Below are positions 1-64,000 of a stretch of 64,000 nt of DNA, piece after piece (the first letter of the stretch is position 1; every line of letters starts with the position of its first letter). This stretch comes from Kordiimonas sp. SCSIO 12610 (GTDB taxonomy: Bacteria > Pseudomonadota > Alphaproteobacteria > Sphingomonadales > Kordiimonadaceae), in the NCBI RefSeq assembly GCF_024398015.1, contig NZ_CP073747.1, positions 2,477,001 through 2,541,000 of the forward strand, written 5' to 3'. A model generated the notes under the pieces. The model ran no database searches and was not told the DNA's origin. It saw only the letters and a list, made by a program, of their open reading frames with translations. Made by a program: the position numbers and the translations under genes.

Positions 1-1164
1 TACCAAGAAATGTGCGAAATAGTATGCAGTCGCAATAATTCCATAAAGCGGAATGTTACCTTCAGCTTTCTGACCACCCAGCCACATCAGAACAAACATA
101 TCAACGACCAAGAGTGCAAAGAATATTTTGAACAATGGACGGAAATTACCAGAGCGGACCTTGCTTGTGTCCAACCATGGCAGGAAGAACCAAACCAAAA
201 TCGAAGCGAACATCGCAATTACACCAAGTAATTTTGCGTCAATTGGGCCAAGATCAAAAGTGATCGAACGAAGGATTGCATAGAAAGGTAGGAAATACCA
301 TTCAGGAACAATCGAGTCCGGTGTCACAAGTGGATCGGCAGGAATATAGTTGTCCGGGTGACCAAGTGCATTCGGTGCAAAGAACAGGAAGTATGAGAAG
401 AAAATCAAGAATACACCAAGACCAAACGCATCCTTAACTGTGTAGAAAGGATGGAAAGGGATTTGGTCAGCTGTTGATTTCACTTCAACACCGAGTGGGT
501 TACCGGAATCTGAAATTTTCTTCGCCCACAAGTGAAGGATAACAACACCTGCAATCACAAATGGTAATAGATAGTGAAGGCTGAAGAAACGGTTGAGTGT
601 AGGATTATCTACAGAGAAACCACCCCAAAGCAGCGTTACGATAGACTCTCCAACGACAGGAATAGCAGAGAAGAGGTTTGTAATCACTGTGGCGCCCCAG
701 AAAGACATCTGGCCCCACGGTAGTACATATCCCATGAAAGCAGTTGCCATCATAAGCAAGAAGATCACAACGCCCAACATCCACAAGACTTCTCGTGGTG
801 CTTTGTAGGAACCGTAGAACAGGCCGCGGAAAATATGGGTATAGACCACGATAAAGAACATGGATGCACCGTTGGCATGCATGTAACGGATCAACCATCC
901 ATAGTTCACATCACGCATGATGCGTTCAACAGAATCAAACGCCAACATCGTGCTTGCCGTATAGTGCATAGCAAGAACGATACCTGTAATGATTTGGAGA
1001 ACAAGCATGATGCCCGCAAGCGAACCAAAGTTCCACATATAGTTAAGGTTACGCGGGGTCGGTGTTCCTGGCCCCATAACGCTGTTCGCAACGGTAAGGA
1101 TCGGAAGACGTTCCTCAAGCCATGCAAGCGCTTTGTTATTCGGTGTTACCGGTGAAAGTGCCAT
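1..1164 (-). CDS. petB: Cytochrome b of the bc1 complex (3' end outside window)
   Basis: This is the membrane cytochrome b subunit of ubiquinol:cytochrome c reductase, which carries the Qo and Qi sites and hemes bL and bH. The frame is open from the ATG at 1164 to the window edge, giving 388 residues without a stop. Heme ligands are visible as two histidine pairs 14 apart, near H96/H110 and H197/H211. The Qo-site PEWY motif lies near residue 287, and several hydrophobic segments are evident. It starts 12 bases after the Rieske gene on the same strand, the usual fbcF-fbcB order, so cytochrome c1 is expected just outside the window. Bacterial cytochrome b is about 400-440 residues, so only the C-terminus is missing. 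Confidence 0.96.
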
Positions 1165-1176
1165 TTGTTGCTCCCC

Positions 1177-1731
1177 TTAACCGATTTTCAATACTGTATC
1201 TGACAGGAACGCATATTCCGGCACAGGTAAATTCTTAGGCGCTGGCCCCTTGCGAATACGTCCCGATGTATCATAGTGCGAACCATGACACGGGCAGAAC
1301 CAACCGCCAAATTCGCCTTTGTCGTCGCCCGATTTCGTGCCAAGCGGTACACACCCTAAATGGGTACATACACCAACGAGAACGAGCCACTGCTCTTTCC
1401 CTTTAGTTACACGCTCTTCGTCAAACTGAACATCTGGCAGGCCAATTTCATCAGCCATACGTGCTTCTTCAATCTCTGTTGGTGTCCGGTGACGGATAAA
1501 CACAGGCTTACCGCGCCATTTCACCAAAATTGATTCCCCCTCTTCCACTGCTGACAGGTCAACCTCTACAGATGCAAGCGCAAGTGTATCAGCAGCCGGG
1601 TTCATTTGGTCGATGAATGGCCAAACCGCTACAGCAGCACCTACAGCGCCCATACCTGTTGCGGCAATATGAAGGAAATCACGCCGAGTGGCGTTATCTT
1701 CATGGTTATTAATTTCTATATCAGTGCTCAT
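1177..1731 (-). CDS. petA: Ubiquinol-cytochrome c reductase Rieske iron-sulfur subunit
   Basis: This is the Rieske [2Fe-2S] subunit of the bc1 complex, passing electrons from quinol to cytochrome c1. The 184-residue protein has a twin-arginine motif (RRDFL, residues 16-20) and a following hydrophobic segment that would stay as the membrane anchor. The cluster ligands sit in two boxes: CTHLGC (C122, H124, C127) and CPCHG (C146, C148, H149). The ATG at 1731 has a clear AAGGAAG ribosome binding site. It is the first gene of the petAB operon and lies 12 bases ahead of cytochrome b. Length and motifs are normal for the family. Confidence 0.97.
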
Positions 1732-2057
1732 TTATTCTTCCTTGGCAGGAATATGCTTTAAAAAGGCAAAATTTTAAATTTTACAGGCTGCTATTCTAAA
1801 CCAATAGCGTTCTAAACCTATGCGTCACGTAGCCGCATAAATTCAGAGCGAAATCCTGTATCTCCAGAAGCAATTGCTAAATTACTAACCCCTTAGCCCC
1901 AGAGATTCCAAATTGGTTTAATCCCACGCGTCCAAAGAGGCAAGGATTTATCCACCTGAACCATAAAAAAAAGCTCCAAACAAATGGTTAAAACAAGATT
2001 TTATTGCATGCAGGCTCTTGATTTCATAGGTTCGGGCCAGAATTTTTGGGATATTTT
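1732..2057. other. Divergent intergenic region between petA and trmL
   Basis: No gene is seen in these 326 bases. The region must hold the promoters of the petAB operon (minus) and of trmL (plus). The 9-base sequence TTCTAAACC occurs twice, at 1794-1802 and 1810-1818, a 16-base spacing; this may be a regulator site for petA, but the repeat is short and the reading is speculative. Confidence 0.5.
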
Positions 2058-2528
2058 ATGACTCATGCAATAGATGTGGCCTTGTATCAGCCTGACCAGC
2101 CGCAAAATGCCGGTACAATTTTACGAACAGGCGCGTGTTTAAACATACCTGTTCATATCATTGAACCCTGTGGCTTTCCCTTTTCTGTTAAGGCGTTCAG
2201 GCGCTCAGCTATGGATTACGCCGACCTCGCAACAATTCATCACCATGCAGACTATTCCAGCTTTGAGGCATCAAGCAAACGCGGTAACAGGCGAATTATC
2301 CTCCTGACAACCAAAGCCGACTGTGATTACCTTGATTTTAAGTTTCAAGCAGACGACATTCTTTTGGTTGGCAGCGAGTCATCAGGGGTTCCTGATCACG
2401 TCCATGCAGGCGCAGATGCTCGTATAACCATTCCGATGCGCCCTGAAGCTCGTTCTTTGAACGTTGCCATGTCACTTGCAATGGTTGTTGGTGAAGCAAT
2501 TCGGCAAACAAATAATAACTCAAATTAA
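2058..2528 (+). CDS. trmL: tRNA (cytidine(34)-2'-O)-methyltransferase
   Basis: This SPOUT-fold methyltransferase would 2'-O-methylate the wobble base of tRNA-Leu. The protein is about 156 residues, typical of TrmL. The N-terminus has the family pattern VALYQPDQPQNAGTILRT, and the C-terminal knot region has LLVGSESSGVP and a SLNVAMSLAMV segment, the usual SAM-binding knot of SpoU/TrmL proteins. I chose the ATG at 2058 because the upstream TTG at 2046 adds only four unconserved residues. It is followed after 33 bases by hemF on the same strand and may be cotranscribed. Confidence 0.93.
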   Translation: MTHAIDVALYQPDQPQNAGTILRTGACLNIPVHIIEPCGFPFSVKAFRRSAMDYADLATIHHHADYSSFEASSKRGNRRIILLTTKADCDYLDFKFQADDILLVGSESSGVPDHVHAGADARITIPMRPEARSLNVAMSLAMVVGEAIRQTNNNSN

Positions 2529-2561
2529 TACCTATCACTCATTCAAAACATTGGAACAATA

Positions 2562-3440
2562 ATGACTGACACAGCTGCTATCTCGATACAAAAGGAAAAA
2601 GCCGCACAATGGTTTGAACAGCTTCGTAATGAAATATGCGAAAGCTTTGAGGCTATTGAACGAGATAACAAGGGGCCACTATCATCCCGCTCCCCTGGCG
2701 AATTTGAGCGTAAAACCTGGCAGCGCGAAAACCAGGGAGACGGCGCAGAAGGGGGTGGGGGCACCATGTCCATCATGCGTGGTGGACGTGTATTTGAAAA
2801 AGTTGGCGTGAACATATCAACGGTCCATGGCACCTTTACCGAAGAGTTTGCCAAAAATATTCCAGGTGCAAGCGAAGACCCACGATTTTTCGCTACTGGA
2901 ATTTCCCTGGTTGCCCATATGAACAGCCCTCGGGTGCCAGCCGTTCATATGAATACGCGCTTTATTGTAACTACGAAAAGCTGGTTCGGCGGCGGTGCAG
3001 ATTTAAATGCGCCTCTCCCGAATGAAGAAGACACAGCAGCATTTCACCAAGCTTTAAATGAATGCTGTGATCGTCATGACCCTGATTATTATCCCAAATA
3101 TAAAAAATGGTGCGATGAGTATTTTTATATCAAGCACCGGAACCGCGCGCGAGGCGAAGGCGGAATTTTCTATGACCAATTGAATAGCGGAAATTGGGAA
3201 AAAGACTTCGAATTCACGCAAGATGTCGGAAAGACATTTAATTCGATCTATCCTGCACTTGTTAGAAAGCATATGAATGAAGAATGGAGTGATGCAGAGC
3301 GCGAAACGCTATTGGAGTACCGCGGATATTATGCAGAGTTCAATCTGGTTTATGACCGCGGCACTACGTTTGGCCTAAAAACTGGTGGGAATGTAGACGC
3401 GATTCTTATGTCACTTCCACCTGAAGCAAAGTGGCCATAG
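2562..3440 (+). CDS. hemF: Oxygen-dependent coproporphyrinogen III oxidase
   Basis: This enzyme oxidatively decarboxylates coproporphyrinogen III to protoporphyrinogen IX in heme synthesis. The protein is 292 residues, the normal length. Recognisable family stretches include [20 protein letters not shown] near the N-terminus, [13 protein letters not shown], the VHMNTRF block with its conserved histidine, [11 protein letters not shown], and [11 protein letters not shown] towards the middle. The position near the bc1 genes is consistent with a role in heme supply, but that link is inference. The next gene begins 18 bases after the stop. Confidence 0.97.
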
Positions 3441-3458
3441 GAAGAAACAGGGAAACAC

Positions 3459-3893
3459 GTGGAAGATATCGCCGTATATTGGGCATTATTTCTTAATGCC
3501 TTCATTGCAGCCACTTTGCTCCCTGCGTTTTCAGAACTTGCTTTATCCGCCTTATTAATTGAGGATATTGGCGAGCCTGTTTTCCTTTTACTTGCTGCAA
3601 CAACGGGCAACATACTTGGTTCTGTCGTGAACTGGTTGCTCGGAAAATTCATTATTGTGCAGGATAAAATCCAGACGAAATATGCAACCAAAACCAGTTT
3701 TAAAAAAGCCAAAGGGCTTTTCGAACGTTTTGGTGTCTATAGTTTATTATTCGCTTGGGCACCGATCATTGGAGACCCGCTGACCTTTATTGCCGGTATT
3801 TTTAAAATACGGTTCTTGCCATTCATTATTCTGGTAAGCATTGGCAAATTCATGCGTTACAGCCTCATACTATTAGCTATCAGTTACACATAG
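3459..3893 (+). CDS. YqaA-type small membrane protein (VTT/SNARE-associated family)
   Basis: This is a 144-residue integral membrane protein resembling YqaA, a small branch of the DedA/VTT superfamily. Hydrophobic segments lie near residues 8-30, 38-62 and 95-142. A family-like stretch, LLAATTGNILGSVVNWLLGK, lies in the first half, and FGVYSLLFAWAPIIGDPLT with its charged and proline residues in the second. It starts with GTG and has an AGGAAG-like site upstream. Its role is unknown; DedA relatives act in envelope lipid flipping. It is convergent with the cca gene. Confidence 0.8.
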   Translation: MEDIAVYWALFLNAFIAATLLPAFSELALSALLIEDIGEPVFLLLAATTGNILGSVVNWLLGKFIIVQDKIQTKYATKTSFKKAKGLFERFGVYSLLFAWAPIIGDPLTFIAGIFKIRFLPFIILVSIGKFMRYSLILLAISYT

Positions 3894-3916
3894 GGGCAAC
3901 CCGTATAAAATTGAAC

Positions 3917-5191
3917 TCACGTTTTAACTGTTGCTAATAATTCGTCTTTTAACATCAGGAAATCGCTCTCAACCCAAAGAGCCTCAAGTGCATTCAGCGA
4001 AACACTGATAGCAGGCCCTGGCATCATACCTAGGGCAATCAGGTCACGACCAGAAACAGGAAAAACTGGGATATTCCACGCTGCCAAATCATGAAGCAAG
4101 CTTTGGTCATTCAAAAATGTATCGAATAGCTGCTTACTGTGCGGGATAATTAAACGAAATGCGTGATACCCAAATCGGTAAATCACAGATTTGCATAAAG
4201 CACCAATCGTACTTGCTTGGTCTATTCTTTCTAAGAAATAGCGATGTGCACTACATGCTTTTACCAAAACATCGGTTTGTTTTCTGGATAATTTAAAGGC
4301 CTTACCTAGAGCGTTGAAATTCGCATAATCTACGCCATAAAAACATATGAAACGCGACCATGGTTCCACGCTAATACCCAACAACCGCTCACACGCTATT
4401 AGGGTTTCAAGCCGCCGAAAACAGTCAGTTTGTTTTAGGTCATCACCATTGGGTAAAACATACCCTATGACAGCTGCATCAAACATATGAACGAATATTC
4501 CATATGGGTTTGGAGCATTGCATATCTTCAGAAATTCGTCCCGAACTCGCTCAACAGACAGCCCTTCAATTAACCTGACTTGGTCCCTACACGCCTTTAA
4601 TCCGTCTTGATTGATATCCCTTTGCCCATAAAATGCTGAAAACCTGAAAAACCTCAGGATACGTAGAGCGTCTTCTTGGATTCGGATGTTCGGGTCGCCA
4701 ATAAATTTTACCGCGCCAGTTTTTAAATCCTCAATACCGTTGCAAGGGTCATAGATAACTCCATTTGCGTCGACGTAAATTGCATTAAACGTAAAGTCTC
4801 GTCGCTCGGCATCCAGTTGCCAATTATCTGTAAACGCCACTTTTGCATGTCGACCATCGGTTTCCTTGTCGACACGTAACGTAGTAATTTCGATATCTAA
4901 GTCTTTTGAATGCGCGGTGACAGTTCCATGGCTTATTCCCGTTGGGATAACACTAATGCTAACCTGTTTTAATTTCACGGTAATATTTTCTGGCGCAAGA
5001 GTTGTCGCAGCATCTATATCATGGACACGCCGCCCCAACAGACTATCCCGAACGACACCACCAACAAACCGTATATTTTCAACACCAATTGCTGCAACTA
5101 CACGGCGTAGAAATGGGTCATGCAACCAATCGAAATCCCGCTTTAGGTTCTGATCAATCTTGGCCACCACTTTGCGGCTCCGATTTTTCAT
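3917..5191 (-). CDS. cca: CCA-adding enzyme / poly(A) polymerase family nucleotidyltransferase
   Basis: This class II tRNA nucleotidyltransferase builds or repairs the tRNA 3' CCA end. The N-terminal catalytic domain has GGVVRDSLLGR (from about residue 44) followed by the metal-binding pair DID (D58, D60). Downstream are the RRDFTFNAIYVD block, the EDALRILRFFRF segment and an alpha-helical RNA-binding C-terminus. The ATG at 5191 overlaps the upstream DUF6111 gene by 38 bases. A GTG at 5170, with GGAG seven bases before it, is an equally credible start and shortens the overlap to 17 bases. It is last in the operon DUF1285-nudL-DUF6111-cca. Confidence 0.94.
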   Translation of the reverse strand: MKNRSRKVVAKIDQNLKRDFDWLHDPFLRRVVAAIGVENIRFVGGVVRDSLLGRRVHDIDAATTLAPENITVKLKQVSISVIPTGISHGTVTAHSKDLDIEITTLRVDKETDGRHAKVAFTDNWQLDAERRDFTFNAIYVDANGVIYDPCNGIEDLKTGAVKFIGDPNIRIQEDALRILRFFRFSAFYGQRDINQDGLKACRDQVRLIEGLSVERVRDEFLKICNAPNPYGIFVHMFDAAVIGYVLPNGDDLKQTDCFRRLETLIACERLLGISVEPWSRFICFYGVDYANFNALGKAFKLSRKQTDVLVKACSAHRYFLERIDQASTIGALCKSVIYRFGYHAFRLIIPHSKQLFDTFLNDQSLLHDLAAWNIPVFPVSGRDLIALGMMPGPAISVSLNALEALWVESDFLMLKDELLATVKT

Positions 5192-5516
5192 TCTCTGGGG
5201 TAGAAGGTTGCTCTACATCCTTTTTCCCTAAAGAAGATTCATCTTCAAAATAACCGGGGACCACCTTGCCGTCCTCCACCCGGGCTGGAACATATATCTG
5301 ACCGGGTTTTCCTTGGTCTTCGTCACTAAAATATAAAATGGCACTCACTAAGCCTATCAGGGCCAGCAAGATCGTGAGGATCGTCCGCACATTAGTAAGT
5401 TCGGTATCAGGACTGTGTTCACCATCGGCGTTTTTCCTTGCTCGCAAAAACAGCCAAGTCACTATAACAATAATTGGCGTCAAAAGCAGTAATATGCGTA
5501 TTAAAATCAGTGCCAT
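5154..5516 (-). CDS. DUF6111-like small membrane protein
   Basis: This 120-residue protein has an N-terminal transmembrane helix (residues 3-25), a charged loop, a second helix (about 44-65), and an acidic, proline-rich C-terminal tail after a VPARVEDGKVVPGYF stretch. The layout and position between nudL and cca match the alphaproteobacterial DUF6111 family, whose function is unknown. It starts six bases after the nudL stop and its 3' end overlaps cca, so the four genes are almost certainly one transcript. Confidence 0.75.
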   Translation of the reverse strand: MALILIRILLLLTPIIVIVTWLFLRARKNADGEHSPDTELTNVRTILTILLALIGLVSAILYFSDEDQGKPGQIYVPARVEDGKVVPGYFEDESSLGKKDVEQPSTPENEKSEPQSGGQD

Positions 5517-5522
5517 AATTTT

Positions 5523-6188
5523 TTACCGCCCTCTAACAGCTTCCATAATATCAACCAAATTCACAAGCATTGCAGCCGTAGCGCCCCAAATATAATAGTC
5601 ATTATAGGGTATGCTGTAATAGTGCCTTCTAATCCCTTTCCACATCGCGCTTTCACGTTTGTGGTTTCCTCGGTCCAAAATGAAACTTAACGGAACTTCA
5701 AAAACCTCTTCAACTTCACTGTCTTGCTTGGTTATCGTGAAACCGGGTTTTAATATACCAACGACGGGCGTTACCTTAAAGCCTGTACCCGTATAATATG
5801 TATCAAGTGTTCCCTTTAAAGATATATAATCTTCGGCAATACCAACTTCTTCATACGTTTCACGAAGCGCAGCTGCATTCGCATTGGCATCACTTGCGTC
5901 AATCCTACCGCCCGGGAAACTAACCTGACCAGCATGCTTGTTGAGGGTTTGATTTCGTTTCGTAAGCAAAATGGTTGGTTGTTCATGCATAACAACAGGA
6001 ACTAAAACAGAAGCAGGCTTCACCTCCCCCATTTCTTTTATCGCGTTAACGGCTTCCACGCCTTCTAACGCAGACTGAGTTTTCCCTTCATTTGCCAACA
6101 TAGCATTCAGGTCTGCGTCGCTTCGGACCCCACGTGCAGCAGGATTTTCATTCGCTAAGGCATACTCAATCCAACTCTCAAACATCAT
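5523..6188 (-). CDS. NUDIX hydrolase, CoA pyrophosphatase type
   Basis: This is a 221-residue NUDIX hydrolase of the NudL/YeaB type, predicted to cleave CoA or related nucleotide-diphosphate compounds. The Nudix box spans about residues 93-117, starting PGGRIDASD and ending RETYEEVGI. It has one extra residue and an Asp in place of the first canonical Glu, a variation I recall from NudL proteins. TILLTKRNQTLNKHAGQVSF just before it is the conserved UPF0035-type entry. The start overlaps the DUF1285 stop by four bases (ATGA), which indicates translational coupling. Confidence 0.9.
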   Translation of the reverse strand: MMFESWIEYALANENPAARGVRSDADLNAMLANEGKTQSALEGVEAVNAIKEMGEVKPASVLVPVVMHEQPTILLTKRNQTLNKHAGQVSFPGGRIDASDANANAAALRETYEEVGIAEDYISLKGTLDTYYTGTGFKVTPVVGILKPGFTITKQDSEVEEVFEVPLSFILDRGNHKRESAMWKGIRRHYYSIPYNDYYIWGATAAMLVNLVDIMEAVRGR

Positions 6189-6772
6189 TGCCCCTCAAAC
6201 TCTTCTGCATTTCCCAGATGATATAACCCATTGGCAGTTTCAACGACGAAGGATTTGCCAGCATCCGTATTATCATGCAATTCAGCCATTGAAGCCAACT
6301 GATAAAACACCGATCGTGATATTAAGGCATCTAACCGCCCTCTAATTCGAATATAGGGCCGCGGTTCCCCGTTCAGATTATTTTCAACGACCCAGAGAGG
6401 ATGCTCTGGCCCCGCTATAACTTCGTCACCAACGTTCGTTTTGAAATGAAGATAGCGTCCATCGTCTTCTTCAACGACGTTTAATTCGGTTGCAACAAAC
6501 GGTGCATCATCAACAGTAATACCAATTTTTTCCACTGGCGTTACCAAATAGGTTTTGCCATCTTCATCTTTTCTGAGGACGCTTGCGAACAACCTAACCA
6601 TTTTCTCCCGTCCGATTGGTGTTCCCATATAATACCATGTTCCATCAACCGCGATCCGCATATCGATGTCCCCGCAGAAGTCAGGGTTCCATCGTTCAAC
6701 AGGCGGAAAACTCTGTTTACCGATTTGCTTCACAATCTCTTCAAGCCGCAAATTTGATTTTGTGTTCGTCAC
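6185..6772 (-). CDS. DUF1285 domain-containing protein
   Basis: This 195-residue cytosolic protein has the DUF1285 signature: a WNPDFCGDIDMRI stretch near residue 28, DGTWYYMGTPIGREKMVRLF, then YLVTPVEKIGI and VDDAPFVA. The family has no established biochemical function. It is the first gene of the operon with nudL, DUF6111 and cca. There is no signal peptide or membrane segment. Confidence 0.88.
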   Translation of the reverse strand: MTNTKSNLRLEEIVKQIGKQSFPPVERWNPDFCGDIDMRIAVDGTWYYMGTPIGREKMVRLFASVLRKDEDGKTYLVTPVEKIGITVDDAPFVATELNVVEEDDGRYLHFKTNVGDEVIAGPEHPLWVVENNLNGEPRPYIRIRGRLDALISRSVFYQLASMAELHDNTDAGKSFVVETANGLYHLGNAEEFEGQ

Positions 6773-6887
6773 AGTCTTCTCCTACTCCGTCGAGTATAAG
6801 AACAAGGCCAAAAGCTACAAACCATTTTGTGAATGATAAACGGTTAATTGATAACTTTGTACGGCTTTCAAGCCCCTTGGATGCATT

Positions 6888-7475
6888 CTATCCCACATAC
6901 AATGGTTGTTCGTTATCAGACATTCGGCCATCCATACAATTACCATGAAGCCCATCACTTGCTATTAATCGACCAAGCGAAGGCAAGGAACGAACACTAC
7001 CGTTTTCACGCACAAGCAATCGCTCTGCATCTCGGTTCCCCGGTAAGGAAATATATTTGGGTTTTACTGAACGGAAACCAAACTTACCGTAATACTTGGT
7101 ACAACCAACTAACATGACACGGCTGAAGCTGAGTTCATCCACCTTAGCAAGGGCAGCATCAACAAGCATTTTGCCGTACCCTGTGCCTTGAACATCTGGA
7201 TGTATGGCAAGCGGGCCTAAGAAAAGCGTTTGCTGGTCAGAACCACCTAAAACATCATGAATGACGGCTGGCCAAAATCGAATTGTCCCTAGAACCACGT
7301 TGTTTGAGCGCAATACAAAACTTAGGTCATGTATCGGGTCGATATTTTCTCTTAGGCTATAAGATGACTTGGATTTTCTACCCAGTCCAAAGGTAGTGTC
7401 CAAAAGCATTTCAATTTGTGGAGCATCCAAAACGTGCTCCTGATCTATGATGATCATGTCATTTTTCCATATCAT
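6888..7475 (-). CDS. GNAT family N-acetyltransferase (YhbS-like)
   Basis: This is a GNAT-fold acetyltransferase of about 195 residues. The acetyl-CoA pyrophosphate-binding motif A is visible as LAIHPDVQGTGYGKMLVDAA, followed by the YYGKFGF segment typical of YhbS-like members. The substrate cannot be predicted. The start is uncertain: an upstream GTG at 7484 and an internal ATG at 7457 are also possible. It stands alone, 115 bases from the DUF1285 operon, and a 234-base gap separates it from the signal-synthase gene upstream. Confidence 0.88.
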   Translation of the reverse strand: MIWKNDMIIIDQEHVLDAPQIEMLLDTTFGLGRKSKSSYSLRENIDPIHDLSFVLRSNNVVLGTIRFWPAVIHDVLGGSDQQTLFLGPLAIHPDVQGTGYGKMLVDAALAKVDELSFSRVMLVGCTKYYGKFGFRSVKPKYISLPGNRDAERLLVRENGSVRSLPSLGRLIASDGLHGNCMDGRMSDNEQPLYVG

Positions 7476-7718
7476 GGCACACACGTGCCTTTACAACAAT
7501 AAGTCTAAATTAAATTGATACTTATCGTCGTCGAAGCCTTAGGGCTTGGTTGATATGGGCATGCTTTATCACAGCGTCAGTTACACTTTCATGAAATTGA
7601 AGCGGGAACCTAATCAAACTGGTGCTAAAATGCAATAGAATTATACAACATGATTTTACAACCATGAAATTAGCTATATTTTCTCCCTTTCGATACTACT
7701 GATCCAAAAAATGAGTGT

Positions 7719-8978
7719 CTATTCCGCCGCCTGAAATAAATCAAAGGCACATAAGCGAGGAACACAATCCAGATCCAGCTCATATCTGGCTTTCGCAAAC
7801 ACACCTAAAACCTTATCCAAATCCTGTCGATTGAGATCTGCGTTAATTGTAAACCGAACCAGAGCAGCCCCCTCGGCTGTCGCGGGTGGAGCAAAAACTG
7901 AACCAAATATTCCATTGGATGCTAAATAATCACGCAATATAATTGTATCCGGGTTAGAGCCCGCAATAATTGCAATTATTTGGCTATCGCATTCACCAAC
8001 ATCATAACCCAAGCTTAACAAACCATCGCGGAGATACGCATGATTTTCATGAAGCTTCTCTCTGCGCCATGTTTCACTATTGATAATATCAAGCGTCTTC
8101 TCAAAACCTGCAATTTCATAAGCCAAAACAGATGTACTAAAAATCATCGGAAACGCTTCATAACGGAAAAATTCCATATTTCGCTTTGACCCTGCAACTA
8201 CGCCGCCGCGCGCCGCAATAGCCTTCGAAAGCCCAATAGTTCTGAAATGAATTTTATCTTCAATCCCCATTTCAACGGCGATGCCGCCCCCTAAATTTCC
8301 ATGACATCCAAAGGAATGGGTTTCGTCTAGTATAATTGCACAGGCATAGTCCTCCGCGATCTCTACTAATTTTTCCAACGGGCATATCTTTCCATTGGTG
8401 CTATATAATGCGTCGACAACTATTAAACCCGGTCCATATCGTTTTATTTTCCGGTGTAGGTCATCGATGTTATTATGCCTAAACGGCCTTGCCCTTGCGC
8501 GTGCACACGCGATCCCTTCCCATAACGAAGCATGCGCTTTAATATCAATGTAAACATTGGTACCCTGCTTGGCGAAAGCCTGAATAATACCCGTATTTGC
8601 ATTATACCCTGACATACAAAGAACCGCGTCTTCCGCCCCTAGTATAGAGGCCATTCGCTTTTCGAACGACTTATATACGTCTTCCCGGTCATGGGTAAAA
8701 ACGCGTGACATCGCATCGCCGTGGCCCTGTTCTAGCAATATTTCGGCTTTGGCTGCTGCAATCCGTTTATCAGAAGCGATTGAAAGATAATCATTGGATT
8801 GCATTTTAATGGCGGCTTCATCGCCGTCTACCCTGATATCACCCAACACGATATGAGAGTGGTGCTGGTCTTTATCAAGCAGAAAACCTGTATCGACGAT
8901 CTCCTTCACAAATGCTGGATTTTCAGGAGATTTACAATTTCGACTAACATGATTACAATTCGCTTTATGTTGCTGCAT
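7719..8978 (-). CDS. CqsA/LqsA-type alpha-hydroxyketone autoinducer synthase
   Basis: This PLP-dependent alpha-oxoamine synthase most resembles the quorum-sensing synthases CqsA (Vibrio CAI-1) and LqsA (Legionella LAI-1), which join an acyl-CoA to an amino acid or SAM-derived amine to make an alpha-hydroxyketone precursor. Supporting motifs are MQSNDYLSIA, SGYNANTGIIQ, VYIDIKAHASLWEG (close to CqsA and unlike KBL, BioF or HemA), DETHSFGCHG with the PLP aspartate near residue 218, and the Schiff-base lysine in GLSKA near residue 252. The ATG at 8978 has AAGGG six bases upstream; the ATG at 8993 is the alternative. It is divergent from a matching sensor kinase 110 bases away. An ALAS or KBL role is possible but less likely, given that neighbour. 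Confidence 0.88.
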   Translation of the reverse strand: MQQHKANCNHVSRNCKSPENPAFVKEIVDTGFLLDKDQHHSHIVLGDIRVDGDEAAIKMQSNDYLSIASDKRIAAAKAEILLEQGHGDAMSRVFTHDREDVYKSFEKRMASILGAEDAVLCMSGYNANTGIIQAFAKQGTNVYIDIKAHASLWEGIACARARARPFRHNNIDDLHRKIKRYGPGLIVVDALYSTNGKICPLEKLVEIAEDYACAIILDETHSFGCHGNLGGGIAVEMGIEDKIHFRTIGLSKAIAARGGVVAGSKRNMEFFRYEAFPMIFSTSVLAYEIAGFEKTLDIINSETWRREKLHENHAYLRDGLLSLGYDVGECDSQIIAIIAGSNPDTIILRDYLASNGIFGSVFAPPATAEGAALVRFTINADLNRQDLDKVLGVFAKARYELDLDCVPRLCAFDLFQAAE

Positions 8979-9088
8979 TTCGAACCCTTTCATCAGCTGG
9001 CGGTGACTTTCGGAAAGATCAGTATAGTACTAATTTGCTGAAACTAGAATATAGAGTTATCATGTAAGCAGTATTTAGTGAGAAAGAC
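8979..9088. promoter_or_regulatory. Divergent promoter region of the signal synthase and sensor kinase
   Basis: This short AT-rich spacer must drive both the synthase (minus) and the kinase/regulator pair (plus). A palindrome TAGTACTA lies at 9025-9032. A GAGAAAG site directly precedes the kinase ATG. No luxbox-like or other known operator is recognised. Confidence 0.5.
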
Positions 9089-10345
9089 ATGTTTCTAAAA
9101 ACAAATCCTGTTTACGACTTCGAGTATACACAAATAAAAGTCAGGATGCTTTCCCTATTAGGAATAATTGGTTTTCCTCTGTATTATTATATTTGGCAGT
9201 ATATTCTTCCTCAGTCTTATGAAAATTTGCATTTACGGATTATAGGTACAATATTCTGTATAATCTGTTTTCTTGCGAGCTATTCAAAAGACGAAACAAA
9301 CCAAAAGAAATTGAGAATTCTATATTTCTTTTTGTTTACATTTAGTTTGCCGTTTTTCTTCACTTATTTATTCCTTCAAAACAATGCAACCGGGGCATGG
9401 CTTGGGTCATTGATTTGCGCTATTCTGTATCTCGCCCTTATAATGAACTTATCCAACTTCATTATTATGACAATTACGGGCTCAGGATCAGCTATATTAT
9501 TATTCTTACTAACCCCTGACACCTACATTACTCCGTTAAATCTATATGAAGCGATACCAGTCATAATCTTTGCCATTACTGGCGGTCTTGTTATGAAGTT
9601 CGCAGAATTGTGGGCGATAACCTCAAACAGAAAAAAGGCAATTGCGCTGGCAGGGTCAATTGCACATGAGCTTAGAACACCAATGCTTGGCCTAAGGATG
9701 GAAATCGATAACTTTAAAAATATATGCGAAGAAGCTGCGAACGCTGATATCACTGACCTTGATAATGAAGAATATACAGCAATATCCGCGAGGCTTAGTC
9801 GGCATATTTCAAAATCGTCGCTTATCGTCGATAGTTTGCTTCAGAATGTGCGGGAAGAGTCTATCAATGATCAAGCCTTCAACTTATATTCAATGCGTGA
9901 AATTATTATCGATGTTATTGAGCATTTCCCACTAACCGACAGCGAACGAGCTGCCATTCAATTTGACGATACGATTAATTTTAAGTTCTGGGGTGATGAA
10001 CTATTAATGTCTCATGTCGTGATGAATATGATCAAAAATGCACTTCAGGCCATTTCAATTGCCGACAACGGGCAGATATTTATTTCATTAATTCCTGCCG
10101 AGCAAAACCCTGAAAACGCGAAATACCACAGCCTGATTATTCGCGATACCGGCACCGGGATGAAGCGACGCGAACTTGCAAAAATATTCGATCGCTTTTA
10201 CTCCGGCCCCAAAGGGGGTATTGGTCTGGGCCTTGCTTTCTGTGCGCGAGTAATTAATAGTTTTAAGGGAACAATTACTTGTCGTTCTGAACATGGACAA
10301 TACACTGAGTTCACAATTCGACTTCCGAGGAAGGAAATTAGATAA
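9089..10345 (+). CDS. CqsS/LqsS-like membrane sensor histidine kinase
   Basis: This 418-residue kinase has an N-terminal membrane domain of about six helices (residues 20-170) with almost no periplasmic domain, as in CqsS and LqsS. The HisKA motif SIAHELRTPMLGL places the phospho-histidine at H193, close to the position I recall for CqsS (H194). The ATPase domain has an N box (NMIKNALQAI), a G1 box (RDTGTGM), an F box (FDRFYS) and a G2 box (GIGLGLAF). It ends after the ATPase domain and has no fused receiver, so it is of the Legionella rather than the Vibrio type. Its stop overlaps the next start by one base. It is visibly more AT-rich than the flanking genes. Confidence 0.88.
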   Translation: MFLKTNPVYDFEYTQIKVRMLSLLGIIGFPLYYYIWQYILPQSYENLHLRIIGTIFCIICFLASYSKDETNQKKLRILYFFLFTFSLPFFFTYLFLQNNATGAWLGSLICAILYLALIMNLSNFIIMTITGSGSAILLFLLTPDTYITPLNLYEAIPVIIFAITGGLVMKFAELWAITSNRKKAIALAGSIAHELRTPMLGLRMEIDNFKNICEEAANADITDLDNEEYTAISARLSRHISKSSLIVDSLLQNVREESINDQAFNLYSMREIIIDVIEHFPLTDSERAAIQFDDTINFKFWGDELLMSHVVMNMIKNALQAISIADNGQIFISLIPAEQNPENAKYHSLIIRDTGTGMKRRELAKIFDRFYSGPKGGIGLGLAFCARVINSFKGTITCRSEHGQYTEFTIRLPRKEIR

Positions 10346-11391
10346 TGTCATCTCCTTATGATCCTGCAATGCCCTTTTTTCATCCGTGCAGCACGCTCAT
10401 ATTAGATGATGACGAGGACTTTCTAAATTCCATGCGCGCCTTCATGGCACGTCATTGTGCCAGTTTATGCTATTCATCACCCGGGCAAGCAATGCAGAAA
10501 CTGTTTCACACACAAGAAATCACCAGCGAACTGCACGATTTCTTCTCTAAATATGGCTATGGTGTAGACGGTGAAAGCATCGAAACAGGCGACTGTGTTG
10601 TCCTTTTAAAATCATCCAAGTTACGACAATACACACAGTTAGCGGATCGATTTAAAATGATTTCAGTGGTCATTGTTGATTATCAAATGCCGACAATGAC
10701 TGGATTGGAATTTTGCCGAGCTATCGCTGATATCCCTGTCAAAAAAATTCTTCTAACCGGGAAAGCGAACACCGACCAAATCATTGACGCTTTCAATGAA
10801 GGTCTCATTGATCGCTTTATTTCCAAAAGCGACCCTGATGCCCTCATAAAAATCAGACAAATGGTCAAGCAGTTGCATCAGGACTATATTGGAACGGCTA
10901 TTTCACCGTATGCCAAAGCCTTACGGGTTGCACACACACAGGAATTCGAACAGCACGACGTAAGTGTTGTTCTGGATCAGGTTTATGAGCAATTCCCATT
11001 CACTGAATATTATTATCTACCGCAACCCAGAAGCTTCATGCTTTGCAACGGTGATGGCGAAAAAAAACTCTGCCTTTTATCAACGGAAAAAGAATTGATC
11101 GATCTGGCCGAAATTGTTGAAGCATCACTGGGGGAAGGCACAGCAACAAAAACCCTTAGGTCCGGCAGGGCGATAACCTGGGGATTGTTTGATTGGCTAG
11201 ACGGCAACCACAGTTCAAACGAAGCGCCCGAAAATGTATTTTTCCCATGCCATAGCTACCGCGATTGGAAATGGGCACTTTTACCACCTGATATGTTCAC
11301 AGATACCATCGATACAATGTCATCTTCATGGAATGAATATCGTAAAAGCACAATCAAGCTACCATTTAACCTGGCCGGTGATGCTGCGTAA
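10345..11391 (+). CDS. LqsR-like response regulator with unassigned output domain
   Basis: This 348-residue regulator starts within the kinase stop codon (TAATG), so the two are translationally coupled. The receiver begins with LILDDDEDF (residues 18-26) and has an insertion of roughly 40 residues before the phospho-acceptor, D112 in VVIVDYQMPTMTG. LLTGK (T138) and FISKSD (K161) complete the active site. The late aspartate recalls Legionella LqsR. The remaining region (about 185-348) has no helix-turn-helix, GGDEF, EAL or other output domain I can recognise. It contains conserved-looking aromatic stretches such as FTEYYYLPQP and SYRDWKWALLP. The likely partner is the kinase just upstream; how it acts on its target is unknown. 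Confidence 0.85.
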   Translation: MSSPYDPAMPFFHPCSTLILDDDEDFLNSMRAFMARHCASLCYSSPGQAMQKLFHTQEITSELHDFFSKYGYGVDGESIETGDCVVLLKSSKLRQYTQLADRFKMISVVIVDYQMPTMTGLEFCRAIADIPVKKILLTGKANTDQIIDAFNEGLIDRFISKSDPDALIKIRQMVKQLHQDYIGTAISPYAKALRVAHTQEFEQHDVSVVLDQVYEQFPFTEYYYLPQPRSFMLCNGDGEKKLCLLSTEKELIDLAEIVEASLGEGTATKTLRSGRAITWGLFDWLDGNHSSNEAPENVFFPCHSYRDWKWALLPPDMFTDTIDTMSSSWNEYRKSTIKLPFNLAGDAA

Positions 11392-11422
11392 ATAAACACC
11401 ATCACCGATTATATACTATCTA

Positions 11423-12394
11423 TTATTCTAAGATTTCATTGATCGACTGATCAATCAACTGACTTGCCAAAACGACTGTATCAATAGATCGTAGGAAAAA
11501 GTCTTGAGGCACTGTTTCAAATTCATCAGATGGACGATGATAGTGCGGATGATCCTCTACACCAAAATATAAAAACGGTATGCCTTCACGGTGAAAAGGG
11601 CCGTGATCAGATTGAAGTGTCCAGTCATCGTTTCCAAGCGCTGGATCATCATGCCCTAGCATCAGCTTCACAGGCGCCTGTTCGCCAATTTTGGTTAAAA
11701 GTGGCTTTAATTGAGGGGTATGGAAACTACCTGCTGCATAGAGTTCGTTTTTATCGCTGCGACTGAGCATATCAAAATTTATATTAAAATCAGGCTTGCT
11801 GCCTAAGGCCTCATTTGAGCTAACAAGTGCCCTAGCACCCTGAAGTCCCATTTCTTCTGCGTCGAAGAAAGCAAATACAATATCATTTTCAGGCGGATGC
11901 TTTAAAAAATGTTCAATCACTGCAAAAAGCCCTGTCACCCCAGAAGCATTATCATCAGCACCATTGAATATTTCGTCGCCCCGAACACCAACATGATCAT
12001 AATGGGCAGAAGCAACGATCATTTTCCGATCGCTTTCTGGTTTGCTGCCTTCAAGCTTCGCCAGAATATTAACACCCGTCATACGGGTTTCCGAATTATC
12101 TTGCTGCCGGCGGGTAAATTCAAATATATGATCAAAGCTGTCCCCAACTGGCCCAACACCATAGCTTTTCAATTGCTCAATAATATAGGCCCGTGCTTTA
12201 GCATTCCCTTCTGTTCCCGTTTGGCGGCCTGCCATATCGTCCGATGACAAGTGCTCTAAAACACGAATAGCGTTCTCACGATCAAAATCAGCAACATAAG
12301 GCTTTTTCGGTGCCTGCTTATCTGCATTATCACTACAAGCAACAACCAAGAAACCAAGACAAATAAAAACTATATGGCGTATGTGAAGTTTCAT
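11423..12394 (-). CDS. M28 family zinc metallopeptidase lipoprotein
   Basis: This is a secreted or membrane-anchored aminopeptidase-like protein of 323 residues. The N-terminus has a lipoprotein signal ending VVAC, followed by SDNAD, so it should be lipidated. The M28 metal-binding motifs are present in order: SAHYDHVG, NGADDNASGV, FFDAEEMGLQG and, late, the QSDHGPF histidine region. I chose the ATG at 12394, which has GGGGAT upstream; a TTG at 12409 is less likely. It is convergent with the response regulator gene. Confidence 0.9.
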   Translation of the reverse strand: MKLHIRHIVFICLGFLVVACSDNADKQAPKKPYVADFDRENAIRVLEHLSSDDMAGRQTGTEGNAKARAYIIEQLKSYGVGPVGDSFDHIFEFTRRQQDNSETRMTGVNILAKLEGSKPESDRKMIVASAHYDHVGVRGDEIFNGADDNASGVTGLFAVIEHFLKHPPENDIVFAFFDAEEMGLQGARALVSSNEALGSKPDFNINFDMLSRSDKNELYAAGSFHTPQLKPLLTKIGEQAPVKLMLGHDDPALGNDDWTLQSDHGPFHREGIPFLYFGVEDHPHYHRPSDEFETVPQDFFLRSIDTVVLASQLIDQSINEILE

Positions 12395-12454
12395 TTCATA
12401 TCCCCGCAAACTTTATATTTTAGTGCGCTACCATACGCATACAATAAAGAAAAC

Positions 12455-12486
12455 AAAACCCCCGAAGATTTCTCCTCGAGGGTTTT
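12455..12486 (-). terminator. Rho-independent terminator after groEL
   Basis: An imperfect inverted repeat with AAAACCC and GGGTTTT outer arms and a CGAAG/CTCGA-type inner stem follows the groEL stop by about 30 bases. The outer A/T arms supply the U-tract on the minus strand. Confidence 0.8.
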
Positions 12487-12513
12487 GAAGTAATTAGCAA
12501 TTGGTCAACTGGC

Positions 12514-14172
<1,659 letters not shown>

Positions 14173-14219
14173 CTAAATAATTTGAGAATACTTAAAAGAA
14201 AAAAGGCAAAACCGAATGA

Positions 14220-14507
14220 TTATTCGATGATGCCCATGACGTCTGATTCTTTCATGATCAACAGGTCTTCGCCGTCAACTTTGACTTCTGTTCCAGACCA
14301 TTTACCGAAAAGAACCTTATCGCCTGCTTTCACGTCAAGCGCTGTTACTGTACCGTCTTCGGCTTTTGTACCATTGCCAACTGCAATGATTTCGCCTTCA
14401 GATGGCTTTTCCTGTGCTGTGTCAGGCAGGATGATGCCGCCAGCAGTTTTTGCTTCACTATCAAGGCGTTTCACAAGAACGCGGTCATGAAGAGGGCGTA
14501 ATGCCAT
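14220..14507 (-). CDS. groES: Co-chaperonin GroES (10 kDa)
   Basis: This is the lid of the GroEL folding chamber, 95 residues. It begins with [12 protein letters not shown] and contains the mobile loop around [12 protein letters not shown], then the [17 protein letters not shown] block. It is the first gene of the groESL operon, preceded 43 bases upstream by a CIRCE operator. Confidence 0.98.
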
Positions 14508-14549
14508 GGTTTTTCTCCCTAGTGATAAACCAAGTTTTAAATTCGCTTA

Positions 14550-14576
14550 TTAGCACTCACCTCTCATGAGTGCTAA
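14550..14576 (-). promoter_or_regulatory. CIRCE element (HrcA operator) of groESL
   Basis: A perfect CIRCE inverted repeat: TTAGCACTC, a 9-base spacer, then GAGTGCTAA, 43 bases before the groES start. It predicts heat-shock control by the repressor HrcA, whose gene is not in this window. Confidence 0.97.
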
Positions 14577-14745
14577 CGATGACCGTGTATTTAAGTTAGC
14601 TATTGATTTCATTCAAGAGGGTAAGAAGGATTTTTTCTTCTATTTCGCTCAATTCCATCAAATATTGAATATCTATGACTTATGATTATCTATATAGATT
14701 ATCTATAATATAGGCATATCAAAGACCATCAAGGGGGTTATCATT

Positions 14746-16296
14746 ATGAATTCAAAAGCAAAATTATTACTTGGCACAGGCATAGTCATCGTCCTAGGTG
14801 TCGGAGCATACACCTATCTAGGAAATCAGGTTGAAATCAGTATTCAAAGTGAAATTCAAGCTTTCAATGAAACGAATAAAGGCAAGTATAACATTTCCTA
14901 TGACAGCATTGATGCGAATCCAGCCCTTGGTAAGTTTAATCTGAAAGGTGTTTCACTAGAGCTCACAGAGATAGGTGGTACGTCATTTATTGAAAATGCA
15001 ACGCTGCAAGGCTCAGTGAAAGACGGAAGCTTTGTTCTAACAGGCGTGTCTGCCGACACCTTCAAATTAGAAAGTGATAAAGCCAACATTACATTCTCAG
15101 AGTTCAACCTTACTAGCCCTGACCTCGCAATTTTCGGTGATGAAGATAAACTCAAAAAGCTGCGCGAATTTCCTATCAACAGTTTTCATGTAAAGGATGT
15201 GAAAATTGATGCTACTTCTCACGCATCGGGGCAGTCGTTTGAAATGTCGCTGGATGAATATACGATTGATGTTGACGAGAGCTCGCAAGCCCTCGAGAAA
15301 TTTGAATTAACTGACCTGCAATTCAAAACCGTCATCAACAACATTCTGCCAATGAACATGAATTACGGTAACATTGTCATAAAAGGTGGGGACCTATCAT
15401 GGTTTGGTAGTGCCATTGAGTTATCTCAGAATTCACTTACCAATGATCTCGACAACATGAACGAAGCCGAAAAAATACTTGAGCTACAAAAAGCTCAATC
15501 TGTCATCATGAAAGAAATGATGCCCGTTTTTCTGAATTATATGGGTATCGATAGTTTCGAATGGAGCGATTTCAGCGTGTCGCTTCCAAATGGCTCCGAT
15601 GTATCCTTCGATCGCCTTTATGTAGAGGATTTGAAGCGCACGGATAATATCGTTGTCGGAAGCAAGAGCGGTTGGGACAATCTTGCCATTCCAGACCTGA
15701 CTGGTCTTGATCCTAATTTCGATGCACAGCTTAATCTGATAGGTCTAAAAGGCACAAGCCTGTCCATGGTCAGTGAAACCGCATATGATCAAAACAAAAA
15801 AACAAATACCTCCAATTCGCAGATTTCTATCGAAAACATTCTTGAAGCCTCAGTTGATTTTACCCTGAATGACTTTGAGCCAAAAACTTATTATCAAAGT
15901 GCTCTGGCTATTTATTCACCAGAGATACAACAAAACCCGGACAAGGTCATCGAACTGTATACGTCTTTATTCAACAACTTCTCAGGCAATATAACACTGA
16001 CTGACAAAAGCATTATTAACCGCTTTATTAATGGCTATGCGAAGCAAACAGGCGCAGACCCAGAAGCGCTCAGGGCGCAATTCACCGGATTGGTAATCGC
16101 AAACTTAACACAGTCTTTTGGTTCCTATGCGCCGCAAGGCCTTGCAGAGGCAATAAGCGGGTACATGGCAGCCTCTTCAACGCCGATAAAGTTAGAACTT
16201 GCAACAAAACAAAAGCTAACGCCCGAGACAGTCAATCAAATATCTGCAACCAACTGGGGTGACTATATAAAAGTTGACCTGAAACAAGCTAATTAA
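14746..16296 (+). CDS. Membrane-anchored protein, DUF945/YdgA-like
   Basis: This 516-residue protein has a single N-terminal hydrophobic segment (about residues 5-25) acting as an uncleaved anchor or signal. A long, mainly beta-strand-like polar region follows, with repeated lipid-layer-type phrases such as GKFNLKGVSLELTEIG and TFKLESDKANITFSEFNL. This architecture loosely recalls DUF945 (YdgA) and AsmA-like envelope proteins; I am not certain of the family. A GGGGG site precedes the ATG. Upstream, an 11-base sequence GATTATCTATA is repeated at 14684 and 14697. It is convergent with the VOC gene. Confidence 0.7.
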   Translation: MNSKAKLLLGTGIVIVLGVGAYTYLGNQVEISIQSEIQAFNETNKGKYNISYDSIDANPALGKFNLKGVSLELTEIGGTSFIENATLQGSVKDGSFVLTGVSADTFKLESDKANITFSEFNLTSPDLAIFGDEDKLKKLREFPINSFHVKDVKIDATSHASGQSFEMSLDEYTIDVDESSQALEKFELTDLQFKTVINNILPMNMNYGNIVIKGGDLSWFGSAIELSQNSLTNDLDNMNEAEKILELQKAQSVIMKEMMPVFLNYMGIDSFEWSDFSVSLPNGSDVSFDRLYVEDLKRTDNIVVGSKSGWDNLAIPDLTGLDPNFDAQLNLIGLKGTSLSMVSETAYDQNKKTNTSNSQISIENILEASVDFTLNDFEPKTYYQSALAIYSPEIQQNPDKVIELYTSLFNNFSGNITLTDKSIINRFINGYAKQTGADPEALRAQFTGLVIANLTQSFGSYAPQGLAEAISGYMAASSTPIKLELATKQKLTPETVNQISATNWGDYIKVDLKQAN

Positions 16297-16320
16297 CGAG
16301 GCAAAATAGCAACCTCAAAT

Positions 16321-16345
16321 AAAAGGCCGAATATTCGGCCTTTTT
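16321..16345. terminator. Bidirectional terminator
   Basis: A perfect stem with arms AAAAGGCCGAA and TTCGGCCTTTT lies between two convergent genes, with A and T runs on either side, so it can serve both strands. Confidence 0.93.
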
Positions 16346-16351
16346 AAAAAC

Positions 16352-16726
16352 TTATCGGTGCTGATCAAACAATATCGGATTACCATCAGGGTCGATAACC
16401 ATGAAACTGGCGGGGCCTTCACCACTTTCATCGGCTGGACTATGAATTTCTATCCCGCCTTCCTTCAGGCTCTTCTGAATATCCCTAACATCTGTGAAAG
16501 GGTTAACTTCACCAGCGCTGTTGTCCCAACCCGGATTAAAGGTCATCATATTTTTATCAAACATACCCTGAAATAGGCCAATAACACAGCTAGGGCTTTT
16601 CATAATCAGCCATCCCTGCTCCACATCACCGTGGAATTTTTCAAACCCTAGTTTTTCATAAAAAGCACGAGAAATCTCAATATCCTTCACTATTAAACTC
16701 AGTGAAAACGCACCTAGTTCCATCAT
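16352..16726 (-). CDS. VOC family protein (glyoxalase/bleomycin-resistance fold)
   Basis: This 124-residue protein has one vicinal-oxygen-chelate module pair. LGAFSLSLIVKDIEISRAFY starts the first betaalphabetabetabeta unit, and SFMVIDPDGNPILFDQH ends the second with the usual DPDGN turn. The enzymatic role cannot be told from sequence; members include isomerases, dioxygenases and resistance proteins. It is transcribed alone. Confidence 0.88.
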   Translation of the reverse strand: MMELGAFSLSLIVKDIEISRAFYEKLGFEKFHGDVEQGWLIMKSPSCVIGLFQGMFDKNMMTFNPGWDNSAGEVNPFTDVRDIQKSLKEGGIEIHSPADESGEGPASFMVIDPDGNPILFDQHR

Positions 16727-16847
16727 ATCCTCCCTAATTTGTGATTAAAAATATACCACAAACTAAGAGAAAGTCTTGCTTTTCATCATTAATGAGGATC
16801 ATCATTACATCATGAAACCACCGCAATAAAAATAGGAAAGCAACCTG

Positions 16848-17837
16848 ATGACACGTAAGAAACTCAATAGACGAGAGTTATTAGCAGGCACCGCAGCAAT
16901 TGCCGCGACCACATCGTTTACTGCAAACAGCGCTGTTTTTGCTGACAGCCAGGATTTAACTGGTAAATCAATCTTAATTACTGGTTGTTCATCTGGATTT
17001 GGCCGATTAGGCGCTGAATATTACGCGCGGCGCGGTGCCAAGGTATTTGCAACCATGCGAAACCTTCCTCGTCCAGAGGCGGATGAACTCGCAAATGTTG
17101 CCAAGAAAGATAACCTCGATATCGAGATTATCGAGATTGATGTCCTTTCAGAAGAAAGCATTGAGGCTGGCGTCAATCGGGCCCTGAAGTCAGCGGGTGG
17201 AACAATAGACGTATTGATCAACAACGCGGGAATTGGTGTTACTGGTCCGGTTGAAGTGCAAGACATGGCGGCCACCGAGCTCATCTTCAGCACCAATGTT
17301 TTTGGCCCGCAGCGAATGATAAGGGCACTATTGCCATCAATGCGAAAAGCGCAAAGTGGTCAGATATTCAATATTTCATCACAGCTCGGCCGTGTGATAC
17401 TTCCAAGCGCAGGTCACTATTCTGCGACCAAATTTGCTCTTGAGGCACTTAGCGAACAACTTGCTTACGAGCTCGTTCCATATGGCATCGATATAACAAT
17501 CATTGAACCTGGTGGATACCCAACACAAATCTGGAGCAAGCGCGTTAATTATAATAAAGAACTGCTAGAGCGTATGCCTGAAGAACAGAAAAAGGCTTAT
17601 GCACCATTTATAGAGCGGATGACAGCCGATGGCGGCGGAGGAAATACCAATCCTATCGACATTCCTCGCAATATTACTGAAATCATTATGATGCCTAAGG
17701 GAGAACGCCCGCTCCGCCGACCGGTGCACCCAACCTATATTCCGCAGACAAAGATCAATCAGGCAAGTGCTGACGCGCAAATTGAAATGCTAGGCAGCTC
17801 GCCGTTTGGGCCGTGGGTAAAAAGTGTTCTAACGTAA
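16848..17837 (+). CDS. Tat-exported short-chain dehydrogenase/reductase
   Basis: This 329-residue SDR has the nucleotide-binding ITGCSSGFGRLG motif, the NNAG motif and the catalytic YSATK. It carries an N-terminal Tat-type signal: NRRELLAG at residues 7-14, a hydrophobic alanine/threonine-rich stretch, and a probable cleavage after AVFA. SDRs are normally cytosolic, and export with bound NAD(P) would require the Tat route, so the signal is the notable feature. The substrate is unknown. AGGAAAG precedes the ATG. pyrC follows 71 bases later. Confidence 0.87.
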   Translation: MTRKKLNRRELLAGTAAIAATTSFTANSAVFADSQDLTGKSILITGCSSGFGRLGAEYYARRGAKVFATMRNLPRPEADELANVAKKDNLDIEIIEIDVLSEESIEAGVNRALKSAGGTIDVLINNAGIGVTGPVEVQDMAATELIFSTNVFGPQRMIRALLPSMRKAQSGQIFNISSQLGRVILPSAGHYSATKFALEALSEQLAYELVPYGIDITIIEPGGYPTQIWSKRVNYNKELLERMPEEQKKAYAPFIERMTADGGGGNTNPIDIPRNITEIIMMPKGERPLRRPVHPTYIPQTKINQASADAQIEMLGSSPFGPWVKSVLT

Positions 17838-17908
17838 TTTTTGGTGCAAAAATTCATAAATATGCTAAAGGAACGCTCAAATTCAATTAACCACATTAAG
17901 AGCGTTCC

Positions 17909-18976
17909 ATGGCACCCGGCATTAATAATCAAACCCCAACAGAACTCATCATAACCCGCCCTGATGATTGGCATGCTCACCTTCGTGATGGTGACATGCT
18001 AAAGTCTGTTGCTAATTATACAGCGCGCCAGTTCGCACGCGCGATTATTATGCCCAACCTTGCGCCACCTGTTACAACGACAGCGCTCGCAAATGAATAT
18101 CGTGAACGAATAATCGCAGCCGTATCGCCAGAGCATAATTTCACACCCTTGATGACATGTTACCTCACGAACACAACTGACGGCGAGGATCTACGCAAAG
18201 GCTTTGAAAGCGGGGTACTCACTGCCTGTAAACTATATCCGGCAAATGCCACGACAAACTCTAGTTTTGGTGTCACCGACATCGAAAATATTTTCTCTGT
18301 TCTTGAAGTGATGCAAGAAATTGGTATGCCGCTATTAGTGCACGGCGAAGTCACGGATAAAGAGATTGATATCTTCGACCGCGAAGCCGTCTTTATCGAA
18401 CGCGTGATGAGCAAGGTCGTCAAAGCTTTTCCTGAATTGAAAGTTGTCTTTGAGCATATCACTACTGCGAACGCCGCTGATTTTGTGATGGAGTCAACAG
18501 GGCCAATCGGCGCAACGATAACACCTCAGCACCTGGAATTTAACAGAAATGCTATTTTCGACGGTGGCATCAGACCACATTATTATTGCCTACCGATCGC
18601 AAAACGTGAAGAACACCGCCTCGCCCTTAGGAAAGCGGCAACATCTGGTTCAGAAAAGTTTTTCCTGGGCACAGATACTGCCCCTCATACCGTTGACGCC
18701 AAAGAAAGCGCGTGCGGATGCGCTGGTATTTTCAATGCCCCATACGCCATAGAAAATTATGCAAGTGTTTTCGAGGAAGAAAACGCGCTTGATAAGTTAG
18801 AGGCCTTTGCATCCTTAAACGGCCCTAAATTCTATGGCCTCCCAGTGAACAAGGAAAAAATAGTTCTAAAACGTGAAGAAACACTGGTGCCTGAACGACT
18901 GGACGCAGCAGGCAAAGATATCATGCCTTACCGCGCAGGGGAAACGCTACGCTGGAAGTTCAAAGGCCTGGCGTAA
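17909..18976 (+). CDS. pyrC: Dihydroorotase, class II type
   Basis: This zinc amidohydrolase closes carbamoyl-aspartate to dihydroorotate in pyrimidine synthesis. The 355-residue protein has the metal-binding [11 protein letters not shown] near residue 20, [10 protein letters not shown], the [13 protein letters not shown] block with the carbamylated lysine, LVHGEVT, and FLGTDTAPH with the late metal aspartate. It is the short E. coli-type PyrC and not the PyrC-like subunit of the ATCase complex. It appears monocistronic. Confidence 0.96.
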
Positions 18977-19071
18977 AGCGAGTTGCTTTGTCACGCTGAC
19001 GTGAATATGCATTCCTGCCCTCACAATGTATTGTGCCCCCATAATTTTAGGCAGAATTTTAGGAGGGTACA

Positions 19072-19953
19072 ATGTGTGATCAGTTCACAGAAAACGACAA
19101 CGAAACTTTTGAAAAAAACGGCGGCCTTCTGAATCGCCGTGACTTCACATCGATGAGCGCAGCAGCAATCATGGCTGCTATGTTCCCGAAAGCCGCAATG
19201 GCAGAAGAAGACGTTACCGAGTCCGATGTCATCGTTGATATGGAAGACGGCCAATCCGATAGCTATTTTGTACGCCCATCAAAAGGGACACATCCAGGCG
19301 TCCTGATCTGGCCAGATATCAAAGGCCTTCGCCCTGCGTTCCGCGCGATGGGCAAGCGCCTCGCAATGGCAGGTTACTCCGTTCTTGTGGTGAACCCGTT
19401 CTACCGTGATGCGAAAGCACCGGTTGTTGGACCAGATGCCAGCTTCCGTGACCCTGACACACGTAAGTTCCTGATTGGTATGGCGCGCAAACTAACGCAG
19501 GATGCAAGCATGTCTGACGCTCGTCACTATATCAAGTTTTTGGACGCACAGGACAGCACGGACACATCGAAAAAAGTTGGTACTATGGGATACTGCATGG
19601 GTGGACCGCTTATTATGCGTACAGCCGGCGCGGTGCCAGAACGCGTGGGGGCGGCAGCATCCTTCCATGGTGGTGGCTTGGTCACTGACCGCGAAGACAG
19701 CCCGCATCTTTTGATCCCGAAATCACCCGCGCACGTACTACACGCGATCGCAGAAAATGATGACGAGCGCTTCCCTGATGCCAAAAATGTTTTGCGCGCG
19801 GCATATAAAGAAGCAGGAACTCCTGCCGAGATTGAGGTCTATAAAGGCACGCTTCATGGATGGTGCCCACCAGATTCAACAGTGTATAACAAAGATCAGG
19901 CGGAAAAAGCATGGTCACGTACACTAGCGCTATTTGAAACAGCGCTTGTTTAA
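19072..19953 (+). CDS. Exported dienelactone hydrolase family protein
   Basis: This 293-residue alpha/beta hydrolase is of the dienelactone hydrolase type. The nucleophile elbow is GYCMGG, with the Cys typical of DLH in place of Ser, and the late HGWCPP supplies the catalytic His. It begins with a charged stretch, then NRRDFTSMSAAAIMAAMF and AMAEED, a Tat-like signal with probable cleavage after AMA, so it should be periplasmic. AGGAGG precedes the ATG. The substrate is unknown. It heads a G+C-richer block with other possible catabolic genes. Confidence 0.88.
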   Translation: MCDQFTENDNETFEKNGGLLNRRDFTSMSAAAIMAAMFPKAAMAEEDVTESDVIVDMEDGQSDSYFVRPSKGTHPGVLIWPDIKGLRPAFRAMGKRLAMAGYSVLVVNPFYRDAKAPVVGPDASFRDPDTRKFLIGMARKLTQDASMSDARHYIKFLDAQDSTDTSKKVGTMGYCMGGPLIMRTAGAVPERVGAAASFHGGGLVTDREDSPHLLIPKSPAHVLHAIAENDDERFPDAKNVLRAAYKEAGTPAEIEVYKGTLHGWCPPDSTVYNKDQAEKAWSRTLALFETALV

Positions 19954-20163
19954 CAGCTTTGAAATTATCGCGCCGTCACTACGGTTGGTGGCGGCGCTTA
20001 TACCAGACACAGCGATCCATTAGCTTCCCCCCATCAAGATCAACCTTGCGCACCTCCCGTAATTAACCGATAGTAAAATCAGTCCTGAGTGCTCTTATTA
20101 CAATGAAGACACTGTTGCCTATCTTGCGCGACATGCTGGTCTGAGCAATAACGGAGGCTGCTT

Positions 20164-21405
20164 TTGCGATACTCAAAGAATGCACGCATATCCAAATATT
20201 CTGCAAAGATTATTCTATGCCTGATGATGGTCATACAGTCGGTCACTCCCTCCGTATCTGATGAAACCTCCCAAAATCTCCGCACCTTAAGTGAACAAAA
20301 TCTCGTCGATATTCTCGTAGGTTCTTGTATCCAATCCACGCGTAACTGTGACCCATCAGAACCTATCAAGGCTGTAAAGGCAGCCTTAAAGGCGGGCAAG
20401 GTTTTCCAGACAATCAAAGTCAAGGATGTCCCCACGGACGGCATGGTCGTTGCTGTTCAGGGCATTGGCGGCGGCGGGCCGTGGCAATATGTGATTGACC
20501 GGACGAAAGAACAGGGACTGCGAACGCTCGATAACCCCGAGCGCGCTGTTGTTGAGCTATTCAGTGAATATACCGGAAAAACTGTGGCGGCGCTCGTACG
20601 CTCGGAAGCCGCGGGTGCCACTGCCGCTGCCCTCCTCCTGAGCGCTGATATGAATATACCAACGCTCGACGGCGGCATTACAGGCCGTGCTGTCCCCGAA
20701 GTTCAGCAATCTATTCCCTGGATCAATGGTATCGCATCGGTGCCAACAGCGATCATCACACCTTGGGGGGATCAGATTATTATCAAACACGCGGTAGACG
20801 AATACCGCGTAGAAGATATCAGCCGCGCAATTGCGGTCGCAAGCGGCGGCGATGCCTACATCACCATGACGCCTATGTCGGGTGAAACGCTAGAAAAAGG
20901 GGTAATTAAAGGCAGTATCTCCGAGGCAGAACTATTTGGCCGCACAGTCAGAGAAGCCGTTCAAAAGGGTCATGATCCTATTGACGCCTTGGTCACTATC
21001 ACAAGCGGATATAAGCTTTTTGACGGTGTTGTCGTCAAGGCAGAAGAGCGCGGCGACAGGGGTTTCAACTGGGTAGAGGCAACACTTGAAGGCCGAAATG
21101 AATACAAGGGCCGCACCTACAAATTATTTGTCAAAAACGAAAACATCGTCGGTTGGATCGATGACAAACTGGACGCTATATCCCCTGATTATATTTATAA
21201 TCTTGACCCAGCTAGCGGCCAGTCAACCTTGGGCGTCGGTTATGGTGGTTATGTGGTTGGTGAAAAGGTTGCCCTTATCGGTATTCCTGCCCCCAAACAA
21301 TGGCGCAGTAAAAAAGGGATTGAGTTAATCGGCCCACGGCATTTCGAGTTTGATTTTGATTACATCCCGATTGAGGACTTACAGAAACAAAAGGCACAAG
21401 AATAA
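20164..21405 (+). CDS. DUF917 family protein with N-terminal signal sequence
   Basis: This 413-residue protein matches the DUF917 family (some members are described as thiohydantoin desulfurases or hydantoinase-like). Recognised features are LSEQNLVDILVGS, the glycine run GIGGGGPW, and TLDGGITGRAVPEVQQS, equivalent to the family's DGxGxGRAxPE block. Unusually, the N-terminus has a basic stretch and a hydrophobic segment (about residues 14-32) that looks like a secretion signal. It starts with TTG, chosen because GGAGG lies six bases before it. It is followed 46 bases later by the PhyH gene. Confidence 0.82.
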   Translation: MRYSKNARISKYSAKIILCLMMVIQSVTPSVSDETSQNLRTLSEQNLVDILVGSCIQSTRNCDPSEPIKAVKAALKAGKVFQTIKVKDVPTDGMVVAVQGIGGGGPWQYVIDRTKEQGLRTLDNPERAVVELFSEYTGKTVAALVRSEAAGATAAALLLSADMNIPTLDGGITGRAVPEVQQSIPWINGIASVPTAIITPWGDQIIIKHAVDEYRVEDISRAIAVASGGDAYITMTPMSGETLEKGVIKGSISEAELFGRTVREAVQKGHDPIDALVTITSGYKLFDGVVVKAEERGDRGFNWVEATLEGRNEYKGRTYKLFVKNENIVGWIDDKLDAISPDYIYNLDPASGQSTLGVGYGGYVVGEKVALIGIPAPKQWRSKKGIELIGPRHFEFDFDYIPIEDLQKQKAQE

Positions 21406-21451
21406 CAATAGTAGAGGCAAGAATAAAAAAGCATAAAACAGGACAAAACAC

Positions 21452-22294
21452 ATGGCACCAGGCGAGAAACAAGGAAATTATCGCACAACCGATCACGCTA
21501 AAACGCACCGGCAGTTGAAACCAGGGCCTGATCGCCAAGGCCCAGAGATCGATGCTGACTTTGAAACCCTGATGCGGGACGGCTATGTCATTATCGAAAA
21601 CCTGATTTCAAAAGACGCTTGCAGGGCGATAAAAGCTGAATGCCTAGACCTACTTAATAAAACAGGTCGGAACGGTTTTGAGGGGCGCAGCACCCAGCGG
21701 GTTTATAATGTGCTCTCCAAAACCCGTGCAACTGACATGCTGGCTGAACACCCGCGTATCCTTGGTTTGATGGATCGTTTCTTTGAACCCGGCTTCCTAT
21801 TATCACAAAGTCAGATCATCAACATCTTACCCGGCGAAAACGCACAGGATTTACATGTGGATGACGGGTTTTACCGTATCCCCCGCCCGCGGCAACCGCT
21901 GGGTGCTGCAACCGTATGGGCAATCGATGACTTTACAGAAGAAAACGGCGCAACCGTAATCGTTCCCAAAAGCCATACATGGGGCGATGATCAAATGCCT
22001 GAGCGCAGTGAGGCAATCCCCGCCATTATGCCCGCGGGCTCTGTTGTCTTTTTTCTGGGTACCACGTGGCACGGCGGCGGCATGAACGTATCAAAGAGCG
22101 CTCGTTTTGCCATCACCCACCAATATTGTGATGCCTATTTACGGCAGCAGGAAAATTACCTGTTAGAATTATCCAAGGATACAGTCCGGGCCCTGTCCCC
22201 CACAATGCAGGCGCTGGTTGGATATTCGATCTATCCCCCCTTCATGGGCATGGTAGAGGGAATGCACCCCTTAAGAACATTGGATCAGGACTAA
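21452..22294 (+). CDS. Phytanoyl-CoA dioxygenase (PhyH) family protein
   Basis: This is an Fe(II)/2-oxoglutarate-type dioxygenase of 280 residues. The iron-binding HxD is in LHVDDGFY (about residues 135-142) and the distal His in TTWHGGG; the arginine in SARFAITHQYC would bind 2-oxoglutarate. LMRDGYVIIENLI is the family's N-terminal entry. The substrate is unknown. Close spacing puts it in an operon with the DUF917 gene. Confidence 0.9.
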   Translation: MAPGEKQGNYRTTDHAKTHRQLKPGPDRQGPEIDADFETLMRDGYVIIENLISKDACRAIKAECLDLLNKTGRNGFEGRSTQRVYNVLSKTRATDMLAEHPRILGLMDRFFEPGFLLSQSQIINILPGENAQDLHVDDGFYRIPRPRQPLGAATVWAIDDFTEENGATVIVPKSHTWGDDQMPERSEAIPAIMPAGSVVFFLGTTWHGGGMNVSKSARFAITHQYCDAYLRQQENYLLELSKDTVRALSPTMQALVGYSIYPPFMGMVEGMHPLRTLDQD

Positions 22295-22321
22295 ATGGCC
22301 GCGGCCAAACTGCTATTCAAT

Positions 22322-22969
22322 TTAATTTTTGCGCTTGATGCCAAGTTTATCTAGCCGCCAGCGAAGGGTATCAATCCGGTCCTGCCCGAAAAAGGGTTCG
22401 CCGCGTACAACCATTGTCGGCACGCCCCAATGCCCTGCTTGCTCAAGGGTTTCATGGTTGCGCTCGATTTCATCCATATGATCGCCGTCCATGATCGCGC
22501 GGTCCATATCCGCGAGGTCCAAGCCCGCAGCTTCTGTCGCAAGCGCCAAATGATCGCCTTGATCCCAGTTTTCAGTGCCGCCATAAACGAGATGCGATAT
22601 TTCCTTCGCGAACGCAATGCCCTTGCCGCGGCGTTCTGCCTCCACGCCCAATTTCACAAGGCGTAGAATAAGCGATTGATCCTCCGCGACCTCGTAGGTT
22701 TCATAGTTCTGATTAACGGGATCGGGTTTTGGCGGGAAATGCATGGGCATGCCTAAATACTCGGCGCGGCGCATGCTATCCATCACAATATACATCGCAG
22801 GCTTTTTGTTGGACGCATCAAATAAGGCTTTCTTGGCCCTAAGCGCCACGGGCAACACAACCCGCAAATGCAACGATACATCATAATCTTCCATCAGCTT
22901 CATCAAATCCGGCGTCGCCAGATAGGAATATGGGCTCCTGAAGGACCAATATACGTCGATGGATTCCAT
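22322..22969 (-). CDS. 2-hydroxychromene-2-carboxylate isomerase family (DsbA fold)
   Basis: This 215-residue thioredoxin-fold protein is of the HCCA isomerase/kappa-GST group. DVYWSFRSPYSYLA near the start has Ser in place of a CxxC, as in glutathione-dependent isomerases. HWGVPTMVV holds the cis-proline, and FFGQDRID is the family's C-terminal motif. The ATG at 22969 is chosen because AGGAG lies seven bases before it; the in-frame ATG at 22984 lacks such a site. It is convergent with the PhyH gene. It may act on aromatic or quinone-like substrates, but this is not shown. Confidence 0.88.
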   Translation of the reverse strand: MESIDVYWSFRSPYSYLATPDLMKLMEDYDVSLHLRVVLPVALRAKKALFDASNKKPAMYIVMDSMRRAEYLGMPMHFPPKPDPVNQNYETYEVAEDQSLILRLVKLGVEAERRGKGIAFAKEISHLVYGGTENWDQGDHLALATEAAGLDLADMDRAIMDGDHMDEIERNHETLEQAGHWGVPTMVVRGEPFFGQDRIDTLRWRLDKLGIKRKN

Positions 22970-23131
22970 GATTTTCTCCTGCATTTATATTTATGTCACA
23001 TTATAGATTTTTAGGTAATTTACTCAATGATACAAGTATTTTGGGAATTACTCTTGAAATGATTTACGCCCCTGTTTGATTTATCTAATATCTTTTTCTT
23101 CAATGTAGTCTGAATAATATAAGCATAAATT

Positions 23132-24037
23132 ATGAAAATAACTCCAATAACTCGAAGAGATTTGTTTGATGTAATGATTGTCGAGCAAGTCAATTGGTCA
23201 GGTTCGCTCGATGAAACCGAATTTTTATCCCGTTTGTATAATTTGAAACAAATACCTTCAACCGATTATAGGTACTCTGATGCTGAAGGAGATATTTTCC
23301 AACATAGGGTCAACAATTCAGATTGGGAAGATCATTGGATATTCAACGATCGTCGATTTGCACTGATGAATGGTGACGATGAAATATTACTAAAGTTCCT
23401 AGCAGAAACTGTTCATCCAGTTGTTAGACCTGATGTAACTTCATCTCAGAAACTTGTAACTATCTACAATAACATTTTAATTAATGATGGTTTTGAAATC
23501 GCTGAAAGAGCCAGAATTTCAGGAAAGCCAATTTACATAGGCAGAAACATCGGGACATCAACGATACCTGCTTTATCGGCAGCAAAAGATACTCTGAGTG
23601 CAACAGATTTGGTTTATGTTACACAGCAAATAACACGAATGGAAGCGGCTGTACATAATGATCCAAGTCTTGCCATCGGAACAGCTAAGGAATTAATCGA
23701 ATCTTGCTGCAAAACAATTCTTCAAGAACGAGAAATAAACCTCGGCAATGGAGACGACCTTCCAAAACTAGTCAAAACAACAGTCAGGGAATTAAAACTG
23801 ACACCTAATGATATTCCAGACGCTACAAAAGCGGCAGATTCAATTAGAAAACTTTTGAGCAACTTGGCTACGGTTGCATACGGAATTGCTGAACTTAGAA
23901 ATAAATATGGTACTGGTCATGGAAAAGCCGGACAAACAAGAGGCCTAACTTCACGTCATGCAAAATTAGCAGTTGGAGCTGCCTCAACTTTATCAGTCTT
24001 CTTGGTTGAAACGCATAGAGACCAGAACAATAACTAA
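23132..24037 (+). CDS. Abortive-infection family protein (Abi C-terminal domain)
   Basis: This 301-residue protein ends in an Abi-C-type domain with the diagnostic LRNKYGTGHGK motif (residues 255-265) and the preceding helix EAAVHNDPSLAIGTAKELIES. The N-terminal half (about 1-110) has no fold I can name with certainty; it may be an AbiJ N-terminal-type domain. The gene is markedly more AT-rich than its neighbours and sits alone between a DsbA-fold isomerase and the metH operon, which suggests horizontal gain of a single-gene phage defence. The role in defence is inferred from the family. Confidence 0.85.
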   Translation: MKITPITRRDLFDVMIVEQVNWSGSLDETEFLSRLYNLKQIPSTDYRYSDAEGDIFQHRVNNSDWEDHWIFNDRRFALMNGDDEILLKFLAETVHPVVRPDVTSSQKLVTIYNNILINDGFEIAERARISGKPIYIGRNIGTSTIPALSAAKDTLSATDLVYVTQQITRMEAAVHNDPSLAIGTAKELIESCCKTILQEREINLGNGDDLPKLVKTTVRELKLTPNDIPDATKAADSIRKLLSNLATVAYGIAELRNKYGTGHGKAGQTRGLTSRHAKLAVGAASTLSVFLVETHRDQNNN

Positions 24038-24077
24038 ATCTCTATTTGTTTATATTAGCAGTTTGAGAAGAACTAGC

Positions 24078-26708
24078 TCAATACCCCAAATTCGGACTGA
24101 GCCATTTCTCGGCCTGTTCGATCGTAACACCGCGGCGTTTGGCATAATCCTCTACCTGATCCCTGTTCACCTTTCCAACGCCAAAATATTTCGCCTTCGG
24201 GTGGCTGAAATAATAGCCAGAAACGGCGGCGGTTGGGGTCATGGCAAAACTTTCCGTCAGCTCCACACCCGTATTTTCCTGCGCGTTTAAAAGGTTAAAC
24301 AGCGCTGGTTTTTCCGAATGGTCGGGGCACGCGGGGTAACCGGGCGCAGGGCGAATGCCTTTATAGCGTTCCTTGATAATCTCTTCATTATCCAGTGCTT
24401 CATCCGCCGCATAGCCCCAGAATTCCTTACGCACGCGCTCGTGCATATGTTCTGCAAACGCTTCCGCTAGCCGGTCCGCAAGTGCCTTGACCATAATTTC
24501 ATTATAATCATCGTGCGCTGCCTTAAAGCGCGCTACATGCTCGTCAATACCGTGGCCAGCCGTGACCACAAATCCACCCATCCAATCGGATTTGCCGTCA
24601 ACGGGGCTGATGAAATCCGCGAGACAATCATTCGTGCGGCCCTCACGTTTTTCAATCTGTTGGCGCAAACAATGGATCGTACCCTTGATGTTATCGCCCC
24701 CACTTTCGCCGTACAGGATGATATCATCGCCGTCGCGTGCAGCAGGCCAGAAACCAATAACGCCCTTTGCTGTTAACCACTTTTCATCCACAATCTGCTT
24801 GAGCATCGCCTGCGCGTCCTTAAACAAGCTACGCGCGCTTTCGCCCACGACCTCATCATCCAGGATTTGCGGATATTTGCCAGCAAGTTCCCATGTACGG
24901 AAAAACGGTGTCCAGTCAATGCGCTCCACGAGGCGCTCCAGCGGATAATCAGCAAACACCTTGGTTCCCGTAAACTGTGGTTCGGTTGGGGTATGGTCAT
25001 TAAAATCAAGCTGGGCCGCGTTCGCACGTGCGGCCTCTATTGTTACCAAACGATCAGCCTTCGGTTTTGCGAGGCGCTTTTCCCGAATATCATGATACTC
25101 GGCCTTAATATCGCTGACATACCCATCACTTAGGTCAGTGGACATCAAGGTGCTTGCCACACCAACCGCACGCGATGCATCCAAGACATGAATTGCTGGC
25201 CCCGAATAATTCGGCGCGATTTTAACGGCTGTGTGCACACGGCTTGTGGTCGCACCGCCGATTAAGAGCGGCATTTGCATGCCCTTTCGCTCCATTTCGC
25301 CTGCAACCGTTACCATTTCATCCAAAGACGGGGTGATAAGACCTGATAGGCCAATTATATCTGCATCATGATCGTTTGCAGCCTTCAGGATATCAGCCCA
25401 CGGTACCATCACACCGAGGTCGATCACTTCGTAATTGTTACATTGGAGAACAACACCGACGATGTTTTTACCGATGTCATGCACATCGCCCTTCACGGTT
25501 GCCATGACAATCTTGCCCTTTGCCTTGGCACCCTCTTCCTTCTCGGCCTCGATATAGGGCTGAAGGTAAGCAACGGATTGTTTCATCACCCGCGCGGACT
25601 TAACCACTTGCGGCAGGAACATCTGTCCGGAACCAAACAAGTCACCAACGGTATTCATACCGTCCATCAACGGCCCTTCGATCACCTGAATAGGGCGATC
25701 AAATTTCTGGCGAACTTCCTCTGTATCTTCAATGATATAATCGGCGATCCCCTTCACAAGCGCATGCTCAATCCGCTTCTCAACTGGTGCTTCGCGCCAT
25801 GAGAGGTCTTCGACACGTTTGGTACCGCCCTGCCCTTTATATTCATCGGCAACATCAAGCAGGCGTTCGGTTGCGTCTGACCTTCGGTTCAGGATCACAT
25901 CCTCTACACGTTCCTTCAAGTCAGCCGGAATATCGGAATAAACGGTTAACTGCCCCGCGTTCACAATCCCCATATCCATACCGGCCTGAATGGCGTGATA
26001 CAAAAACACGCTGTGCATGGCCTCGCGAACAGGGTTATTGCCGCGAAAAGAGAAGGAAATATTGGATACCCCGCCCGACACCTTTGCATACGGCAAATGG
26101 GTTTTAATGAGGCGTGTTGCCTCAATAAAATCAACGCCGTAATTATTGTGCTCTTCAATTCCTGTAGCCACTGCAAAAATATTTGGGTCAAAGATGATAT
26201 CCTCGGGCGGAAATCCAACCTTGTTCACGAGCACATCATAGCTGCGCTTACAAATTTCGAACTTACGGTCGATGCTATCGGCCTGCCCGTCTTCATCAAA
26301 TGCCATCACAACAACAGCGGCGCCGTATCGCATAATTTGTTTCGCCTGAGCAACGAAAGGCTCTTCACCTTCCTTAAGGCTGATGGAATTTACAACGGCT
26401 TTACCCTGCACGCACTTAAGGCCTGCCTCGATCACAGTCCATTTTGAGCTATCGATCATCACAGGCACACGGGCGATATCTGGCTCTGCGGCAATCAATT
26501 TCAGGAATTTTTCCATCGCGGCTTCTGCATCCAACATCGCATCGTCCATATTGATGTCGATGATCTGCGCCCCGCCTTCAACCTGATGGCGGGCGACCGA
26601 AATCGCTTCCTCATAATTTTCTTCAAAGATCAGCTTCTTGAACTTGGCTGAACCCGCAACGTTCGTGCGTTCGCCAACATTGATAAACTGTGCGATAGGT
26701 TTGGTCAT
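24078..26708 (-). CDS. metH: Cobalamin-dependent methionine synthase, folate/B12/activation module
   Basis: This is the larger half of a split MetH, 876 residues. Domains in order: the pterin-binding methyltetrahydrofolate domain ([18 protein letters not shown] at residue 8, [10 protein letters not shown]), the helical cap (about 310-395), the B12-binding domain with [10 protein letters not shown] and axial ligand H410, [15 protein letters not shown], and the SAM-dependent activation domain ([19 protein letters not shown] onward, [19 protein letters not shown]). It lacks the homocysteine domain, which is encoded by the gene ending five bases upstream. The two products must assemble to act. 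Confidence 0.96.
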
Positions 26709-26713
26709 AATCT

Positions 26714-27808
26714 TTACTCGGCTGGCGCAGCGCTGGCAGTTATGGGCTCAAGGTTTGCAATTTGAACAGGATCAATGCCGGATAATTTCATAACAGGCTC
26801 AATGATGGGAACAGTTCGGGGTTTAACACCTTTAATCGCCTCTGAGATCGCACGGATATGATCTGGTGTTGTCCCGCAGCAACCACCGACAATGTTCAGC
26901 AGCCCTTCGTCCGCCCATTCTTTCAAATGCCCAGCCATGGTTTCAGGCGTTTCATCATATTCACCCATTTCATTCGGAAGGCCTGCGTTTGGAAACACAC
27001 AAACATTGGTATCCGCAATCGCCGCAATCGTTACCGCGTGCGGGCGCAAAAGATCTGCACCAAATGCGCAGTTTAGCCCTGCGGAAAATGGCTTCACATG
27101 GCGCACACTATGCCAGAAAGCTTCTATTGTTTGGCCTGACAAGTTCCGGCCCGACATATCAGTAACGGTGCACGACATCATAACGGGTAATCGGTAGCCA
27201 ATATCCTCAAACACTTCTTCAGCTGCGAAAATAGCGGCCTTCGCGTTAAGTGTGTCAAACACCGTTTCAATAAGGACAATATCAATCCCGCCTTCCATCA
27301 AACCACTGATCTGTTCTTTGTAGGCGTCTTTCACATCGTCAAAACTAACGGACCTGTAACCCGGATTATTCACATCGGGGGAAACTGAAAGCGATTGGTT
27401 CATTGGGCCAATTGATCCTGCAACAAAGCGCGGTTTATCCGGCGTTTTTGCGGTCCATTCGTCCGCGACACGGCGCGCGAGCGCGGCCCCCGCAACATTA
27501 ATTTCGCGGGCATATTCCTGCATATCATAATCGGCCATCGATATGCGTGTTGCGTTAAACGTATCTGTTTCGATGATATCAGCGCCAGCCGATAGAAACT
27601 CGCCGTGAATTTTAGCAATCACATCTGGTTTCGTGATCACGAGAAGATCATTGTTACCTTTAAGGTCACTTGGCCAATCAGCAAACCTCTCACCGCGATA
27701 ATCCGCTTCTTCAAGGCCCTCTTTCTGGATCATTGTCCCCATAGCACCGTCGATAATCAGAATACGCTCAGACGCTATTTTCTCTAATTTTTCCTGAATA
27801 TCAAACAT
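26714..27808 (-). CDS. metH: Methionine synthase homocysteine-binding subunit
   Basis: This is the homocysteine S-methyltransferase half of a split MetH, 364 residues. Motifs: [13 protein letters not shown] at the start, [26 protein letters not shown] with the first zinc Cys, and [13 protein letters not shown] with the other two. The ATG at 27808 is chosen because GGAGG lies ten bases before it and it overlaps the metF stop by one base (TAATG); an upstream in-frame extension to 27856 has no support. Split MetH occurs in other Alphaproteobacteria, so this is not a frameshift. Confidence 0.94.
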
Positions 27809-28737
27809 TAATTCGATTCCTCCGGGCTCGATGGGCGCAAGCCAAGCATATGGCATATGGCATAGGTCAGTTCAGCACGATTTAGGGTATAAAAATGAAA
27901 GTCACGGACGCCGCCGGCGTAAAGCCGCTTACACATCTCACCCGCGACGGTAGCAGCGACAAGACTGCGGGTCTGGGGCCTGTCATCCAGTCCTTCAAAA
28001 ACTTTATGCAGCCATGTTGGAATACTTGTACCACAAGCGCCCGCAAAGGATTTCAACGTATTAAAATTTGTCACAGGCAAAATTCCCGGGATAATCGGGA
28101 CGTTAATTCCATATGATCTGCAATGATCAAGGAAGCGGAAATAGCTATCAGGCTCAAAAAAGAATTGCGTTATAGCACGTGTTGCACCGGCATCAACTTT
28201 GCGCTTCAAGTTTTCAAGGTCTGCTGCCAAGTTTGGGCTATCGGGGTGTTGTTCCGGATACGCTGCCACCGAGATTTCAAAATCATTGGAAATTTCTCGA
28301 ATGCCGCCAACCAATTCAGCCGCATTTTCGTATCCCCCAGGATGAGCGCCATAGGGCTTACCAATGGTCGGTGGATCACCGCGCAAGGCAACAATGTGGC
28401 GCACCCCTGCTTCATGGTAATTCTCGATAATTTCATTCACTTCTGACTTTGTCGCACTTACACAAGTCAGGTGCGCAGCTGGCGGCAAGCTCGTTTCATC
28501 GAGCAACCGCTTTACAGTTTTATGGGTTCGCTCTCTTGTCGAACCGCCAGCACCGTATGTAACAGACACAAAACTTGGATTAAGTGTTTCCAATGTTTTG
28601 ATCGAATGCCAGAGTGTTTCTTCCATCTTCTCAGTTTTTGGTGGGAAAAATTCAAAGGAAACATTCACATCACCAGCCATATCAGACAAAAGTGACCCTG
28701 AAGCCATTGTATCAATTGGTTTTTTTATTGTTTGCAT
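27808..28737 (-). CDS. metF: 5,10-methylenetetrahydrofolate reductase
   Basis: This flavoprotein supplies 5-methyltetrahydrofolate to methionine synthase. The 309-residue protein has [18 protein letters not shown], the [17 protein letters not shown] motif, [10 protein letters not shown], and [14 protein letters not shown], all typical of MetF. It sits between the ArsR/methyltransferase regulator (43 bases upstream) and the homocysteine subunit of MetH, whose start overlaps its stop, so it belongs to a dedicated methionine-cycle operon. Confidence 0.96.
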
Positions 28738-28780
28738 TGGATTATGCCTGTTTACTATTTCATACTGGAATACAAATTAT

Positions 28781-29704
28781 CTATTTTTCAAAACACCAGA
28801 GCACGATTGTTAACTCGCCGCCATCCAGGTATTTGACATCGGTTGCTTTGATATCTGCTTTCTCAGCCCAACCTGTCATTTCTTGCTCAGCAAAGCCCAA
28901 GCGTCGATGAGCATGCTGATCACGCAAAAATTCACGGTCATGTGGGGCAAAATCAACAATGATTAGTTTACCATCCTGCTTCAGTGATTTTGCTGCCTCT
29001 GCGATAGCTTTTTGCGGTTGCTCTGCATAATGAAGTACCTGATGGAATATGATCAGGTCTTTGCTATCTGGCTTTACCGGAAGATCATACATATCCCCCA
29101 GTTGCACATGGCAGTTGTTCAATTGCTTTGCTGCCAGCTGACTTCGGGCAACTGCAAGCATTTCCCTCGACACATCAATCCCCAGTGCAGAACTCGCGAG
29201 CGGAGAGAAAAGTTCAAGCATCCGTCCCGTTCCAGTTCCTACATCCAATATGTCGAGCCCTTTTCGACTACCAACCATCGCGAGCAACGCGGCCTCAACC
29301 TCCGCTTCGGAAACATACAAAGAGCGGATTTCATTCCAACTATCTGCATTGTCTTTAAAATACGCCTGCGCTCGCTCAAACCGCTGCGACCGGATATAGT
29401 TTGCTGCACGAGCATCAGACGCAAGCGCCTCACTATCTCTATCAACAAAATTGAAAGCAAAATTTACAAACTGTTTAGCGATCTTACGATCGGACAGTCG
29501 ATAAAAAACTTGTGTGCCCTCTTGCAAGCGATCAATTAAACCTGCATCGCTTAAGAGTTTAAGGTGCCGGGATACTCTGGGCTGGCTTTGCTCAAGAATT
29601 TGAACAAGTTCCCCAACCATCAACTCACCTTCACCGAGCAATACAAGAATACGCAGTCGGGTACCTTCCCCTGCGGCTCTAAGTGTTGTAAGTAATGTAT
29701 CCAT
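28781..29704 (-). CDS. ArsR-family regulator fused to a SAM-dependent methyltransferase (SahR-like)
   Basis: This is a two-domain protein of 307 residues. Residues 1-90 form an ArsR winged helix (GEGTRLRILVLLGEGELMV, then SQPRVSRHLKLLSDAGLI). Residues 110-305 form a class I methyltransferase with the SAM-binding motif LDVGTGTGR (153-161). Such fusions are known beside metF and metH in Alphaproteobacteria; SahR-type ArsR proteins sense S-adenosylhomocysteine. The methyltransferase-like domain may serve as a SAM/SAH sensor and not as an enzyme, which is inference. A perfect palindrome lies 28 bases before the start, so it probably controls its own operon. Confidence 0.9.
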   Translation of the reverse strand: MDTLLTTLRAAGEGTRLRILVLLGEGELMVGELVQILEQSQPRVSRHLKLLSDAGLIDRLQEGTQVFYRLSDRKIAKQFVNFAFNFVDRDSEALASDARAANYIRSQRFERAQAYFKDNADSWNEIRSLYVSEAEVEAALLAMVGSRKGLDILDVGTGTGRMLELFSPLASSALGIDVSREMLAVARSQLAAKQLNNCHVQLGDMYDLPVKPDSKDLIIFHQVLHYAEQPQKAIAEAAKSLKQDGKLIIVDFAPHDREFLRDQHAHRRLGFAEQEMTGWAEKADIKATDVKYLDGGELTIVLWCFEK

Positions 29705-29731
29705 AGCATCTCTTTCTATAAAGAATTCTTA

Positions 29732-29751
29732 ATATAAAGATTTCTTTATAT
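29732..29751 (-). promoter_or_regulatory. Probable operator of the methionine-cycle operon
   Basis: A perfect inverted repeat, ATATAAAGA, TT, TCTTTATAT, lies 28 bases upstream of the ArsR/methyltransferase gene. A related copy (ATAAAGAATTCTTA) lies at 29718-29731, so there may be two adjacent sites. Size, symmetry and position fit an ArsR-family operator. Confidence 0.75.
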
Positions 29752-29905
29752 ATGTAAAGAATAATTACCAAGATTTTTGACAATTCCAATTCGCCTTCAT
29801 TTTACAGACCACACACAATATTGAAGTCCGTGTGTGCCAGAAAAATAATGACATATTTTAAAAGTAGGTCTAGTTTTCGGAAATTGAGAAAATAATGAGA
29901 TTATA

Positions 29906-30655
29906 ATGCAAAAAAACTCACTGTTAAAAACAGCAATAACTGCTGCACTCCTATCACTGACAGCCGCTTGTGCAAGCACTGGCAATACAGATGTGAATGA
30001 TCCATACGAAAATACCAACCGTGCTATTTGGAAGTTCAATCGTGTTGTTGATAAAGCCGTTACACGGCCAGTTGCCGTTGGATATAGGACAATCGTTCCA
30101 GAGCTTCCAAGGAAAGGAATTTCAAACATATTCCGCAACCTCACCGAACCTTGGAGCTTCGTAAACAATATATTACAGGGCGATATTAATGGTGCTGCAA
30201 CTACCCTTGGACGGTTCACTATAAATACCACAGTGGGCTTAGCCGGAATTTTCAAAGTTTCCGATAAAATGGGTATCCAATATCAGCGCGAGGATTTTGG
30301 ACAAACACTTGCGGTCTGGGGGGTGAACGATGGCCCTTATCTTGTTCTACCATTCCTGGGCCCATCAAACGGCCGCGATGCATTTGGGACAATCGGTGAT
30401 TTTACAGCGGAGCCGGTTAACATCGGGATCGATCGTCTGGATGAAAAAGGACTGCTCCTTGCCAAACTTTCCCTAGAGGTTATTGATACGCGGGCAAGGT
30501 TACATTCAACTATCGAATCTTTATATGAAGAAAATGATCCATATGCGTTTGCGCGCGCGGCATACAGGCAGCAACGTGATTTCCAAATTAGAAATGGAAA
30601 ACGAGACACATCGGAAGAAGACGACCTTTTTGACGCATTAGAGGACGATGAGTAA
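29906..30655 (+). CDS. mlaA: MlaA-family outer membrane lipoprotein
   Basis: This 249-residue lipoprotein is of the VacJ/MlaA family, which removes phospholipids from the outer leaflet as part of the Mla pathway. The signal sequence ends LTAAC (lipobox, Cys near residue 22). The family motifs DPYENTNRAIWKFN, RTIVPELPRKGISNIFRNL, and DFGQTLAVWGVNDGPYLVLP with FLGPSNGRDA are all present. The C-terminal tail is strongly acidic. The rest of the Mla system is not in the window. Confidence 0.94.
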   Translation: MQKNSLLKTAITAALLSLTAACASTGNTDVNDPYENTNRAIWKFNRVVDKAVTRPVAVGYRTIVPELPRKGISNIFRNLTEPWSFVNNILQGDINGAATTLGRFTINTTVGLAGIFKVSDKMGIQYQREDFGQTLAVWGVNDGPYLVLPFLGPSNGRDAFGTIGDFTAEPVNIGIDRLDEKGLLLAKLSLEVIDTRARLHSTIESLYEENDPYAFARAAYRQQRDFQIRNGKRDTSEEDDLFDALEDDE

Positions 30656-30681
30656 GTAGATTTACAATCGTCATTCCATCA

Positions 30682-30707
30682 AAAAAGGAGCCTAATGGCT
30701 CCTTTTT
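30682..30707. terminator. Bidirectional terminator between mlaA and ettA
   Basis: An 11-bp perfect stem (AAAAAGGAGCC / GGCTCCTTTTT) with a TAAT loop lies between the convergent mlaA and ettA genes. Confidence 0.95.
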
Positions 30708-30726
30708 CTTTTTAACACCCGAAGAC

Positions 30727-32397
30727 TTAACGTTCAAACTTACGGAATTTAATCCGATGCGGTTGATCCGCATCTGCACCAAGTCGGCGTTTCTTATCTT
30801 CTTCATAATCAGCATAGTTTCCTTCAAACCACTCCACATGACTGTCCCCTTCGAAGGCAAGGATATGCGTCGCTATGCGGTCAAGGAAGAAGCGATCGTG
30901 GCTGATCACGACAGCGCAGCCTGCAAAGTTTTCTAACGCTTCCTCGAGTGCAGAGAGCGTTTCCACATCAAGGTCGTTGGTTGGTTCGTCAAGCAGAAGA
31001 ACATTGCCGCCTTCTTTCAACATTTTAGCCAGATGCACGCGGTTACGTTCACCGCCTGACAAAAGGCCAACTTTTTTCTGCTGATCAGTTCCTTTAAAGT
31101 TAAAGGCACCAACGTAGGCACGGGTATTCACTTCGCTTTTACCGAAATAGAAAATATCATGGCCGCCAGACACTTCTTCCCAAACATTTTTATTGGGGTC
31201 AAGTGCATCGCGCGACTGGTCTACATATCCAAGCTGGACAGTATCACCAACTTCCATTTCACCAGCATCAGGTGTTTCCTGACCTGTGATCATCTTAAAC
31301 AATGTTGTTTTACCAGCACCGTTCGGCCCGATAACACCAACGATACCACCCGGCGGAAGCGAAAATTCTAGGTTTTCAAAGAGTAACTTATCACCAAACG
31401 CCTTGCTAATACCCCGCGCTTCGATAACCTTACCGCCCAGACGCTCTGGTGGTTGAATTTTAATCTGCGCCGGGCCCGATGCAAACTCCTTACTAGCGTT
31501 AAGAAGCTCGTCATATGCTTTAATACGTGCTTTTGATTTGGCCTGGCGCGCTTTCGGGCTTTGTCTGATCCACTGTAGTTCCGCATCCAACGCCTTCTGA
31601 CGAGACTTTTCAGTACGCTCTTCCTGCGCCATACGCTTGGATTTTGCCTCTAGCCAAGCAGAGTAATTCCCTTCAAATGGGATACCCTGACCACGATCAA
31701 GCTCTAAAACCCAGCCAACAACATTATCGAGGAAATAGCGATCGTGCGTAACCAGGATTACACAGCCTTTATAATTCTGTAGATATCGCTCTAACCATGC
31801 AACTGTTTCGGCATCGAGGTGATTGGTTGGCTCATCGAGAAGTAGCATTTCAGGCTTTTCAAGCAAAAGCTTACAAAGTGCAACACGGCGTTTTTCACCG
31901 CCAGAAAGTTTATCAACTGACCAGTCACCTGGTGGACAACGAAGTGCATCCATAGCAACCTCAGCCTGCCCCTGAAGGTCCCATGCGTCAGCAGCATCAA
32001 TCTGTTCCTGCAATTCACCCATTTTAGTGAGCAAATCCATATTTTCGGGGTCCATGCCGTAATCGCCAGCAACCTGATTAAATTCATCAACAACCGATTG
32101 CATTTTTGCAAGGCCGAGCATGACATTACCCATAACATCCAGGTTTTCATCGAGTTCCGGTTCTTGCGGTAAGTATCCAACACGCACACCGTCAGCAGCC
32201 CACGCTTCACCGCCAAACTCAGGATCATACCCCGCCATGATTTTCATCAAGGTTGATTTACCAGCACCGTTCTGGCCGATAATTGCAATTTTGGCATCTG
32301 GTAAAAAGTTCAGAGAAACGCCGTTTAGAATTTGCTTACCACCCGGATAAGATTTGGTAAGGCGCTGCATCTGATAAACATATTGATAAGCGGCCAT
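30727..32397 (-). CDS. ettA: Energy-dependent translational throttle protein EttA (ABC-F)
   Basis: This ribosome-binding ABC-F ATPase gates the first steps of elongation. The 556-residue protein has two nucleotide-binding domains: Walker A GQNGAGKST and GPNGAGKTT, signatures LSGGEKRRVALCKLL and LSGGERNRVHLAKML, and Walker B LLLDEPTNHLD and LLLDEPTNDLD. I chose the ATG at 32397 because MAAYQYVYQMQRL is the usual EttA N-terminus and gives the family's normal length; the open frame continues 32 codons upstream without support. Confidence 0.96.
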   Translation of the reverse strand: MAAYQYVYQMQRLTKSYPGGKQILNGVSLNFLPDAKIAIIGQNGAGKSTLMKIMAGYDPEFGGEAWAADGVRVGYLPQEPELDENLDVMGNVMLGLAKMQSVVDEFNQVAGDYGMDPENMDLLTKMGELQEQIDAADAWDLQGQAEVAMDALRCPPGDWSVDKLSGGEKRRVALCKLLLEKPEMLLLDEPTNHLDAETVAWLERYLQNYKGCVILVTHDRYFLDNVVGWVLELDRGQGIPFEGNYSAWLEAKSKRMAQEERTEKSRQKALDAELQWIRQSPKARQAKSKARIKAYDELLNASKEFASGPAQIKIQPPERLGGKVIEARGISKAFGDKLLFENLEFSLPPGGIVGVIGPNGAGKTTLFKMITGQETPDAGEMEVGDTVQLGYVDQSRDALDPNKNVWEEVSGGHDIFYFGKSEVNTRAYVGAFNFKGTDQQKKVGLLSGGERNRVHLAKMLKEGGNVLLLDEPTNDLDVETLSALEEALENFAGCAVVISHDRFFLDRIATHILAFEGDSHVEWFEGNYADYEEDKKRRLGADADQPHRIKFRKFER

Positions 32398-32543
32398 CGA
32401 TAGTTTGTCCTTATATAGTCTGTTTTGAAGTGTACGTCGGTGATCCACCGCGAAATTATGCCATGTGTTACAGGAGAAAACAGCATCGAGCAAGCAGAGA
32501 CGTGCAATAGCAGATCATCAATAAAGGAAATTGTTCAATTTAA

Positions 32544-32948
32544 CTATTGATCAGAAAATTTATCAAACTTAGGCAGGCCGTCTTCATCGATATGCAGCCA
32601 TTCAAGTTTGGTTTTAGTGTACACGTGCGTTTCTGGCTTCAGGCTGTCTGCTTCCTTTATAAACCCGATATGCAGGTGGATTTCCTCAGGCCATGCTTCC
32701 CCTTCAAATGCGATCGAGCTTCCGCACTCGTTACAGAAATGCCTTATGGCACCGGGACTTGATTTATGAGTATTGGGAGTATCGCCTGAAAACTTAACTG
32801 CGGCCGCATCAAAACCAGCGTATGTAGCAAATGCAGCACCCGACACACGGCGACAACTTGGGCAATGGCAGTTTCCAACCCACTTAGGCTCTGCAATAAT
32901 TTCAGCGGTAATGGCTCCACAAAGGCAGCTACCTGTATAGTTTGCCAT
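32544..32948 (-). CDS. GFA family zinc-binding protein
   Basis: This 134-residue protein is of the Gfa/CENP-V-type family (glutathione-dependent formaldehyde-activating enzyme fold). Zinc ligands are visible in SCLCGAI, GNCHCPSCRR and HFCNECGSS; PEEIHLHIG is the conserved C-terminal block. No specific substrate can be assigned. It is separated by about 110 bases from the GST gene on the same strand. Confidence 0.9.
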   Translation of the reverse strand: MANYTGSCLCGAITAEIIAEPKWVGNCHCPSCRRVSGAAFATYAGFDAAAVKFSGDTPNTHKSSPGAIRHFCNECGSSIAFEGEAWPEEIHLHIGFIKEADSLKPETHVYTKTKLEWLHIDEDGLPKFDKFSDQ

Positions 32949-33058
32949 TTATTTCCCCCTACTATCACCCCCATGTATTCCACACGATAAATGGAGAGCG
33001 ATCAAAAATGCAAGCCACTGCTCAAAAATGTGATCAAACAGTGGCTTACTATAATTTA

Positions 33059-33718
33059 TTAGCCTGCGTTTGCCTGCATTTTCTTAAGAACAGTCATCAT
33101 GCGCTCATGGCTATTTTTAACTGTGTCCGTATCTTTAATACTATCCCACCAGGCATTGATATTAGCACGGTCGCCAAAACCAGTGTAACCAAACTGGCGT
33201 GCAAACACATCCAATTGGAACACCATTGGGATAAGCGCAGCATCTGCAATTGTCCAATCGTCACCAACAGCACGTGTACCAACCTTGCTCATACATGTGT
33301 TAAGAAGGTCAAGAGCCTTAGGCAAGGCTTCTTTCATTGCGTTTTCGATCGCCTCATCATTTCTTTTCTGGAAAATAAGCGCCATCAAAACTGGCCCAAG
33401 TGCAGGAATGACATACATGTCGTAAATACGTGCAAGTAATTTTGCGTTCGCAGCCGCATCACTATCTTCAGGCAACAAATCAGGACCATCTAGAACACCG
33501 TCCACATATTCGAGGATAACCTGCCCTTCGATTAATACATCACCGCTATCGGTAACAAAATATGGAATTTTTCCCGTTGGGCTTGCAGCCATGATTTCTG
33601 GCGTACCAAACGCATGCGGCAAGCCGCCAAATTCAACTTTGTCACTTGCGCCCTTAAGCTCAAGACCAATAACAACACGCTCATAAAAGGGGGATAGGTT
33701 TAAACCGAAGAGCTGCAT
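33059..33718 (-). CDS. Glutathione S-transferase family protein
   Basis: This 219-residue protein has a thioredoxin-like N-terminal domain (MQLFGLNLSPFYERVVIGLELKG split over residues 1-23, and GKIPYFVTDSGDVLIEGQVILEY with the cis-Pro and the ES/EG glutathione contact) and an all-helical C-terminal domain (VGDDWTIADAALIPMVF). The Ser in LSPFYERV is the candidate catalytic residue. It is the last gene of a four-gene run with a LysE exporter, a hydrolase and an NSS transporter. Confidence 0.9.
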   Translation of the reverse strand: MQLFGLNLSPFYERVVIGLELKGASDKVEFGGLPHAFGTPEIMAASPTGKIPYFVTDSGDVLIEGQVILEYVDGVLDGPDLLPEDSDAAANAKLLARIYDMYVIPALGPVLMALIFQKRNDEAIENAMKEALPKALDLLNTCMSKVGTRAVGDDWTIADAALIPMVFQLDVFARQFGYTGFGDRANINAWWDSIKDTDTVKNSHERMMTVLKKMQANAG

Positions 33719-33751
33719 GAAATGCCTCCAAAATAATGATAATAATATTCC

Positions 33752-34393
33752 TCACCCCTGCAAAAGATGCACTGCAAGTGTGATGGATATAGCCAACATA
33801 ATGATTGCAATTAAACTATCAAGTATCTGCCAGGTAACTTTTTTGGCAAATAGAGGCGCCATTTTTTTCGCCCCCATAGCAAGCCCATAAAACCAGATTG
33901 CTGATGCCGCTACGGCACCAAGAAGAAACGAAATTTTCCCGCCGCCAAATGGGTATTTACTGCTAACACCGCCCAGCAATGCCATTGTATCCACATAGGC
34001 CCATGGATTTAACCACGCAAATGCGAGAGCATGCAAAATAGCAACCTTCACAGTCTGTCCGGCTGCATTGCCTGCTGCCTCATCCATCATATTCTGGTCA
34101 ACCACCTCTGGGCTCAGCGCGCGCCTCACACTCATCAATGCAAACCAAACTAAAAACAGGACACCGCCCCACCCTAAAATTGTTGAAAACAAAGGAAATT
34201 TCTGAAGCGTTATGCCAACACCCAAAACCCCTAAACAAATCATGATTGTGTCTGAAAGAAAGGTTGTTGTCGTAACCGCAAAGACATGGCGATGCCTCAG
34301 CCCTTGCCTGAGGACATACGCATTTTGTGGCCCAATCGCCGTCAGAAGCCCTAGCGAAATGATAAAGGCCTCAAAAAATATCGAAGCTGACAT
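33752..34393 (-). CDS. LysE/ArgO family amino acid exporter
   Basis: This 213-residue inner membrane protein has about six hydrophobic helices and the LysE/ArgO N-terminal signature AIGPQNAYVLRQGLRHRH. FAWLNPWAYVDT in the middle is also typical. It would export a basic amino acid or related compound. Its ATG overlaps the hydrolase stop by one base (TAATG), so the two are coupled. Confidence 0.92.
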   Translation of the reverse strand: MSASIFFEAFIISLGLLTAIGPQNAYVLRQGLRHRHVFAVTTTTFLSDTIMICLGVLGVGITLQKFPLFSTILGWGGVLFLVWFALMSVRRALSPEVVDQNMMDEAAGNAAGQTVKVAILHALAFAWLNPWAYVDTMALLGGVSSKYPFGGGKISFLLGAVAASAIWFYGLAMGAKKMAPLFAKKVTWQILDSLIAIIMLAISITLAVHLLQG

Positions 34394-35388
34394 TATTTAA
34401 AATGCTCTTCTAACCACTCTATAATTGCACCGTTTACAGCATCGGGCATTTGTTGTTGGCTCCAATGGCCGCAATTTTCAAGATGCACCATTGTTAGCGG
34501 GGTCACGCGTTCTTCCATTCCTTTTGCTAAATAAGGGGGGCAAGCGCGGTCCATATCCGCTGTGATCATGAGACTTGGTTTTTCAATAACAGGTAAAACA
34601 CCATCTATTAAGTGTTTCTTTTCTGCGAGCCAATTATTCCCCATGTTTCGGTACCAATGTAAGGGGGCTGTGTAACCACCAGCCTCAAAGGCATCAATAT
34701 AAATTTGCATTTCATCTTCACCCAGCAATAGATTACCGCCCCAGTGCTCTTCGCCTTTTTGAAGCATACCAAGCATATCGAGGCTTTCTGTTTGCTTCGA
34801 TGGTTTACGGTCGGCATCGCGCTTGCCACCAGGTGCACGCATGAAGAAACGCACAGTTTCCCTAACATCAGCCTCTAATATCGGTTCGCAAGCCCCTTCC
34901 TCCTGAAAGCGAACAATATACATGTCAGGGCCAAATTTACCCCGAAACAGTTTGATCGGATCATCGCGGTAATGAGCGACATGAGCGACATTTAATCCCC
35001 CGAGGCCGAGGATTCGGTCATTTATGTAGAGCGGAAGCGACCATAATATAATCGCACCCCAGTCATGGCCAACGAACACAACCTGCTCAATCCCATAATG
35101 ATCCAATAGTCCTTCCAGGTCACCTATAAGATGTGCCATTGTATAATTCTCAACACCTTCAGGCTTATCCGACCTACCATATCCTCGTTGATCAGGTGCA
35201 AAAACCGGATACCCAGCATCGCCTAACGCTTCCATCTGTGCGCGCCAGCTGTAAGCAATTTCAGGAAAACCATGAAGAAAAAAAATCGCTGGCTTATCCG
35301 TCGCTTTATGATCCGGTCCGTGCCGATATACCGCAAGTTCAACACCGTTAGTTTCCACAAAATCAGGGGATTGATAGATTGGATGCAT
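34393..35388 (-). CDS. Alpha/beta hydrolase, soluble epoxide hydrolase-like
   Basis: This 331-residue hydrolase has the oxyanion HGFPEIAYSWRAQ motif, the nucleophile elbow GHDWGA with Asp, and the late NCGHWSQQQMP His, the catalytic set of epoxide hydrolases and haloalkane dehalogenases. HGFPE favours an epoxide hydrolase. A lid region with RFFMRAPGGKRDAD lies in the middle. The substrate is unknown. It starts six bases after the NSS transporter stop. Confidence 0.9.
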   Translation of the reverse strand: MHPIYQSPDFVETNGVELAVYRHGPDHKATDKPAIFFLHGFPEIAYSWRAQMEALGDAGYPVFAPDQRGYGRSDKPEGVENYTMAHLIGDLEGLLDHYGIEQVVFVGHDWGAIILWSLPLYINDRILGLGGLNVAHVAHYRDDPIKLFRGKFGPDMYIVRFQEEGACEPILEADVRETVRFFMRAPGGKRDADRKPSKQTESLDMLGMLQKGEEHWGGNLLLGEDEMQIYIDAFEAGGYTAPLHWYRNMGNNWLAEKKHLIDGVLPVIEKPSLMITADMDRACPPYLAKGMEERVTPLTMVHLENCGHWSQQQMPDAVNGAIIEWLEEHFK

Positions 35389-35394
35389 CAGGAT

Positions 35395-36768
35395 TTACCC
35401 TCCAAAAACTGCATTAATAAATAAGGCCGTTATGGCCATTGGCACGATAAACCGCAGGCAGAAATACCATACTTGAAATAATTTGGTTTCCTGCATGGGC
35501 AAGGCCGCCATTATTCTCTCTTTCTTGATACGCCAACCAACAATAATGGCACATGCAACACCAACAAGTGGAAGTAGGATATTACTAACCCCTTCTCGTA
35601 TCAGGCTAAATGCAGTTAACCCATCAAAGCCAAGGAAGGCCAAGGGGTAAAATTCCGACCATTCGTTGAATGAAAGAACCGTCAGAAAGCTTAAGAAAAA
35701 CGCAATTATCGACATAACCCAAGCCGCATGAGCACGCTTCCAGCCTGCTTCCTCAAGCCTCGCAACAGTTGGCGATAATAAGGATATGGAGGACGTAATC
35801 GCGGCGAAAGCCAGCAGCACAAAAAACAATACAGAAATAATGCCGCCGCCAGTAATTTTTGCAAAAACAATTGGCAAAGTAATAAAAATCAATCCGGGTC
35901 CCGCTGCGGCATCAACCCCTTCACCAAATACAAGCGGAAATATTGCCAGGCCGGCCAATATAGCAACCCCCAGGTCCATCAACACTATCCAGGTAACAGC
36001 TTTCGGAAGGTTAACATTATTCCCCATATAGGCGCCGTACATCATGATACCGCCTACCCCAACAGAAATCGTAAAGAAGGCCTGCCCCACGGCTTCCAAG
36101 AAAACACCAGGCGTTAAAACCAAATGATCGAAACCAAACAGAAAATTTAATGCCGCTGGCATATCACCGTATATAGACGAATAAACAACAATGATAACAA
36201 GCAAGACGAACAGCACTGGTGTTAGCCATTTACCAGCGAGCTCAATACCTTTTGTAACATCTGCGGAGACAATAAGCGCTGTTAAGCCAACAAACACTGC
36301 AGACCAAAAGGCCATTAAAACAATATCTGATTTATAACCAGCATCAAATGCGATTATCTCTTCGGATGTCCAACCATGGAAACTCTCTACCATTGCTTCA
36401 AAACCGTAAAAAAGCGCTTGCCCCGCGATTACAGAATAGAAGCTCAAAATTAAGATGCTTCCAACAAGGCCGGCCCACATAATAACAGACCATGGCTCCG
36501 GCCTTCTGGCCTCTAGCTGAAGTTTTCTCATCGCGGTTGGCGGGCTTGCACGCCCCATACGTCCAAGCAAAAGTTCAGCCATCAATACAGGCGTTGCAAC
36601 GAACGTAAGCGCAAGCAGATAAATCAACATAAAACCGCCGCCGCCATTTTTGCCTGCAACATATGGGAAACCCCATACATTCCCTAGCCCCACAGCAGCA
36701 CCAGCCGTAACAAGGATAAACGCTATCCTCGAGGTAAAATTCGGTAACTCTTTTGACGTTCCAGCCAT
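35395..36768 (-). CDS. Sodium-dependent transporter, neurotransmitter:sodium symporter family
   Basis: This is a LeuT-fold Na+-coupled transporter of 457 residues with about eleven to twelve hydrophobic helices. The family signature is clear: FILVTAGAAVGLGNVWGFPYVAGKNGGGGF in helix 1 (residues about 16-45), and AFFTISVGVGGIMMYGAYMG in helix 6. The ATG at 36768 is chosen over a TTG at 36786. Substrates are usually amino acids. It leads an operon with a hydrolase, an amino acid exporter and a GST. Confidence 0.94.
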   Translation of the reverse strand: MAGTSKELPNFTSRIAFILVTAGAAVGLGNVWGFPYVAGKNGGGGFMLIYLLALTFVATPVLMAELLLGRMGRASPPTAMRKLQLEARRPEPWSVIMWAGLVGSILILSFYSVIAGQALFYGFEAMVESFHGWTSEEIIAFDAGYKSDIVLMAFWSAVFVGLTALIVSADVTKGIELAGKWLTPVLFVLLVIIVVYSSIYGDMPAALNFLFGFDHLVLTPGVFLEAVGQAFFTISVGVGGIMMYGAYMGNNVNLPKAVTWIVLMDLGVAILAGLAIFPLVFGEGVDAAAGPGLIFITLPIVFAKITGGGIISVLFFVLLAFAAITSSISLLSPTVARLEEAGWKRAHAAWVMSIIAFFLSFLTVLSFNEWSEFYPLAFLGFDGLTAFSLIREGVSNILLPLVGVACAIIVGWRIKKERIMAALPMQETKLFQVWYFCLRFIVPMAITALFINAVFGG

Positions 36769-36926
36769 TCCCTTTTCTTCCCACAAAGCCCCAAGCCTGA
36801 ACTAACACCGCATAATATCGCTATAAGTGTAGTTTCCCCTTGCTTTATTAAGGTTCAATCCTCAAAATCCAACATATGGGATTTGGGTCTACTTCTTATT
36901 CTTAGGGGTATCATAACGGGGTTGAT

Positions 36927-38567
36927 ATGAAAATATATAGAAAATGGGTTTCATTAATTGCGCTTACTTCCGCGCTTGCAACAACAACACTTGCACAAGA
37001 CAAAGATATATTGCCAGGCGATGAAGGCGCAGCTCGCATCGCAGAGATGGGCCTGAAATTACCACAAGAAGCGAGCCCCCGTGAAAGTCGCATCAGTCAA
37101 GGCCCCTTCAAGCGTCTCGTGATCAGGGGGGCAAATCTGATTGACGGCACGGGGGCACCGCCAATTGGGCCTGTCGATATTGTCGTTGAAGATAACAAGA
37201 TCACGTCGATTAATGTGGTGGGAAGCCCCGGTGTTCCGATTAATGAGAATGCACGCCCCCAAAAGGGCGACCATGAAATTGATGCGCACGGCGCCTACAT
37301 CCTGCCCGGTTTTATCGATGCCCATAGCCATATCGGTAACGCGCTTTGGGGACTAACGGGCGACATGCCATCAATGGATTATATTTTCAAACTTTGGATG
37401 GGTCACGGAATTACCACAAGCCGCGAGGTGGCCTGCGGTATGGGTGCTGATTTCACCCTCCGTCAAAAACGCAGGTCAGCAAGGAATGAGATCACAGCAC
37501 CAAGGCTAATGGTACACTGTGGGTTCCCAACAAATTTCGCAACTGGCAAGCAAGCGCGCGATTGGGTAAAGGGACTTAAGAAGCGCGGTGCTGACGGGAT
37601 CAAATTCTTTGGCGGCAATCCAAAGGTTCTGGAAGCAGCCTTTGATGAAGCCAAAAAACAGGAATTGCGTACGGCCTTTCACCACGCACAACTATCCGTA
37701 TCCCGTGTGAATGTGCTAACCAGCGCACGCTGGGGCCTGAATTCTATGGAACATTGGTACGGATTGCCCGAAGCCTTGTTTGATGACCGAACAGTGCAGG
37801 ATTATCCGCTCGATTATAATTATGCGAATGAACAAGACCGTTTCGGCGAAGCGGGCCGCCTGTGGCGCCAAGCCGCAAAGCCCGGCAGCGATAAATGGAA
37901 CGAGGTGATGGATGAGCTCTTGAGCCTTGATTTCACCCTCGATCCGACCTTCACAATTTATGAGGCCAACCGCGACGTCATGCGGGCAAGAAACGCGGAT
38001 TGGCACAATGAATACACGCTGCCGTCTGTGTGGGAATTTTTCCAGCCCAACCGTGTCCTTCATGGCTCCTACCATTTCGACTGGACAACCAAGGACGAAA
38101 TCGATTGGAAAAATAATTTCGAAATGTGGATGACCTTCGTAAACGATTATAAAAATCGGGGTGGCCGCGTTACCGCAGGGTCCGATTCAGGCTTTATCTT
38201 CAAGCTGTTTGGTTTTGACTATATCCGTGAACTGGAACTGTTACAGGAAGCAGGTTTTCATCCACTTGAGGTTATGAAATCCGCTACACTCAACGGCGCT
38301 GAACTGATTGGACGGGATAACGAGCTAGGTAGCATCGAGGTTGGCAAACTCGCCGACATGGTGATTGTTTACGAGAACCCTATCAATAACCTGAAGGTGC
38401 TTTATGGCACTGGCCACATGCGTCTAAACGACAAAACCAATGAGGTTGAACGTGTAGGCGGCATCAAATGGACCATCAAGGATGGGATCGTTTATGACGC
38501 CGAGGCCCTACGCGCCGATGTTCGTAAAATGGTCAGCGACGCGAAGGCTGCGGAAAATACTGAATAG
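36927..38567 (+). CDS. Exported metal-dependent amidohydrolase
   Basis: This is an amidohydrolase-superfamily enzyme of 546 residues. An N-terminal signal peptide ends near TLAQ (residues 22-25). GFIDAHSHIGNALWG carries the HxH metal pair; KFFGG holds the bridging-lysine candidate; AFHHAQLS and MEHWYG carry further metal histidines, and TAGSDSGFIF the final Asp. The C-terminus LGSIEVGKLADMVIVYENP is typical of imidazolonepropionase/prolidase-like members. The substrate is unknown. The gene is G+C-richer than its neighbours. Confidence 0.9.
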   Translation: MKIYRKWVSLIALTSALATTTLAQDKDILPGDEGAARIAEMGLKLPQEASPRESRISQGPFKRLVIRGANLIDGTGAPPIGPVDIVVEDNKITSINVVGSPGVPINENARPQKGDHEIDAHGAYILPGFIDAHSHIGNALWGLTGDMPSMDYIFKLWMGHGITTSREVACGMGADFTLRQKRRSARNEITAPRLMVHCGFPTNFATGKQARDWVKGLKKRGADGIKFFGGNPKVLEAAFDEAKKQELRTAFHHAQLSVSRVNVLTSARWGLNSMEHWYGLPEALFDDRTVQDYPLDYNYANEQDRFGEAGRLWRQAAKPGSDKWNEVMDELLSLDFTLDPTFTIYEANRDVMRARNADWHNEYTLPSVWEFFQPNRVLHGSYHFDWTTKDEIDWKNNFEMWMTFVNDYKNRGGRVTAGSDSGFIFKLFGFDYIRELELLQEAGFHPLEVMKSATLNGAELIGRDNELGSIEVGKLADMVIVYENPINNLKVLYGTGHMRLNDKTNEVERVGGIKWTIKDGIVYDAEALRADVRKMVSDAKAAENTE

Positions 38568-38568
38568 C

Positions 38569-39111
38569 ATGAAACACTATATCGCTCTTTTTCGTGGCAT
38601 TAATGTTGGCGGTAAAAATTTGCTGCCAATGAAGGACCTTAAGGCAATAATGGATAGCGCTGGATGCAGGGATATTCAAACCTACATCCAAAGCGGGAAT
38701 GCTGTTTTTGGCTGGGAAGGTGATAGTGTTGATACACTAAAAACCGAGCTTCAAGACAGAATTGAAGCTGAGAAAGGGTTTCGACCTACTATCCATATAT
38801 TGAGCGCAGAAGCCTATTTAGAAATTATTGCCGAAAACCCATATGACGAATTAGATGTTGATCCGAAAACAGTTCACATCAATTTTCTAATAACTCCAGC
38901 AACAAATGCTGACATGGATGGCATAAAGACCCTGTGCGCACCTTCGGAACACTTCACCCTAACGAATAGAGCCTTTTTTCTTCATGCACCAGACGGTATC
39001 GGGCGGTCCAAACTCGCCGCCAAGCTTGAAAGCCTCTTGGGCGTTGAAGCCACCGGCAGGAATTTACGAACGGTCAATATGCTAAAAGATATGCTGGCTA
39101 AAACACCATGA
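38569..39111 (+). CDS. DUF1697 domain-containing protein
   Basis: This 180-residue protein matches DUF1697: YIALFRGINVGGKNLLPMKDL at its start (residues 4-24), TYIQSGNAVF, and a C-terminal GRNLRTVNMLKDML block. The function is unknown. I chose the ATG at 38569, one base after the amidohydrolase stop, over an upstream in-frame extension into that gene. Its stop overlaps the next gene's start. Confidence 0.9.
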   Translation: MKHYIALFRGINVGGKNLLPMKDLKAIMDSAGCRDIQTYIQSGNAVFGWEGDSVDTLKTELQDRIEAEKGFRPTIHILSAEAYLEIIAENPYDELDVDPKTVHINFLITPATNADMDGIKTLCAPSEHFTLTNRAFFLHAPDGIGRSKLAAKLESLLGVEATGRNLRTVNMLKDMLAKTP

Positions 39112-39914
39112 AAGTTGGGCAACATATACGGAATAGCATAATTTCTATTTCGCTGGTTTTGTCTTTGAACGATATCGTTATTCCCACCAAAGCTGAAGAG
39201 CCATTCCACCAACAATCTAAGGCAATTGCACATTTCGATGAGAACCGTATCACGGTAAATGCGCGCGAATACCCATTTTCCGCGATTGGCCGTTTGAACG
39301 GCGCAGGGATCGATAGGCGCAGCCACTGCACCGCAACCCTGATAACACCAAAGCATATTTTAACAGCGGCCCACTGCCTGTATTTCAAGGCGCGTAAACG
39401 CTGGTTCTTACCGAACGAACTTCATTTCCTGGCAGGCTATGACCGCGGTGATTTTATCGCACATGGCAGGATAGCCAGCATCCGCGCCAAAGGTTGCTAT
39501 GATCCAAACCAGCCCCTTAATGATAGAAATATTGAAGGGGACTGGGCCATTCTGACCCTCACACAAAACCTAAGTATAAAACCCTTGCCGTTGATAGGGA
39601 TACCCAAATCCAAAACTGATAAGCGTTTCCTACAATCTGGCTATCACAAGCAGCGCCAGCATGTGCAAACCTCTAATCCCACATGCAGGATCGAGCACGA
39701 AATTGGGGCATTGCTGTTCCATGATTGTATGCTCGCGCCCGGTGATTCCGGCAGCCCTATTCTTTATGAGGCAGATGGCAACTATTCTGTGGTGGCTTTG
39801 AATAGCGCCGCTATTCAACATAAAAAAGGGAAAGGCAAAGGCCTCGCCCTTTCAGCGCATTTATTCAAGGATTACCTTGAAGATCATCCGATCCCTAAAG
39901 ATACCGTTCAATAA
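39108..39914 (+). CDS. Trypsin-like serine protease (S1 family), secreted
   Basis: This 268-residue protein has an N-terminal signal (about residues 8-29) and a chymotrypsin-fold domain. The catalytic triad is visible: H89 in LTAAHC, D145 in GDWAIL and S214 in GDSGSP. Cysteines near 74 and 90 fit a disulfide around the histidine. It lacks a PDZ domain, so it is not a DegP-type protease. The start overlaps the DUF1697 stop by four bases, and the 3' end overlaps the convergent gpx gene by 20 bases. Confidence 0.9.
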
Positions 39915-40374
39915 TACCGCGGATACTGGATGGTTTATCATTGGGGGCAAAGCGCTTAACCACCTTACCATCGCGGTCCACAAGGAATTTGGTGAAATTC
40001 CATTTGATGCCTTTGGTGCCCATTACACCCGGTTTTTCCTTCTTGAGATGAGTGTATAACGGCGCTTCAGCATCACCGTTCACATCAATTTTTGCGAACA
40101 TGGGGAAGCTGACACCGTAGTTAATCTGGCAAAACTCACCGATCTCGTCATTTGTACCCGGGTCTTGCTTACCGAACTGATTGCAAGGGAACCCCAAAAT
40201 CTCAAGGCCCTTTTCCTTCAGGTCACCATAAAGTTTCTCAAGCCCTTCAAACTGCGGTGTAAACCCGCATTTTGACGCCGTGTTTACGATCAAGAGGACC
40301 TTGCCTTTATAATCATCAAGGCTTTGCTTGTTACCGTTCAAGCGTTCACATTCAAAATCATAAACCGACGTCAT
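39895..40374 (-). CDS. Glutathione peroxidase (thiol type)
   Basis: This 159-residue peroxidase has the peroxidatic Cys in [11 protein letters not shown] (about residue 37), the [14 protein letters not shown] motif with the catalytic Gln, and [11 protein letters not shown] with the Trp and Asn. A Cys replaces Sec; such bacterial enzymes often use thioredoxin. It is preceded by the DUF6768 gene on the same strand, with a strong hairpin in between. Confidence 0.94.
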
Positions 40375-40383
40375 TTTTCATCC

Positions 40384-40418
40384 AATGCCTAATTAATATA
40401 AGTGATTAATTAGGCATT
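40384..40418 (-). terminator. Long perfect hairpin at the 3' end of the DUF6768 gene
   Basis: Two perfect 14-base arms (AATGCCTAATTAAT / ATTAATTAGGCATT) are separated by 7 bases. One arm contains the stop codon of the upstream gene. It has no strong U-tract beyond a short T/A end. It may terminate the sigma factor transcript, or protect or process the RNA before gpx. Confidence 0.6.
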
Positions 40419-40783
40419 TTAGCGCTTAATCGCTCAAGTGCAAGCTCTAGTCTTTTAATCTCGCGAAGGAGCGACTGACGGTTCATTTCATTAAACATCC
40501 ACATTTTCGCCATGCTTTGCATCAATGCGGTCAAAAGTACCCACATACCCCAAAATACGCGGTCATCAAGCGTAGGGGCGAACCAGAACTCATAGATAGT
40601 CCAGAACATCACCATCGTGATAGCAAATGTCACCACGTTGATCAGCCAAACCCAGCGGCGCATACCGCCCTTAAAACTATTGGCAAGCATACCTGGAAGG
40701 CCGTCATCACTTGCGACCATCGCGTCAATTTCTTTCGCTTCGGCTTCCAACTCGGCTTTAATGCGTTCATCAATACTTGTCAT
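40406..40783 (-). CDS. DUF6768-like two-helix membrane protein, sigma factor neighbour
   Basis: This 125-residue protein has a charged N-terminus (IDERIKAELEAEAKEID), two hydrophobic helices (about residues 46-66 and 76-95) and a C-terminal helix EMNRQSLLREIKRLELALERL. This matches the DUF6768 family as I recall it. It starts 36 bases after the sigma factor gene on the same strand. That pairing makes it a candidate membrane regulator, perhaps an anti-sigma factor, but no anti-sigma motif is seen. Confidence 0.72.
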   Translation of the reverse strand: MTSIDERIKAELEAEAKEIDAMVASDDGLPGMLANSFKGGMRRWVWLINVVTFAITMVMFWTIYEFWFAPTLDDRVFWGMWVLLTALMQSMAKMWMFNEMNRQSLLREIKRLELALERLSAKMPN

Positions 40784-40819
40784 TATCTCTCTCCTTTTTT
40801 GGGCTGTCGTGACCCGGTA

Positions 40820-41371
40820 TTATTTATTTTCGTCATATATATAGGCTTCGCGCAGATTTGTCCGTGCCCGGTTCAGCCGTGATTTTACCGTTCCGATTGG
40901 CACATTCAGGACATCCGATATCTCCTTCACCGAAAACCCCTCCAGATAAAAGAGATACACAGCGTCCTGTTCTGCGCTTGGCAGTGCCTTGATAAGTGTT
41001 CGTAGGTCACGGGCTTCAATGCTTGCCCTATCATGAGGTATTACCAAACCATCCTGAACATCATCCAATGAAACAAGGCCTTTGCCCTTTCGGCGTGCGA
41101 GGTCGATGAGGCGCCACCGAACCGTTTTAAAGACCCATGCCCGGAACTTTTCGGGTTCCTTTAAGCGATTGATGGTTTTGCTGATGGTTATCCATGCATC
41201 CTGAACCGCATCCTCAGCCATGTGATCATCGCCGCTTAAGCGGCGCGCGAAACCAACAAGCGAAGGCAGGTAAGCACGGTAAAGCACCTCAAACGCTTTC
41301 ACGTCACCCGTTTGCGCTTTAAGAACCAATATCTTTTCAGCGGTACGGCTATTTTCAGGCGCAGTTGCCAT
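40820..41371 (-). CDS. ECF-type RNA polymerase sigma factor
   Basis: This 183-residue sigma-70 family protein has region 2 (YLPSLVGFARRLSGDDHMAEDAVQDAWI, then FRAWVFKTVRWRLIDLARR) and region 4 (EQDAVYLFYLEGFSVKEIS, VPIGTVKSRLNRARTNL), with no region 1 or 3. ECF factors respond to envelope or stress signals. Its probable partner is the DUF6768 protein encoded directly downstream. No zinc-finger anti-sigma gene is adjacent. Confidence 0.93.
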   Translation of the reverse strand: MATAPENSRTAEKILVLKAQTGDVKAFEVLYRAYLPSLVGFARRLSGDDHMAEDAVQDAWITISKTINRLKEPEKFRAWVFKTVRWRLIDLARRKGKGLVSLDDVQDGLVIPHDRASIEARDLRTLIKALPSAEQDAVYLFYLEGFSVKEISDVLNVPIGTVKSRLNRARTNLREAYIYDENK

Positions 41372-41481
41372 AGAACCCTTTCCTTTTACTCATACTATAG
41401 ACGGTAGACGCGAAGAAAAGGTTCGGAAATTATTTAAGATTTTATAATGGTATGAATTTAGGCTTTGAATTCAGCGTTTGA

Positions 41482-42300
41482 TTACAGGGAAATTGTGCCC
41501 TGCATTACTTCCACTGCCTGCCCAGTAATATTCAAACGATCGCCTTTCAATTCCAAAAGAAGATCCCCCCTGCGCGCAGATATTTGGCATGCCTGCAATC
41601 TATTTTTACCAAGTGTCTGCGCCCAGTATGGCGCAGACAGCGAATGCGCTGAACCCGTTACCGGATCTTCGCCAATTCCATGATTGGGGAAAAAGCAACG
41701 CGACACAAAATCAATATCAGGATTATCTGCCTTGGCTGTGCAAACAAAGCCATAGGGTGCAAATGCCTTCAATGCTTCCATATTGGGTGCAAGGTCAGCC
41801 ACGGCTTGCTCTCTTGGATACACAATCAATAAATCGCGGTCTGCACCTTCATAGATGGCGTCGGGTTTGAAAACCTGAGCAGGTTCAGCACCAAGGGCAG
41901 TCCCAAGGCCCGACGGTGTTTCCATAAGCTGACAGGAAATCGCAGGGAAATCCATCGTAAAACCATGCTCGGCCCTATCGACCGTTAGAATACCCGAGAG
42001 CGTTTGAAACCGCACCTGATCCAGCTCTGACGCCAAATGATTAAAAACCGTATGAGCGCTCGCGAGCGTTGCATGCCCGCAAAGCGTTACTTCCGTGCCC
42101 GGCGTAAACCAACGCAAATGAAAGTCCGCTTCATCCCCGTCCAGTCGAACCAAATAAGCAGTTTCAGAGAGGTTATTTTCAATCGCTATTTTTTGCAGTA
42201 ATTCATCGCTTGGAAAGGCCACGAGTGGGCACACAGCTGCTGGGTTACCACCAAATGGCTTATCGGTGAACGCATCAACCTGATAAATCGGTATTCGCAT
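41482..42300 (-). CDS. PhzF family isomerase-like protein
   Basis: This 272-residue protein has the PhzF/DapF-like fold: PIYQVDAFTDKPFGGNPAAVC at the start, NLSETAYLV with the catalytic Glu, FTPGTEVTLCGHATLASAH, and GIGEDPVTGSAHS in the second half. No other phenazine genes are nearby, so a role in phenazine synthesis is not supported; the family includes many uncharacterised isomerases. Confidence 0.93.
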   Translation of the reverse strand: MRIPIYQVDAFTDKPFGGNPAAVCPLVAFPSDELLQKIAIENNLSETAYLVRLDGDEADFHLRWFTPGTEVTLCGHATLASAHTVFNHLASELDQVRFQTLSGILTVDRAEHGFTMDFPAISCQLMETPSGLGTALGAEPAQVFKPDAIYEGADRDLLIVYPREQAVADLAPNMEALKAFAPYGFVCTAKADNPDIDFVSRCFFPNHGIGEDPVTGSAHSLSAPYWAQTLGKNRLQACQISARRGDLLLELKGDRLNITGQAVEVMQGTISL

Positions 42301-42323
42301 GATTGCCTCTTTCCCAAATATGA

Positions 42324-42683
42324 TTAGCTTTTAACCCAGTCGGTGATTGTTTCCATATCCTTCGCGGCAAAACCAAGACGGTAGTCATCACCCTTTTTCC
42401 AAACTGGGCGTTTAATAAGGGCATCATGGGCTAGCAATAAAGTTTTTGCTTTCGCTTCATCAACGCCGTCTGTTTCGCTTTCAGGTAGCTTGCGCCATGT
42501 GGTGCCACGGCGATTTAAAACTGCCTCCCAGCCGAGCGCGTCAACAAACGCAGATACCATACCCTCGGTTAAGCCATCTTTGCGGAAATCATGAAATGTA
42601 TGCTCAATGCCCTCTGCCTCCAGCCACTTACGGGCTTTTTTAACTGTATCGCAGTTTTTAATACCGAAAATTGTAATGCTCAT
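42324..42683 (-). CDS. ArsC/Spx-family protein (YffB-like)
   Basis: This 119-residue thioredoxin-fold protein has ITIFGIKNCDTVKKARKWL with the active Cys, VLNRRGTTWRKL, and a C-terminal IKRPVWKKGDDYRLGF block, which fits the YffB branch of ArsC/Spx proteins. It has a single N-terminal Cys and not a CxxC. The ATG at 42683 is chosen over a GTG at 42695. It is next to phzF on the same strand. Confidence 0.9.
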   Translation of the reverse strand: MSITIFGIKNCDTVKKARKWLEAEGIEHTFHDFRKDGLTEGMVSAFVDALGWEAVLNRRGTTWRKLPESETDGVDEAKAKTLLLAHDALIKRPVWKKGDDYRLGFAAKDMETITDWVKS

Positions 42684-42753
42684 GTAACTCAACACCTACT
42701 TGCTTTAAGTGGTTTATTTTCCAATGTTTCTGAACCTTGAGTATTCGACAAAC

Positions 42754-43341
42754 CTAAGTGTGTCTATCGATTAAAGTGTCCAAATATACTTTTTTCAAAT
42801 CCGCCAAGTCTTCTGCCCCCCATATTGCAGAAAGCGTTGCACCCGATATCGCCAGATAATTAATAGCGCCAATTGCCTGATAGACCGCAGCACGCTGTTC
42901 ACCTGTGGGCGCATTCTTCCATTTTTCCGTTTGGGCAATATAGACTGTGCTTTGATTTAAAAAATCACGCAGATACCATTTATGGCTAGCCGCTGCCCTT
43001 TCCTCGTTATCAAGGAGTTCACGCATGATCAAACGGGCATCCGATATCCCTGTTTGCATATAATCATATAATGCAGAGAGCAGAAGCGACCATTTTTCGT
43101 CCCCAGCAATTGGCATACTTTCAACCTGATCCATAATAAGGCCAAACCGATCTGCAAGCCCCTCTAACACAGCGGCATATAAGGCTTCTTTGGTTTTAAA
43201 ATGATATAGTATCGACTGTTTCGTAAGCCCAAGCTCGCTCGCGATATCATTAAGGGAAACGGCCTCAAAACCACGCTCAGAGAATAGCTCCAACGCCTTA
43301 TCAATGAATTTGTCTTTTGCTGAATTTGTCTGCTTTACCAT
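42754..43341 (-). CDS. TetR/AcrR family transcriptional regulator
   Basis: This 195-residue regulator has the TetR helix-turn-helix at residues 10-55 (FIDKALELFSERGFEAVSLN, LTKQSILYHFKTKEALY) and an all-helical ligand-binding C-terminus. It is divergent from the Rieske oxygenase gene, and the 88-base gap holds two palindromes, so it probably represses that gene and itself. The ligand is unknown. Confidence 0.94.
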   Translation of the reverse strand: MVKQTNSAKDKFIDKALELFSERGFEAVSLNDIASELGLTKQSILYHFKTKEALYAAVLEGLADRFGLIMDQVESMPIAGDEKWSLLLSALYDYMQTGISDARLIMRELLDNEERAAASHKWYLRDFLNQSTVYIAQTEKWKNAPTGEQRAAVYQAIGAINYLAISGATLSAIWGAEDLADLKKVYLDTLIDRHT

Positions 43342-43366
43342 AGCTTCTGCCTAACACAAGCTTGAC

Positions 43367-43408
43367 AACTTACCAACCGTAAAGTAAAAACTTACCAGTC
43401 GGTAAGTT
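43367..43408. promoter_or_regulatory. Tandem TetR operators between tetR and the Rieske oxygenase
   Basis: A perfect 20-base palindrome, AACTTACCAGTCGGTAAGTT, lies at 43389-43408. A degenerate copy beginning AACTTACCAACCGTAAAG lies at 43367-43384. The 22-base spacing puts the two half sites on the same DNA face. The position, 22 bases before the oxygenase ATG, would let bound repressor block transcription. Confidence 0.85.
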
Positions 43409-43429
43409 GTATTTGATAGGGAATTCATA

Positions 43430-44569
43430 ATGGACCGTCAGACAGAAATCAGAATTATCGAAGAGCTTCATGGATTAGCAGAGGTCAAATCGTTTTTTCT
43501 GGATGATACTGTTCACACGTACCCAGTAGATATCTATTTCGATCCGCAAAGGTTTGAGAACGAAAACCAGCGAATTTTCAAGCGCATACCCCAGATAGCA
43601 GCGCATTCCTGCGAGCTTACTGAGGCCGGTAGCTTCAAGACGCTCAATATCGCTGGCCTGCCTGCCCTTCTCACACGAGACAAAGACATGCAGGTTCATG
43701 CATTCCTGAATGTTTGCAGGCATCGCGGCGCCAAAATTGAAAGCGAAGATACCGGCTGCAAACGTGCATTCAGCTGCCCGTATCACGCATGGACGTGGGA
43801 TAATCAAGGTAAGCTGAAAGGTGTCCCGCACCAAAGGCAAGGGTTTCCCGACCTCGACAAATCCACCAAGGGGCTTGTTCGATTGCCTGTTCTGGAAGAC
43901 CTTGGCCTGATTTGGGTGATTGCCGACCCAGATTCCACCTTCGATACGAAAGCTTATATCGCCCCGCTACAGGATGATTTTCACTGGCTTAAAATGAGCG
44001 ATCACACGGTCGCACACAGTGAAACACGCACTATCAACTGTAATTGGAAAATCCTTGTTGAAGGTGGGATTGAAGCCTATCATTTCAAGGTGGCCCACAA
44101 GAATACTATTGGTCCGCATTTCCTTGATAACTTATCAAGTTTTGAGATGCTTGGACATCATATGCGGTCATTCCTCGCCAAAAACTCGCTGAAGGATATT
44201 AATGACCACCCGCAAGAAGCATGGAATATTCGCGAGCATGGCAATGTGCTCTATTCACTATTTGCAACTGATCAATTCCTTATTATGGATGATCATATTG
44301 CATGGATCAGTTCCAATCCGATCTCGGCCGATAAAACAGAATTAAAGCTAACGACACTCGTGCCAGCAAGCGAGAATACCCCGGAAAAACAAGATCACTG
44401 GCTGCGAAACCACAAGATCACCGTGGACACCCTGATGGAAGATTTCGAACTCGGTGAGATGATCCAAAGCGGCCTGAAAACAGGCGCGAATAAAACCTTA
44501 ACCTTTGGGCGCTTTGAAGGCGCGCTAACACGGTTTAATGAAGAAGTCGATTACTGGCTTAACAGCTAG
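43430..44569 (+). CDS. Rieske aromatic ring-hydroxylating oxygenase, alpha subunit
   Basis: This is a 379-residue Rieske non-heme iron oxygenase. The [2Fe-2S] ligands lie in CRHRGAKIE and SCPYHAW (about residues 97-125). The mononuclear iron histidines lie in GIEAYHFKVAHKN, and the helix NWKILVEGG leads into that site. No beta subunit, ferredoxin or reductase gene is adjacent, so it must use electron carriers encoded elsewhere. The substrate is unknown. It is under probable TetR control. Confidence 0.92.
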   Translation: MDRQTEIRIIEELHGLAEVKSFFLDDTVHTYPVDIYFDPQRFENENQRIFKRIPQIAAHSCELTEAGSFKTLNIAGLPALLTRDKDMQVHAFLNVCRHRGAKIESEDTGCKRAFSCPYHAWTWDNQGKLKGVPHQRQGFPDLDKSTKGLVRLPVLEDLGLIWVIADPDSTFDTKAYIAPLQDDFHWLKMSDHTVAHSETRTINCNWKILVEGGIEAYHFKVAHKNTIGPHFLDNLSSFEMLGHHMRSFLAKNSLKDINDHPQEAWNIREHGNVLYSLFATDQFLIMDDHIAWISSNPISADKTELKLTTLVPASENTPEKQDHWLRNHKITVDTLMEDFELGEMIQSGLKTGANKTLTFGRFEGALTRFNEEVDYWLNS

Positions 44570-44583
44570 ATAGAGAATAAAAA

Positions 44584-44607
44584 AAGCCCCGCAAAACTGC
44601 GAGGCTT
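44584..44607. terminator. Bidirectional terminator between the Rieske oxygenase and atpF
   Basis: The stem AAGCCCCGCA / TGCGAGGCTT with one mismatch and an AAAC loop lies between convergent genes, flanked by an A run on one side and TTCTT on the other. Confidence 0.85.
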
Positions 44608-44632
44608 CTTGTAATAGTCTTCTATCAGATGA

Positions 44633-45133
44633 CTAGTGAAGCTTATCACCAACTTCATCGATAGATTTTGTAATGATTGCAGAGCCCGAACGCCCTTGAA
44701 GCTTCTCAGCAAGCACAGACGAAGCCGCAGAAATCGCAGCGTCTACTGCAACCTTCTGAACTTCCTTAACAGCAGAAGCCTCTGCCTGAGCAATCTTGTC
44801 CTGTGCAACACGTGTACGACGAGCAACCATATCCTCAATGTCACCGCGTGCTTCATCAAGCATGATTTTCGCATCTGCCTTCGCATGCTCTAGCATGTCA
44901 GCAGCTTCTTTTTCCGCATCACGTTGCTTGCGCTGATATTCACCAAGTAAATTCTCAGCTTCTTCACGCAAAGTTTTCGCTTCGTCGATTTGCGTTTTGA
45001 TCGCTTCAACACGATCATCAAGCATTTCACCGATCTTTTTGTGTGCCTTGGTTGCCATTACGCCGCCAACGAACACAACGAAAGAAGCACCTGCCCAGAA
45101 GCTAGTGTCAGCGTACCATACATCACCAGCCAT
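44633..45133 (-). CDS. atpF: ATP synthase F0 subunit b
   Basis: This is the peripheral-stalk b subunit, 166 residues: one N-terminal membrane helix (SFWAGASFVVFVGGVMATKAH) followed by a long charged coiled coil (LDDRVEAIKTQIDEAKTLREE onward, with residues running to the C-terminus). I chose the ATG at 45133, which has GGGAG six bases upstream; the in-frame extension to 45214 overlaps the b' gene and is rejected. It is last in the F0 operon, and the F1 genes are elsewhere, as is usual in Alphaproteobacteria. Confidence 0.95.
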   Translation of the reverse strand: MAGDVWYADTSFWAGASFVVFVGGVMATKAHKKIGEMLDDRVEAIKTQIDEAKTLREEAENLLGEYQRKQRDAEKEAADMLEHAKADAKIMLDEARGDIEDMVARRTRVAQDKIAQAEASAVKEVQKVAVDAAISAASSVLAEKLQGRSGSAIITKSIDEVGDKLH

Positions 45134-45134
45134 C

Positions 45135-45698
45135 TTATGCTCCCTTCGCGCTATCAAGTGCTGTTGAAACAGCGTCTGTAACCGCCTTGTCAGTAACTTT
45201 AATGTCACCAGCAAGTTTTACAATCACATCCTTTGCAACATCAGCCGCAACATCGGAAATGCTTTCCAACGCTTCGCCTTTGGCTGCAAGAATGCGTGCT
45301 TCCGCCGCTTCCGCATCTGCACCAAGCTTTGTATCCAATTCAGACTGAGCTTTGGCAATTTCCGCCTGAATGTCTGCTTTGGTATCAGTAATGATTTGCT
45401 GTGCTTTAGCACGTGCATCAGCAACAGCCGTTTCATACGCTGTTTTCACAGCTTCGGCTTCGCTGCGCAAACGCTCAGCAGTATCAAGATTACCAGCGAT
45501 ATTTTCTTCACGTTCCTGAAGGACATTACCAATCTTTGGCAATACCATCCGTGAGATCACCACATAAAGAACAACAAACGTCAAAATAAGCCATGCAATC
45601 TGGTTGGTATAACTACCGTCCTTGATAACATTAAGCTGCGGTAAGCCGCCCTGTTCCTGTGGTACTTCTGTAATAGCCTGGGCCATCATATGCCTCAT
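45135..45698 (-). CDS. atpG: ATP synthase F0 subunit b'
   Basis: This is the b' peripheral-stalk subunit, about 184-187 residues: a membrane helix (IAWLILTFVVLYVVISRMVLPKI from about residue 34) then an alanine/glutamate-rich coiled coil. The b/b' pair replaces the b2 homodimer in Alphaproteobacteria and other photosynthetic-type lineages. The exact start is one of three close ATG codons at 45698, 45689 and 45686. Its stop is one base from the atpF start. Confidence 0.93.
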   Translation of the reverse strand: MRHMMAQAITEVPQEQGGLPQLNVIKDGSYTNQIAWLILTFVVLYVVISRMVLPKIGNVLQEREENIAGNLDTAERLRSEAEAVKTAYETAVADARAKAQQIITDTKADIQAEIAKAQSELDTKLGADAEAAEARILAAKGEALESISDVAADVAKDVIVKLAGDIKVTDKAVTDAVSTALDSAKGA

Positions 45699-45788
45699 TG
45701 CTTATAATCCAAAAGGGTAAGGCTCGCCTTACCCTGCCGTATAATTCCAAAGCCCTGCTCTATTGAACAAAGCTTTAAGTTATTAGCC

Positions 45789-46013
45789 TTAGCCGTTGAG
45801 GATAAGGAAGGCAATTACAAGCGCGAAAAGGCCTGTTGCTTCTGTTAGTGCGAAACCGATAAGCAAGTTTGTGAACTGCTTAGGAGCCGCAGATGGGTTG
45901 CGAAGCGCACCAGAAAGGTAGCTACCGAAGATGTTACCAAGACCAATACCAATACCTGCAAGTGCAAGTGTTGCAAGGCCAGCGCCGATCATTTTTGCTG
46001 CTTCTACGTCCAT
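45789..46013 (-). CDS. atpE: ATP synthase F0 subunit c
   Basis: This is the proton-carrying c-ring subunit, 74 residues, a helical hairpin. The first helix is glycine-rich (LATLALAGIGIGLGNIFGSYL), then the polar RNP loop, then the second helix with the essential acidic residue in FALTEATGLFALV (Glu58). There is no sodium-binding signature that I can see, so a proton ring is expected. Confidence 0.97.
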   Translation of the reverse strand: MDVEAAKMIGAGLATLALAGIGIGLGNIFGSYLSGALRNPSAAPKQFTNLLIGFALTEATGLFALVIAFLILNG

Positions 46014-46080
46014 TTCAAATCCTTCTCTGTATAAGCAATAGTGATAGTATAAATTAGGTTAGTTAGTCCCTGACTTCTCT

Positions 46081-46830
46081 CTAGTGTGAAGGGTGCATCG
46101 CATCATTCAAATAGATACAAGTCAAAATCGTAAATACATATGCCTGCAAGCAAGCAACCAATATCTCAAGCCCCGTTAATAGAACATTCACAGTGAAAGG
46201 AAGAACAGCACCCGCTGCTGCCAAGCCGCCAATCCCTGCAATGCTGATTACAAAACCTGCAAACACCTTAACCATGATGTGGCCAGCAAGCATATTCGCA
46301 AACAAACGAACTGAGAGGCTGATTGGGCGTGTGCAATAAGAGATAAGTTCAATAACGAAAATCAATGGCAATAGCCAAAAAGGAACACCAGCAGGCGCAA
46401 ACAATTTCATGTACCCAATACCGTGCTTCGCAAAACCAATAACGGTAACACCAAGGAAAATGAATGCCGCGATCGCAAAATTGAATGCGATATGGCTGGT
46501 TGTTGTAAATGCATAAGGGATCATACCTGCAAGGTTAAGTCCCAGAATAAACATGAAGAGTGTGAAGATGAATGGGAAGTAGGCTTTGCCTTCTTTGCCA
46601 ACGTTATCGCGGATCATGCCTGCGATAAAATCGTAAAAAATTTCAACCATCATCTGCCAGCGGCCTGGTACAACAGCGATTTTCCTTGAACCACCGATCA
46701 CGAACAATGTCACTGCTGCTACAACAGCAACCATCATCAGTGAACTATTAGTGAAGGAAACATCGATCCCAGCAATTTCAAAATGTGCAAGAGGTTTGAT
46801 TTTGAACTGATCAATAGGACTTTGGGCCAC
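46081..46830 (-). CDS. atpB: ATP synthase F0 subunit a
   Basis: This is the membrane stator subunit forming the proton half-channels, 249 residues with several hydrophobic helices. The essential Arg is in PISLSVRLFANMLAGH, and GLEILVACLQAYVFTILTCIYL is the conserved final helix. I chose the GTG at 46830 (product MAQSPIDQFKIKPL), which is preceded by AAAAGAGA; a GTG at 46869 would add 13 residues unlike the family. Confidence 0.95.
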   Translation of the reverse strand: MAQSPIDQFKIKPLAHFEIAGIDVSFTNSSLMMVAVVAAVTLFVIGGSRKIAVVPGRWQMMVEIFYDFIAGMIRDNVGKEGKAYFPFIFTLFMFILGLNLAGMIPYAFTTTSHIAFNFAIAAFIFLGVTVIGFAKHGIGYMKLFAPAGVPFWLLPLIFVIELISYCTRPISLSVRLFANMLAGHIMVKVFAGFVISIAGIGGLAAAGAVLPFTVNVLLTGLEILVACLQAYVFTILTCIYLNDAMHPSH

Positions 46831-46902
46831 GGCGTTTGTCTCTTTTCTAAAATCTTTCGTGCAACACACTAAGATTAATCAAAATTCTTATTATCTGGCA
46901 GG

Positions 46903-47214
46903 TTATTCTTCATCTTGCTGTGATTTGTTTGCATCCCTGACTACATTCATCATACCCGCTGCAAAGCCAAGCACCAAAAACACAATCAGTAACCATGGTT
47001 TTGATCCAAACACATCATCGAGTGCCCATCCGATCAAACCACCGATAGCCGTACCAACAACAAGCTCAACACCCATTTTAAACGCAATTCCCATCGCTTC
47101 AGATCGTTGTTGTTGCTCAACATCAACATCCTCTTCCGGATGGGCGCTTTTTCGCGCTTTTTTCAGCCGTTCTTCAAGGTCCAGCAAATCACTAGGCTTT
47201 TTATTATCAGCCAA
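46903..47214 (-). CDS. atpI: AtpI/AtpZ-like F0 assembly protein
   Basis: This is a small membrane protein of about 103 residues at the head of the F0 operon. It has a charged N-terminus, two membrane helices (MGVELVVGTAIGGLIGWALDDVFG and PWLLIVFLVLGFAAGMMNVVRD) and a short acidic tail, typical of AtpI, which helps c-ring assembly. The start is unusual: AAGGGG lies eight bases before a TTG at 47214, while the alternative GTG at 47223 abuts that site. Confidence 0.88.
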   Translation of the reverse strand: MADNKKPSDLLDLEERLKKARKSAHPEEDVDVEQQQRSEAMGIAFKMGVELVVGTAIGGLIGWALDDVFGSKPWLLIVFLVLGFAAGMMNVVRDANKSQQDEE

Positions 47215-47385
47215 TCTCTGCACCCCTTAAAAAGCAACCAAAGGTACGTAGCAAACAAGCCGCTTCAACATATGTCAAAACCCTGCCAAATGCGGTTGCA
47301 ACATAGTGATTGCCCCTGAATATGTCAAGGACCAATAAATCAATATTAACTAATTGATTTTAAAGGATTTTATAAGTTTTACCCA

Positions 47386-50300
47386 CTAACCTGCATCGCG
47401 AAGTGCCTCTGCGCGCTCAAGGTCGACAGAAACAAGGGTAGAGATTCCTCTTTCAGCCATCGTCACACCGAAAAGCCTTTTCATCCGCGACATTGAGACA
47501 GCATTATGGGTCACAATAAGGAACCTTGTGTCAGTTCGCTCCATCATATCATCGAGCAAATTACAGAATCGCTCGACGTTCGCATCATCAAGGGGGGCAT
47601 CAACCTCGTCCAACACACAGATCGGGGCCGGATTGGTTATGAATACCGCAAATATAAGTGCAAGCGCAGTCAGTGCTTGCTCGCCGCCAGAAAGAAGTGA
47701 GAGTGATTGGAGCTTCTTACCCGGTGGGCTTGCGAAAATCTCTAGCCCAGCATTTAAGGGATCATCGGACTCCGTTAATTTAAGATGAGCGGCACCGCCA
47801 CCAAATAAGCTCGTGAACAGTTCAGAGAAATGCTGGTTCACGATATCAAACGCCTTCAACAAGCGTTCACGACCTTCACGGTTAAGTCCATTAATGGCCT
47901 GACGCAGTCTCGCAATTGCTTCTTCAAGGTCCTCGCGCTCGCTGACGAGGTGAATGCGTTGCTCATCAATTTCATTCAGTTCTTCATCAGCGCGGAGGTT
48001 AACCGCTCCCAAGCGGTCCCGCTCGCGCTTTAGTTTTTCAAGTTTGTCTTCCAAAACAATGATGTCAGGCAAGCTATCACTTGTTTCTACACCAGCCTTT
48101 TCAAGCAACTTTGTCGGAGCACACTCAAATCGTTCCCCAATCAAACTCGCGATATCCTTACGCCGCGTAACGGCGGCTTCAACGGAACCTTCGCCCCTGA
48201 TTTGGCGCTCACGGACTTCGTTTAAAGCAATCTGAAGATCATTTAAGGCTTTGTCTTTGCTTTTAAGGGTGTTTTCTGCACTAACCAGTGTTTCAGATGT
48301 TTGCCTGCGCTCTTCCTCTGCCAGCTTGAGCGCATCCAGCAATTTTATCCGGTCTGCTTCTGTATCTTCCGGGCGCGCATTCAGCGCTTCCAGTTGTTTC
48401 TTAGCATCCAAGGATCGTTCAACAAGTGACTTAACCTGCTTCTCTGCGCTTTTAACGCGCAGCTTCCATGCTCCCATTTCTGTTGAGATAGCACGCAAAC
48501 GGTCGTCACGGGCCTGCGCTTCTCGCCTTAGTCCATCAAACGCTGCTCGGGCATTTGATAAAACTTCACGAAGTTCTTCTACCTCAACGCGCTTTTCTTG
48601 AAGTGCGCCTTCAAAACCTGTTTGTTCAGGAATGGCGCTTAATTTTGTATCAATTTCTTCTAATCTACGCACAGTGTCAGCGAGGTCATTATCCAATCGC
48701 AACACGCTATCACGGAGCGTGTTCAATCGCCCTGCTTTCTTTGCGGCTTCGGCTTCGGCGGCAACAAGATTTCGACGTGCTTCACCAAGGCTACGTTCAA
48801 TATTTTGCCGGTTTTGCCGTGCTTCATTTTCAGATTGGCGCATAAAGTCGAGCTTGCTTTTTGCTTCTTCAAGAAGCGTCGCAAGCTTGCCCTGCTCATT
48901 TTGCAATTCTGTAAGATCAGCTTGCAATTGCTCCAAACGGTTTTTCTGCTCAAAACGCATGGCTGCACGACTTGGCGCATTGGCTTTGCTGACAAAGCCA
49001 TCCCACCGCCAGACATCGCCGCCCTTCGTTACCAAGCGCTGGCCAGGGGAAAGATTAGTGATAACGGTATCAACCTTATTCGCATCAGGGATTAATCCAA
49101 TGTGATCAAACCTATTCTTCAAAATGTCAGGAACAGTAACAAATGACCCTATGGCCTCCACCCCTTCAGGCCACTTTGTGCCCTCTGTGTTTTGCGCCTG
49201 TTCACTACTCCAATACCGATCAGAAGCATGATCCATACTGGCTTCCAAGTCTTCCCCAAGAGCTGCCCCCACTGCGCGCTCGTAACCGGCTTCGACCTTA
49301 AGCTCATCCGCGATCGGATTAGCATCGGACTTGGATCCTTCCGTCAATATCCGCTCAAGTCCTGCAACTTCACTCGACAATGATTTAATCCTGCCATTCA
49401 TGGCGGAGTGATCACTTTCTTTAGTGCGAAACTCTGTACGCAATTCGCCAACTTTTGCTTCCGCCGCAACTAAAGCTGCCTGCGCATCCTTCAGGGCATT
49501 TTCATGCTGTAATATCTCTTGCTGGACTTGGCTAACCTTAGCAGCGATTTCGTCTGTTTCTTCCAAGCTACTTATTTCTTGTTGAACTCGGTTCTTTTCG
49601 CTTTCAATTTGCTCTGAGCGTCTGGCAACTGCCAATCGGTCGCTTTCCAGTGACGAGCGCTTTGCCCGTGCTTGGGCTGCTTGCTCGCTTAACTGATCAT
49701 ACGCGGATTCCGCGTTACCCGCCGCACGCACTGATGCTTCCAACTTCTCTCGGGCTTCCTGTTCTGCTGCTTGCTGCCCTTCTTTATCGGCCCGTAATCG
49801 TTCCTGCTCGTTGTCCAGGCGTGTCAAAGACGCTTTGGCATCTTCGGCAATTTCGTTTTCACGTTGGTGATCTGCCTCACTTTGTTCAATTACGGCCTCC
49901 AAGGATGCCGCCATCTCGCCGCGCCTAGCGGCCTCGGCCTCCATATTATCTTTTTGGATTGTTATTCGCTGTAATTTTGCGGCTGCTTCTGCATCTTTCT
50001 CACGGATGGCGGGGATTGATGCGGCAACCTCGGTTTGTTCGGTTGTTGCTTTGCTGACAGCCACCTGTGCATCCGCCACCAATTTCGATGCCTCGCGGAG
50101 CAAACGTTCCTGATTGATAACATCATCAGATGCGGTTTTCCATTTCAGGAACAAGGCGCTTGCTTCAACCTTTCTAATATCGTTTGAAACTTCACGGTAT
50201 CTGATGGCTTGACGTGCTTGTCGCTTTAAGCTGGCGATCTGGCTATCCATCGCCTGAATAACGTCCTGAACCCTAACAAGGTTTGATTCTGCACTACGAA

Positions 50301-50850
50301 GGCGGCTTTCAGCCTCTTTCCTACGTGTATGCAGGCCTGATATACCCGCTGCTTCCTCTAATATCGCTCGGCGGTCCTGTGGTTTGGCATTGATCAGACT
50401 GCCTATTCGCCCTTGTGAAACCAATGCCGGTGAATGAGCGCCCGTTGCAGCATCTGCAAATAAAAGCTGAACATCCTTTTGCCGAACATCCTTGCCGTTG
50501 ATGCGATAGGCAGAGCCAGATTCCCGTTCAATCCGGCGGGTTACTTCGATAAATTCTTCGTCATTGAACTCGGCCGGAGCGGTTCGATCGACATTATCGA
50601 TTACAAGGGTGACTTCTGCAAAATTACGCGGGGAAAGCTTGCTCGTACCAGCAAAGATGACATCATCCATACCCGCACCCCTAAGGGATTTCGCACGATT
50701 TTCCCCCATAACCCAGCGAAGTGCTTCAAGCAGATTAGATTTACCGCAACCATTAGGGCCCACAACACCCGTAAGGCCCGGCTCGATCAATAATTCGGTC
50801 GGGTCAACAAATGATTTAAATCCTGATAGCCTTAACCGCGAAAACCGCAT
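47386..50850 (-). CDS. smc: Chromosome segregation protein SMC
   Basis: This is a condensin-type SMC ATPase of 1154 residues. The N-terminal head has FKSFVDPTELLIEPGLTG and Walker A GPNGCGKSN (about residues 32-40). Two long coiled coils flank a hinge near residues 500-640 (EAGYERAVGAALGEDLEAS). The C-terminal head has the signature LLSGGEQALTALALIFA and Walker B ICVLDEVDAPLDDANV. It lies directly downstream of the DsbA-like gene on the same strand, a conserved alphaproteobacterial order. Confidence 0.97.
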   Translation of the reverse strand: MRFSRLRLSGFKSFVDPTELLIEPGLTGVVGPNGCGKSNLLEALRWVMGENRAKSLRGAGMDDVIFAGTSKLSPRNFAEVTLVIDNVDRTAPAEFNDEEFIEVTRRIERESGSAYRINGKDVRQKDVQLLFADAATGAHSPALVSQGRIGSLINAKPQDRRAILEEAAGISGLHTRRKEAESRLRSAESNLVRVQDVIQAMDSQIASLKRQARQAIRYREVSNDIRKVEASALFLKWKTASDDVINQERLLREASKLVADAQVAVSKATTEQTEVAASIPAIREKDAEAAAKLQRITIQKDNMEAEAARRGEMAASLEAVIEQSEADHQRENEIAEDAKASLTRLDNEQERLRADKEGQQAAEQEAREKLEASVRAAGNAESAYDQLSEQAAQARAKRSSLESDRLAVARRSEQIESEKNRVQQEISSLEETDEIAAKVSQVQQEILQHENALKDAQAALVAAEAKVGELRTEFRTKESDHSAMNGRIKSLSSEVAGLERILTEGSKSDANPIADELKVEAGYERAVGAALGEDLEASMDHASDRYWSSEQAQNTEGTKWPEGVEAIGSFVTVPDILKNRFDHIGLIPDANKVDTVITNLSPGQRLVTKGGDVWRWDGFVSKANAPSRAAMRFEQKNRLEQLQADLTELQNEQGKLATLLEEAKSKLDFMRQSENEARQNRQNIERSLGEARRNLVAAEAEAAKKAGRLNTLRDSVLRLDNDLADTVRRLEEIDTKLSAIPEQTGFEGALQEKRVEVEELREVLSNARAAFDGLRREAQARDDRLRAISTEMGAWKLRVKSAEKQVKSLVERSLDAKKQLEALNARPEDTEADRIKLLDALKLAEEERRQTSETLVSAENTLKSKDKALNDLQIALNEVRERQIRGEGSVEAAVTRRKDIASLIGERFECAPTKLLEKAGVETSDSLPDIIVLEDKLEKLKRERDRLGAVNLRADEELNEIDEQRIHLVSEREDLEEAIARLRQAINGLNREGRERLLKAFDIVNQHFSELFTSLFGGGAAHLKLTESDDPLNAGLEIFASPPGKKLQSLSLLSGGEQALTALALIFAVFITNPAPICVLDEVDAPLDDANVERFCNLLDDMMERTDTRFLIVTHNAVSMSRMKRLFGVTMAERGISTLVSVDLERAEALRDAG

Positions 50851-50936
50851 ACTTGGCTAATACTCCCCATCCCCATACCTCATAATCACTAGAGGCAAAA
50901 ATGGCCCGATCATATAACCGAGCCATTAGTTTTTAT

Positions 50937-51647
50937 CTAAAGTGCTGCGTCTACAGCTTTTTCAATTGTTTCGAAAGCATAGTTATCCAGCTTGCTACCA
51001 TTTACAATGATGGTCGGCGTCGCTGTTACGTTGAATTCTTTCACACCGTCCTGGCCAATCTTCACAAGATTTTTGTGCATTTCAGTATTAGCAAGGCACC
51101 GATCGAATTGAGTGCGGCTAATTCCAGCCTTGCGGGCGATACCAGCAAGTGCACTGATTGGATCCTGGGAACGGCCCCAGTCATTTTGCTTCGCAAAAAA
51201 TTCTTTTGTCAGCTTTTGAGCAACTTCCTGATTAGAGCAGCGCGCCACAGTAGATGCCGCCAAGTCAACCTGGTTAGTAACCAAATTACGGAAAAGGAAC
51301 TTAACTTTACCTGTATCGATATATTTTTCTTTTACCTTAGGGAAGATACTTGATGAAAAGCTTGCGCAGTGCGGGCATGTCATTGATGCGTATTCAATGA
51401 TTTCAATAGGTGCATTTGGATCACCATATACGATATCACCCCAAACGCCTTCACGAGCGCCAGCATCCTGCGCGACTTCAGCAACAGCGGCAACTGCCTC
51501 TTCAGCACCCTCAACAACAGAGTTAACAACGGCTGTCGACTCTGCAGTTTCGACTGCACTCGATGTTGATTCGGTCTCAGCTTCACTGCAAGCTGCAATC
51601 AACGTTACACCAAATATCAAACCAATAATTCGCTGCATCCTAATCAT
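50937..51647 (-). CDS. DsbA-family thioredoxin-fold lipoprotein
   Basis: This 236-residue exported protein has a lipoprotein-type signal ending LIAAC near residue 20, then a long acidic, alanine- and valine-rich linker (about 21-65). The DsbA-like domain has the active-site motif CPHC in EYASMTCPHCASF and the cis-Pro region VTATPTIIVNG. It probably forms or isomerises disulfides in the periplasm. It lies between DUF721 and smc, as in many Alphaproteobacteria. Confidence 0.92.
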   Translation of the reverse strand: MIRMQRIIGLIFGVTLIAACSEAETESTSSAVETAESTAVVNSVVEGAEEAVAAVAEVAQDAGAREGVWGDIVYGDPNAPIEIIEYASMTCPHCASFSSSIFPKVKEKYIDTGKVKFLFRNLVTNQVDLAASTVARCSNQEVAQKLTKEFFAKQNDWGRSQDPISALAGIARKAGISRTQFDRCLANTEMHKNLVKIGQDGVKEFNVTATPTIIVNGSKLDNYAFETIEKAVDAAL

Positions 51648-51822
51648 TCCTTTGTGGTCTCTGCAATCTCATCCACTAAATATAGTATATAAACAGGTAA
51701 AACTCTTTTTTGCGACTCTTTTTTCAAAGAACCGTCATATCCGCGAGGAAGCGTAAAAAGTTCACCCCAAATCCAGTCACTTCTAGCCTAATTCACAGAA
51801 TAATAAAACTCTAACTTAAGGA

Positions 51823-52344
51823 TTACTTTCCGCCTTTAATCAAAACCTGTTTACCGAGATTTTTGAGCGCCGTTTTGAGCGGCGACGCTTCATCATCTCC
51901 AACCAATGTCTCTAGCTTCTGAGTTTCCTCAGAGGTAAGTGCACGTTCTGATTGCTTGAAACGCCTCGCCTGAAGGGGCATAGGCCCTTGCTGAAGGGAA
52001 ATTTTTGCAACTGCCCCATAGCCAAAAAAAGTATTTATCATCTCGGTGATACGGGTGGTCTGATGCTGCAACAAAGGGGCATAAGCTGACTCGCACCTGA
52101 CAACAAGCGTACCGCCAACTCTTTCACCTCTAGGGAAAATCAGTTTAACCGGAAGCGAGCAACTGGATAAATCATGCCCGACAATCTGCGGCCATTTAAC
52201 AATGACCTCAGCCTGCGCAAACCCCTTGGCCCGCATCGCCCTATCTGTGAACGGTCGCGTCAGATTAGCCGCAGACAGTGTTTTAAACTTCCGTTTGCTA
52301 GAATATGGTGACCGCTTCTGTTTTTCGCTATTTTCTGACATCAC
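51823..52344 (-). CDS. DUF721 (DciA-like) protein
   Basis: This 173-residue protein has the DUF721 domain: FAQAEVIVKWPQIVGHDLSS (from about residue 43), GGTLVVRCESAYAPLLQHQ, and ITEMINTFFGYGAV. DciA-type DUF721 proteins help load the replicative helicase in bacteria lacking DnaC; the assignment here rests on the domain and gene context. It is divergent from mutY, with about 110 bases between. Confidence 0.88.
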   Translation of the reverse strand: MMSENSEKQKRSPYSSKRKFKTLSAANLTRPFTDRAMRAKGFAQAEVIVKWPQIVGHDLSSCSLPVKLIFPRGERVGGTLVVRCESAYAPLLQHQTTRITEMINTFFGYGAVAKISLQQGPMPLQARRFKQSERALTSEETQKLETLVGDDEASPLKTALKNLGKQVLIKGGK

Positions 52345-52453
52345 TTTTATGGCGCTTGTAAATTACTCCCACATAGTAAATCAGATTGTACAATATGAAC
52401 AGATCAAGATTTGCCCCTTTGACTATACACTTTTGCCGGTTTATCAGAGCACT

Positions 52454-53497
52454 ATGAATATTTATGCAGATGATTTACTCACTTGGTATGACCATAACAA
52501 ACGTACTCTTCCCTGGCGGGCCATGAGCGGCGAGCAGCCTGATCCCTACAGAGTATGGCTTTCTGAAATAATGCTGCAACAAACAACCGTTGCGACCGTC
52601 AAAAGCTATTTTGAGAAATTCACAACGATCTGGCCCACAGTTCAGGACTTAGCCGCGGCACCACAAGAAGACATATTAAAGGAATGGGCAGGTCTTGGCT
52701 ATTATGCGCGCGCCCGAAACCTGCATAAATGTGCGATCACAATAGCGCACGAACATAATGGAGTATTTCCCTCAACAGAAGCGGAATTAAAAACATTACC
52801 CGGTATCGGCGATTACACCGCAGCTGCCATTGCCGCTATCGCCTTTAATGAGGCAGCGGCCGTTGTAGACGGCAATATTGAACGCATCATAAGTCGAACA
52901 CATTATATCGAAACACCATTACCGAAAGCGAAACCAGCAATTAAAAGTGCGGTAAAGGCGAAAACGCCAACTGACCGCCCGGGCGATTTTGCGCAAGCAA
53001 TGATGGATTTAGGCGCAACTATATGCAGACCGAAAAACCCTGATTGCCTTTTGTGTCCATGGCAATTGCACTGTGATGCACTGAAGCACGGGGATATGGA
53101 ACGTTTTCCCGTGAAGCCACCTAAGGCGCCAAAGCCTGTGCGACGGGCAATTTCTTTTTGGGTTGAACATGATGGTCACGTTTTACTAGAGCGCAGGCAA
53201 GATAAGGGCTTGCTCGGTGGAATGCCTGGTTTCTTCTCTAGCCCCTGGGTTGAGAGAAATAATCACCCCACGGTAGAAGAAAGCCTTGATTTCGCGCCAT
53301 TAGATACTGAATGGGCGCTGGGAAGCGGCATAGCAACCCATACATTCACACATTTTCACCTTGAGACAAAATTGGCGAAGGCCACAGCAAAAACCAAAAT
53401 AAATATAGAAAATGGTTTCTGGCACCCCATGAATGATCTTAAATCTGTTGGACTACCCACAGTATTCAAAAAGATAGCAAAACTGAACACCCAATAA
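52454..53497 (+). CDS. mutY: A/G-specific adenine glycosylase
   Basis: This is a base-excision repair glycosylase of 347 residues that removes A mispaired with 8-oxoguanine. The N-terminus has TLPWRAM and MLQQTTVATVKSYFEKF; the helix-hairpin-helix is TLPGIGDYTAAAIAAIAF with the catalytic Asp in VVDGNIERII. The 4Fe-4S loop has C-x6-C-x2-C-x5-C (CRPKNPDCLLCPWQLHC). The C-terminal NUDIX-like domain recognises 8-oxoG. I chose the ATG at 52454; the frame continues upstream into the DUF721 gene without support. Confidence 0.96.
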   Translation: MNIYADDLLTWYDHNKRTLPWRAMSGEQPDPYRVWLSEIMLQQTTVATVKSYFEKFTTIWPTVQDLAAAPQEDILKEWAGLGYYARARNLHKCAITIAHEHNGVFPSTEAELKTLPGIGDYTAAAIAAIAFNEAAAVVDGNIERIISRTHYIETPLPKAKPAIKSAVKAKTPTDRPGDFAQAMMDLGATICRPKNPDCLLCPWQLHCDALKHGDMERFPVKPPKAPKPVRRAISFWVEHDGHVLLERRQDKGLLGGMPGFFSSPWVERNNHPTVEESLDFAPLDTEWALGSGIATHTFTHFHLETKLAKATAKTKINIENGFWHPMNDLKSVGLPTVFKKIAKLNTQ

Positions 53498-53513
53498 GCC
53501 ATACTTTACCCAT

Positions 53514-53552
53514 AAAAAATGGGGCATCCCCTCAGGCAAACGGGACGCCCCA
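53514..53552 (-). terminator. Rho-independent terminator downstream of ccrM
   Basis: On the minus strand, TGGGGCGTCCC pairs with GGGATGCCCCA (one G-U wobble) around a 10-base loop, followed by TTTTTT. It lies about 45 bases after the ccrM stop, between it and the convergent mutY. Confidence 0.9.
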
Positions 53553-53597
53553 CCAAGAGAGCACAAACGGGCATAAGTGCTCTCAAAAACCGAACAA

Positions 53598-55531
<1,934 letters not shown>

Positions 55532-55589
55532 TAAATTCAAAATCCATATTTTGTGAAATGATCACTTTATAGATACCGAAGGCCAATAC

Positions 55590-56597
55590 GTGAACCAAGC
55601 CGAAAATATCATCCCGCTTTTTCAAGAAAAACTTCGTGAAATCGATGGTTCCACTCAGTGGGATATTGAAGGGCCAGTGATTAGATCAAGAGAATGCGAT
55701 ATATATAAAGCAACCAATCCAATCTCAAAAATGGAATTGGCACTTAAGCAATACAAATCATCCGCAAATCAAAACGCGGTAAAAGAGCAATTCGACGCCC
55801 TCGTGCTATATCAAGATTCTATGACAGGCGCAGGATGCTTACACCGTGTCCCCAAGGTGTATAGCTGTACACCTAAAAGCAATATAATGGTTATGGAATG
55901 GCTTCACGGACAGGAGCTTCATAGCTATCTGTGGAAAAATTTATGGAACACAGCAGAACTAAAGCGTCTGATTGCGCTCTCAGCAAAGTGGCTTGGTACA
56001 TTTCATCAAAATAGTTCCATTACATCTCAAACCTATGAAACAAATACACTCCTTAAAACCATAGAAAAACGAGTAAATAAATATAACTCCACCGCGCAGA
56101 TTTTATCAAATAACCATTTTCAAAGTGCGTTAGCGACACTCAAACGATACGTAAAGAACACGCCTTCTATATCTACACCAATCACTACCAGTCATAATGA
56201 TTTCACGCCAACCAACATTATTCTGGATGGAAAGCAAGCCTACGGCATTGATATTTGGGCAAAAAAAAACACACCGATATATAATGATATTGCTCGGATA
56301 GCTGTTTACCTAACTGTTGCCTATCCAATTCGAATGAACACGAACATTGTAACAAAGGCATTACAGTCAGGAACTGCCTTACAGATTATGGCGGAAAGTT
56401 ATACGGCGCAAACCAATGTTCAATTGGATCAGAAAATACTGCTACTTTTTATCTACACGGAACTATTGCGGCGCTGGATTGTCATTTCAGATAGGAAGAC
56501 AAGCGGGAAACTTATTCCAACCTTAGTTAAGGTCTACCAATCACAAAGGATTAAATATCAGATCCATCAGCTTAAACGTTATTTTATCGACGCCTAA
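55590..56597 (+). CDS. Phosphotransferase (APH/kinase-like fold)
   Basis: This 335-residue protein has a protein-kinase-like fold. LALKQYKS holds the probable ATP-binding Lys, IMVMEWLHGQELHSYLW is the hinge, SHNDFTPTNIILD is the catalytic loop (D in HND, N in TN), and YGIDIWA contains the DFG-like metal Asp. These fit an aminoglycoside/choline-kinase-type or lipopolysaccharide-kinase-type enzyme; the substrate is unknown. It starts with GTG preceded by GAAGG. Its codon use and A/T content look higher than its neighbours'. Confidence 0.8.
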   Translation: MNQAENIIPLFQEKLREIDGSTQWDIEGPVIRSRECDIYKATNPISKMELALKQYKSSANQNAVKEQFDALVLYQDSMTGAGCLHRVPKVYSCTPKSNIMVMEWLHGQELHSYLWKNLWNTAELKRLIALSAKWLGTFHQNSSITSQTYETNTLLKTIEKRVNKYNSTAQILSNNHFQSALATLKRYVKNTPSISTPITTSHNDFTPTNIILDGKQAYGIDIWAKKNTPIYNDIARIAVYLTVAYPIRMNTNIVTKALQSGTALQIMAESYTAQTNVQLDQKILLLFIYTELLRRWIVISDRKTSGKLIPTLVKVYQSQRIKYQIHQLKRYFIDA

Positions 56598-57114
56598 ACT
56601 CCCGCTTACATGTAAACGATTGTCAAGACTCGTCACCCCCTATTTCCCACGTATAAATAATGTTAATTTACATACGTATTTAGGAATAGAATGACATTAA
56701 AACTGTCACCTTTATGCAACATTTATGACTTTCCACAAATCCCAACAGCTCGAAACCCATCGAGATTGTGAACAATATATAGCTCATACGAAATACCCAC
56801 ATCTATATAAACTCGCGCGGTAATTTAAACCCGATATAAACTGAATATTTATGCTTTTTCCTTCAATAAAGATGATATTCGCTCAAAACCACATTATTAC
56901 TACCTATAATTGCTTTTACAGTACACAAAGCAGATCATAAGATTATATACTCAAAAAATCTTATCATAACGATTTATCACATTTATTTTATTGTTTTCAT
57001 ATAGTTGCTACCGTCTAGCTATTTGACATCCGTATAAGAACGCCTCCTAAGGCGCGCGGAAAATTCTTTTACATAATAAAGAATACTCAACCTTGGGATA
57101 TATTAGGAAAAGAA
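56598..57114. promoter_or_regulatory. AT-rich leader of the TonB receptor gene
   Basis: No gene is seen in these 517 bases, which are notably A/T-rich. Two inverted repeats stand out: ATAAGATT/AATCTTAT at 56937-56964 (12-base loop) and ATTCTTT/AAAGAAT at 57063-57084 (8-base loop), the second only 30 bases before the receptor ATG. A TTGACA hexamer lies at 57023-57028. The region probably holds the receptor promoter and one or more regulator sites; no known motif is matched. Confidence 0.5.
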
Positions 57115-60100
57115 ATGAATAGTTTAGAATTATGGAAGTCTCGTTTCCGTTTTGGAACGGCTTCAACACTATTAGCTGTTTTGGGCGTCGTTGGATCATC
57201 CAACGTATATGCACAAGACACAAGCACCGACGACGAGGAAGTAGAAGAAGTTGTTGTAACAGGCTCGCGGATTAGACGTTCCTCTGAAAACGCAAGTGTT
57301 CCCCTTAAAATCACAGGTGCTGTGGAAATTGAAAATCGTGGTTTTACCAACGTAATTCAGGCCCTGAATGACGACCCAGCATTTTTTGGAAACAACAGTG
57401 CAGTTGACAACCCGAATGCAGGCAACCAAAACGGCGACGCCTTTGCATTCCCCAACGTGCTAGGGCTTGGTACACAGCGAACATTGTCTCTTTTCAATGG
57501 ACGCCGCTTTGTAGCGACAAACCAAAACACAGTTTTTGTTCCTGGAAACTTCACTGGCGCGCAGGTTGACCTTTCTATCATTAACCCAGCATTGCTAGAG
57601 CGTACTGAAACAACAATCGGCTCAGGTGGTGCTGTATATGGTGCTGACGCCGTTGCAGGCGTTGTTAACCTTATCACAAAAGACGACTTTGAAGGTTTAG
57701 ATGTTACAACACAGTTTGGCATTTCTGATCGCGGCGACGGTGAAACATACCGAGCTTCAGTTGCATATGGCCAAAACTTCGACGATGACCGCGGTAACTT
57801 TGCTGTATCACTTGAATATAGCGACACAGCTCGCCTGGATGGATCGGACCGTTCTTTCACGAGCATTAACCGCGCAGAGATTACAAACCCGCTGAACGGA
57901 CGCACACGCAACCTTGACCCATTCAGCACACAAGCGGCAATTTCCACATTACTTGGCGGCGGTACACTAGCGCCTGCCTTTAACCCAGCAGGTGCAGATG
58001 GCATCCAAAGCACCCGTAGTGTTATCGGAATTGTAAATCCAACGATTTCCTTTGGCGGCGTCCTCGCAGGCGGTACTGGCGGATTTAGTGGTATTCAGCC
58101 TATTTTAAATCTAGGCCCTGTTCCTGGCGCTCTTGCAGGCGCTGGTGCTGACCCCGCTGGTTTCGCGTTCTTCGCACCATCATCATTACCCGCAGGTGTT
58201 GACCCTGCTGCCGTTATCGCATCACTTTCTCCTGGCGCAGCAATCGATGGCCTCAATGCAGGTCAATTGAACTCTCTAGCTCTTGGCTTATTGCAACGAA
58301 ATCGTCCAACAGTTGGTGAATTCTTTAATTCCAATCCCGGGTTAAACCCGAATCTTTTCCTGGGCACATTCGCTGACTCCGATGCATTTCCAACGATTGC
58401 AAACACTGATCCAGCGACGAGTGCAATCTTCCCGCGTATCGCGGTTCCGCTTCAATTTGCAAGCAACGGTAACCTCGTACCACTTAATATCGGGCAACGG
58501 ATCCCAGGCGTTACAGACATTAACAGCGTTATCGGCGGTGACGGCCTCGCATTCAATGGCACAACAACACCACTCGTTGCAGGCCAAGAGCGCTACAACA
58601 TTTTCACGACAGGTCATTACGACTTAACTGACAATGTTACAGTGTTTGCCGATTTCCTATATTCTCGCACTGAATTTGATCTTGTTGCACAACCTGCTTC
58701 AAACACCCAGTTTAACGGAACGTCGGGACAAGGTGGTATCCGTATCTTCATTGACGAAAACCCATTTGTTAACCAACAAGCACTTGATACACTCAATGAC
58801 CTGGAAGCTCAGGGGTTCAACATTGCGACACAGGATGGCTCACGCTTCATTACGGTTAGCCGTAATACCGCAGACTTCTTCGAAGATAGAGTAAATATCA
58901 ACAGTACTGAAACTGATACGTTCAGAGGTACGATTGGTTTCAAAGGTGATTTCGATGCTTTTGACCGTAATTTCTTCTGGGAAACTTCATTCGTCTATGG
59001 CCGTTCGGAAACAACAAACACAACCGACCAAAGGCGTGATATTGAGCTGTTCCTAGCTCTTGATGTCGTTACTGACGAAAATGGAAATACCGTTTGTCGC
59101 CAGCAAACATTAGACGCGCCAGAATCAATTGCGGTCCGCAACCCTGGTCTCGGTGGCATCGCAAATAATCTTGGCCTAACACCAACACAAGCCCAGATTG
59201 ATGCATGTATTCCATTAAATATCTTAGGCGACGGTGCACCATCACAGGCGGCTCTTGATCTGATAACATTCAGAGCAACATCGGAAAACGTTACCGAGCA
59301 ATATTTTTACTCTGCTCAATTTGGCGGCGATATTGTTGAACTTCCAGGCGGTACAGCAGGTTTTAATACTCAGTTTGAGTATCGCCGTGAAAGCAACCAG
59401 CTGACACCTAGTTTTGAAGTTGAGAATGGCTTGGGCAATAACGCTAATACACCTCCAGCACAAGGAACGACTGAATTTGTCGAGTGGGGTATTGAAGCAA
59501 GTATTCCGGTATTTGGCGGTGACTTCACCCTACCGGGCATTAAGAGCCTAGAGTTTGATGGTGCATATCGTATTGTGAACCGTACACAGTCATCAGAAAC
59601 AGAACTGTTCCAGGATATTATTGATGACGTCAGCGGCGTAACAGATAGCATCTTCCAAGTTGTAGGTCGTTGGAGACCAATCGATGATCTTTTGGTGACT
59701 GCTAACTATAGTGAATCTGTTCGTTCACCATCACAAACAGAGCTATTTGGTTCGCTACAATTTGCTTTTGCAAATGGTAACGGTGCATTCCCATGTACAT
59801 CGACAACCATTAACCAAGGCCCGAATCCAAGTGTAAGAGCACAGAACTGTGCAGCGCTCTTTGGGGCATTGGGGTTACCAGCTAACTTTGGCGATACATT
59901 CCAAAACATCAACGTTGGTGAAACAGCGGGTGTTGTCGGAAACCCATTCCTGTCAAACGAGCAATCAGATAGTTATTCTGTTGGTATTGCTTATACTCCA
60001 AGCTGGTTGCCTGGTTCATATTTCCAAGCTAACTATGTAGCTATCGACATCGAAAACCAAGTTGGTCTGAACGGTCCGGCAACATCGCTTCCAGCATGTT

Positions 60101-60831
60101 TCGACTCTTCTGATTTCCCGAATGTGGATGTAAACGGTACAAATGTTTGTAACCAATTTATCTTCGGCGCAGATGATGGCACTGGAACATTTATTGTACC
60201 GAGCGACGGGATCAGTCAGATTACTGGTGAACCCGTTCTTGTAGGCCCTGCGGCTGGACAGCCATTGAACGCACAAGGCCCAGCACAGGTTGCGTTTAGC
60301 TTCTTCTCGAACTTGAACCTGGCCTCTACAGAACTTCGCCAGTTGAATTTCCGCGCAGGCTATACGTTCTCACTTGAAGACGCTATCGGCTACGATTGGG
60401 GTCAAATATCGATCCGTGGTGACCTGAACTATATTGATCGCTTTGACAGTTTCCCAACCGGATCCGTTGAAAGTCTGAACCCACAAGCTGGTGATGTTAA
60501 TCCTAACTGGCGTGGCCGTTTTGACTTCGACTACTCGATTGGCAAGTTTGGTGCTCTCGTTCAGTTGTTCCATACAAGTGGTACAGTGGGTAACATCTTA
60601 ACACCACAAGATGCTTTCCCAGAGCAACAAAATGATTTTGTATTGCCAGCATTTAACAGATTTAACCTGAACCTACGTTATCAGCTGACTGAAAACGTAA
60701 CGATCCGGGGAATTGTTAATAATGTGTTCGACAACAATGGTACATTTGGTCGCGTTGAAAATAATGAGTTTTTCATTCAACGTGATCCAATTGGTAGAAC
60801 ATATAACGTGACTGTATCTGCAAGATTCTAA
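57115..60831 (+). CDS. Large TonB-dependent outer membrane receptor
   Basis: This 1238-residue receptor has a signal peptide ending near YAQ (residues 31-34), then an acidic stretch with the TonB-box-like EEVVVTGSRIRR, a plug domain (SLFNGRRFVA, GGAVYGADAVAGVVNLIT) and a long beta-barrel ending in the aromatic VTVSARF. It is much longer than the usual 700-900 residues because of very long, Gly-, Asn- and Phe-rich loops (about residues 260-480). The N-terminal form fits receptors for complex organic substrates; the ligand is unknown. A LuxR-type gene follows. Confidence 0.93.
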   Translation: MNSLELWKSRFRFGTASTLLAVLGVVGSSNVYAQDTSTDDEEVEEVVVTGSRIRRSSENASVPLKITGAVEIENRGFTNVIQALNDDPAFFGNNSAVDNPNAGNQNGDAFAFPNVLGLGTQRTLSLFNGRRFVATNQNTVFVPGNFTGAQVDLSIINPALLERTETTIGSGGAVYGADAVAGVVNLITKDDFEGLDVTTQFGISDRGDGETYRASVAYGQNFDDDRGNFAVSLEYSDTARLDGSDRSFTSINRAEITNPLNGRTRNLDPFSTQAAISTLLGGGTLAPAFNPAGADGIQSTRSVIGIVNPTISFGGVLAGGTGGFSGIQPILNLGPVPGALAGAGADPAGFAFFAPSSLPAGVDPAAVIASLSPGAAIDGLNAGQLNSLALGLLQRNRPTVGEFFNSNPGLNPNLFLGTFADSDAFPTIANTDPATSAIFPRIAVPLQFASNGNLVPLNIGQRIPGVTDINSVIGGDGLAFNGTTTPLVAGQERYNIFTTGHYDLTDNVTVFADFLYSRTEFDLVAQPASNTQFNGTSGQGGIRIFIDENPFVNQQALDTLNDLEAQGFNIATQDGSRFITVSRNTADFFEDRVNINSTETDTFRGTIGFKGDFDAFDRNFFWETSFVYGRSETTNTTDQRRDIELFLALDVVTDENGNTVCRQQTLDAPESIAVRNPGLGGIANNLGLTPTQAQIDACIPLNILGDGAPSQAALDLITFRATSENVTEQYFYSAQFGGDIVELPGGTAGFNTQFEYRRESNQLTPSFEVENGLGNNANTPPAQGTTEFVEWGIEASIPVFGGDFTLPGIKSLEFDGAYRIVNRTQSSETELFQDIIDDVSGVTDSIFQVVGRWRPIDDLLVTANYSESVRSPSQTELFGSLQFAFANGNGAFPCTSTTINQGPNPSVRAQNCAALFGALGLPANFGDTFQNINVGETAGVVGNPFLSNEQSDSYSVGIAYTPSWLPGSYFQANYVAIDIENQVGLNGPATSLPACFDSSDFPNVDVNGTNVCNQFIFGADDGTGTFIVPSDGISQITGEPVLVGPAAGQPLNAQGPAQVAFSFFSNLNLASTELRQLNFRAGYTFSLEDAIGYDWGQISIRGDLNYIDRFDSFPTGSVESLNPQAGDVNPNWRGRFDFDYSIGKFGALVQLFHTSGTVGNILTPQDAFPEQQNDFVLPAFNRFNLNLRYQLTENVTIRGIVNNVFDNNGTFGRVENNEFFIQRDPIGRTYNVTVSARF

Positions 60832-60871
60832 ATAAGAATCAATAAGTTAGATATAAGTGACAACCATTCAA

Positions 60872-60899
60872 AAAGGTTAGGGATACGTCCCTAGCCTTT
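60872..60899 (+). terminator. Terminator after the TonB receptor
   Basis: AAAGGTTAGGGA pairs with TCCCTAGCCTTT (one mismatch) around a TACG loop, about 40 bases after the receptor stop. The T-run is short. Confidence 0.75.
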
Positions 60900-61052
60900 A
60901 CATATCAATAACTATTAAGTGATTTATACACTTATAAATTCACACATATAATGAAAACAAATCAGTAAGAACGAACGACAGAGCATCCGATCAACACATA
61001 TTTTTCGCGGTCATCCTGCCCCCAAATTTGTGTATGATCAAAAGAGGTAACG

Positions 61053-61673
61053 ATGAAAGCTTTGATAATTGATAGTGAAGAACTATTCCGCTTAGGTGTA
61101 AAACATCTGCTGAAAGCAGCTAATGATTTTGATGAAATTATTGAGATATCGGCAGACAGAGAACTTTTATCATTACCCGTTACAGTTTCGAAAGAGGTTA
61201 CAATAACCATTGTAAACCCCATGTGTTTTCCAGACATGCAAGATATATTCTGGCGCCCAATCCAACAAATCTGTCCAAATTCTAAGATTCTGGCAATCGT
61301 CGAGGATGGTTTTAATCATTTTGAGAAAGATGGCATTAACTTTGTGCCAAGAGGGATAAGCGCTCACCATATGGCCTCATTGATCCAGGATAACCTCTCC
61401 ACTCGCTCTAGGTTTGATGCCCCAAGTATCGTCGAACCTATAGTAGAGTCTCCAAAGCCGCTCAATCCTGACCAGAACCTAAGTAAAAACTTTTCTAAGC
61501 GTCGCTTACAAATATTGGAAATGGCTGCTAATGGCCTTTCAAATAAAGATATTGCGGTTGAACTTAATATAGCTGAAGGAACCGTAAAGGCTCATATGCA
61601 TCTAATTATGAAAATGTTGGATGTATCGAACAGAACCCAAGCTGCCCTGTGGTACCAAAGCCAATATCACTAA
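61053..61673 (+). CDS. LuxR-type regulator with degenerate receiver domain
   Basis: This 206-residue protein has an N-terminal receiver-like fold (about 1-115) and a C-terminal LuxR/NarL helix-turn-helix (147-205: KRRLQILEMAANGLSNKDIA, NIAEGTVKAHMHLIMKMLDV). The receiver keeps the first acidic residue (D7) but has Asn55 where the phospho-acceptor Asp should be (TIVNPMCFP), and Arg100 in place of the switch Lys (FVPRG). It is therefore unlikely to be controlled by phosphorylation. AGAGGTAACG precedes the ATG. It lies 221 bases after the TonB receptor gene; no kinase gene is adjacent. Confidence 0.9.
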   Translation: MKALIIDSEELFRLGVKHLLKAANDFDEIIEISADRELLSLPVTVSKEVTITIVNPMCFPDMQDIFWRPIQQICPNSKILAIVEDGFNHFEKDGINFVPRGISAHHMASLIQDNLSTRSRFDAPSIVEPIVESPKPLNPDQNLSKNFSKRRLQILEMAANGLSNKDIAVELNIAEGTVKAHMHLIMKMLDVSNRTQAALWYQSQYH

Positions 61674-61682
61674 CGTTTTTCG

Positions 61683-63332
<1,650 letters not shown>

Positions 63333-63597
63333 TTAAACCCCGCTAATTCAATTCGCCTGCAAAAAACCTGACCACTTTTACCCATCAGATTATTCAATCT
63401 TTCACATCAGATTACATAATGTTGTCTATTCTCACATAAAAACGAATAGACATAATTCTATGCGATCAATACATAAGCCCCTTAAATTAACAAATTATAA
63501 CATGTAGTCTTATTTGTTAGATAAGACCTAACATTCACTTCATTTGTTTTATTGTTGTATAAGTGAATGATTAACTGACTTTTGAAAGCATGGAAAA
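63333..63597. other. Divergent intergenic region between pgm and cysD
   Basis: These 265 A/T-rich bases hold no gene that I can see. They must contain the promoters of pgm (minus) and cysD (plus). No terminator, riboswitch or clear operator was recognised. Confidence 0.45.
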
Positions 63598-64000
63598 ATG
63601 ACACGCTCACTCACACACTTGGAAAGACTGGAAGCTGAAAGCATCCACATTCTAAGAGAAGTCGCATCCGAGGCTGAAAAGCCCGTGATGCTATATTCTG
63701 TCGGTAAGGATAGTGCGGTAATGCTACACCTCGCCCGCAAGGCATTTTATCCATCGCCTCCACCATTCCCACTTTTGCATGTTGACACAACCTGGAAATT
63801 CCAGGCCATGTATGAGATGCGTGAACGCATGGCTCGTGAAGCAGGGATGGAACTACTGATCTGGCAGAACCCTGAAGCCGTTGAGCGCGGCATTAATCCG
63901 TTTGATCACGGCTCTGCTCATACTGATATGTGGAAAACCGAAGGCCTCAAGCAAGCGCTTAGCCATTACAAGTTTGACGCCGCATTTGGTGGTGCTCGCC
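63598..64000 (+). CDS. cysD: Sulfate adenylyltransferase subunit 2 (3' end outside window)
   Basis: This is the small PP-loop subunit of ATP sulfurylase, which activates sulfate to APS with CysN. The first 134 residues are in the window. They contain [15 protein letters not shown], the PP-loop [17 protein letters not shown], and [20 protein letters not shown], all CysD hallmarks, with DAAFGGAR at the edge. The ATG at 63598 is chosen; an ATG at 63590 meets a stop after two codons. CysN is expected downstream, outside the window. Confidence 0.96.

Follow-up and report, generated by a model that had tools for sequence, protein, structure and literature searches.

The three-gene locus at positions 7719-11391 of the window (the whole 64-kb stretch of Kordiimonas sp. 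SCSIO 12610 DNA that was analyzed) very probably encodes a self-contained alpha-hydroxyketone (AHK) quorum-sensing circuit of the Lqs/Jqs type. A synthase, a sensor kinase and an LqsR-type regulator are found together in one cluster, which is what defines an Lqs/Jqs system. The locus is a real but ordinary addition to a described and widely distributed Lqs/Cqs family, and it leaves unchanged the picture of AHK signaling as widespread among environmental bacteria. What makes it interesting is that an Lqs-type circuit, compact and intact, is found in a marine alphaproteobacterium, that it occupies a separate branch and that its insertion site is identified; as such, it lends itself to tests of how signal specificity evolved and of how LqsR output domains act outside pathogens.

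Organization of the locus

The host genome is a single contig of 3.5 Mb. The nearest relative of the host found by search was the uncultured Kordiimonas 81-G; K. gwangyangensis belongs to the same family, which places the host in Kordiimonadaceae. The locus comprises the following features, and all three genes are intact:

7719..8993, minus strand: AHK autoinducer synthase of the CqsA/LqsA/JqsA type (424 aa, PLP lysine K257)
8994..9088, no strand: intergenic region between the divergent synthase and kinase genes (95 bp, must hold both transcription starts)
9089..10345, plus strand: CqsS/LqsS-type sensor histidine kinase (418 aa; six-helix sensor in residues 1-185, H193, HATPase)
10345..11391, plus strand: LqsR/PhcX-family response regulator (348 aa; receiver with an insertion and a C-terminal LqsR-type output domain)

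The first-pass annotation of this DNA had described a synthase divergent from a kinase that is coupled to a regulator, and the coordinates and strands of the open reading frames agreed with this; the stop codon of the kinase and the start codon of the regulator overlap in the sequence TAATG. The CqsA-type motifs that it had reported, VYIDIKAHASLWEG and GLSKA, were both located in the synthase frame. No convincing promoter was found in the 95-bp gap, as promoter-like matches in and around it did not exceed those in shuffled sequence. No RNA family of the Qrr or Rsm type reached the gathering threshold in the window, and a search of viral contigs returned no relatives of the locus proteins.

The synthase

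Against the NCBIfam model for AHK autoinducer synthases (NF005526, curated cut-off 428 bits), the synthase scored 451.5 bits (E 2e-135). Because of this E-value, and because full-length relatives of each of the three genes occur in the same cluster elsewhere, the observation lies far beyond chance. The best solved relative was V. cholerae CqsA (3hqt; E 5e-88, 41% identity). Nine residues of the CqsA acyl pocket have been named (PMC3285556); seven of these are identical in the synthase, compared to one to three of the nine in the SPT, BioF, KBL and ALAS proteins of the same genome. The two that changed are F257 (Y278 here) and C346 (A368). A phylogeny, which had been proposed as a check, was calculated with SPT, BioF, KBL and ALAS as the outgroup. 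The synthase was placed on the AHK side, in a deep position, and was separated from SPT, KBL, BioF and HemA/ALAS with support of 100/100; the grouping with KBL, BioF or HemA that would have counted against the assignment did not arise. On sequence grounds, the assignment of this protein to the AHK autoinducer synthases (CqsA/LqsA/JqsA) holds, and AHK production is predicted from it. The NF005526 cut-off is also exceeded by synthases that have no adjoining CqsS-type kinase, such as one fused to an RND/MMPL exporter. The model is thus broader than quorum sensing, and the case for signaling therefore rests on the neighboring genes as well.

The sensor kinase and the response regulator

The first 185 residues of the kinase matched the sensor domains of Vibrio CqsS proteins in tblastn, mostly with E-values of 1e-9 to 1e-19. 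A six-helix kinase with its phospho-histidine at 193, near the CqsS position, had been claimed. The AlphaFold model does contain six N-terminal helices (7-39, 47-63, 69-97, 102-118, 121-141 and 149 onwards) that run into the dimerization helix, and W104, S107 and H193 align with W104, S107 and H194 of CqsS. The phospho-acceptor H193 lies within AHELRTP. Across 19 aligned kinases, W104, S107 and the phospho-histidine are invariant; in CqsS, W104 and S107 recognize the C3 group of the ligand (PMC3376566). HATPase_c was matched with an E-value of 1e-19, and the HisKA match was weak and under its own cut-off. Homology of the sensor domain to that of CqsS holds, judged by these alignments, and signal binding is predicted from the conserved receptor motif. 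Assignment to the Vibrio CqsS subtype, a hybrid kinase with a C-terminal receiver, was rejected: the protein ends after the HATPase domain at 418 aa and has no fused receiver, whereas the Vibrionaceae members have 675-699 aa. The position of CqsS C170, the residue that sets tail length, is occupied by Met in this kinase and was uninformative for chain length.

A profile built from the regulator and four relatives matched 6sy9 (E 4e-44). When the model of the regulator was submitted to Foldseek, the best match in the PDB was the same entry, titled L. pneumophila LqsR (E 5.6e-20, TM 0.67/0.75, full length). Residues D21, D22, D112 (the phospho-aspartate), T138 and K161 were invariant in 19 relatives. 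The earlier remark that the aspartate sits late, as in LqsR, was correct: D112 is late because of a long insertion in the receiver, which separates D112 from the acidic pair D21/D22 and was modeled poorly around residues 69-84. No DNA-binding domain was recognized in the output domain by Pfam or NCBIfam. A diguanylate cyclase output was discarded, as PleD appeared among the fold matches only weakly (TM about 0.3); LqsR itself showed no diguanylate cyclase activity (PMC10653808). The classification of the regulator as LqsR type holds by both sequence and fold, and its phosphorylation by the neighboring kinase is predicted from the catalytic residues.

Proposed circuit

The small substrate of CqsA is S-adenosylmethionine or aminobutyrate. 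By analogy with that enzyme, the synthase would join an acyl-CoA of medium or long chain length to a small substrate derived from an amino acid, and the product would be an alpha-hydroxyketone or its enamine precursor. This hydrophobic product is expected to exit the cell and to bind the kinase at its six-helix membrane domain, where the receptor motif is conserved; binding would shift the balance of autophosphorylation at H193. Because the kinase has no fused receiver and is coupled to a partner regulator, the phosphate would pass directly from H193 to D112 of the co-transcribed regulator, with no LuxU/LuxO relay. The phosphorylated regulator would work through its LqsR-type output domain and, since this has no recognized DNA-binding part, control of the target genes would probably be indirect.

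Distribution and phylogeny

Of 399 Pseudomonadota genomes, 16 carry the synthase and 13 an LqsR-type regulator; the two co-occur in 10 (Fisher p 9e-14, without correction for relatedness), in most of which they adjoin each other and a CqsS/LqsS-type kinase. The synthase was found in 8 of the 385 sampled Alphaproteobacteria genomes and in 3 of the 30 genomes of the host family. The trees of all three proteins contained one and the same five-taxon clade, made up of the window, Kordiimonas 81-G, K. gwangyangensis and two metagenome-assembled genomes (MAGs; L047, Rhodospirillales, and L048, Hyphomicrobiales). Support for this clade was 99/98 for the synthase and 100 (SH-aLRT) for the kinase and the regulator. 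Because the same clade was obtained from all three trees, the genes have stayed together. The other four taxa of the clade hold the closest relatives of all three locus proteins. The layouts in Kordiimonas 81-G (L045) and K. gwangyangensis (L046) are the same as that in the window, whereas L047 and L048 have the regulator on the far side of the synthase, in convergent orientation to it.

Comparison with known systems

Comparison with LqsR was made via 6sy9, and the Legionella, Janthinobacterium and Cupriavidus clusters were compared from their descriptions in the literature. In jqsA-jqsS-jqsR of Janthinobacterium sp. HH01, the synthase adjoins a separate kinase and its own response regulator (PMC3566124). 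The locus resembles this published description in having a CqsA/LqsA-type synthase beside a separate kinase with its own response regulator next to it; it differs in that Jqs is betaproteobacterial and has a known output, violacein. The first-pass annotation had considered the arrangement different from those of both Vibrio and Legionella; given the Jqs cluster, a claim that it is unusual is not supported. Moreover, cluster layouts vary, and the divergent layout of the window recurs in an unrelated genome (G586).

The L. pneumophila Lqs cluster has the order lqsA-lqsR-hdeD-lqsS (PMC3376566, PMC5289986). The three components are the same, the regulator matches 6sy9 over its length, and the kinase likewise has no fused receiver. 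In the Kordiimonas locus, however, no hdeD lies between the genes, the kinase and regulator genes overlap in one operon, the synthase is divergent, and no second kinase (LqsT) was identified. The likeness to Vibrio CqsA/CqsS lies in the 41% identity of the synthases and in the homologous six-helix sensors with W104 and S107, but CqsS there is a hybrid kinase that feeds LuxU/LuxO, whereas a separate LqsR-type regulator is present here. This regulator also places the locus with the PhcX/LqsR family, orthologs of which are reported in 16 alphaproteobacterial genomes, with lqs clusters in Alpha-, Beta- and Gammaproteobacteria (PMC10653808); PhcX has moved out of the lqs cluster, whereas the Kordiimonas regulator is still inside. 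An alphaproteobacterial synthase (R. vannielii) is also listed in PMC3566124. The premise that CqsA/CqsS is confined to Vibrio and Lqs to Legionella thus had to be abandoned.

Identity of the signal

The most serious alternative, though a doubtful one, accepts an Lqs-like circuit and supposes that the synthase makes, and the kinase senses, a related long-chain compound (amino-ketone or hydroxyketone) unlike CAI-1 or LAI-1. It is favored by the synthase tree, where the five-taxon clade is deep, long-stemmed and outside the clade of Vibrio and beta-/gammaproteobacterial members, and by the differences at the F257 and C346 positions of the pocket and at the C170 position of the receptor. Signals do differ within the family, given that jqsA failed to complement V. 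cholerae cqsA mutants (PMC3566124). Most of the pocket residues and the head-group positions W104 and S107 are nonetheless kept, and the residue differences may merely tune chain length. As the deep alphaproteobacterial branch recurs in all three proteins, the signal may differ. It is tentatively suggested that this branch (Kordiimonadaceae and two MAG lineages) may have its own AHK dialect, with a tail or head group absent from Vibrio and Legionella and a co-evolved receptor. No study of the chemistry of this branch was found, and a search of the literature on Kordiimonas and quorum sensing gave no paper with either term in its title.

Origin of the cassette

The kinase gene was correctly described earlier as AT-rich (GC 0.387), but the hint of transfer drawn from this did not stand. 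Its GC3 (0.385) is ordinary compared to that of the ORFs in the 64-kb window (0.433 +/- 0.061), and its content of Phe, Tyr, Met, Ile, Asn and Lys (0.37) is the highest among the 52 window ORFs; the low GC is thus due to amino-acid composition. Transfer itself is supported by an empty site: genes for a GNAT protein and an M28 peptidase, which flank the cassette in the window and in genome G001, are separated by 190-270 bp in nine relatives of the family that lack the cassette. In K. gwangyangensis, the cassette sits elsewhere in the genome. The three genes probably arrived together, perhaps on more than one occasion within the family; the alternative of repeated loss is less likely.

The patchy occurrence in the family (3 of 30 genomes) and the insertion between two genes that nine relatives have next to each other would also fit a recent, possibly decaying acquisition that forms no working circuit. 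This is very unlikely: two species have all three genes intact, GC3 is ordinary, and identity between the window and the second species is higher for the synthase (84%) and the regulator (82%) than for several flanking genes (CCA, 49%; M28, 59%; Nudix, 72%).

Least credible of all is a metabolic alpha-oxoamine synthase (SPT, BioF, KBL or ALAS) or lipid-modifying enzyme beside an unrelated two-component pair: the protein shares one superfamily with these enzymes and cross-matches the bioF (260 bits) and SPT (225 bits) models, but it falls far under the curated cut-offs for bioF, serine palmitoyltransferase, KBL and ALAS while exceeding that for AHK synthases, a search of its own genome returned precisely SPT, BioF, KBL and ALAS as the four other superfamily members, so that none of these functions is vacant for it to fill, and the tree separation, the pocket residues and the conserved neighbors with a CqsS-like sensor also weigh against it. 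The reading as an Lqs/Jqs-type signaling circuit is preferred.

Other observations

The GNAT-M28 interval (window 7485-11422; L192-L195) is a variable slot, being longer and holding other genes in G009, G011, G013 and G022. Elsewhere in the window, positions 23132-24034 hold an AbiJ-like abortive-infection gene (AbiJ_NTD3 and Abi_C) whose GC3 (0.272) is the lowest among the window ORFs; it was likely acquired. Positions 56595-57114 are AT-rich, contain no ORF of at least 150 aa and lie inside the kilobase with the lowest GC in the window (0.351).

Two AHK-synthase-like proteins are encoded in tandem at L127 (G338:C86, 7524-12514), where no CqsS-type kinase is found. The second (1191 aa) is a fusion of an RND/MMPL-type exporter and a synthase domain, in which a synthase is possibly joined to its own exporter, and another RND pump adjoins. 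A similarly long, fusion-sized ORF lies beside a CqsS-like kinase at L052 (5553-9137). At five further loci (L062, L087, L091, L092 and L094), all in MAGs labeled Rickettsiales, Rickettsia, Proteobacteria or Alphaproteobacteria (labels taken as given), an AHK synthase is followed directly by a CqsS-like kinase of hybrid size.

G272, a 1.3-Mb alphaproteobacterial genome, has two kinase-regulator pairs, and no synthase was found in it. At L187 (G272:C5, 6140-9864), a 908-aa protein combines an N-terminus that by eye resembles a sodium-solute symporter with a CqsS/LqsS-type kinase, and its gene overlaps that of an LqsR-type regulator; the second pair is located at L188 (7708-9880). These pairs possibly belong to an eavesdropper.
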